Shown here in pieces: positions 1-36,360 of a stretch of DNA of 36,360 bases. The DNA comes from Candidatus Scalindua sp. (GTDB lineage: Bacteria > Planctomycetota > Brocadiia > Brocadiales > Scalinduaceae). The stretch lies in the NCBI GenBank assembly GCA_021776915.1, contig JAIQZU010000017.1, positions 1 through 36,360 on the forward strand, in the 5' to 3' direction. A model generated the notes under the pieces. It did not search any database, was not told the DNA's origin, and saw only the letters and a program-made list of their open reading frames with translations. Numbering within the stretch: the stretch's first letter is position 1; each line of letters starts with the position of its first letter. A program made the position numbers and the translations under genes.

Positions 1-16
1 ATGAGGAAGCTCCTGA

Positions 17-244
17 CGGTGCTTCTTTTTTGTCTGTTTTCCTGGAGGCAGAGATTGTTTTCAGCAAGCTAAGGCAATAATAAACATAAGCTGTAAGTTG
101 ATTTTGTCTGGAAAAGAGACTTTTTCAGGGGCAACTAATTACGCATACCTTGTTCCTTATGTTGAGGATGTGGAAGAAATATTTCTGAAAACCATTATCC
201 CAAGCAGAAAAGCGACAGACATTTTTTTTGGAGGAGAGAAATGA
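17..244 (+). pseudogene. Degenerate BrnT-like toxin remnant
   Basis: This frame is open from just after an in-frame TGA (14-16) to a TGA at 242-244 that overlaps the ATG of the following antitoxin. Its last 34 or so codons closely resemble the C-terminus of the intact toxin at 15583-15852: both contain LVPY followed by a charged stretch and then the string KTIIPSRKAT. The N-terminal part does not show the FDW..EKN pattern of the intact copy. In the region 30-100 the similarity is hard to follow in any one frame, so the gene appears truncated or frameshifted. The 4-nt overlap with the antitoxin is the usual toxin-first layout of BrnT/BrnA pairs. An N-terminal part outside the window cannot be ruled out, but the in-frame stop at 14-16 argues against it. 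Confidence 0.6.
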
Positions 245-519
245 AAGCTAAATTAACTAAAGAAGAACAGGAAATATTAAACAGCTTTGAAAAAGGTAAA
301 TGGGTTCCGGTTAAAAATCTTTCAAAAAGGAAGGCCGAACTAATAAGGTATGCAAGGAATACTTTAAGAAAAGATAAAAGATTAAACATACGAATTTCTG
401 AAAGAGACCTGACTGAATTGCAAAAGAAAGCAATACACGAGGGATTGCCTTATCAAACATATGTTTCCAGTATAATCCACAAATTTGTTGCCGGGAAGCT
501 TATAGAAGTAAGAAATTAA
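241..519 (+). CDS. BrnA/CopG-like antitoxin
   Basis: A 92-residue protein whose C-terminal half carries the ribbon-helix-helix-like pattern RLNIRISERDL, then QKKA, GLPYQTYVSSI and HKFVAGKL. This matches the antitoxin family that pairs with BrnT-like toxins. It is a diverged paralogue of the antitoxin at 15302-15586: the motif order is the same but well under two thirds of residues are shared, so the two are not a recent duplication. The ATG overlaps the stop of the toxin remnant (ATGA), and GGAGAG just upstream serves as ribosome-binding site. The expected role is DNA-binding autorepressor and toxin neutraliser. With the toxin broken it may be an orphan antitoxin. Confidence 0.72.
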   Translation: MKAKLTKEEQEILNSFEKGKWVPVKNLSKRKAELIRYARNTLRKDKRLNIRISERDLTELQKKAIHEGLPYQTYVSSIIHKFVAGKLIEVRN

Positions 520-575
520 GGTTTATCTCCCGATTAACCGAAGAAAAATGATACCTATTCTTATTTGAAGGAATT

Positions 576-738
576 ATTTTCCATTCCACCAGAACTTCCT
601 CCTTAAAGCCACTGTTTGAATAAATTGTGATTTTAAAATATCTGCCCCAGGAGATTACTTGGTATTGCTTTGACACCAGGGACAAGGGCTGGAGTATTTT
701 CCTGCTTTTTTGATGGCAAATGGACTAAAAAACTCTTT
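576..738 (-). repeat. 163-bp inverted copy of ATPase 3' end plus SemiSWEET start
   Basis: Read on the minus strand, this segment matches 14766-14928 with three substitutions and no indels by eye. It contains the last 35 or so codons and stop of the DUF4143 ATPase, the AAGGAGG ribosome-binding site, and the first few codons of SemiSWEET 2 (ATG changed to GTG). Similarity ends abruptly at both sides: towards 575 the transporter body is missing and unrelated AT-rich DNA follows, and towards 739 the ATPase body is missing and the asnB 3' flank begins. It is therefore a recently copied fragment, not a gene. The whole 520-790 interval holds nothing else that looks coding. Confidence 0.9.
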
Positions 739-790
739 CCATGTGCTTTGTTTTGAACTCTTTCTATGGATTATGTTTCCTCTTGTTTTC

Positions 791-2272
791 TTAATGGAGC
801 GCACCTTTCCATCTGCCAACCAGATTGACAGCATCTGGATGATCCATATGGTTATTAAAAATATTATAATAATGAAGTTCTTCTTTTGATGAGACCGGTA
901 TACCACACTCTATCGCTTTCTGTAATTTCTCATCTGTAATGCATGATGTCCTTTCCTCAAAAAAAGTAGAAGAGCCGCAACCCTGAGCAAATTCTAATTT
1001 ATTCCTCCATACAATCTTAGCAGGTAGTACATCTTCAAATGCCTTACGCAAAAGCCATTTTTCTTTGCCGAAAGTACTTTGCATTTTAAGTTCAGGTGAA
1101 ATAATCAAGACAGTCTCAATAAATTCAATATCAAGAAAAGGGACCCTGCCTTCTAACCCATGCGCCATTGTCATACGGTCTACTCTCTGTAGATTTATAT
1201 TATGCAAGCCACTCAGGATTCGGACAGATTCTGAATGAAGTTCTTGTGGTTCGTCATAGTCTTCTAAATAACTATATCCGGCGAAAAGTTCATCTGCGCC
1301 TTCCCCCGAAAGAACAACCTTTACATATTGGCTTGCAAGTCTGGAAACGAAGTAACACGGGACAGCACTCCTTACTAATGCTTGGTCATAAGATTCAAGA
1401 TAATATATAACATCTGCAAGGGCTTCCTGCATTTCGTCTTCTGAATAAACATATTCATGATGAACAGTGCCAAGATGTTGTGCTACCATTCTTGCAGCTT
1501 TAATGTCAGGTGATTCAGGGAGCCCAACCGAAAATGAATGCAACTCTGGTATTTCTTCTTTCATCAAGGCAGCAATAATACTTGAATCCAATCCGCCACT
1601 TAGAAAAACGCCGACAGGAACATCAGCCATTAACCTTTTTCTTACACTTTTTCTTAATACTTTCCTGACCTTCTCAATTGCTTTATCAATATCCGTAATA
1701 AAGGTATCAACCTGTGGTAACTGGTAATAAGTTTTAAACCCTTTATTAGAATCAAAATAACTACCTTTGGGAAACTCACTGATGCGGTCAGTTGTATTTA
1801 TTAATGCCTTAATTTCTGATGAAAAATAAATATTTGTATCATCAAAACCCCAATATAAAGGTTTTATGCCAATAGGATCACGGGCAACAAAGAATCGGTT
1901 ACCTCTAGAAACAATAAAACTAAACATTCCGTCAAGGTCTTTTACAGATTCTGAACCTTTTTCCTGGTACAATGGAATGATAACTTCACTATCACTACCA
2001 GAGGAAAAACTGTATGCTAAATCATTCTTTAGGCTTTGATGATTATATATCTCTCCATTACATACTAAATGCGTATTGCCGTCATTAGACTCAAGAGGTT
2101 GACGGCCACCTTCAACATCAATAATTGAAAGACGCTGATGGCCAAGGAAATAATCTGTTCCTGTAACCGTTCTGTTATCATCCGGTCCACGATGTTGTAA
2201 CGTTTGTAACATCGTATCAAACCGAGATTCGGTTTTATTTAATTTCCCAAAAACACCAAGAATTCCACACAT
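791..2272 (-). CDS. asnB: Asparagine synthetase, glutamine-hydrolysing
   Basis: This 493-residue protein converts aspartate, glutamine and ATP to asparagine. The N-terminus MCGILGVFG provides the Cys2 nucleophile of the class II glutaminase domain, followed by LQHRGPDD and CNGEIYNH typical of that domain. The synthetase domain has the PP-loop SGGLDSS near residue 225, SGEGADELFAGY, and later HGLEGRVPFLD. It is somewhat shorter than the E. coli enzyme (554 residues) but no catalytic block is missing. No clear Shine-Dalgarno sequence precedes the ATG. It lies 79 bp downstream of a coiled-coil gene in the same direction. An asparagine-synthase-like amidotransferase acting on another substrate is possible, but AsnB fits best. 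Confidence 0.92.
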   Translation of the reverse strand: MCGILGVFGKLNKTESRFDTMLQTLQHRGPDDNRTVTGTDYFLGHQRLSIIDVEGGRQPLESNDGNTHLVCNGEIYNHQSLKNDLAYSFSSGSDSEVIIPLYQEKGSESVKDLDGMFSFIVSRGNRFFVARDPIGIKPLYWGFDDTNIYFSSEIKALINTTDRISEFPKGSYFDSNKGFKTYYQLPQVDTFITDIDKAIEKVRKVLRKSVRKRLMADVPVGVFLSGGLDSSIIAALMKEEIPELHSFSVGLPESPDIKAARMVAQHLGTVHHEYVYSEDEMQEALADVIYYLESYDQALVRSAVPCYFVSRLASQYVKVVLSGEGADELFAGYSYLEDYDEPQELHSESVRILSGLHNINLQRVDRMTMAHGLEGRVPFLDIEFIETVLIISPELKMQSTFGKEKWLLRKAFEDVLPAKIVWRNKLEFAQGCGSSTFFEERTSCITDEKLQKAIECGIPVSSKEELHYYNIFNNHMDHPDAVNLVGRWKGALH

Positions 2273-2351
2273 TTTATAAGATAATAGAAATAGTTATTAA
2301 TATTGGTTTTTTATTTTTTTCTTGTATGCGGCGTTTGCCGTTGCCTTAAAA

Positions 2352-2708
2352 TCATTTTTTCACTGTCTTCTTAGCTTTTACCTTCTTTATTAGAGTTTTC
2401 TTTGATATCGCTGTATTTTTTTTCTTTGCTTTAGCCTCTTTGCTAATCTTTTCTAATGTCTTTTTTATGTCTTTTTGTATAGTTTTTGATATTCCTTGTT
2501 CAAGGTACGAAATTTGCTTTTTTAAACCTTCTACTTCATGTAGAAGATTGTCATATTTAGATTCAACTTCTCTTAATACATTATCATTACTTATCTTACT
2601 GTAATATTCTCCAAAATCATTTTTTATTTCCTGGAACTTCTCTAAAACTATTTCATTGATTTTGTCAACCACGACAGTTTGAAAATACTTTTCCAATAAT
2701 TTACTCAT
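2352..2708 (-). CDS. Small coiled-coil protein with Lys-rich tail
   Basis: A 118-residue protein of no family I recognise. Residues 1-90 are predicted to be almost entirely helical, with heptad-like spacing of hydrophobics among Glu and Lys (for example KYDNLLHEVEGLKKQISYLE). The last 30 residues are very rich in Lys, Ala and Thr (KAKKK, KKVKAKKTVKK), reminiscent of histone H1-like or nucleic-acid-binding tails. There is no signal peptide or membrane segment. A good ribosome-binding site (AAAGAGG) precedes the ATG. A phasin-like or nucleoid-associated role is conceivable but not shown. Confidence 0.6.
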   Translation of the reverse strand: MSKLLEKYFQTVVVDKINEIVLEKFQEIKNDFGEYYSKISNDNVLREVESKYDNLLHEVEGLKKQISYLEQGISKTIQKDIKKTLEKISKEAKAKKKNTAISKKTLIKKVKAKKTVKK

Positions 2709-2840
2709 TTACCTCTTTCCTTTCTTAAAAACGGTTGAAGAACATGAAATTAAATCAGATGTTTAACAATATAAGCATTATCTGCCAGTTGCATAAAATT
2801 ATCTTTGTAGTTACTATAGACAATATTAATTATATAGGAA

Positions 2841-3125
2841 TTATCTGTTTTTATTGTTTCTTCGTAGTTCCTTTTCAAAAAGTTCTTTTAGAGAATCAAG
2901 GGCTTTCGTGGCCCTATCTTTTAGGTCTTCACATAGTTCTTCTGCTTCCTCCTTGATTAATTCGTCCAGCTTCGCTTGCACCACATCACGTTTCTCACAC
3001 AGTTCCTCGATATGCTCTTTCAGCGGCAGTTTATCATTCCCCTTGGCCTCCAGTTTATAAATCTCTTCATTTCACTTGTCCAATTGTTCCTGGAACTCAT
3101 CTATATAAACGTTTTTTTGTGACAT
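2841..3125 (-). pseudogene. Coiled-coil protein gene interrupted by in-frame TGA
   Basis: Starting at ATG 3125, the frame reads MSQKNVYIDEFQEQLDK, then a TGA at 3072-3074, then continues without further interruption for about 76 codons (NEEIYKLEAK, KEHIEELCEKRDVVQAKLDEL, DLKDRATKALDSLKELF) to TAA at 2841. The two halves form one acidic/basic coiled-coil of a common small bacterial type. Related proteins usually have Trp right after EFQEQLDK (recalled, not checked), so TGG-to-TGA is the simplest explanation. Other usual Trp sites seem to be Cys and Leu here, suggesting drift. No ribosome-binding site was seen. The rest of the 2709-3346 interval is AT-rich with no other gene. Confidence 0.6.
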
Positions 3126-3346
3126 GACTATTACAACTTTTCGGATTTTATCTAATATTTGCTTTGTCTTGATCTCTTACGATTTTGGAATAACAAGATT
3201 TAAAATACTATCTTCAATACGGACGAAGAATATATTTTATATTATATTGTTTCAATCAAGCACAATAGCACCTTTTTTGTGACGCTTATCAGATACATAA
3301 CTGTCAGGTTGCTACCATCATGATACTAGATTTGGTTGTTTTTCCT

Positions 3347-5014
3347 TCAATGTGTATTGATACCACTACAGTATTTTTCCTCGACATCATTTATGAATTC
3401 TTCCAGCTTTCTGCTTCTGACAGGATGTTGCAGCTTCCTGATTGCTTTTATTTCTATTTGTCTTACTCTTTCACGAGTAATCATAAATTTATTACCGATT
3501 TCTTGAAGTGTATACGTATAACCACCTCCTATGCCGTAGCGAAGTTTAATTACCTCGCGCTCTTTATATGTAAGTGTATCAAGAACACTTTTTATGTTTT
3601 CTTTAAGCATATTATGTGCAACTTTTGAGGTTGGAGATTCTGACTTCTCATCATTTATAATATCACCAAACGTGCAGCCATCACTTTCACCCATAGTCAT
3701 ATCAAGAGAAATTTGATGCCTGGAAATCTTCAATACCCTCCCTGCTTCAGAAACAGGCATGTTCAAGTCCTTTGCAATTTCTACAATGCTTGGTTCTCTA
3801 CCTTTTTCTTGTATTAATTTTTTTGACACATTTCGAATTTTAGTCATTGTTTCTATCATATGAACAGGAACCTTAATGGTTCTAGCGCGGTCAGCTATAG
3901 AACGTGTAATTGCTTGTCTTATCCACCATGTAGCATAAGTACAAAATTTGAAACCTTTTCTATATTTATACTTGTCTGCAGCTTTCATCAAGCCCATATT
4001 CCCTTCTTGTATTAAATCAAGAAAACTTAAACCACGGTTTCGATATTTTTTCGCAATGCTTACTACTAATCTCAGGTTTGCATTTGTTAGTCCCCTTTTT
4101 GCAGCTTCGTGCTCCTCGTATATCTTTTCAATAGACACAACTTTACTTCTTAATTTATCAGAGGATTCCAGTACCATATTCTTAAATTTATTAATTCTTG
4201 ATCTTAAAATGCGCAGTTTGTCATGTGCATTATCACGTTTCTTAAGTAGTTTAATCTTTCTTTCAATATTATTCATTTCATAAGACATTTCCTGTAATTG
4301 ATTTACTATTGGCTGTAGTATCTTAGTACTGATATTTAGTTGCTCTAGGATTGCAACACCTTTTCTTTGGCGGCTTCTAATATTACGCAATAGTTTTAAC
4401 TTTTCTTTGGCAGATATTTTACTTAGTTCTGATTTGTAATAATCATCTTTATTTTTTTTTAATAGTATTTGTAGTATTTTTGCATTTTCAGGCAATCGCC
4501 TGAAAATCCTTTCTTTATGACTTTCATGTATAGCGTTAATATCTAATGTGCGATCAAACGAAAGGTTTCCATTAATAATATCTTCTAAAATTTTTAAACA
4601 AGCTTTTTGTGAATAATTAGATGCAAGGATTTTTCTAAGCAACACTTTTTTTGTAGTTTCAATCCTCTTGGCAAACAATAACTCTTCTTCCCTTGACAGC
4701 ATAGGGATTTTTTTCATCTGTAAAAAATATACACTTACAGGATCATCAATCTTTTCCGCACCTACTTCATCTTCGCCAGGATTCTTTCCAGATCCCTGTA
4801 ATTCATCTCCTTTTTTTGTGTCACGGGAATCTATGTTCACCTCTTCAATAAGATCAACACATAATTCGTCTAACTTTATTAATATTTCATCAACCTTCTC
4901 TGGTTGCACCAATACGTTTTCGGGCAAGGTATCGTTTAATTCCTCATATGTTATAAACCCATTCTTCTCACCTTTTTGCATGAGGACATTAATCTTTTGA
5001 TCCTGTTTTTCCAT
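3347..5014 (-). CDS. RpoD-like sigma-70 family RNA polymerase sigma factor
   Basis: A 555-residue sigma factor. The N-terminal 80 residues resemble region 1.1 ([14 protein letters not shown]). Region 1.2 follows ([22 protein letters not shown]), then a long Lys-rich helical non-conserved region. Region 2 contains [27 protein letters not shown] and [11 protein letters not shown] for promoter melting and -10 recognition. Region 3 contains VPVHM and region 4.2 contains [19 protein letters not shown] with a terminal [11 protein letters not shown]. This is full RpoD architecture, so it is a primary or primary-like sigma. Some usual residues differ: GGGYTY replaces the common GG-acidic stretch, and the DMTMGESDG segment is diverged. 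It may thus be an RpoD paralogue rather than the sole housekeeping sigma. Confidence 0.88.
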
Positions 5015-5044
5015 ACAAAACCTCTTGGTATTGTCTTATAAGTT

Positions 5045-5116
5045 ACATGACAATCATGTTATTTAGATATAGTTTTTTACGTATTCATTATTGAATACAT
5101 AGAAGTTTGTATTATA
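5045..5116 (-). promoter_or_regulatory. Putative sigma-factor promoter and palindromic leader
   Basis: Upstream of the sigma-factor ATG, the minus strand carries a perfect TATAAT (5111-5116) with only a weak -35. The leader between it and the gene holds two perfect inverted repeats: GTATTCA/TGAATAC with a 4-nt loop (5081-5098) and ACATGA/TCATGT with a 3-nt loop (5045-5059). Their position suggests an operator or a structured 5' leader; no regulator is identified. Both promoter and function are inferred from pattern only. Confidence 0.4.
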
Positions 5117-5174
5117 CGATTTACATCTAGAATCGTTTTGTACCGAAATAGTATTTTAATTCTATCTGAAAAAA

Positions 5175-6623
5175 CTAAATTACAAACTCTCTTAAAGAAC
5201 CAGAACTGCCGTCAATATAGTTAACTTTAGTATGATAAGTTTCAAGGTCAATATAAGCAGTCGTTTTATAACCCTTACAGGTAAATGTAAGGATCAATTC
5301 ACTTTCTTTAGAATCTTCTATAGTGAGATCTCCGTCAAAAGCAGGATAGCTGTTTCTGAATTCCATTAACCGTATCAGCCTTTGCACGACCGGTTTCTGA
5401 ACTGCCTCGTTGATTTCTTCGATAGTAAAGTTATGACGATTAATATCTCTTCCGTTTCTGGTTTTCTCTGCCAGTTCGATATCATTTTCTCCTGCCAGTA
5501 GTCCTACATAATACACCTGTGGAATACCGGGGGTAAAAAACTGGATAGTACGGGCGGCAAGATATGAGTCGTCATTACATTTGAGGGCAGAATAATATGT
5601 ACAATTGACTTGATATACATCCAGGTTCCCGAATTCTGCACTTGAATAAATCGGTTTGATATTGGAGCCTTCTTTGTAAAGCGATTCGATAACAAGGTCA
5701 ATCTCTTCCTTGCTCATCAAGTCAGCGACATCAACCACCCCCATACCATCATGTGTATCAAGCGTGGTAAACTGTTTTTTCGGACAAATATTAAGCCAGT
5801 TAACCAACCTTTTATTTGTATGGTGATAAAGAGTGTGAAGAACAAGCATAGGAAGAGCGAAATCGTATACCCAATACCCTTTTTCTGATAGCTTCAGTTG
5901 ATAGGAATAGTGCTCATGTACTTCTGGAACAACTTCAACACCAAATGGAGAAACGAATCCTTTTAACATTTCCAGCAGTTCCCATACTTCCGGCTCAAGA
6001 AAAAAGCAGCTTGTTCCCACTTTTACCGTAGTGTATGCAAAGGCGTCCAATCGGATGTATAAAGGCTTCTTTCTTGATAAAAAAACAAGAAAATCCCTGA
6101 ACAACTCCCTGGTTTTTGGTGATTTTACATCAACATCAATTTGTTCAAAGCCGAATATGGTCCAAATAGTCTCTATGGAACCGTCAGGTCGCTGGATGTC
6201 CTGAGAAGGGGGTCCCGGCTTGCGTGTATACACCTTCTCAATATCCTTTTGGTTGATCTTTCCATCAGTGCTTAATTTATTGAAACTCAGGAACATGTCC
6301 GCATATTCAGATTTATCATGATTCTCCAGATAATCGATAAAGTATTTTGACTGTCTCGATATATGATTAACCATAAAATCAATCATCAGGTCAAAACCTT
6401 CGCGAATCAGTTCTATATCCTGCCATGTCCCGAAAGACGGATCTGTCTCATAATACGTCAATGGGGCAAATCCTCTATCCGCAGAAGAGGGATAGAAAGG
6501 CAGTATATGAACGCCGTTGATCGCTTTTGGGAAATATCGTTTCATAACATAATGCAATTCCTGCAGATTTTTGCCTAAGCTGTCCGGATAGGTAATAAGC
6601 TGTATTTTATTCTTTAGTTCCAC
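5175..6623 (-). CDS. Sucrose phosphorylase (GH13 subfamily 18)
   Basis: This 482-residue enzyme reversibly converts sucrose and phosphate to glucose 1-phosphate and fructose. Visible family blocks are LPFYPSSADRGFAP near residues 41-54, DFMVNHIS (82-89), RLDAFAYTT (191-199, nucleophile Asp193), PEVHEHY (233-239, acid/base Glu234), and LDTHDGMGVVD (288-298, with the third acid Asp292). The length is right for the family. The start is GTG at 6623 with AAGGAA upstream, 8 nt after the stop of the sucrose-phosphate synthase gene, so it is the last gene of the sucrose operon. A preference for sucrose 6-phosphate cannot be excluded from sequence alone. In this operon it would recover energy from stored sucrose. 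Confidence 0.88.
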   Translation of the reverse strand: MELKNKIQLITYPDSLGKNLQELHYVMKRYFPKAINGVHILPFYPSSADRGFAPLTYYETDPSFGTWQDIELIREGFDLMIDFMVNHISRQSKYFIDYLENHDKSEYADMFLSFNKLSTDGKINQKDIEKVYTRKPGPPSQDIQRPDGSIETIWTIFGFEQIDVDVKSPKTRELFRDFLVFLSRKKPLYIRLDAFAYTTVKVGTSCFFLEPEVWELLEMLKGFVSPFGVEVVPEVHEHYSYQLKLSEKGYWVYDFALPMLVLHTLYHHTNKRLVNWLNICPKKQFTTLDTHDGMGVVDVADLMSKEEIDLVIESLYKEGSNIKPIYSSAEFGNLDVYQVNCTYYSALKCNDDSYLAARTIQFFTPGIPQVYYVGLLAGENDIELAEKTRNGRDINRHNFTIEEINEAVQKPVVQRLIRLMEFRNSYPAFDGDLTIEDSKESELILTFTCKGYKTTAYIDLETYHTKVNYIDGSSGSLREFVI

Positions 6624-6631
6624 ATTATTCC

Positions 6632-8806
6632 TTAATTAATAAAATTATAATGTTTGAGCGCCTCTACAATTCCGCCAGCGCAAGCTGCGTCTGCAAAATA
6701 GATATTCTTTCGGCCTCTCAGCTTATCAATTTCAGGGCTGTGATTTCCAACAACAACAGCAAGGGGTCCACCCCTTAACATCTCTTCATCATTTCCTGAG
6801 TCGCCGCAGACAAGAAAGTTTCCAAGAGGAATTTCCCACTTATAGCTGAAAAAACGTATTGCTTTTCCTTTCGAGGCTCGGCAGGGAAGGATGTCCAGAA
6901 ATTGGTTGTGTGAATAGACGAGATTGTATCGGCATTTGTTTTTAATCAGCAGTTCATGTATCGCAGCAACGCGGTCTTTGGCGGGCTCCATGTAAAAACT
7001 GATTTTAAACTCTCTCTGCGTCTCTTCTTCCTGATATTCTAAAAAATTCAATGTATCAAGGAGTTCTTTTAACTTATTCCGATCCCATTGCCTGCTGATG
7101 TGGGTACGCCAGCTCCTTGAAAATTGCAGCGATTTGCCATAATATATTTCCGTGCCGACAGAAGAGATAATCATATCCAATGAATGGTTAATATTGTATT
7201 CCTTCATATGCCTGACGGCAGATTCAACTGTTCTTCCGGTTGCAACACAAAATCCGATTTTATCTCTATTCTTCTTTAAGAGCGTCAACAAGTGGTTGAG
7301 CTGTTCATTATTTTGACCGATCAAGGTGTTATCTATATCTGTTATTAGAAAATAGTTTAAGTCGATAATTCTCTTACCGATCGGATCTGTAGGTTTTGCC
7401 ATGCTGATATCTTTTGCCCTCGGAGATTTTTTTATGGAAAAGACCTCTTTCAGATATGTTTTTACATGGCTTTCCCATGTGTAGTTTTTCCTTACCTTCA
7501 TTATTCCATTCTTAGAAAACTTTTTCCATAAGTTGGGGTTAGAGATTATCTTTTTTATCGCATTGCTTACTTCATCGGTTTTCACCGGGTTTACAAGAAT
7601 GCCACATACACAGTTTTTTATGATATCTCTTGGCCCCCCATCGTCAGTAGCTACGATTGGAAGTCCGACTGCAGAAGCCTCTATTAAGGTCAAACCAAAG
7701 GGTTCGGTGAATGCCACATTTACGAAAACTCCTCTTTTTTCAGCGGCTATACGGTAGAGTTCAGGCACCTCGTATTCAAAATTATGTTTCTTTGGGATTG
7801 CCATTTTCCCGTAGAGATCATATTTGTCTATCAGGAGAAGCATTTCCGTCAAGACCTTTTTCTCATTTTCTTCTTTATCCGATATATCCTTTCGAATTCC
7901 TGCGAATACTGCAAGGTTCGCCATTGACTGGAGCTCTTTGTCCTCTCCGTAAGCTCTGATTAGGCCTGATATATTCTTTTTCTTGTCAGGCCTGCAGAGG
8001 GCGAGTACTATGGGTTTGTCGGTCTGCAGAAAAAACCGGTTTAATTCTTCAAGCACTGAAGCCTGTGCAAATATCTGCTCCTCTTCCCTGTTTGTATCAG
8101 AAAGAGTATCGTGGTAATAGGGGTAAAATATTTCAAGGTCGAGCCCCGGTGGGATTACGCGGAATGCCGGCAAGCCACCGCACTCGTACATTCCATATTG
8201 ATGTTCCATTTCCTGTTTTGTGCTTGTTATAATCAGGTCAGATGCTTTTAAAATATCTTCCTCTACATCTATTCTTTGATCAATTTTATATTTTTTTACA
8301 ATCTCGGCATCATTGTAACCGTTGTCAAGCAGTTTCTGTTTTTTCGTTCTGCCCAGAGAGTGTCCTGTGAAGAGAAAAGGGATGCCGAAAAACTCCGAAA
8401 GTTGACTTGCGACATATCCAGCATCCGCGTAATGGCCATGGACGATGTCAGGTATTATGCCTTCTTTCTTGATAAATTTGGTCATATTGTCGATATACTC
8501 GTCTAAGTGAGGCCACAACAGCTCTTTTCTCATATACTTTTTGCCGCCGCATTGTATTCTCATAATCCTGAATTTGCTGTTTATTTCTTCTGTAATCTGT
8601 GCATAATCATCAGACACTGATTTATCGTCTATTAGTCTCGTAAACAAGTCTATTCGTCTGACTTTTTCATGTTTGCTGAGGGCTCTGCACAATTCGACAA
8701 CATATTTAATCTGCCCACCTGTATCCGCATCTCTGCCCATTTCCATATTTTCAGCACGGAGCAGGCCGTGGATGCTGAACATCTGAATATAAAGTTTTTC
8801 TTTCAA
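6632..8806 (-). CDS. Sucrose-phosphate synthase fused to sucrose-phosphate phosphatase domain
   Basis: This 724-residue bifunctional protein should make sucrose 6-phosphate from NDP-glucose and fructose 6-phosphate, then dephosphorylate it. The N-terminal GT4 glycosyltransferase shows MGRDADTGGQIKYVVEL near residue 22, HGHYADAGYVA, FTGHSLGRTKK, PPGLDLEIF, and the E-X7-E motif in EPFGLTLIEASAVGLP. From about residue 480 a HAD-type phosphatase begins with DIDNTL as the catalytic DXDXT-like motif and ends with VCGDSGNDEEML. The start is TTG at 8806: its bases overlap the TGA of the fructokinase gene (TTGA). A downstream ATG would cut into the first beta-strand. Whether the phosphatase domain is active cannot be read from sequence, but both Asp residues are present. 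Confidence 0.9.
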   Translation of the reverse strand: MKEKLYIQMFSIHGLLRAENMEMGRDADTGGQIKYVVELCRALSKHEKVRRIDLFTRLIDDKSVSDDYAQITEEINSKFRIMRIQCGGKKYMRKELLWPHLDEYIDNMTKFIKKEGIIPDIVHGHYADAGYVASQLSEFFGIPFLFTGHSLGRTKKQKLLDNGYNDAEIVKKYKIDQRIDVEEDILKASDLIITSTKQEMEHQYGMYECGGLPAFRVIPPGLDLEIFYPYYHDTLSDTNREEEQIFAQASVLEELNRFFLQTDKPIVLALCRPDKKKNISGLIRAYGEDKELQSMANLAVFAGIRKDISDKEENEKKVLTEMLLLIDKYDLYGKMAIPKKHNFEYEVPELYRIAAEKRGVFVNVAFTEPFGLTLIEASAVGLPIVATDDGGPRDIIKNCVCGILVNPVKTDEVSNAIKKIISNPNLWKKFSKNGIMKVRKNYTWESHVKTYLKEVFSIKKSPRAKDISMAKPTDPIGKRIIDLNYFLITDIDNTLIGQNNEQLNHLLTLLKKNRDKIGFCVATGRTVESAVRHMKEYNINHSLDMIISSVGTEIYYGKSLQFSRSWRTHISRQWDRNKLKELLDTLNFLEYQEEETQREFKISFYMEPAKDRVAAIHELLIKNKCRYNLVYSHNQFLDILPCRASKGKAIRFFSYKWEIPLGNFLVCGDSGNDEEMLRGGPLAVVVGNHSPEIDKLRGRKNIYFADAACAGGIVEALKHYNFIN

Positions 8807-9711
8807 TTTATATAATCCCTGTCAGTGATAATATACCTGAATTTATCATAAAATTTATCATTATCGGGAATTGCGCCTTCTATCACGCAAATCTGTTCTG
8901 CAAATTCACTTGCGACTGATAGTATTTTCTGCGGTTCCCATTGTTGCAAAAATCCTATTGCAAGAAGTGCCGCAAAACCGTCTCCCGCGCCTACAGTATC
9001 GACAATATCATTAATTTTAACGGCTCGATGGGCTGTATGCTGTCCCTTTAAAAATAGCTCGCTGCCCCAGTACCCTCCGGTAAGGGCAACCATTTCAAGA
9101 GAAAATTTATTTATTAAATATTCCACATATCTATTTGTCTCTTTTTTGTATCCGAACATTTGCTTTATTGTCTCAAGTTCCTCATTATTAAGTTTTAGTA
9201 TATCTGCCTGCCTGAGAGACTCCATAATTATGTCCTTGTTATAACAATCCGGCCTGAGATTGATATCATACATGCATTTTGTTTTTGGGTTCCTGTTTGC
9301 AAGAATAGTTTGTATTGATTCAAAGCCGCATTTGCTTCTCTGGATAAGTGAACCAAAATAGATAAGATCAATAGTACTATCAAGTGTAGACAGCACTGAT
9401 TGGTCCGGTTCAATGAAGTCATAAGCGACATTCTTCTGAATGTCAAATTTAGGAACACCATTTTTGTCCAGCTTCACGTTCACTTTGCCGGTTTTATGAG
9501 TATTATCAACCTGTACGTCTTCCGTAGTGAAACCACACCTTTCTATTTCACTTAATATTTCCTCTCCTTCCGGATCATTCCCAACTCTGCTTATAAAGCG
9601 GACAGGTATTCCAAGTTTTTTCAGATGAAAAGCAAAATTAAAAGGTGCTCCACCTATTCGTTTGTATTCCGGAAATATATCAAAAAGTATTTCACCGATA
9701 GACAAGATCAC
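8803..9711 (-). CDS. Fructokinase, PfkB/ribokinase family
   Basis: A 302-residue sugar kinase. The N-terminus has IGEILFDIFP and the substrate-binding GGAPFNFAFHLKKLG; then RVGNDPEG; and the C-terminal PfkB signature DTVGAGDGFAA near residue 240, including the catalytic Asp and anion-hole glycines. The length is normal. By context it phosphorylates fructose released by sucrose phosphorylase, giving fructose 6-phosphate that feeds glycolysis or returns to sucrose-phosphate synthase. The start is GTG at 9711 (VILSIGEIL, with initiator Met). It overlaps the synthase start by 4 nt, so the two are translationally coupled. Other hexoses as substrate are possible, but the operon favours fructose. 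Confidence 0.88.
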   Translation of the reverse strand: MILSIGEILFDIFPEYKRIGGAPFNFAFHLKKLGIPVRFISRVGNDPEGEEILSEIERCGFTTEDVQVDNTHKTGKVNVKLDKNGVPKFDIQKNVAYDFIEPDQSVLSTLDSTIDLIYFGSLIQRSKCGFESIQTILANRNPKTKCMYDINLRPDCYNKDIIMESLRQADILKLNNEELETIKQMFGYKKETNRYVEYLINKFSLEMVALTGGYWGSELFLKGQHTAHRAVKINDIVDTVGAGDGFAALLAIGFLQQWEPQKILSVASEFAEQICVIEGAIPDNDKFYDKFRYIITDRDYIN

Positions 9712-9734
9712 GCTTTAAAATCTTTCCTGGTAAT

Positions 9735-10232
9735 TTATTTTTTATTTGTTTTTCCTCCTTTTCGATCTGCTTTATTATCGACCTCTATCTCGGTTTTAAT
9801 ACTCAGCTTTTGGTATACACCAAGTCCGATCATTGCTAAAACTGAAACAATTATGAGCAACGCAGGATAAGGCAACAGAGAAACATCTTTTGTGCCTGCC
9901 TTGAAAATATAAACAAGCCCTTCTAAGCTGACTGCAATCGATATAATCACAAAGATTTTAGTTAATGTCTGCCTGGCCTCTTCCGGTGAACGAAGTTCTT
10001 TGCTTCTGCAAATCTCCTCCTCAAACATATATTTCGCAACATCTACAATCGCTATAGAGATTACGATTGCACCTATTGATTGGAGTATCCTTGCTGTCAT
10101 TTCTTTGTCAAAATTAAAGTGTATGACTATTTCCCATACTGACCACCCCATAGTTAACAGTGCAATGCAAAGAAGAAGAAAGGCTGCAAATGAATATATT
10201 GCCGTAATTATTTTATCAAATATATGCTGCAT
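9735..10232 (-). CDS. Four-helix integral membrane protein of unknown function
   Basis: About 165 residues with four hydrophobic segments: roughly 8-30 (ITAIYSFAAFLLLCIALLT), 50-66 (ILQSIGAIVISIAIVDVA), 92-108 (KIFVIISIAVSLEGLVYI), and 118-138 (LPYPALLIIVSVLAMIGLGVY). A charged cytoplasmic-looking loop EEEICRSKELRSPEEAR lies in the middle, and the tail is Lys/Arg-rich. The helix layout recalls PsiE-like proteins, but I cannot assign a family. I chose the ATG at 10232 rather than the in-frame TTG at 10241; neither has a good ribosome-binding site. The stop lies 23 bp before the fructokinase start, so it probably heads the sucrose operon. No sugar-binding motif is visible. Confidence 0.7.
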   Translation of the reverse strand: MQHIFDKIITAIYSFAAFLLLCIALLTMGWSVWEIVIHFNFDKEMTARILQSIGAIVISIAIVDVAKYMFEEEICRSKELRSPEEARQTLTKIFVIISIAVSLEGLVYIFKAGTKDVSLLPYPALLIIVSVLAMIGLGVYQKLSIKTEIEVDNKADRKGGKTNKK

Positions 10233-10361
10233 TTGTTGCAATACCCAAATTAGTGTTTCAAAAATTTCTTATAGTATGTTAATTGATCCTTTGACCATAT
10301 CTCGCTATCACAGACAAAAAAGTAGTAATGCCGTTAGGTTCAAACAGAAGGAGTCAAGAAT

Positions 10362-10721
10362 TCAGACTTTGTTTGCAAGTAATTCTCTGATTTTGTCTTT
10401 TAGCTCAGATAAATCTGAGGATTTGACAATATAAGCGCTGGCAATCAATGACATAAACTTTTTTTTATAGTTACTATAGGCTGTGTTTATAATTATAGGA
10501 ATATCTTTGTTTTTACTCAAAAATATGCCCATAGTTTCTATGCCATCCTTCTTCGGTAAATTTATATCCATTACGATCAGGTCTAATGGTTGCTCCTCTA
10601 CTTTTTTTACAGCATCTTTACCATCAGTAGCAGTTATAATTTCGTAACCTTCGAGCCTTAATTCCTGTTCATAGAGCAGGCACTGATATTCATCGTTTTC
10701 TACAAGAAGAATTGTACACAT
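10362..10721 (-). CDS. Single-domain response regulator (CheY-like receiver)
   Basis: A 119-residue stand-alone receiver domain. Conserved residues are all visible: acidic Glu8 and Asp10 after the first strand (ILLVEND), phospho-acceptor Asp52 in LIVMDINLP, Thr80 at the end of strand 4, and Lys100 in YIVKSSDL. There is no output domain, so it acts through protein contact or phosphotransfer. AAGGAG sits 6 nt before the ATG, and the preceding phosphatase gene stops only 3 nt upstream, so the two genes are coupled. No histidine kinase is in the window. Confidence 0.88.
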   Translation of the reverse strand: MCTILLVENDEYQCLLYEQELRLEGYEIITATDGKDAVKKVEEQPLDLIVMDINLPKKDGIETMGIFLSKNKDIPIIINTAYSNYKKKFMSLIASAYIVKSSDLSELKDKIRELLANKV

Positions 10722-10724
10722 AAC

Positions 10725-11189
10725 TTACTCCTTACTTATTTTTCTAATTTTTCTCCAGAATTTGAATACGGCCTCTTTTTGCTTTTCTGTTTCTATAGAA
10801 TTTGGCCTTTTTTTTCTGACTATTTCGATCGCTTTTGAAGCATTAATTCCTTTATCTACGAGGTAACATGCAAGCATTGTTCCCGTTCTTCCCATACCAC
10901 CGTCACAATGTACAACTAGCTTCTTACCAACTGACCTGATCCTTTCAGCAAATTCCAGAAAATCCTCAATTTGCTCTATTCTTGGGGCATTAAAATCTTT
11001 AACTGGAATATGCTTAACTTCAAAACCGAATTTTTCAATCAGGACTTTATTAAAAGGAATCTCTGTAAGTGATACAATTGCTTCAATATCTTCTTTATTT
11101 TTAAGTATTCCAAGATCTTTAATTGTTGAATGTGGTCTTGCCATACCAGCAATTTCATCCTTTATTAACCAGCTAAAATTTCTAAGCAT
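10725..11189 (-). CDS. Dual-specificity / PTP-like protein phosphatase
   Basis: A 154-residue Cys-based phosphatase. The signature HCDGGMGRTG (94-103) gives nucleophile Cys95 and Arg101 in the C-X5-R loop. Asp65 in PVKDFNAP is a good candidate for the general acid. The N-terminus SWLIKDEIAGMARPHS resembles dual-specificity phosphatases of the Cdc14/PTPMT1-like kind, which open with the same sort of segment. It is soluble, with no signal peptide. It is followed at 3 nt by a receiver-domain gene, suggesting a joint signalling role. The substrate may be a phosphoprotein, phosphoinositide or sugar phosphate; sequence does not decide. Confidence 0.85.
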   Translation of the reverse strand: MLRNFSWLIKDEIAGMARPHSTIKDLGILKNKEDIEAIVSLTEIPFNKVLIEKFGFEVKHIPVKDFNAPRIEQIEDFLEFAERIRSVGKKLVVHCDGGMGRTGTMLACYLVDKGINASKAIEIVRKKRPNSIETEKQKEAVFKFWRKIRKISKE

Positions 11190-11246
11190 TCTTACTCAAC
11201 AGAAGTTTTAAATAAATGTGAAAAATCCTCATCCTTAATTGCCATT

Positions 11247-11675
11247 TTACGCTATTGCTACAAGTTCGAGTTCAAGAATGAGTTCTTTGCCTGCCAGGGG
11301 GTGATTAGCGTCAAGGGTTACTGTCTTGTCGGTAATATCTGTTATAGTTACTTCAGAGGCTTTTCCATCATTTGTTTTAGTATTAAGCTTAACACCTACT
11401 TGAGGATCGATATCTGGAGGAAGTTGTGATCTTTCAATAGTAGTTACTTGATTTTCATTGTAGTGACCAAAAGCATCTTCTGGAGGTATACAAACTTCTT
11501 TTGTTTCATCTACGGTCATTCCAATTACTGCTTTTTCAAAACCAGGTATGAGTTTTTTTTCTCCAATAGTAAATTCTGCAGGCTTATCCTCCTTCGTTGA
11601 GTAAAACCTCTTACCACCTTTTAAAGATGCGGTGTAATGAACTTTTACTTTATCCCCTGTCTTTGCCTGTGACAT
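11247..11675 (-). CDS. FKBP-type peptidyl-prolyl cis-trans isomerase (SlyD-like)
   Basis: A 142-residue FKBP domain with an inserted flap: GDKVKVHYTASLKGG, then FTIGEKKLIPGFEKAVIGM, then ETKEVCIPPEDAFGHYN, and finally TLDANHPLAGKELILELELV, which is the SlyD/FkpA2 hallmark. It catalyses prolyl isomerisation and usually also acts as a chaperone. It lacks the His-rich metal-binding tail of E. coli SlyD. I place the start at ATG 11675 because GGAG lies a few bases upstream; the longer reading from 11720 would add a 15-residue extension unlike the family. It is cytoplasmic by absence of a signal peptide. Confidence 0.9.
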   Translation of the reverse strand: MSQAKTGDKVKVHYTASLKGGKRFYSTKEDKPAEFTIGEKKLIPGFEKAVIGMTVDETKEVCIPPEDAFGHYNENQVTTIERSQLPPDIDPQVGVKLNTKTNDGKASEVTITDITDKTVTLDANHPLAGKELILELELVAIA

Positions 11676-12158
11676 TGTTTTCTCCTTTTTAAACAATTTT
11701 ATAAAGTTAAATAAACTCAATTTAATGTTTCAGTAATTCTATAACCCATTGATGTTAAAGGGCTTTCTGGAGGATGTTGCCTATTTACTCGCTCCTGGAA
11801 TAACGGAATATTTGAAGTGGTCATAATAATCAAAGCATTTTCAAACAGTACAAGATGAAAGTATACTGAGTATATCGCATAGTACTATAGTTGTAGCTTT
11901 TATATATGTATTTAACTTACAAATAGTATGGTAAATGAATTACATATTATATGCAAGTATATTATCATAAAATATGAATATATTGCTACTAATACCATGT
12001 AAGCAATTTGCAGTTTTATAGTTACAAATAGAAAAAACATAAAATACTCTCCATAGTTTTAGATTTATGAAGGCATTTCTGGATTGCAAAACGGATGAAT
12101 TTATATAGGAGTGTTAAACGTAAAAGGCGATAGAAATATTACCAACAAAACTGGGGAC
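11676..12158. other. Gene-free AT-rich interval
   Basis: This 483-bp stretch between the FKBP and MerR genes shows no credible reading frame on either strand. It is strongly AT-rich from 11870 to 12060. It should contain the FKBP promoter (minus strand), but I could not pick out a convincing -35/-10 pair. Confidence 0.5.
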
Positions 12159-12536
12159 TTACTCAGGAACTAGGTCCTCAGTGATTTCATTATCTCCCTG
12201 CTTATATATCTCCAGTTTGTCCTTCGGAAGCTTTTCAATGTTCTTTTCGACTCGGGTGGTTAACTCGTCACGGTTATCTTCCGGTAAGGTGTTAAGGATT
12301 GTGAGTATCTCCTTAACACCTGCAGCATTTACTCTCTTGATCTGGATAAGATAGTGGACATACTCTAAAAGACTGATGTCCTTTAGCGAATAAAGACGTC
12401 GGTTTCCGTCGTTTCGGGAGGGCTTGATGAGTCCTCTTTCTTCATAAATTCGCAAGGTTCGGGGATTTACATCCAGGATCTCCGCAGCTACACTGATTGG
12501 AAAGACTGATTTATCTGGATCGATTTCCTTTACCAT
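12159..12536 (-). CDS. MerR-family regulator, HspR-like
   Basis: A 125-residue regulator. Residues 10-80 form the MerR DNA-binding domain: VFPISVAAEILDVNPRTLRIYEERGLIKPSR followed by NRRLYSLKDISLLEYVHYLI. The PISVAAE...RTLRIYEE pattern and the later VNAAGVKEIL are typical of HspR, the repressor of dnaK-type heat-shock operons that binds HAIR inverted repeats. The C-terminal 45 residues are acidic and have no metal-binding Cys, so a metal sensor is unlikely. No chaperone operon is adjacent; the nearest folding gene is the FKBP downstream on the same strand. The ATG has GGAG about 9 nt upstream. Confidence 0.82.
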   Translation of the reverse strand: MVKEIDPDKSVFPISVAAEILDVNPRTLRIYEERGLIKPSRNDGNRRLYSLKDISLLEYVHYLIQIKRVNAAGVKEILTILNTLPEDNRDELTTRVEKNIEKLPKDKLEIYKQGDNEITEDLVPE

Positions 12537-12752
12537 GGAATGTATTTCTCCATAACGTATTTCATTTAAAATGTTATCAAAATTTTATTTAAACATATCT
12601 CAAAATTTTTGTATATGCAAGATGAAATTATTATAATATTATGTTTGTGCTTGCTATACTAATTTAGTGAAGAGGAAGAAGCTTATCAGCTAGTTACATA
12701 AAAATGGCGTCTACTTTGTAAGAGAAGGAAGGCGGCATACAATTTTTGGAAA

Positions 12753-12917
12753 ATGCACAGGAAAAAACGTGATGAATTATTAGAGTCGCTTCGTATTGAA
12801 ATGGAAGGTATGCTTCAAACTGAAGATTCATGTTACAAACTTGAACCTGCAAGAAAGACGATTCATAACCTGAACTCGCAAGGTTTTTTATTTTACGAAG
12901 TAAAGAGGATAAATTAG
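12753..12917 (+). CDS. Possible small ORF, 54 residues
   Basis: Reads MHRKKRDELLESLRIEMEGM, then a charged helical stretch to TAG at 12915, 22 bp before SemiSWEET 1. It is polar and helical in the first half, with no membrane segment and no family I recognise. The ribosome-binding site is weak. It may be a genuine short gene or a remnant. The rest of the 12537-12939 gap is AT-rich and must contain the promoters for the MerR gene and this transcription unit; no clear consensus was found. Confidence 0.3.
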   Translation: MHRKKRDELLESLRIEMEGMLQTEDSCYKLEPARKTIHNLNSQGFLFYEVKRIN

Positions 12918-12939
12918 CGACTGAAAGGAGCTAAGTTAT

Positions 12940-13200
12940 ATGGAGTGGAAAGTTGTAGGTATAATTGCAGCAGTATGTACTACTTCCGGCTTTATACCTC
13001 AGATAATAAGAGGCCTGCGTACGAAGAGACTGGATGATGTATCTCCCTGTATGTGTATGCTCTTGATCTTTGGCCTCTCCATGTGGTTTTCCTATGGGGT
13101 GCATCTGAAGGATATGATAATTATCGTGGCAAATGCATTTGGGGTTTTATTCAGTATAATAATAATTATTTTGCGTTATAAGTATATGAGGCAAAGATAA
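12940..13200 (+). CDS. SemiSWEET sugar transporter 1
   Basis: An 86-residue protein of three transmembrane helices (about 5-22, 38-57, 62-80), the size of bacterial SemiSWEETs, which dimerise to form a facilitative sugar channel. The PQ-loop motif is GFIPQI (residues 18-23), followed by basic RTKRLDD and then SPCMCMLLIFGLSMWFSYG, matching the conserved helix-2 pattern. GGAG lies about 10 nt upstream of the ATG. It is a close paralogue of SemiSWEET 2 at 14915; the two share most residues, and their ends GIIAAVCTT and LRYKYMRQR are identical. Sucrose or glucose are likely substrates given the sucrose operon 3 kb away, an inference from context. Confidence 0.88.
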   Translation: MEWKVVGIIAAVCTTSGFIPQIIRGLRTKRLDDVSPCMCMLLIFGLSMWFSYGVHLKDMIIIVANAFGVLFSIIIIILRYKYMRQR

Positions 13201-13268
13201 CTCGATAGTAAAGGGAAAATTTCTTATTTTTAACAGGGTTAGAGGGCAGATGATTTTATATACATGGT

Positions 13269-13293
13269 TGTTAATATACCGTGTATATTAACA
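13269..13293. repeat. Perfect 10-bp-arm palindrome
   Basis: TGTTAATATA and its exact reverse complement TATATTAACA are separated by 5 nt. It lies 69 bp after SemiSWEET 1 and about 400 bp before the ATPase promoter. The AT-rich arms and lack of a T-run argue against a classical terminator; an operator for a dimeric regulator is plausible. Confidence 0.6.
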
Positions 13294-13674
13294 GCGTATC
13301 AATCAAAATACCGGACTGGTGTACTTGGGAAGTGTAAAAGCTATAATTCTAATTATACCAGAAATTGTACGAGTATCAGTTCCAAGTGTTCCATATTATA
13401 ATAACCACCTGTATGAGTCCCTGCCCGGCGAACGCAATGTCATTGAATTAAAGTGAAAATCATCCTGGCTTCATTTCCAAAAAGGAAAATATGAAGTGCA
13501 TCATCCCTGCCCGACGAATGGCAGGCGGGCGTGATGACGTGTATTAAAACAGTGACGGTTACTGCACACTAAAAAGGCAATAGCATTGCGAACAACTCGA
13601 ACGTCCTCTTGGAAGTGATGGGTTTTAATCGTCTTGAGAAGTCTGTCCTCAGTACGTATTCTACCAATTAATAC

Positions 13675-13703
13675 TTGACATATTTAAAGTGTTAGTTTAG
13701 TAT
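13675..13703 (+). promoter_or_regulatory. Sigma-70-type promoter of the ATPase gene
   Basis: A perfect -35 box TTGACA (13675-13680), 17-nt spacer, and -10 box TAGTAT (13698-13703). Only 7 nt separate the -10 box from the ATG at 13711, so transcription is predicted to begin at or next to the start codon, giving a leaderless mRNA. No Shine-Dalgarno sequence is present, in agreement. Confidence 0.65.
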
Positions 13704-13710
13704 TCTCAAT

Positions 13711-14871
13711 ATGAAATATTTTCCTCGCTTGATAACCTCTAAACTCAAAACGGCCGCAAAACATTTTCCGGCCTTAATTGTAACGGGCCCCAGGCGTGCC
13801 GGTAAAACAACACTTCTACGCAAGTATTTTCCTCATGCATCATATCATTTGATTGAAGACCCGGATATTATTGCTCGTTTAAGAAGTGATCCGCGTTCTT
13901 ACATTGACACGATAAAGTTACCGGCTATTCTTGATGAGATCCAGAATGTTCCGGAAATCCTGAATTATATTCGTTCGCGTGTAGATCAATCACCTCATAA
14001 AAATGGGCAGTGGTTTTTGACGGGTTCTCAGGAAGCACCGCTAATGCAGGGTGTCAGCGAGTCTATGGCAGGCCGGACAGCAATATTTCAACTTTTGCCG
14101 TTTTCTCAGGAAGAAACTTCTAAAGTTTCAGTTTTCAGAGGAGGATTTCCTGAACCACTTGCCAAGCCAATCGTAGCGGATATGTGGTTTAGATCATACA
14201 TTCAGACATATCTGGAACGGGATGTAAGGGCGATTAGTTCGATACGGGATTTAGCCGCGTTTCGACGCTTTCTTTCAATATTGGCAAGCCGCGTAGGACA
14301 GATACTCAATCGTACAGATCTGGCTGCTCCTCTTGGAGTGTCTGTTCCAACCATTTCTGAGTGGATGAGTATCCTTGAAATTACTTCACAGATTATCCTG
14401 GTACCTCCATATTATGAGAATTTTGGAAAGAGAATGGTTAAGTCTTCCAAGGTATATTTTGTAGATTCCGGGATGTTATGTCACCTGCTGGGGATTGAAT
14501 CTGAACAAATGCTCTTTAATTCTCCATTTTTTGGACCTATATTTGAGGGGTTTATAGCGTCAGAAATTCTTAAGATACAATATAATTCAGGAAAAAGAAG
14601 AGAACTGTACTTTTTCAGAGACCAACAGGGACTGGAAGTTGATTTTCTCATTCCAACAGGCAATAAAAAATTGAATCTGCTTGAATGTAGGGCGTCTCGT
14701 ACTATAACCCCTCAAATGGCTTATCCAATAAAGCGTTTAAAAAAATATATTTCCGACTATTCAGTAAAGAGTTTTTTAGTCCATTTGCCATCAAAAAAGC
14801 AGGAAAATACTTCAGCCCTTGTCCCTGGTGTCAAAGCAATACCAAGTAATCTCCTGGGTCAGATATTTTAA
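13711..14871 (+). CDS. AAA-family ATPase with DUF4143 domain
   Basis: A 386-residue protein. The N-terminal AAA_14 domain has Walker A GPRRAGKTT (26-34), Walker B AILDEIQN with Asp75/Glu76, and sensor-like FLTGSQ. A DUF4143-type C-terminal domain follows (RSYIQTYLERDVRAI, FVDSGMLCHLLGI, EVDFLI), part of which resembles a PD-(D/E)XK nuclease-like fold. Such proteins are abundant, often mobile, and functionally obscure; some are proposed to be toxin- or defence-related. It is immediately followed by SemiSWEET 2, with 43 nt between stop and ATG. Its 3' end is duplicated at 576-738. It is preceded by its own promoter. Confidence 0.88.
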   Translation: MKYFPRLITSKLKTAAKHFPALIVTGPRRAGKTTLLRKYFPHASYHLIEDPDIIARLRSDPRSYIDTIKLPAILDEIQNVPEILNYIRSRVDQSPHKNGQWFLTGSQEAPLMQGVSESMAGRTAIFQLLPFSQEETSKVSVFRGGFPEPLAKPIVADMWFRSYIQTYLERDVRAISSIRDLAAFRRFLSILASRVGQILNRTDLAAPLGVSVPTISEWMSILEITSQIILVPPYYENFGKRMVKSSKVYFVDSGMLCHLLGIESEQMLFNSPFFGPIFEGFIASEILKIQYNSGKRRELYFFRDQQGLEVDFLIPTGNKKLNLLECRASRTITPQMAYPIKRLKKYISDYSVKSFLVHLPSKKQENTSALVPGVKAIPSNLLGQIF

Positions 14872-14928
14872 AATCACAATTTATTCAAACAGTGGCTTTA
14901 AGGAGGAAGTTCTGATGGAATGGAAAAT
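14766..14928 (+). repeat. Right arm of the 163-bp inverted repeat
   Basis: This segment covers the last codons of the ATPase, the 43-nt spacer with AAGGAGG, and the first five codons of SemiSWEET 2. It matches the reverse complement of 576-738 with three substitutions, at the bases corresponding to TACTTCAGC, GGGTCAG and CTGATGG. The flanks differ completely on both sides. Confidence 0.9.
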
Positions 14929-15175
14929 TGTAGGCATAATCGCTGCAGTATGTACTACTACCGGTTTTATACCTCAGATAATAAAGGGTGTACGAACAAA
15001 AAAGCTGGAAGACATTTCTCCAATTATGTACATACTTTTGATATTTGGCCTCTCCCTGTGGCTTTCCTATGGGGTGCATCTGAAGGATATGATAATTATC
15101 GCGGCCAATGCAGCCGCAATAGTATTCAGTGTATTTATCCTTATTTTGCGTTATAAATATATGAGGCAAAGATAA
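14915..15175 (+). CDS. SemiSWEET sugar transporter 2
   Basis: An 86-residue three-helix transporter with the PQ motif GFIPQI, basic RTKKLED, and LLIFGLSLWLSYG, ending LRYKYMRQR as in SemiSWEET 1. The start at ATG 14915 is fixed by AAGGAGG at 14900-14906 and by identity to its paralogue; a longer in-frame reading from 14819 would run through the ATPase 3' end and is not real. It functions as a dimeric passive sugar channel in the inner membrane. Differences from the first copy are mostly conservative (V/I, S/T), suggesting both are maintained under selection. Confidence 0.88.
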   Translation: MEWKIVGIIAAVCTTTGFIPQIIKGVRTKKLEDISPIMYILLIFGLSLWLSYGVHLKDMIIIAANAAAIVFSVFILILRYKYMRQR

Positions 15176-15301
15176 TTCTATAATACAAAAAATGTAGGTT
15201 GGGCAGGAAGTTTGAGATGATCTGAAGTTGTGGCAAAAAACAAATCTTATTTTTTAACTTTAGGCACTTTAAACTTGTTTGCGGCTATGCCGCCCTATGT
15301 G

Positions 15302-15586
15302 TCAGGCTGTTTCCTTTAGTTTGCCGGTAATAAACTTGTGTAATGTGCTGGATATTAAAGTTTGGTAGGGGATGCCTTCTTTTGCAGCTTTCTTCTGAAT
15401 CCTTGTTAAATCCCGTGAGGAAATACGAATGTTAATCCGGTTGTCCTTTTTTAATGTATTTGCTGCAGCTTCCTCAAGTTGTCTCTTTTCGTTTTGGAAA
15501 TTTTTAATACTTTCAAGCTCGCCTTGCTCAAAGTCATGCAGGATTTTAAGTTCTTCCTCATCGAATTTAAGTTTGTTCTTGTTCAT
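15302..15586 (-). CDS. BrnA/CopG-like antitoxin
   Basis: A 94-residue protein, acidic at the N-terminus, with the DNA-binding half RINIRISSRDL, QKKAAKEGIPYQTLISS, LHKFITGKL. It is the second gene of a toxin-antitoxin operon, its ATG overlapping the toxin TGA by 4 nt. The family binds its partner toxin and represses the operon. It is a distant paralogue of the antitoxin at 241-519. Confidence 0.82.
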   Translation of the reverse strand: MNKNKLKFDEEELKILHDFEQGELESIKNFQNEKRQLEEAAANTLKKDNRINIRISSRDLTRIQKKAAKEGIPYQTLISSTLHKFITGKLKETA

Positions 15587-15852
15587 TTTAAATACTCCTT
15601 TGTTGCTTTTCTACTAGGTATAATTGTTTTTAGAAACCGTATTCCTTTTTCCTTTATATAAGGAACGAGGTGAACGTAACCCTCAATATTTATGACAATG
15701 ATTTTTTGTTCAGGATATTGGGTTGCATTGGGGTGCTTAATAACGTCCAATACATCACCGTTTTGGATATGAAATATAACATCTTCAAAGTTGACACCTC
15801 GTGTTTGTTCAAGGAACCTGTTTTTCTCTTCGCTCCAATCGAAATCGCTCAC
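15583..15852 (-). CDS. BrnT-like toxin
   Basis: An 89-residue protein that opens FDWSEEKNRFLEQTRGVNFEDVIF, the usual start of BrnT-family ribonuclease toxins, and ends with HLVPYIKEKGIRFLKTIIPSRKATKEYL. The fold is RelE-like, and the expected action is mRNA or RNA cleavage in the cytoplasm. The only start consistent with the family is GTG at 15852. AGGAGG lies just 1 nt before it, too close for normal use, and the predicted promoter places transcription start at about the same base. An undetected non-standard start slightly upstream is an alternative. Confidence 0.78.
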   Translation of the reverse strand: MSDFDWSEEKNRFLEQTRGVNFEDVIFHIQNGDVLDVIKHPNATQYPEQKIIVINIEGYVHLVPYIKEKGIRFLKTIIPSRKATKEYLK

Positions 15853-15859
15853 ACCTCCT

Positions 15860-15888
15860 AATATGCCATAATGTGTGCCTTATGTCAA
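15860..15888 (-). promoter_or_regulatory. Promoter of the toxin-antitoxin operon
   Basis: On the minus strand there is a perfect TTGACA (15883-15888), 17-nt spacer, and CATATT (15860-15865) as a weak -10. Transcription would begin about 15853, right at the toxin GTG. The overlap with the AGGAGG leaves little leader, in keeping with leaderless or near-leaderless translation, and makes autorepression by the antitoxin simple. Confidence 0.5.
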
Positions 15889-15975
15889 CGTGCAATATGA
15901 GAAATGTGGAAAATGTCATTCTAGAACTTTTTCTTGACTTTAACAAAATATTAACTCGGCAATTAAATAGATTGA

Positions 15976-16350
15976 TTATGCTGCATACGCAATTCTTGGG
16001 TGCTTAAAGTATTTCCTAACTCTGCCCGGGGACATTTGGAGTTTTCTCAGATGAGATATTGCCTTATTCTTGAGTTGCTCTTTTGTTCTTGCAGGCGTTT
16101 TGGAATGTACACCTACTTTTAAATCACAATTCAGGTATTCATCTGGATTTAACTCTGGAGAGTAAGATGGCAAATATAAAACCTTTATTTGTTCTTTATG
16201 CTTGTCCAACCAATCCCTTACAATGTAACTATGATGCACCTTTAAATTATCAAGAACCAGAAATATCTTTCTTGTTGACTCTTTGACAAGGCGTTTCATA
16301 AATTTTAAAAGGGTTAGTAGCCGATTGGAGTTGTAAGTGAATAGATACAA
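15976..16350 (-). pseudogene. IS630-family transposase, C-terminal fragment
   Basis: The frame reads KIFLVLDNLKVHHS (second catalytic Asp), then VLYLPSYSPELNPDEYLNCDLK (catalytic Glu), followed by SKTPARTKEQL and a C-terminal helix. These are the last two of the three acidic residues of the IS630/Tc1 DDE transposases. The N-terminal helix-turn-helix and first Asp are missing, and the 150 bp upstream (16351-16499) do not encode them in any frame I could see. It is a truncated, inactive insertion-sequence remnant. No terminal inverted repeats were identified. Confidence 0.82.
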
Positions 16351-16499
16351 TATGTTGTGGGATGCGGTAGGAATCGGTTCTTGCCAGCCTTATAATGCCA
16401 TTCCCACCAAAAGACTAGTTGGACAAGTTGGTGGGTTGGCGTCATAAGTCCGCCCTTTGGGCTTGACGGATAACTTAACAAAAGTACACCATGGGCTAA

Positions 16500-17360
16500 T
16501 TATAAATACTTCCCAAATATAACCCTCAACCGCTCCTTCACTTCATCCGGGATGTTTTCCTTCTGTGTTACAATGGCATTACTTGCCGCATTGGCACATG
16601 CACAACCCCTTTTGCCTTCTATCATCGGAAGAGCATGCTTGATTATTGCCTTTGCCATATCAACGTTTTTCATTATGTTTTGAAGGACTATCTCGGCGGT
16701 AACGTCTTCTTCTCCTTCATGCCAGCAGTCATAGTCAGTAGAAAGCGCAAGCGTGCTGTAGCATATCTCGGCTTCACGGGCCAGTTTGGCCTCCTGTAAG
16801 TTTGTCATACCGATAATGCTGACGTCCCATTGGCGGTAGGTTAATGATTCTGCCCTGGTTGAGAATTGGGGCCCTTCAATGCATACGTAAGTCCCTCCCT
16901 TGTGAACGGTAGCTCCGGCATCTTTTGCCGCTTTATGGAGCGTTTCGGCAAGAACACAACAAACCGGATCAGCGAGGCTTACGTGTCCGACAATTCCGTC
17001 ACCGAAGAAGGTGCCTATTCTGCCACTTGTACGGTCAAGGAACTGGTCTGGAATTACAATATCGAGAGGTTTAATTTCCTCCTTCATACTTCCCACAGCA
17101 CTGACGGCAATTATCCTCTCCACTCCCAGCTTCTTCATGCCGTATATATTTGCGCGGAAATTCAATTCAGACGGTAATATATTGTGGGTTTTTCCGTGTC
17201 TCGGCAGGAAGACAACGCTTTTTCCTTCCAGGTTCCCTGTGATGAATTGATCTGAAGGGTCTCCGAATGGAGTTTCTACTTTAATATTTTCAACATCTGT
17301 TATCCCTTCAATATTATACAAACCACTCCCGCCGATTATCCCTATTTTTCCGTTAGTCAT
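16500..17360 (-). CDS. mtnP: S-methyl-5'-thioadenosine phosphorylase
   Basis: A 286-residue enzyme that phosphorolyses methylthioadenosine from polyamine synthesis into adenine and methylthioribose 1-phosphate, the first step of methionine salvage. Motifs: IGIIGGSGLYNI at the N-terminus, FLPRHGKTH (phosphate binding), AVSAVGSM, CIEGPQFSTRAES, GMTNLQEAKLAREAEICY, and STDYDCWHEGEEDV, which contains the Asp residues that read the adenine base and is typical of MTAP rather than guanine-type PNP. The length is standard. AAGGGA lies about 9 nt before the ATG. It stands alone between mobile debris and an intergenic region. Confidence 0.92.
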   Translation of the reverse strand: MTNGKIGIIGGSGLYNIEGITDVENIKVETPFGDPSDQFITGNLEGKSVVFLPRHGKTHNILPSELNFRANIYGMKKLGVERIIAVSAVGSMKEEIKPLDIVIPDQFLDRTSGRIGTFFGDGIVGHVSLADPVCCVLAETLHKAAKDAGATVHKGGTYVCIEGPQFSTRAESLTYRQWDVSIIGMTNLQEAKLAREAEICYSTLALSTDYDCWHEGEEDVTAEIVLQNIMKNVDMAKAIIKHALPMIEGKRGCACANAASNAIVTQKENIPDEVKERLRVIFGKYL

Positions 17361-17888
17361 ATTTATATTCCCTTTATTAACAAAGTTTTTTTTAAAAGTG
17401 TGTTATTTTAACGCTGCATCCTGTACCGTCAAGAACAAATTTAATGTATAGGATCAAAGGTTGTTAACACTTCGACTCCGCTTAGTGTGACGTCATCCCC
17501 TGCCGGCAGGCGGGTGAGCGGAGTCGAAGGATAGTTTTTGTCGTGATAGCATAATTTAATCATGATTGACAGTAAAACTAATTATTATATAATTACTGCC
17601 AACATCTGTATTTTATTAGTTTTGCAACAATGATGGCTGAAATGAACCCTTCTTTTGTGTGAAATTAATTATGTTCTGGGGATAATTATTCTTTGTACTT
17701 TTTCTTTAATTGTCTAATGTATAGGATCAATTTAACGTAAGCTTTTTTGTTTAAATACTTAACAGGATTTAAGGATTTCTATAAGTGAGTTATTGTAACT
17801 TTAAGTGAAGAATTTTTGTAAACTTGGCTAAGAATATGCGTTAATATCCTGACTACAATTTTTGTTTTACGATTCGAGGAAATAAAAT
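17361..17888. other. Gene-free interval with REP-like element and direct repeats
   Basis: This 528-bp stretch separates divergent mtnP and moxR. It holds the palindromic element at 17470-17529 and two perfect 16-bp copies of TAATGTATAGGATCAA at 17442-17457 and 17715-17730, both in the same direction. No gene is apparent. Promoters for both flanking genes should lie here, moxR's most likely in the AT-rich part after 17740. Confidence 0.6.
17470..17529. repeat. REP-like palindrome, family A copy 1
   Basis: CTTCGACTCCGCT (17470-17482) pairs perfectly with AGCGGAGTCGAAG (17517-17529), enclosing TAGTGTGACGTCAT and a GC-rich core CCTGCCGGCAGGCGGG. A second copy lies at 19205-19248. Confidence 0.8.
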
Positions 17889-18905
17889 ATGATCGAAGAC
17901 GTTCAGACTGAGAATTTTGAAGATATTCAGTATATTAAAGAGAAGTTCAGTTGTATTAAGAAAGAAATTGAGAAGGTAATTGTCGGACAGGATGAGATGA
18001 TTGAAGCTATTATTATTGCTCTCTTTTCTGATGGGCACATTCTGTTGGAAGGTTATCCAGGTTTGGGGAAAACTTTAACTGTTAAGACCCTGTCAAGGGC
18101 AATTGATGCAAAATTTCAGAGGGTTCAGTTTACGCCCGATCTGATACCCGGAGACATTACAGGATATGAGCTGTGTGATCCTGAAACAAGAAAGAGCACA
18201 GTTCAGAAGGGGCCGATATTTACTAACCTGCTTCTGGCAGATGAGATTAACAGGGCGCCTGCAAAAGTACAGAGCGCCTTGCTGGAGAGTATGCAGGAAA
18301 AACAGGTAACGATAGGCAGAGAGACATTTAAACTGGAGAAGTTATTCACCGTCCTTGCCACTCAAAACCCGATAGAGATATCAGGAACATATCTACTGCC
18401 GGAAGCCGAGGTCGACAGGTTTATGTTTAAGCTCAGGGTTACTTATCCTTCTTATACGGAAGAGAGGGAGATTACGGAGAGGCAGGTCAGTGACAAAGAG
18501 CCTGAACTTGATGTGGTACTGCGACCTGACGAAATAATTTCATTGAGACACTTTATAACAGAGAAAATCCCTTTGCATAAGGAATCTGAAATCCTGAAAT
18601 ATTCAACACGCATAGTAAGAGAGACAAGGCCGAACGGTGAAGGTGACGAATATATAAGTAATATGGTCATGTATGGCGCTTCTCCCCGTGCTTCGATTTA
18701 TCTGGCAAAGGCCGCACGTGTTTGTGCCTTTCTGTCAGGGAGCAAGATAATACTGCCGGAACATATCCATAAAATGGCTTATCCTGTCTTACGGCATAGA
18801 ATAATCCTGACGCACGAGGCGGAGTCTCAGGGGGTAGATCCGGACGATATAATCAGTACTATATTGAAAAAAGTGCCAATCCTGGAAACAGATGTTTTAC
18901 ATTAA
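17889..18905 (+). CDS. MoxR-family AAA+ ATPase
   Basis: A 338-residue ATPase. Walker A GYPGLGKT lies at 55-62, LIPGDITGYE follows, then Walker B LLLADEINRAP near 112, SALLESMQEKQVTIGRE, FTVLATQNPIE with the sensor Asn, and the lid GASPRASIYLAKAAR. MoxR ATPases act as chaperones for protein or cofactor maturation and usually work with VWA-domain partners; here the partners follow directly (DUF58, BatA, BatB). It has a GAGGA ribosome-binding site. A 370-bp interval with repeats separates it from the next operon gene. Confidence 0.9.
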   Translation: MIEDVQTENFEDIQYIKEKFSCIKKEIEKVIVGQDEMIEAIIIALFSDGHILLEGYPGLGKTLTVKTLSRAIDAKFQRVQFTPDLIPGDITGYELCDPETRKSTVQKGPIFTNLLLADEINRAPAKVQSALLESMQEKQVTIGRETFKLEKLFTVLATQNPIEISGTYLLPEAEVDRFMFKLRVTYPSYTEEREITERQVSDKEPELDVVLRPDEIISLRHFITEKIPLHKESEILKYSTRIVRETRPNGEGDEYISNMVMYGASPRASIYLAKAARVCAFLSGSKIILPEHIHKMAYPVLRHRIILTHEAESQGVDPDDIISTILKKVPILETDVLH

Positions 18906-18974
18906 ACAGGACGCAGATTTTCGCAGACATACACAGGTAAAGACTTTTTTTTTTAGACCACCGCAGACGCAGTA

Positions 18975-19006
18975 GTAGGATGGGTTAAACGAAGTGAACC
19001 CATCAT
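18975..19006. repeat. REP-like hairpin, family B copy 1
   Basis: GTAGGATGGGTTAAACGAAG followed by TGAACCCATCAT. GATGGGTT and AACCCATC form a perfect 8-bp stem. The opening GTAGGATGGGTTAA is shared with the element at 23319. Confidence 0.75.
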
Positions 19007-19204
19007 TATTGTTTTGTTGGGTGCGCTTCGCTTCCCCGGACAAAAAACGCCGAGGACTTTCACCCAGCCTGCATTTATGATTTTGGAATTACGATTTACA
19101 AGTCAAAACAACAAATCTCAAATCGCAATTTTTACATTCATTACATATATGTTTGGAGAATACAAGTTCCGTTTTGTATAAGAAATTCAATAATGTTGAT
19201 TACA

Positions 19205-19248
19205 CTTCGACTTCGCTCAGTGTGACGTCATTCCGAGCGGAGTCGAGG
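19205..19248. repeat. REP-like palindrome, family A copy 2
   Basis: CTTCGACTTCGCTC (19205-19218) pairs with GAGCGGAGTCGAGG (19235-19248) at 12 of 14 positions. The loop contains AGTGTGACGTCATTCC, as in copy 1 but without the GC-rich core. It ends 27 bp before the DUF58 start codon. Confidence 0.8.
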
Positions 19249-19275
19249 AATCATAGTTGCCGAAGGCTTAATTAA

Positions 19276-20130
19276 TTGAGAAGTAAGATAAGATTACATA
19301 TACAGAGGATGGTAGCTAATCTCTTTGCAGGCTCTTTTCCCAGTTACATGAATGCAACAAGGGGGATTGAGCTTGATGAGCTGAGGCAGTACCAGCCGGG
19401 CGATGAATTCAGGTCTATTGACTGGAAGACTACTACAAGGACAGGGGTCTTGCATGTCAGGTTAAAGTTGGTGGACAAAAGAACCAACATATTCTTCCTG
19501 ATTGACAGAAGTGGATCAAAGAAGTTTGGTTCGACAGGTTTTACTAAGGAAGATATTCAGTCATCTATAATTTCCATCCTGGTTAAATCTGCAACAGAAG
19601 CCGGTAATCTTGTCAGTTTCATCACCTTTACAGACAGAATAGAGAAATACATCCCTCCCCTGTCAGGTCAGAAAGAAGGCGCCAGGATAGCCAAAGGCAT
19701 AATGTGTAATAAGACAGAAGGCGTGCGTACTGATATCAATTGTGCCTTCAAATTCTTGAACAGCATGCAGTATACACCTTCACTTGTATTTGTATTATCT
19801 GATTTCTTTGCACCGTTTGATTATGAGACATCACTCAAATCCCTTGTGAGAAAACATGACGTTATTCCCATTATTATTTCAGACTTAAGGGAAGATGTAA
19901 TTCCCTGTGCAAGGGGGTTTGTGGCCGTAAAGGACATGGAGACACAAGGTGTGAAGTACCTGGATTTGTCTAAAGATATTATGGGGAGTTCGCAATATCT
20001 TGGTTTGTTTAATAAACTTAATTTGGACTATCTTACATTAATGACCGGCCAGAATGAAGAGCAATGGACAAAGGCATTGTCAGATTTCTTTGATAAGAGG
20101 GGAAGGCGAAGAAGCAGGGTAAAGAGATGA
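19276..20130 (+). CDS. DUF58 / VWA-like protein of the Bat operon
   Basis: A 284-residue protein. The conserved DUF58 block GIELDELRQYQPGDEFRSID, then WKTTTRTG, is near residue 31. It is followed by a VWA-like fold starting FFLIDRSGSKKFG, which keeps a DXSXS metal site. These proteins partner MoxR ATPases. The start is TTG at 19276: the codon before it is an in-frame TAA, so nothing longer is possible, and GAAGG upstream could serve as ribosome-binding site. No membrane segment is seen. The stop overlaps the next gene (ATGA). Confidence 0.85.
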   Translation: MRSKIRLHIQRMVANLFAGSFPSYMNATRGIELDELRQYQPGDEFRSIDWKTTTRTGVLHVRLKLVDKRTNIFFLIDRSGSKKFGSTGFTKEDIQSSIISILVKSATEAGNLVSFITFTDRIEKYIPPLSGQKEGARIAKGIMCNKTEGVRTDINCAFKFLNSMQYTPSLVFVLSDFFAPFDYETSLKSLVRKHDVIPIIISDLREDVIPCARGFVAVKDMETQGVKYLDLSKDIMGSSQYLGLFNKLNLDYLTLMTGQNEEQWTKALSDFFDKRGRRRSRVKR

Positions 20131-21533
20131 AAAGAGTTTTATTTATAACGTGTTTGTGTGTGCTAATCATGATTGTGAGTCTGGGTAGATGTAAAGGACA
20201 GGAAGGTTACAGGCAGCATCAGGAGCATGGAGAATCTGCCCAGCCGCGTGATATAGACACCTTGGTGCCGGAGATGGATGCGGCTGTTGAGTTGTGGCTT
20301 TTTGTAGAGAACTACCGGTTTATCACAGGTAAAATGATACATTTGACACTTCAGATGGTTTGGAAACTTGGTGTCAGTGTAGATGTGGAGTTATTTAAAG
20401 AGGTTGATCTGTCTCCATTTAAGATAGAAAAGGTGACAATAGGGGAGAGGCAGATATTTAATAATGATAGCGACTTTTGTGTTATAACCTACATCCTGTC
20501 TCTGCCTGATGATGCGGAGGGAGGAGTGTATACTGTACCGGTATTTTCCATTCCTTATAACGATGAGGCAAATAAGACATCCGGGCACGTGCAGACGTCC
20601 CCCATGGCATTAAAGAAGGTTCCGATTATGGTAGAGACAGAGCTGGATAGGGATGTAGTTGATATCGGGGACAGACTCAAATATAAACTTATTATCTGGC
20701 ACGAGAAGTATGTACACATACTCAAAGAAAACATGGAAAGGCTTAATCTTAATCCGTTTAAGTTGATAAATTTCTCGATTGATGAAAAAATTGAAGGGAG
20801 ATTGAGAAAGACAACGGTAGAATACGAACTCTCAATCTATGAACTGCCTGATCAGTCAGAGAATTTTGAAATTCCTTCACTGCCTGTACTTTACAGTATT
20901 AATCGTGAAGGAAATGCTAAGCATAAAGAGGGTGCAAAAACAGCTGCAACACAGAAAATAAGCGCTCCTGCAATTCCTGTATTAATTAACAGTTTATTAA
21001 AAAAGATTGATGTTCCTCTTGAAGGCATGAAGGGTCCGCTTGTGTATTCACAGAAGGATAAATGCCTGAGAAGCCATCTGCCTGTCATTCTGGGAGTTGT
21101 CATCATAATTGCTCTGGGGGCAAACGAAATCAGAAAGCTTGTTTACAGGTTGTCTGAAGCTATTAAGGAAAGGATGGCAATGTCTCCACTTGCACATGCA
21201 GAAAGGCTGGAGAAACTGATTAACGATTACAACAGTGATGCGGAAGGAGATGAATTGAGACGGTCGGTTGTTAATATTGATTGTGCCTCAAGGGCATTTC
21301 TGGGATCATTGGTGGAGGCGTCGGGAGAAGTGGTGCGTTCGGTAACCACTGCAAAACTTATAGATATAATCAGGGATAAAAAACTGGCGGTGGAAATAGT
21401 TGGCTCTGCGGACAATACACTTAAATCATTTGACTCTGTAATCTTTGGAGAAATAGACAAGGATGTGATTGGGAAGGCTATGGATGGAGTGCAGGAGATC
21501 TTAAAAGAGGCTAAGAAGCGGGGTTATTATTAA
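20127..21533 (+). CDS. BatD-like exported membrane-anchored protein
   Basis: A 468-residue protein with a signal peptide (MKRVLFITCLCVLIMIVSLG) and a Cys22-containing segment that does not form a clear lipobox. The extracytoplasmic part (about 50-310) looks beta-rich, with two similar halves, as expected of BatD oxygen-tolerance proteins or immunoglobulin-like repeats. A single transmembrane helix (about 318-336, LPVILGVVIIIALGA) is followed by a helical cytoplasmic tail. Sequence similarity is modest, so the name rests largely on position between DUF58 and batA. It overlaps the DUF58 gene by 4 nt. Alternative: a DUF4381-containing protein of the same operons. Confidence 0.65.
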   Translation: MKRVLFITCLCVLIMIVSLGRCKGQEGYRQHQEHGESAQPRDIDTLVPEMDAAVELWLFVENYRFITGKMIHLTLQMVWKLGVSVDVELFKEVDLSPFKIEKVTIGERQIFNNDSDFCVITYILSLPDDAEGGVYTVPVFSIPYNDEANKTSGHVQTSPMALKKVPIMVETELDRDVVDIGDRLKYKLIIWHEKYVHILKENMERLNLNPFKLINFSIDEKIEGRLRKTTVEYELSIYELPDQSENFEIPSLPVLYSINREGNAKHKEGAKTAATQKISAPAIPVLINSLLKKIDVPLEGMKGPLVYSQKDKCLRSHLPVILGVVIIIALGANEIRKLVYRLSEAIKERMAMSPLAHAERLEKLINDYNSDAEGDELRRSVVNIDCASRAFLGSLVEASGEVVRSVTTAKLIDIIRDKKLAVEIVGSADNTLKSFDSVIFGEIDKDVIGKAMDGVQEILKEAKKRGYY

Positions 21534-21568
21534 CACTTTATTTAAATAAATTACAGGTCTTGTAAAAT

Positions 21569-22591
21569 ATGAAACTGGATGATCCAATCTTTCTTCTGGC
21601 GTTGATTCCTTTTGTTTTTCTGATCTTTTTCAGAAGAGAAGGGAAGTACCTGGGCTATTCAAGTACGAGTCATTTGGAAGGTACCAAAAACATAATGACC
21701 TTCATAAGGCGATTGCCGAAGATATTATGCTTTCTCTCGGTACTTTTTGCGATACTTGCATTTTCCAGGCCCCAATCAGACTATCACGAAACAGAAGTGT
21801 CATACACGGGACGTGAAATAATATTATCCATTGATACGTCGTTCAGTATGACTGGCGAGGCAATGGAGAAGATCAGGGATATAGCCAAGGATTTTATAAA
21901 GAAAAGAAGCCATGATATGATAGGCATTACCATATACGGAACAGATGCCGTAGTTGTTGTATTGCCTACCTGGGAGACGCAGTTACTGGAGAAATCATTA
22001 GACCGGATTAAACCCCACCATGTTGGTGTTCGTACTGCCATCGGCGAAGGGCTTTTCACTTCAATACTTGCCCTTATTGAGAGAGACATAGGACAGGTCT
22101 TTGAAATTAACAAATTAAGAAAGAGCATGAACAGGGAGAAAGGGCTTGGAAAATATGCCCTGGATTTTGCAAAAATGGTTCAAAACAGGGGCACAATGAA
22201 GAACAAGGTAATAATCTTATTTACAGATGGTATATACAATGTGGGAATAGAGCCTGGCAGGCCGCTCCGTTTTATTAAGAGGTTGGGGGTAAAGGTGTAC
22301 GTAGTTTCCGTGCCTTCATCTGGCGAAACAGGCGTGGAGCATGAACAGGCTGCTGAGAGGACAGCATCATTGAAAAAAGGTGTTGAATCGACCGGTGGAA
22401 AATTCTTTGCCGCTGAGAACTATGATGAGGTTGAACAGTTCTATGCAGAGATTGACAGGATAGAAAAGGAAAAGATCGTCATGGAAACAGTCGTAAAGAA
22501 GAGAGACATCTTCTTTATTCCTACGGCGATTAGTATCTGCTTCTTATTAGGAATGGTTGTAATCGAAAATATCTGGTTAAAGCTTCCGTGA
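21569..22591 (+). CDS. batA: BatA-like VWA-domain membrane protein
   Basis: A 340-residue protein. A hydrophobic N-terminus (DDPIFLLALIPFVFLIFF) and a second helix near 50-66 (ILCFLSVLFAILAFSRP) precede a von Willebrand A domain: IILSIDTSFSM carries the DXSXS metal site, and IILFTDGIYNVG supplies the distal Asp. A C-terminal transmembrane helix lies at about 318-336. This is the standard BatA layout: two N-terminal helices, periplasmic VWA, one C-terminal helix. Between the two VWA motifs lies an insertion (residues 175-210, rich in Lys/Arg/Asn). Confidence 0.85.
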   Translation: MKLDDPIFLLALIPFVFLIFFRREGKYLGYSSTSHLEGTKNIMTFIRRLPKILCFLSVLFAILAFSRPQSDYHETEVSYTGREIILSIDTSFSMTGEAMEKIRDIAKDFIKKRSHDMIGITIYGTDAVVVVLPTWETQLLEKSLDRIKPHHVGVRTAIGEGLFTSILALIERDIGQVFEINKLRKSMNREKGLGKYALDFAKMVQNRGTMKNKVIILFTDGIYNVGIEPGRPLRFIKRLGVKVYVVSVPSSGETGVEHEQAAERTASLKKGVESTGGKFFAAENYDEVEQFYAEIDRIEKEKIVMETVVKKRDIFFIPTAISICFLLGMVVIENIWLKLP

Positions 22592-22599
22592 ATCATGTT

Positions 22600-22627
22600 G
22601 TAGGGGCGTATGGCAATACGCCCTTAC
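22600..22627. repeat. Palindromic repeat, GGGGCGTAT type
   Basis: GTAGGGGCGTAT, a 4-nt loop GGCA, and ATACGCCCTTAC form a hairpin with one mismatch. It sits in the 97-bp gap between batA and the TPR gene. Similar short hairpins are scattered in many bacterial genomes. Confidence 0.75.
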
Positions 22628-22688
22628 GATGCAAGGCCAGAGTGCTTCTGTGTCTTCGTGCTATCGAGGCTAAAAAATGGGGAAATAA

Positions 22689-23273
22689 ATGAATAAAAAT
22701 ACCATAATTAAAGTGTTGCTTCTTGTCCTTGCAATAACCTTAATTGTAGTTGGACGCGGGTATTGGAGCAGGCACAAGCTGGCAGAGGAAATAAAAAAGG
22801 ATGTAGCAATGGGGAGGTATAACAAGGCACTCGAGTCATTGGAAGGAGTAAGAGAATCAAGACGGTACAGGCTTTCAAAATTATTGTATGGAGAAGACCC
22901 CTATGTTGCATACAATACGGGAGTAGTGTTGATGTTGATGGGAGATACTAAGAGGGCGGGGGCGGAATTCAAACAGGCTGCCAGGTCAGACAATGAAGAA
23001 ATCAAAGAAAGTTCCATATATAACAGGGCGAATATAATAGCAACAAATATGGATTTTATTACAGCCGCAGAAGAGTATGCAAGGGCTCTCCAGATAGCCC
23101 CGGACGACTTTAAGGCAAAAAAGAATCTTGAAAGAATGCGGTTGGGACAAAGACAACTCTCAACACTGTTCTCCCCCGTAAAACAGGAAAGAGAAGAAAG
23201 GGTTCAGTCTCTGAAACTACTCCCATGGGGGAATAAGTATAGACATAGTGGAGATCAGAAGATCAAATGGTGA
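22689..23273 (+). CDS. BatC-like TPR protein
   Basis: A 194-residue protein with an N-terminal signal anchor (about 7-23, IKVLLLVLAITLIVVG) and at least two to three TPR-like helical pairs, for example YVAYNTGVVLMLMGDTKRAGAEFKQAA and ASIYNRANI followed by FITAAEEYARALQIAPDDFKAKKNLE. BatC proteins are periplasmic TPR components found between batA/batB in this operon type, and position agrees. The C-terminus (KLLPWGNKYRHSGDQKIKW) is short and basic. Confidence 0.7.
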   Translation: MNKNTIIKVLLLVLAITLIVVGRGYWSRHKLAEEIKKDVAMGRYNKALESLEGVRESRRYRLSKLLYGEDPYVAYNTGVVLMLMGDTKRAGAEFKQAARSDNEEIKESSIYNRANIIATNMDFITAAEEYARALQIAPDDFKAKKNLERMRLGQRQLSTLFSPVKQEREERVQSLKLLPWGNKYRHSGDQKIKW

Positions 23274-23318
23274 CGCCAGAAAGAATTCTATCAAAATCAT
23301 GTTTCGATTTAGTTATCT

Positions 23319-23410
23319 GTAGGATGGGTTAAGCGTAGCGAACCTGATACTGTTGCGGGAACGGATTTCGAACAAGATAAGATGGGTCCGCTCCGCTTGA
23401 CCCATCCTAC
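23319..23410. repeat. Long REP-pair palindrome, family B
   Basis: GTAGGATGGGTTAAGCGTAG is matched at the other end by GCTCCGCTTGACCCATCCTAC. The outer 11 bp pair perfectly and the next 11 nearly so, giving a stem of about 22 bp around a 48-nt loop. It fills most of the 200-bp gap between batC-like and batB. Confidence 0.85.
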
Positions 23411-23473
23411 AGGCCGTTTCATGTGTAGATACGAAATAATTCAATCCAAAGAAAAAAATTTTTCATTAATAAA

Positions 23474-24484
23474 ATGCTATTCTTTTCACAACAACAATAT
23501 CTGATTTACATACTTCTTGGCGTTGTACTTATTTTTTTTGTTTATCTTTATTCAACGGAAAGGAAAAGGAGGTGGCTGAAGAGTTTTGGCGGACTTGGCA
23601 TATTGCAGAGATTCAGCAGGATACCAAATACTACATGCAATGTTATGAAAGGCTTAGCGGTTAGTGTTTCTTTTTGCGGGCTTTGTATGGTTCTGATAGG
23701 GCCGAAGTGGCAGACGACTGAGGAGTATTTACAGAAAGAAGGTATGGAAATAGTCTTTGTCCTGGATGTGTCGCTGAGCATGCTGGCGGAGGATGTAGAG
23801 CCTAACAGACTGCAAAGGGCAAAGATTGAGATGGAACATTTGATTAAGGACCTTGAAAATGATTATTTAGGCCTGGTGGTATTTGCCGGACGCGCATTTT
23901 CCATGCTTCCTTATCTCACTACTGACTATGATAGTATTTATCTGAGGATTTTGCATTTGATTAACGAGAACTATGCGCGTTTCGTACCTTATGGTACAAA
24001 TGTTGGGAATGCGCTGCTTATTGCAATAGAGTCGTTCAGCAAGGAGGAGAGAGAAAAGGTTATTATCTTTCTTACAGATGGTGAAGAGCAACTGGCGGTG
24101 AGAAGCCAGGTAGCAGAAGCAGTCAAGATGCTGATGGAGAGGAAAGATATTTCGGTATATTTGATTGGTATTGGAGACCCTCTGGAATATTCTCCCATCC
24201 CTAAAAAGGATAAGAACGGACACACAACCGGTTATGAGCTTGATATGGAAGGTGAAACCATCATGACAAAGCCGGATCCGGAACTATTACAGGAAATTGC
24301 TGAAATAACCGGAGGAACATATATTCACGATGCTACCGGTGATGAGCTTAAGGATATTTTCAGAGGTGTTATAGAGAAACACAGGAAAGTCGTGGGGGTA
24401 AAAACAAGGAATATAGTCCAGGATGTTTCCCAATATTTTCTAGGTGGTTCTTTATTACTATTAGCAATCTTTCTTTTACTTTAG
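23474..24484 (+). CDS. batB: BatB-like VWA-domain membrane protein
   Basis: A 336-residue protein. Two N-terminal hydrophobic helices (about 8-25 and 58-76) are followed by a VWA domain: IVFVLDVSLSMLAEDVEPNR (DXSXS site), LVVFAGRAFSMLPYLTTDYD, and VIIFLTDGEEQ. A C-terminal helix lies at 318-335. The LAEDVEPNRLQRAK segment after the metal site is characteristic of BatB. No clear ribosome-binding site precedes the ATG, perhaps because a repeat lies just upstream. Confidence 0.88.
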   Translation: MLFFSQQQYLIYILLGVVLIFFVYLYSTERKRRWLKSFGGLGILQRFSRIPNTTCNVMKGLAVSVSFCGLCMVLIGPKWQTTEEYLQKEGMEIVFVLDVSLSMLAEDVEPNRLQRAKIEMEHLIKDLENDYLGLVVFAGRAFSMLPYLTTDYDSIYLRILHLINENYARFVPYGTNVGNALLIAIESFSKEEREKVIIFLTDGEEQLAVRSQVAEAVKMLMERKDISVYLIGIGDPLEYSPIPKKDKNGHTTGYELDMEGETIMTKPDPELLQEIAEITGGTYIHDATGDELKDIFRGVIEKHRKVVGVKTRNIVQDVSQYFLGGSLLLLAIFLLL

Positions 24485-24508
24485 GTTACTTAAAAGAGGT
24501 GTTAAAGA

Positions 24509-25972
24509 ATGATTTCGAAAAAGAAGGTAAAAATTAAACCTGGAAAGTTGTTTATCGATGGGAAATGGGTTGATTCTGTTTCAGGTAAGACGTTTGACAC
24601 ATTAAACCCTGCAACAGAAGAGGTCATAACCTGTATTGCAGAAGGGGATAGCGCTGACATAGACCTTGCAGTTACGGCTGCCCGTAAGGCATTTGAAGAT
24701 GGCCCATGGAGAAAGACCGATGCCCGGGACAGGGGGAAGATTCTGTTTAAAGTAGCGAATTTAATAGAAAAAAATAAGGACGAATTGGCATTGTTGGAAA
24801 CACTGGACAATGGTAAACCGATAAGTGAGACAATAAACGCTGACCTTCCGCTTGTAATTGACTGCTTATTATATTATGCGGGATGGGCGGATAAGATTCA
24901 TGGTGAGACAATTCCGGTAAGAGGAGAATTCTTTAACTATACCTTGAGAGAACCGGTTGGTGTTGTCGGGCAGATAATACCGTGGAACTTCCCTTTACTG
25001 ATGGCAGCATGGAAGATAGCGCCTGCTCTGGCCTGTGGCAACACAGTAATCTTAAAGCCTGCCGAGCAGACTCCGTTAACCGCATTGAGGTTGGGTGAGA
25101 TTTGTCAGGAGGCAGGTTTGCCGGATGGTGTCCTCAATATTGTGCCAGGTTATGGCCCCACGGCAGGAGATGCTCTTGCTGCGCACATGGATGTTGATAA
25201 GATCGCCTTTACGGGTGAATATACTACGGGACGTATCATAATGCAGGCTGCCTCAAGGAATTTAAAACGGGTATCACTGGAATTAGGCGGGAAGTCTCCT
25301 AATATTGTGTTTGCAGATTCTGACATAGATAGTGCCGTCGCCGGCGCTATGACCGGTATATTCTTCAATCAGGGTGAAGTCTGTTGTGCAGGTTCAAGAT
25401 TATTCCTTGAAAAGAGTATTCATGATGAATTTGTGGATAAATTGTCGAATAAGGCTTCAGGTCTGCGTGTCGGAAATCCGGAAGATACTGGTACTCAGAT
25501 GGGAGCACAGGTTTCTAAAGAACAGTTTGATAGGATATTAGGCTATATTGATACTGGAAAGCAGGAGGGTGCAAAACTGGTAACAGGTGGTGAGAGGTGT
25601 GGCGACAGGGGCTATTTTATTAAGCCTACTATTTTTGATGCAGTTGATAACAATATGAAAATAGCCAGAGAAGAGATATTTGGCCCTGTTGTATCGGCAA
25701 TTACGTTTGATGACGTTAGCGAAGTGGTAAGGCAAAGTAATTTATCAATTTACGGCCTGGCGGCAGCTGTTTGGACCAGGGATATAAAGAAGGCTCACCG
25801 GCTTGCCAGAGATTTGAAGGCCGGTACGATCTGGATAAATACTTACAATTCCTTCGATGCTGCTTCACCTTTTGGCGGGTTTAAGCAAAGTGGCTTTGGT
25901 AGAGAGTTGGGGGTTCATGCCCTGGAGTTATATACACAGGTAAAAAGCGTCTGGATAAACCTTGGAAATTAA
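24509..25972 (+). CDS. NAD(P)-dependent aldehyde dehydrogenase
   Basis: A 487-residue enzyme oxidising an aldehyde to a carboxylic acid, of the ALDH1/betaine-aldehyde-type superfamily. Landmarks: [20 protein letters not shown] (155-174), KPAEQTPL (183-190), SLELGGKSP with catalytic Glu258, GEVCCAGSR with nucleophile Cys292, EEIFGPV, and [19 protein letters not shown] near the C-terminus. At the cofactor site FTGEYTTG replaces the usual FTGSTEVG-type sequence, so a key Ser is Glu here. The physiological substrate cannot be deduced. It begins 24 bp after batB, with AGAGGTG as ribosome-binding site. Confidence 0.9.
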
Positions 25973-26040
25973 ACATTTCTCAAAATTTATATTGAGTTTT
26001 TTTTCTAATTTGATATAAAAACAACTTCACAAAGATTGTT

Positions 26041-26067
26041 CCTGTCTGTTTATTGCATAAAGACAGG
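26041..26067. repeat. Short inverted repeat after aldehyde dehydrogenase
   Basis: CCTGTCT and AGACAGG pair perfectly across a 13-nt loop. No T-run follows, so it is not a classical terminator. The remaining gap 25973-26176 shows no gene. Confidence 0.5.
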
Positions 26068-26176
26068 CCAAATACATCCCACACTGAAAAGCTGCAGTTA
26101 CTACTAGCAGGCTTAAATCATAAATTTTTAGTATGCAACATAACCCAGTCTTTCTGTCTTTTTTAAAACTGTAGTA

Positions 26177-27712
26177 ATGAAGAAAAAGAATATAATTCAG
26201 TTATTGGTTTTGGTAGGTGTTCTCATCTTGCCAGGGCAAATATCTCTTGGCGCTAAAGGGCATGATTACTATTATGACCTTGGTGTCTCTTATTACGATA
26301 ACGGTATGACAAATGAGGCTATTACTGCATGGGAAAATGCTGTCAGGATTAACCCTGAGTCAGCAGTATCGTACTATAATCTGGGAAATGCCTATGACGA
26401 AGCCGGGATGTTTGAACAAGCTATTGCGGCATGGGAAAAGGTAACGGAAATTACGCCTTCTGACATTGATGCTTTTTGTAACATGGGTGCTGCATATACT
26501 AAAAACTGTATGTTTTATGATGCTGCAAATGCATTCAGAAAGGCAATCGTACTTATGCCGGACAATCCTGAATTGCATTATTATCTTGGTATTACATATG
26601 TCAATACAGGTGAAATGGATAACGCAATCAAGGAATACAATAAGGCCATAAAATTGAAGCCTGATTATGCAGAGACTTACAATAGTCTGGGAAATGTCTA
26701 TTACGATAAGGATTTGTTAGATCAAGCGTTATTAGCATACGCGGCAGCTATCGAGATAAACAACAACTATGCTGATGCTTATAACAACCTGGGTTCTGTT
26801 TTTTTCGATAAGGGCATGATTGAAAAAGCTGTTGCAGCGTGGAAAAAAGCAGTTGAAATAAATCCAAACCTTGCAGATGCTTATTACAACCTCGGAAATG
26901 CATATGATGAAAAGGGGATGTTTTATGAGGCTGTCTATTCATGGAAAAAGGCGCTTGAAATTAATCCGGATATGTTAGATCCTCATTATAATCTTGGAAT
27001 TGTTTACACCGAGAACAAAATGTACAGAGAGGCTGTCAGGGAGTACAAACAGATTTTAAACAAACAGCCGGATGATAAGGAGACGTTATTGGGCTTGGGG
27101 ATTGCTTATAGAGATGGGGGACTGGTAAATAAATCAATTTATCAATTTAAAAAGGTTCTTGACCTTCAGCCTGATAATATTCTAGCCCTTAATAATATCG
27201 GGCTTATTCTCCTTCAGAAGGGTCAATATGACAGTGCAATCTCTTTGTATAAGAATTTGTTGCAGATTAAACCGGATTACCTGGAAGCTTTGTATAATAT
27301 TGGATTGACATTTTATTTTAATGGTGACATCGGTGAAGCAATTAATACATGGGAAAAAGTGGTAAGTATTGATCCTTTTTACAAAGAGGTGTATAATAAC
27401 CTATCTGTTTCCTACAAGAAGAAAGGGTTGTACCGTGATTCAATAGCCGCACATGAAAGATCGCTTGAAAAACAAGGCATGTATGATAGAGAGTTCTCGA
27501 TTGTGCTTCCCGCTCATGAAAAGGAGAAGGATATGCTTGTAGTAAACAGGAGAAAGTTGTTGCCTGCTGTTACGATTGGCTTGACCAGAGAAGAGGCAGA
27601 CAAACTTGCAAAAGTACTTAGAGAGAGTAATGTAGAAGTTAATTTCTGTATTGACCTTCTTGCTGACATTGATTTAGTAGATCTTGAAGAAAAAATTGTT
27701 GATAATAGATAA
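26177..27712 (+). CDS. Exported protein with twelve TPR repeats
   Basis: A 511-residue protein. A signal peptide (LLVLVGVLILPGQISLGAKG) is followed by twelve consecutive 34-residue TPR units from about residue 30 to 435, with regular patterns such as YYNLGNAYDEAGMFEQAIAA and NNLGSVFFDKGMIEKAVAAW. Repeats 2, 6 and 7 are especially similar, pointing to recent internal duplication. The final 75 residues have no repeat and form a separate helical domain (TREEADKLAKVLRESNVEVN). It is probably a periplasmic or outer-envelope scaffold. The stop overlaps the next ATG by one base (TAATG). Confidence 0.85.
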   Translation: MKKKNIIQLLVLVGVLILPGQISLGAKGHDYYYDLGVSYYDNGMTNEAITAWENAVRINPESAVSYYNLGNAYDEAGMFEQAIAAWEKVTEITPSDIDAFCNMGAAYTKNCMFYDAANAFRKAIVLMPDNPELHYYLGITYVNTGEMDNAIKEYNKAIKLKPDYAETYNSLGNVYYDKDLLDQALLAYAAAIEINNNYADAYNNLGSVFFDKGMIEKAVAAWKKAVEINPNLADAYYNLGNAYDEKGMFYEAVYSWKKALEINPDMLDPHYNLGIVYTENKMYREAVREYKQILNKQPDDKETLLGLGIAYRDGGLVNKSIYQFKKVLDLQPDNILALNNIGLILLQKGQYDSAISLYKNLLQIKPDYLEALYNIGLTFYFNGDIGEAINTWEKVVSIDPFYKEVYNNLSVSYKKKGLYRDSIAAHERSLEKQGMYDREFSIVLPAHEKEKDMLVVNRRKLLPAVTIGLTREEADKLAKVLRESNVEVNFCIDLLADIDLVDLEEKIVDNR

Positions 27713-28254
27713 TGTCGAGGAAAATTTGTATATCCGTGATAGGAAGTGGAAACAATGATGGTACGCTAAGTCCTCAAATTGCTAAGATTGCTAATGAGGT
27801 GGGGAAAGAAATAGCAGATCGTGGCGCTGTTTTAATATGTGGAGGCCTTGGCGGTGTAATGGCTGAAGCTGCAAAAGGTGCAAAGGAGAGAGGCGGCCTG
27901 ACTGTCGGTATCATTCCCGGCGAAGATCCTGATAGCGCAAATCCTTATATAGATATTCCATTGCCAACCGGTTTGGGTTTTGCGAGAAATGTCTTAGTTG
28001 CTTATTCAGGAGATGTCGTAATTGCAGTAAATGGCAGGCTCGGCACTCTTTCTGAAATCAGCTATGCCCTTATAAAAAAGAAACCTGTTATTGGTATTCA
28101 TACCTGGAATTTAGGTACGCTATCTGGTAGAATTTGCCGTGACGAAAAAGGCTACGGCGATGCTATAATTAAGTGCGAAAGTGCTAAAGAGGCGGTGGAC
28201 AAGGCTTTTACTATTATAGAAAACAAAACTACATTTCGAAATGAATCTAATTGA
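27712..28254 (+). CDS. TIGR00725-family SLOG/LOG-like protein
   Basis: A 180-residue Rossmann-like protein: ICISVIGSG at the N-terminus, VLICGGLGGVMAEAAKGA (the nucleotide-binding loop of SLOG folds), GIIPGEDP, and NGRLGTLSEISYAL, equivalent to the PGGXGTXXE motif of lysine decarboxylase-like/LOG proteins although its first Gly-Gly is replaced by Asn-Gly-Arg-Leu. The family probably binds a nucleotide or nucleotide sugar; function is unsettled. It is translationally coupled to the TPR gene and overlaps accB by 14 nt. Confidence 0.82.
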   Translation: MSRKICISVIGSGNNDGTLSPQIAKIANEVGKEIADRGAVLICGGLGGVMAEAAKGAKERGGLTVGIIPGEDPDSANPYIDIPLPTGLGFARNVLVAYSGDVVIAVNGRLGTLSEISYALIKKKPVIGIHTWNLGTLSGRICRDEKGYGDAIIKCESAKEAVDKAFTIIENKTTFRNESN

Positions 28255-28690
28255 AAAGGTAAAAAATTTAATTTTGTTGATGAATGAAAGCAGTCTTGCA
28301 GAACTCGATGTTGAAGAAGAGGGGACCAAGATACGCCTGAAAAGGAATAGTCTGGATTCGATACAAACGAGTATCCAGTTGCCAGACGTAAACCAATCAT
28401 TGCAACATGAAGGTTCTACTAAATATTTAACATCAAAGAATGATTCAAGTGTTGCGGAGGTTGTAGCCCCAATGGTCGGCACATTTTATACCAGTGCGCC
28501 GGGTGCAGACCCTTATGTAAATATTGGAGATGATGTTGACGAGGATACTGTTGTTTGTATTATTGAGGCTATGAAAATCATGAACGAAATCAAAGCTGAG
28601 ACAAAGGGGAAAATTGTAGAGGTGATGGTGGAGAACGGTACTGCTGTTGAGTATGGACAGCCTCTTTTTTGTGTAGATGCATCTGGATAA
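28241..28690 (+). CDS. accB: Biotin carboxyl carrier protein of acetyl-CoA carboxylase
   Basis: A 149-residue BCCP. The N-terminal helix NLIEKVKNLILLMNESSLAELDVEEEGTKIRLKR is typical, and a flexible linker follows. The C-terminal biotinyl domain has VVAPMVGTFYTSAPGADPYV and the biotinylation site EAMKIMNEIKAE, with its Lys about 113, and ends GTAVEYGQPLF. The ATG lies inside the 3' end of the upstream gene. A terminator at 28737-28769 follows. Confidence 0.93.
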   Translation: MNLIEKVKNLILLMNESSLAELDVEEEGTKIRLKRNSLDSIQTSIQLPDVNQSLQHEGSTKYLTSKNDSSVAEVVAPMVGTFYTSAPGADPYVNIGDDVDEDTVVCIIEAMKIMNEIKAETKGKIVEVMVENGTAVEYGQPLFCVDASG

Positions 28691-29067
28691 GGTTGCTGAC
28701 GACAAAAATATATTGCGTAATTTCTATTATTTTACCCTGACAGCAAAGATTAGCTGGCAGGTTTTTTTTAGATATACGTGGGCTGTTTTTGATTTAAATG
28801 CTTATATTAGAGGGATACGTTTCAAGTAATATTCCTTGGTTATGGCAGTTATTTGATAAGCTGGCAAATTATTACGAGCTGTATCTTTTTGTGTCGTTCT
28901 TATCACACGCAATATAGAGTTCACACAAGTATAATCAAATCCGGCATTTCTCTATTCTATGCATTATAATATTTAGAAAAATAGCTTTCCGGTCAAATAT
29001 TGAAAATCCATATAGTTCCTTTGTTGTTATGTGAAAAACGTGAAAATAAGGAGGATAACCGCAGACC
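28691..29067 (+). other. accB-accC intergenic region
   Basis: This 377-bp stretch has no gene. It carries a terminator near its start and then AT-rich DNA; the accC promoter must lie in the second half, but I see no full consensus. accB and accC are usually adjacent, so the spacing is unusual. Confidence 0.6.
28737..28769 (+). terminator. Rho-independent terminator after accB
   Basis: CTGACAGC (28737-28744) pairs with GCTGGCAG (28753-28760) at 7 of 8 positions around an 8-nt loop, followed by G and eight T. It should end the TPR-TIGR00725-accB transcript. Confidence 0.8.
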
Positions 29068-30414
29068 ATGTTTTCAAGGATTTTAGTGGCAAATAGGGGT
29101 GAAATAGCCCTTCGAATAATCAGGACCTGTAAAGAGCTTGGTATTGAAACTGTTGCAGTATACTCTAAAGCTGATAAAGACGCTCTATATTTGCAGTACG
29201 CAGATGCTCATGTTTGTATAGGGCCTGGTGAATCTGATGGAAGTTATTTAAATATTCCGAGTATTATCAGTGCTGCGGAGATTACAGATATAGAGGCTGT
29301 ACATCCGGGATACGGCTTTTTGGCTGAAAATAGTCATTTTGCAGAGGTATGTGAATCTTCCAATATTGTTTTTATCGGGCCTTCCTCCGAGGTTATGACT
29401 AAGATGGGTGATAAGACTCAAGCTAGAAATATAGCAGTTGAAAACAAGATACCTGTCATTCCTGGTAGCGATTCAGCTATAGAAAATCAGCAACATGCAT
29501 TGAAAGTGGCCCATGAGATAGGTTATCCTGTCTTGATAAAAGCCTCTTTTGGTGGTGGCGGGAGAGGTATGAGAGTTGCGCATAATGATATGAGTTTGGT
29601 TAATTCGCTTGCAATTGCTCAACGTGAGGCAAAAGTGGCGTTTAAAGATTCTTCCATATACATGGAGAAATACATAGAACCTTCACGTCACATTGAAGTC
29701 CAGATCGTAGCGGATAAATATGGTAATGTAATACATCTCGGCGAGAGGGATTGCACAATCCAAAGAAGACATCAGAAATTATTGGAGCAGACACCGGCAC
29801 CTAATTTAAAAGATCAATTACGTGAAGACATTTGTAAAGCGGCCATAAAGCTGGCAAAGGCGGTTAATTATACTAATGTTGGTACCGTCGAATTTCTGGT
29901 GGATGGAGAGGGAAAATACTATTTCATAGAAATGAATACAAGGCTTCAGGTTGAACATCCTGTGACAGAAATGGTTACCGGTATAGATTTGGTAAAAGAG
30001 CAAATAAGAATTGCTCATGGCGAGAGATTGAATTTGCGCCAGAAGAAGATAAAAAGTGAGGGGGTCTCAATAGAATGCAGGATAAATGCCGAAGACCCGG
30101 ATAACGGTTTTAGGCCTTATGCCGGTAAGATAACAATGTGCAGTGCTCCGGGAGGAAAAGGTGTCAGGGTGGATTCGCATGTTTACGCAGGATACGAGGT
30201 ACCTCCGTACTACGATTCATTATTAGGTAAGTTGATAGTACATAAAAAAAACAGAGAAGAGGCGATTGCCTGTATGAAAAGGGCCTTAAGCGAATACAGG
30301 ATTGAAGGTGTGAAGACAACAATACCCCTTCATCTTAATATTATTTCCGATCCAAGGTTTGTTACCGGTGATATTGATACCCATTTTGTTGAAAATCTTA
30401 TGGATGAGAAATAA
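29068..30414 (+). CDS. accC: Biotin carboxylase, acetyl-CoA carboxylase subunit
   Basis: A 448-residue ATP-grasp enzyme that carboxylates biotin on BCCP in the first step of fatty-acid synthesis. Motifs: [20 protein letters not shown] at the N-terminus, [11 protein letters not shown], the Gly-rich loop [12 protein letters not shown] (165-176 or so), [25 protein letters not shown], and [15 protein letters not shown] with catalytic Glu and Arg. The length is standard. AAGGAGG lies 13 nt before the ATG, longer than usual, yet the family start agrees with this codon. Confidence 0.95.
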
Positions 30415-30422
30415 CAAGAAAA

Positions 30423-30459
30423 AAGTATCCAAATTACAATGTAAAATGTTTAGATACTT
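30423..30459 (+). terminator. Possible terminator-like hairpin after accC
   Basis: AAGTATC and GATACTT form a perfect 7-bp stem with a nested TTAC/GTAA, starting 9 bp after the accC stop. Only a short mixed AT tract follows, so it is weak as an intrinsic terminator; it may instead protect the mRNA 3' end. Confidence 0.35.
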
Positions 30460-30506
30460 ATTCTTATGCCAGGTTTGCGCGTTGTAACAACATTTATAGT
30501 TTTTTC

Positions 30507-30535
30507 TTGACACACTAAAGTGGTCTTGATAAAAT
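30507..30535 (+). promoter_or_regulatory. Sigma-70-type promoter of the cytochrome gene
   Basis: Perfect TTGACA (30507-30512), 17-nt spacer, and TAAAAT (30530-30535). Transcription should begin about 30542, giving a 115-nt leader. Confidence 0.7.
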
Positions 30536-30541
30536 CCCGAT

Positions 30542-30589
30542 CCAATAAAAAAGGGTTACTGGTACGTAACTGCCACATTATTTTATTGG
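30542..30589 (+). promoter_or_regulatory. Stem-loop at predicted mRNA 5' end
   Basis: CCAATAAAA (30542-30550) pairs perfectly with TTTTATTGG (30581-30589). Within the loop GTTAC and GTAAC form a second stem. The first base of the stem coincides with the predicted transcription start, so the RNA would begin with a hairpin, a known way to stabilise bacterial mRNA. Confidence 0.5.
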
Positions 30590-30656
30590 AAAATCTGTTG
30601 GCAAGAGGTTAAAATATTGACAATTAAATTAAGATTAAAGAGAAGGGGGTAATAGT

Positions 30657-31403
30657 ATGTTAAGTTGTAATTTAAGAAGATATATAATGATATGCTTCGT
30701 TATTTCTTTAGCATCGTTTGTAACATTTCAAAGTAGCCAGAGTTTTGGCGCACAGACGTGGAAATACATGGGCAATGCAGGTTGTAAATGCCACCTGTCT
30801 AAGGGTTGCTTTGAAGGTGAAGAATATAAGAAGATGAAGAATCAACATTATAATACATTCAGCAGGTTGGAAACCGATGAAGATAAGAGTAATCCTGAGT
30901 GCCTGAAATGCCATGCCACAGCGTATGGTATGAAGATAAAGAAGGGCAAGTCTAAACAGGGCAGTAAAGACTTTATTGAAGACGTTGGATGTGAAGCGTG
31001 CCACGGCCCGGGTGAAGGATATATAGATGTAAAGAAAAATTACAATAAAAAGGGCAAAGATGCGTTTAAGGAATTGCTGGAAAAAGACCCAATGACTGCC
31101 AGAAAGGTTCAATATGATGCAGGTCTGCTCGTAGCCGGTATAAATCAATACAAGACGATAAAAGAGCAATGCCTTAATTGCCACTGGGAAGATGCAAATG
31201 CCAAGAATAAGTGCCCTAAGTGCGAAGGTAAAGAAAACAGCCAGGGTGATCCCAGGCTCTTCACTGATAAGTATATTAAGGCGGATGATCACAGAGACCA
31301 TGATTCCATAGATGACGTTTTGCCCAAGGTAGACAAGAAGAAATGGAAGGGCTATATAGAGCAGGATCCGTGGTATCAGACAAGGCCACCTAATGCTAAG
31401 TAA
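30657..31403 (+). CDS. Cytochrome c554-like multihaem protein
   Basis: A 248-residue exported cytochrome. A signal peptide ends near SQSFGAQ (about 30). Haem-binding motifs: CKCH (43-46), CLKCH (82-86), CEACH followed by GPG (112-116) and CLNCH (172-176). The order, including the CEACHGPG block, matches the cytochrome c554 family of nitrifiers and anammox bacteria, which carries four haems. The first motif lacks one residue (CXCH instead of CXXCH). A further CPKC (186-189) has no His. The protein is Lys-rich, in line with docking to acidic partners. It has its own promoter and probably acts as a soluble periplasmic electron carrier. Confidence 0.82.
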   Translation: MLSCNLRRYIMICFVISLASFVTFQSSQSFGAQTWKYMGNAGCKCHLSKGCFEGEEYKKMKNQHYNTFSRLETDEDKSNPECLKCHATAYGMKIKKGKSKQGSKDFIEDVGCEACHGPGEGYIDVKKNYNKKGKDAFKELLEKDPMTARKVQYDAGLLVAGINQYKTIKEQCLNCHWEDANAKNKCPKCEGKENSQGDPRLFTDKYIKADDHRDHDSIDDVLPKVDKKKWKGYIEQDPWYQTRPPNAK

Positions 31404-31502
31404 TAATAATGGTTTCTGTTTCTTTAGGAATTAATTTGTAAATTAAAGCTTCACAATTAAGCAGCTTTTAAAAAAGTAACGACTGTAAGTTGTTCTTTCG
31501 CT

Positions 31503-31527
31503 CCCCTCCTCTCAAGAGGAGGAGGGG
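31503..31527. repeat. GC-rich hairpin in leader of seven-haem cytochrome gene
   Basis: CCCCTCCTC (31503-31511) and GAGGAGGGG (31519-31527) form a perfect 9-bp stem with a 7-nt loop. No T-run follows, so it is not a typical terminator; it resembles short dispersed hairpins. Confidence 0.65.
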
Positions 31528-31639
31528 ATGAGTGCGTTGAACGCTCTACTTTAATAAAAGATGCTCAAGCTGTAGTGAAGGTTTAACCCACTGTATAAAA
31601 GTACTATCTTTCTTTCAACCAAGAGGAGGAAATCATAAA

Positions 31640-32653
31640 GTGGTATCTTTGCTGAAAACAACGATAGATGTATCCGGGGATAGTAAAGCTTGTAGATTTG
31701 TATTTATTTCATGTCTTTTCTCATGTCTTTTGTTTTTCATTTCTGTTTATTCTTCAGAAAGTCTCTTTGCTCAAGAGAATAGCGAGTGTTTAGAGTGTCA
31801 TACAGACCCTGCGGAGGTAGATGATAAGGTAAGAGTCGATCCTGTTACTGGCGAAGTAGAGCTTGTATCGATGCTGGTTGATAAAGATGCTTTTCATGCA
31901 TCTGCTCATGGCGGTGAAGATTTTTACTGTATTGATTGTCACGCTGATTTAGAAGAATCAGAAGGCGAGCATTATCCTGATTTGCAGCCTGTTGATTGTA
32001 TAACATTCTGTCATGACGATCCTGCCGAAACATTTCTGGAAGGTAGTCATGCAGGTTTAATGCAGGAAAAAGGTATAGAGCTGCCTACCTGTAAACATTG
32101 CCATGCAGGAGAGAGATCCAAACGTGATACGCCCAGGGCTGACGATTTGTATCACAGGATGGATACGATAGGAAAATGTGGCGGATGTCACACTGAATAC
32201 TATGATTCTTATCGTAATAATCTCCATGGCCAGGTTACGGCGCTTGGGCATGTAGGCACTGATATAGCGACATGTGTTGATTGTCATGGTCAGCATACCA
32301 TATTGAACTCGTCTGATCCAGAGTCTACTCTGGGTCCGGAAAATGCTAAGGAGACTTGCGGTAAATGTCATCCGGGTGCAGGTGACAGTTTTATTAAACA
32401 TGTAGCGCATCCACAATATAAAAACCTTGGCTATTACAAGTCTGCTATGATTGCCTTGCTGAACATCAGGAAAGATTCCGGTCAGGTCAAGAGTATTATA
32501 AAGAGCCCGCAGATAATATTGACAATTCTCTTTGTAATGTATGTGGGCATTTTAGTAATAACCTTTGCGCAATTTGGAACGCATATGCTTTTGTCGTGGC
32601 TAGGCACATTATTGGACGAGCGAAAGGGAAAGGAGTCAGGACATGACAAGTAA
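31640..32653 (+). CDS. Membrane-anchored seven-haem c-type cytochrome
   Basis: A 337-residue protein. The hydrophobic N-terminal segment (19-38) is a signal peptide or anchor. Seven haem motifs follow: CLECH (50-54), CIDCH (97-101), CITFCH (120-125, CX3CH), CKHCH (151-155), CGGCH (180-184), CVDCH (212-216) and CGKCH (240-244), with several distal-ligand candidates (HASAHGG, GSHAG, LHGQ, HVAHP). A C-terminal transmembrane helix spans about 292-318. The start is GTG with AGAGGAGG upstream. Its stop overlaps the cytochrome b gene by 11 nt. The pair resembles cytochrome b/multihaem c modules that move electrons between quinol and the periplasm. Confidence 0.88.
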   Translation: MVSLLKTTIDVSGDSKACRFVFISCLFSCLLFFISVYSSESLFAQENSECLECHTDPAEVDDKVRVDPVTGEVELVSMLVDKDAFHASAHGGEDFYCIDCHADLEESEGEHYPDLQPVDCITFCHDDPAETFLEGSHAGLMQEKGIELPTCKHCHAGERSKRDTPRADDLYHRMDTIGKCGGCHTEYYDSYRNNLHGQVTALGHVGTDIATCVDCHGQHTILNSSDPESTLGPENAKETCGKCHPGAGDSFIKHVAHPQYKNLGYYKSAMIALLNIRKDSGQVKSIIKSPQIILTILFVMYVGILVITFAQFGTHMLLSWLGTLLDERKGKESGHDK

Positions 32654-33551
32654 TAATAATACTTTGCTAAGATTTGGTCTGTTTCATCGATTTGGCCATT
32701 TTCTCATAATTATCAGCTTTTTTGGATTAGTGTTGACCGGTATGCCTCTGGTTTTTAAAGATTATGCATGGGCTCACTTCCTGTATAATCTTATGGGAGG
32801 TTATCCTACCGCTGGTAATATTCACAGAATTTGTGCTCTCATTACTTTTATTGCAGTCTTTCTGCATTTTGCGTTTCTAACATTTGAAACCCTTGTAAGG
32901 AAGAATAGGAACATTTTCTGGGGACCTGACTCTCTACTGTTACAACCAAAGGATATCATGAATGTGCTGGGAGATATTTTATGGTTTTTCAGATTAGGAA
33001 AAAGACCACAATTTGACAGATATATATATTGGGAAAAGTTTGAATATCTTTCGCTTATGTGGGGTACCATGGTTATGGCTGTTACAGGTTTTATGCTTTG
33101 GTTTCCAGTGCAAACTGCTAGTCTGGTTCCTGTCAAAATTGCAACCTTTATAGATTTGCCGAGTATCGCACTGGTTGCTCACAGGTATGAAGCCTTGCTG
33201 GCGGCAGGTTTCATCTTTTCCATTCATTTCCTGCATACTCACCTCTTGCCTGAGAATATACCTGTTGATGAGGCAATGTTTACAGGAAAGGTTGACGAGG
33301 GTCACATGAAACACGAAAGAGGCGCTTATTATGAGAGGTTGAAAGAAGAGGGGCAATTGGAGGAACTTAAGGTTCAGCCTGCATCTCGTAGGGCCAAATT
33401 TGTGTCAAAACTGGTGGGGCTTCCACTTCTTGGAGTTGGCTTGCTTATGGTCGGTTTTATGTTATCATCGTTAATATGTTCAATTACGTCTGTAATTGCA
33501 GATTTGACCAAAAATATTCATTTTGATATTTTTAGTATTTTTGCGTTCTGA
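32643..33551 (+). CDS. Cytochrome b membrane subunit (FdhI/thiosulfate-reductase-type)
   Basis: A 302-residue protein with four to five transmembrane helices in the haem-binding half (about 15-35, 58-80, 135-155, 180-200) and another at 260-285. Candidate haem b ligands are His15, His19, His61, His75, His180, His195 and His198/200, enough for two haems. The pattern YIYWEKFEYLSLMWGTMVMAV and FLHTHLLPENIP resembles the gamma subunit of formate dehydrogenases and related quinone-reactive cytochromes. Overlap with the seven-haem gene implies one complex: the b subunit handles quinone and the c subunit passes electrons outward or inward. Direction cannot be read from sequence. Confidence 0.85.
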   Translation: MTSNNNTLLRFGLFHRFGHFLIIISFFGLVLTGMPLVFKDYAWAHFLYNLMGGYPTAGNIHRICALITFIAVFLHFAFLTFETLVRKNRNIFWGPDSLLLQPKDIMNVLGDILWFFRLGKRPQFDRYIYWEKFEYLSLMWGTMVMAVTGFMLWFPVQTASLVPVKIATFIDLPSIALVAHRYEALLAAGFIFSIHFLHTHLLPENIPVDEAMFTGKVDEGHMKHERGAYYERLKEEGQLEELKVQPASRRAKFVSKLVGLPLLGVGLLMVGFMLSSLICSITSVIADLTKNIHFDIFSIFAF

Positions 33552-33595
33552 TAAGCGAAAATATGCGGTTTCAATTTTTTTAAAAGGGTGTTTTT

Positions 33596-34987
33596 ATGGT
33601 TAGCAGGGTGCTGATAACTGATGACGAGGAGCGTATAATACGCAATATCAGGGTTATCTTTGACGAGATGGAAAATATCGAGGTTGTAAAGGCGCAAGAC
33701 GTAACTTCGATAGTAGATTTCGTTGAGCATGAAAGGCTTCATCTAATCGTTACTGATCTGAGAGTGCCTAAGATGGGCAGATTGGAATTCTTGAAGCAGG
33801 TTAAGTCAATGGATCCTGATCTGCCGGTGATTGTTGTAACCGGTGACGACTCCATTGAGACGGCGGTAGAATCGATGAAGGAAGGCGCGTTTGACTACAT
33901 TACAAAGCCGTTTGAAGATGGTACGCTTTCTGTCGCAGTGGAAAAAGCTCTTAAAATGAGATCTTTGACATTGGAAAACAGGTATCTTCGGAAGGAGTTG
34001 GAGTCGCATTATAATTTCGGAAATATCGTTGGTAACTCACCAAAAATATTAGAAGTGCTTTTGTTGGCTGGAGATGTTTCCAGGACGGATTCGACTGTAT
34101 TTGTTTATGGAGAGAGTGGTACTGGGAAGGAACTTGTGGCAAGAGCTATTCATTTTAATAGTTTAAGGAAGAGCGGCCCATTGGTTGCGATTAACTGCGC
34201 TGCGTTGCCTGAGAATTTATTAGAGAGTGAACTGTTTGGTTATGAAAAGGGCGCCTTTACGGGTGCAGAGAAGTGCAAGAAGGGCCGTTTTGAGTTGGCT
34301 AACGGAGGCACTCTGTTTCTCGATGAAATATCTGAAATGAATCCCATTGTTCAGGCCAAAGTGTTAAGAGTTGTTGAAGAAAGGGAGCTGGAGCGGCTTG
34401 GAGCGTCTGAAACTATCAAAGTTGATGTAAGGATAATATGCGCCAGTAATAAGAATCTTGAAGAGTATGTTAAAAAAGGTCTGTTCCGGGAGGATTTATA
34501 CTATCGCATAAATGTGTTTCCCATAAATATACCTCCACTCAGGGCGAGGCCTGAAGATATTTTGCAATTGGCGAGGGGTTTCGTTGGTCTATTCTCTGCT
34601 AAGATGGGTAAATTATCATTAAAAATGTCAAAGAAGGTTGAAAATATACTAGTTTCAAGTAAGTGGGAGGGCAATGTGAGGGAATTGAAAAATTGCCTGG
34701 AAAGGGCCGTTATTCTGTGTAAAGGAGATTTGATATCAGAAGAACATCTTCCGGTGGCTTTAGTTAAAGATTCTATGTCAGGCTATGAGAATGGTAAAGA
34801 GAATGCGTTAAAGACGGTGGATTTTAATTTGCCCCCAGAGGGGATTTCAATAGATGAATTGGAAAAGCATCTTGTTTTGCAGGCGTTGAAAAAAAGCAAA
34901 AACAATAAAACTAAAGCTGCTAAACTGCTGGGTCTCAGCAGGGGAACGTTCAGGTATAGATTGGAAAAGTATGACAATAATAACTAA
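33596..34987 (+). CDS. NtrC-family sigma-54-dependent response regulator
   Basis: A 463-residue activator. The receiver domain (1-120) has Asp9/Asp10, phospho-acceptor Asp54, Thr82-type residue in VVTGDD and Lys104 in YITKPFE. The AAA+ domain has Walker A GESGTGKE (173-180), the sigma-54-contacting GAFTGA loop (219-224), GGTLFLDEI, and an arginine-finger region (REDLYYRINVFPI). A Fis-type helix-turn-helix lies at the end (TKAAKLLGLSRGTFRYRLEK). It starts 44 bp after the cytochrome b gene, so it is likely cotranscribed and may control this module or its neighbours with a sigma-54 promoter. No -24/-12 site was confirmed nearby, and no histidine kinase is present. Confidence 0.92.
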   Translation: MVSRVLITDDEERIIRNIRVIFDEMENIEVVKAQDVTSIVDFVEHERLHLIVTDLRVPKMGRLEFLKQVKSMDPDLPVIVVTGDDSIETAVESMKEGAFDYITKPFEDGTLSVAVEKALKMRSLTLENRYLRKELESHYNFGNIVGNSPKILEVLLLAGDVSRTDSTVFVYGESGTGKELVARAIHFNSLRKSGPLVAINCAALPENLLESELFGYEKGAFTGAEKCKKGRFELANGGTLFLDEISEMNPIVQAKVLRVVEERELERLGASETIKVDVRIICASNKNLEEYVKKGLFREDLYYRINVFPINIPPLRARPEDILQLARGFVGLFSAKMGKLSLKMSKKVENILVSSKWEGNVRELKNCLERAVILCKGDLISEEHLPVALVKDSMSGYENGKENALKTVDFNLPPEGISIDELEKHLVLQALKKSKNNKTKAAKLLGLSRGTFRYRLEKYDNNN

Positions 34988-35159
34988 AGTTGCATTAAAA
35001 TTAAAAAAACTGATTGTGGTTGCGGCTATTGATAAATTACTGGCGATAACAATAGCCATATTGGTTTTTTTGAGCCAGTTTTTTAGAGTCGTTGGGAATA
35101 TATTTTTGGGTGCTACAAATCAAGGCTTTCACGTTAAACGGCTTACGTCAAATGTATAA
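34971..35159 (+). CDS. Possible small membrane protein, 62 residues
   Basis: Overlaps the end of the NtrC-type gene by 17 nt. It has one likely transmembrane helix (KLLAITIAILVFLSQFF) and a basic N-terminus. It has no recognisable family and no clear ribosome-binding site, so it could be a chance frame. Confidence 0.3.
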   Translation: MTIITKVALKLKKLIVVAAIDKLLAITIAILVFLSQFFRVVGNIFLGATNQGFHVKRLTSNV

Positions 35160-35245
35160 GGCATGAAGTATTTTGGCACGTGATATGCGCAATCTCAATA
35201 TATTGCGTGTTATATCGTTAATATAGAATGAAAGGGGGTGAAGAG

Positions 35246-35824
35246 GTGTATACATTTAGACGTTACTTTGACAAAGCTTTGTATATTGGTGCCTTTTTTT
35301 GTGTGGTATTGTTTTTGGGTAGTCAGATGAATTTTGCAGTGGCAGAGGGTGAAAAAGAATGTCCGAAGAAAGAGAATGAAAAGTTGTTTTGGTGCACAGA
35401 GTGCAAAGAGATTTTCACCTGGAATGAATGTGGTAACTTGAAATACATCTGGGATACCAAGAAGCATAAAGCTGGTGAAGAAATCGCTACGCATAAAATG
35501 GAACCTTCTTGGTCATGTTTAAGGAAGGAATATCATTGCGTAAACGATAAATGTGAGAATTCAAAGACTTGCTATGCTTTCAACATTGGCTTTTGCGAAT
35601 TGTGCAATGATGACTTGACCGCTAATATGACTAGAGCAAAGCTTGACTTCAAGTGTACAAAATGTGGTAAGGAGTATACCGAACCTGGAGCAGGGTTTGA
35701 GATTGATCATAAGAAGGAATATGCGGAACATTTAATGACTTTCGGTAATTGTGCTGATTGTGGAGGAGAACTTGACACCATTTGCAGAATGTCTGGCACA
35801 TGTCCACATATTCCAGATTTTTAG
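35246..35824 (+). CDS. Exported cysteine-rich protein with zinc-ribbon-like CXXC pairs
   Basis: About 192 residues. A signal peptide (ALYIGAFFCVVLFLGSQMNF) precedes a soluble domain with many Cys: CTEC, CVNDKC, CELC, CTKC, CADC, plus singles. No CXXCH haem motif is present. The Cys pairs in CTKCGKEY and CADCGGEL look like zinc ribbons or rubredoxin-like knuckles. I prefer GTG 35246 because the AAGGGGGTGA Shine-Dalgarno lies just before it, whereas the ATG at 35228 precedes that sequence and has no ribosome-binding site. Family unknown. Location after cytochrome genes suggests a periplasmic redox or metal-handling role, an inference only. Confidence 0.7.
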   Translation: MYTFRRYFDKALYIGAFFCVVLFLGSQMNFAVAEGEKECPKKENEKLFWCTECKEIFTWNECGNLKYIWDTKKHKAGEEIATHKMEPSWSCLRKEYHCVNDKCENSKTCYAFNIGFCELCNDDLTANMTRAKLDFKCTKCGKEYTEPGAGFEIDHKKEYAEHLMTFGNCADCGGELDTICRMSGTCPHIPDF

Positions 35825-35865
35825 TGATGTTACAATTTTATAATTTTATGTTTTGGAGGTGAAGA

Positions 35866-36360
35866 ATGAAGAAAAAGGCTTGGTTATTAGGTTTCTTGGG
35901 TGCTGGAGTATTGAGCTTGGCATTGGCTCAAAGCGCCGGTGCCGGCTTCATACAGGGTACAAGGGTGAGAACAGAGCATCCATCACCATTCCACGTGTCT
36001 GTTTCGCCTGATGGTGGGACATTGGCTTTATGCAATCAGTCCGGCCATAGCGTGACGTTTGTTGATGCGAGGTCAAAAAAGGTGATCGGAGAGGTGCCTG
36101 TTCAGGTTCAACCTGAAGCGTCTGTGTTTACACTGGACGGACGTACTCTGTTTGTTTGTAATGCAGAGAGTGATACTGTATCAGTTATTGATATAGGTAA
36201 AAAGGCAGTCGTTAAAACTATAAAAGTTGGTGACTGGCCTTGTAGTATTAAACTGTCAAAAGACGGGTCAAAGGCTTATGTATGTTGTTCCGGTAGTATG
36301 TGGAATACGGTTGATATCATTGACACTGCAATGAATAGCAAAATCGGTGAGATCAGAACA
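35866..36360 (+). CDS. YVTN beta-propeller protein, 5' part (cut by window end)
   Basis: The first 165 codons are visible. A signal peptide (WLLGFLGAGVLSLALAQSAG) is followed by repeated beta-propeller blades of the YVTN type: HVSVSPDGGTLALCNQSGHS, then VFVDARSKKVIGEVPV, SVFTLDGRTLFVCNAESDTV, SVIDIGKKAVVKTIKVGDWP, and IKLSKDGSKAYVCCSG. GGAGG lies 6 nt before the ATG. In this setting such propellers occur alone or fused to cytochrome c domains; the C-terminal part outside the window is needed to tell. It begins 41 bp after the Cys-rich gene, so probably belongs to the same unit. Confidence 0.85.
   Translation, partial: MKKKAWLLGFLGAGVLSLALAQSAGAGFIQGTRVRTEHPSPFHVSVSPDGGTLALCNQSGHSVTFVDARSKKVIGEVPVQVQPEASVFTLDGRTLFVCNAESDTVSVIDIGKKAVVKTIKVGDWPCSIKLSKDGSKAYVCCSGSMWNTVDIIDTAMNSKIGEIRT

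Follow-up and report, generated by a model that had tools for sequence, protein, structure and literature searches.

Among the genes that lie beside hydrazine synthase (HZS) in an anammox bacterium, one encodes a cytochrome c with a haem motif that is one residue shorter than the ordinary CXXCH. This raises the questions of whether the contracted motif is genuine, whether it carries haem, and whether its haem requires an attachment system of its own. The window, by which we mean the whole stretch of 36,360 nucleotides of Candidatus Scalindua sp. that was analysed (GCA_021776915.1, contig JAIQZU010000017.1), contains on the plus strand an open reading frame of 248 aa (30657..31403), which its frame, its PF13435 match, its motifs and the order of its gene cluster identify as a predicted tetrahaem c554-like cytochrome orthologous to kuste2854. 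The peptide NAGCKCHLS is the in-frame translation of positions 30774-30800, in which G-CKCH forms residues 42-46; the contracted motif itself (residues 43-46; 30783..30794, plus strand) is spelled by codons 43-46 as TGT AAA TGC CAC. It is followed on the same strand by three ordinary CXXCH motifs, CLKCH (residues 82-86; 30900..30914), CEACH (residues 112-116; 30990..31004), and CLNCH (residues 172-176; 31170..31184), which brings the number of haem motifs in the protein to four. A preliminary description of this DNA had correctly placed the gene in an anammox setting, assigned it to the c554-like family, and noted a contracted motif with unambiguous codons at the position of the first motif; it had missed the HZS cluster and the earlier publication of the motif. 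The window protein scores 38.2 bits against the PF13435 profile (Pfam Cytochrome_C554; cut-off 20.8), and 23 bits against NF043010 (CycA, the Nitrosomonas c554 proper), below the equivalog cut-off of 400 bits. Its predicted structure (with 10 relatives) is of low confidence, with a mean pLDDT of 39.5.

The neighbouring genes, all on the plus strand, define the identity of the protein more closely. They encode a kuste2855-like heptahaem cytochrome with seven motifs, one of them CX3CH (31640..32653), a kuste2856-like formate dehydrogenase gamma-type cytochrome b (32643..33551; assigned by gene order, with TIGR01583 below its cut-off), a kuste2857-like sigma-54 response regulator of the AtoC type (33596..34987), a Cys-rich protein of unknown function that has no family match and is kuste2858-like by its position in the gene order (35228..35824), and the first part of hydrazine synthase beta, truncated by the window edge (35866..36360; match to 5c2v_B, E 2.1e-61). 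A table in PMC6423088 gives the same gene order for kuste2854-2861 of Kuenenia stuttgartiensis, and a passage of PMC12053348 describes this same cluster order, although in the Kuenenia cluster the gene for the gamma subunit is listed before that for beta, unlike in the window. The succession of tetrahaem cytochrome, heptahaem cytochrome, cytochrome b, sigma-54 regulator, unknown protein, and HZS beta thus corresponds to kuste2854-2861 and makes the window protein the kuste2854 orthologue. The heptahaem gene follows in order and on the same strand at 35 of the 37 loci checked, while at the remaining two (L070, L073) the available sequence stops inside the tetrahaem gene. At all 35 loci the heptahaem protein has the expanded CX3CH motif (CITFCH or CVTFCH), which forms residues 120-125 in the window, so that neighbouring genes bear one expanded and one contracted haem motif.

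Some further features of the locus were recorded. A biotin carboxylase-like gene (29068-30414, plus strand) lies immediately upstream of the cytochrome, and a match to it is found upstream of the cytochrome in 33/37 loci. Four loci, all of family f2 (L060, L069, L071, L072), have the cluster without a match to the sigma-54 regulator. A promoter scan returned 6 candidates against a mean of 4.0 (sd 2.1) in shuffles, no clear excess. A second copy of HZS beta, 90% identical, is found on another contig (G000, C63:521-1015) within an open frame of 701 aa, and several same-genus genomes have HZS beta frames of ~690-707 aa, compared to ~380-390 aa in many others, which suggests that the long frames may encode a beta-gamma fusion. 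An HZS beta-gamma fusion occurs in Scalindua. At E<=1e-30 the HZS beta gene was missed in 17/59 genomes, probably because repeated copies break the assemblies.

Conservation of the site bears directly on the question of error or chance. The orthologue search covered the window's own genome together with 58 relatives, 59 genomes in all, and gave matches in 57; those in G009 and G020 were weak and at paralogue level and were left out, leaving 55 Brocadiales genomes with an orthologue. These genomes provide 56 rows, after exclusion of proteins identical to other rows (L038-L047), a 51-residue fragment (L074), and two copies of the window (L005, L008). Two rows come from one genome, G031, where the gene for the CKCH cytochrome occurs twice, in copies that differ (L060, L073). 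The residues G42-C43-K44-C45-H46 are identical in 56/56 rows, both Cys and the His included, while the five codons occur in 25 different 15-base spellings, indicating that the DNA has drifted silently and the protein site has stayed fixed. In a class-wide search at E<=1e-12 the orthologue was found in 56/62 Brocadiales genomes and in none of the 13 other genomes of the class, and the genome that this search added (G415) has CKCH too. The six Brocadiales genomes without the cytochrome gene have a best HZS-beta match of only 3.8e-9, and their lack of the gene tells little because no good hydrazine synthase beta match is present there either. That CKCH is a sequencing or assembly indel within an ordinary CXXCH motif is excluded by the recurrence of the same in-frame motif in every orthologue row, which leaves this explanation a practically negligible probability; the comparison of anammox orthologues proposed in the preliminary description, in which such an error would appear as CXXCH in all homologues, showed CKCH in all of them. 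A CXCH motif is present in 316/20000 shuffles of the mature sequence, so it could arise by chance in one protein, but its conservation throughout the orthologue rows rules this out.

The origin of the motif was approached by aligning seven orthologues with 16 c554-like relatives, namely four Brocadiales paralogues and 12 non-Brocadiales proteins, each taken from a different genome among the 20 for which a match was listed. All 16 relatives have CKxCH at the aligned position, and the simplest account is therefore that CKCH represents CKxCH minus one codon after the Lys. In a tree that included 6 of the 16 relatives, the orthologues, every one with CKCH, group together with full support and separately from these six, and the window protein clusters with rows of the same genus; beyond the orthologue grouping the tree is unsafe to read, given its long branches. 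The loss of the codon probably predates the diversification of the sampled anammox order, and CKCH would have remained unchanged since. CXCH motifs reportedly occur across bacteria and archaea, and the haems of the Kuenenia protein are said to have His/Lys, His/Cys, and two His/His ligations. With such ligation, C186 and one of the invariant Lys residues are natural candidates for axial ligands. C186 is found in all 55 orthologue rows that reach that far and in 0/16 relatives, and the Lys residues invariant among orthologues at positions 58, 126, 132, and 134 are Lys in 2, 1, 2, and 3 of the 16 relatives, respectively. In contrast, H64 is common to 15/16 relatives and H212 to 8/16; on the basis of their conservation these two His residues are candidate ligands as well.

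Whether CKCH holds a haem is addressed mainly by work on the Kuenenia orthologue. A passage of PMC7096707 mentions the contracted CKCH in K. stuttgartiensis, where the protein that bears it is tetraheme and part of the HZS apparatus, and the relevant text of PMC8388095 presents kuste2854 as a tetraheme protein that exchanges electrons with HZS. According to papers that cite it, Ferousi et al. (2019, J Biol Chem 294:16953) described the Kuenenia CKCH as a functional haem-binding motif; the reference list of PMC12607021 also includes this study. No paper was retrieved in a literature search for KsTH together with hydrazine synthase. As the published protein, kustc0563 was considered and rejected, having one haem; kuste2854 is the right one. 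The preliminary description had allowed for a three-haem protein, in which CKCH would be without covalent haem, and kuste2854 is in fact labelled triheme in the table or text of PMC6423088 and PMC12053348, the number that a count of CXXCH alone would give. However, neither the two Cys nor the His of CKCH vary, and the above passages present the orthologue as tetraheme with CKCH as a haem-binding motif (PMC8388095; PMC7096707), which disfavours a trihaem cytochrome and renders it highly improbable. While the sequence, its invariance, the cluster, and the origin of the motif by alignment come directly from this analysis, the haem-binding motif, the tetraheme state, and the electron exchange with HZS are taken from papers on the orthologue. 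By orthology with the Kuenenia protein, the Scalindua cytochrome would carry four attached haems, the first putatively bound via the contracted CKCH, and would exchange electrons with HZS. The most likely route of electrons would lead from a membrane module, formed by the heptahaem protein and cytochrome b, to the tetrahaem cytochrome and on to HZS, in the anammoxosome.

The preliminary description had also suggested that the short motif may need a dedicated lyase. Among the hits for the five cluster genes that were scanned there is no lyase or Ccs family, and a dedicated lyase within the cluster was rejected. Elsewhere in the window's own genome, contig C27 contains a canonical CcsA together with CcsB, whereas on contig C38 the CcsA is of the modified type (WGYVAWGSYFLWDAKLLW) and its CcsB neighbour is divergent. 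Contig C88 holds one more CcsA relative, which adjoins a gene that resembles hemA (the names hemA and HemX were given by recognition). That the modified CcsA-CcsB pair of anammox bacteria is a dedicated synthase for the CKCH haem would agree with its presence in this genome, with the strong matches to the modified CcsA in 57/60 Brocadiales genomes, compared with 3/13 other genomes of the class in which the matches are all weak (E 2e-13 to 8e-12), and with a passage of PMC4222556 that reports a second, modified pair from each of the four anammox genera studied. This pair, however, is located outside the HZS cluster, and two genomes of family f4 (G019 and G021, each 93% complete) have CKCH and no modified CcsA; of their two CcsA-type genes, one bears the canonical motif, and in the other, a relative, neither motif pattern was found. 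A third genome without the modified CcsA (G014) is 88% complete and may be incomplete at this point. The modified pair consequently does not look obligatory for CKCH, although two draft genomes are thin evidence, and a dedicated synthase, like the proposed lyase, appears unlikely. Haem attachment would rather proceed through the ordinary System II (CcsA-CcsB), the modified second pair being the less likely route. Quite doubtful as a whole is a combined reading in which the codon was deleted before the anammox radiation, K58, K126, K134, and C186 were gained as possible unusual ligands, and a modified CcsA-CcsB loads the haem in most lineages and is dispensable in family f4. We consider it very probable that the window gene encodes the kuste2854-orthologous tetrahaem cytochrome of the HZS cluster, with haem 1 bound via a CKCH that arose by codon loss, a likely role as electron carrier to HZS, and System II maturation.

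A shortened haem-attachment motif is thus a fixed feature of an electron carrier encoded beside hydrazine synthase in 56 genomes of the anammox order, and because it is fixed as CKCH, annotation that relies on CXXCH only will miscount the haems of this cytochrome. The motif is genuine and conserved, but it is already known, as the window gene is an orthologue of the published kuste2854 case. The additions made here are modest and consist of the order-wide invariance of CKCH, its origin by a one-codon deletion, and the fixed CX3CH of the adjacent heptahaem protein, along with two genomes (G019 and G021) that speak against the need for a special haem synthase and can help to test it.

Several known systems can be compared with this cytochrome. 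The CXXCK of NrfA and the CX15CH of MccA are, like CKCH, haem sites that depart from CXXCH; both need dedicated maturation genes, as stated in a passage of PMC7096707, and this need is established for these two sites and not for CKCH. Sequence comparison returned a single relative with a solved structure, the Nitrosomonas europaea cytochrome c554 (1bvb, 1ft5), which belongs to the same broad family; the match is weak (E 1.3e-4, residues 69-145) and aligns the region around motifs 2 and 3. In this c554 the first motif is CXXCH. Its partner is hydroxylamine oxidoreductase and not HZS, according to the relevant text of PMC8388095. Within the anammox order, the window protein shares 48-56% identity with the orthologues of family f5, and the closest counterpart is kuste2854 of Kuenenia stuttgartiensis, which has the CKCH motif, the tetraheme description, and the same neighbours in the HZS cluster in common with the window protein and differs in species alone.
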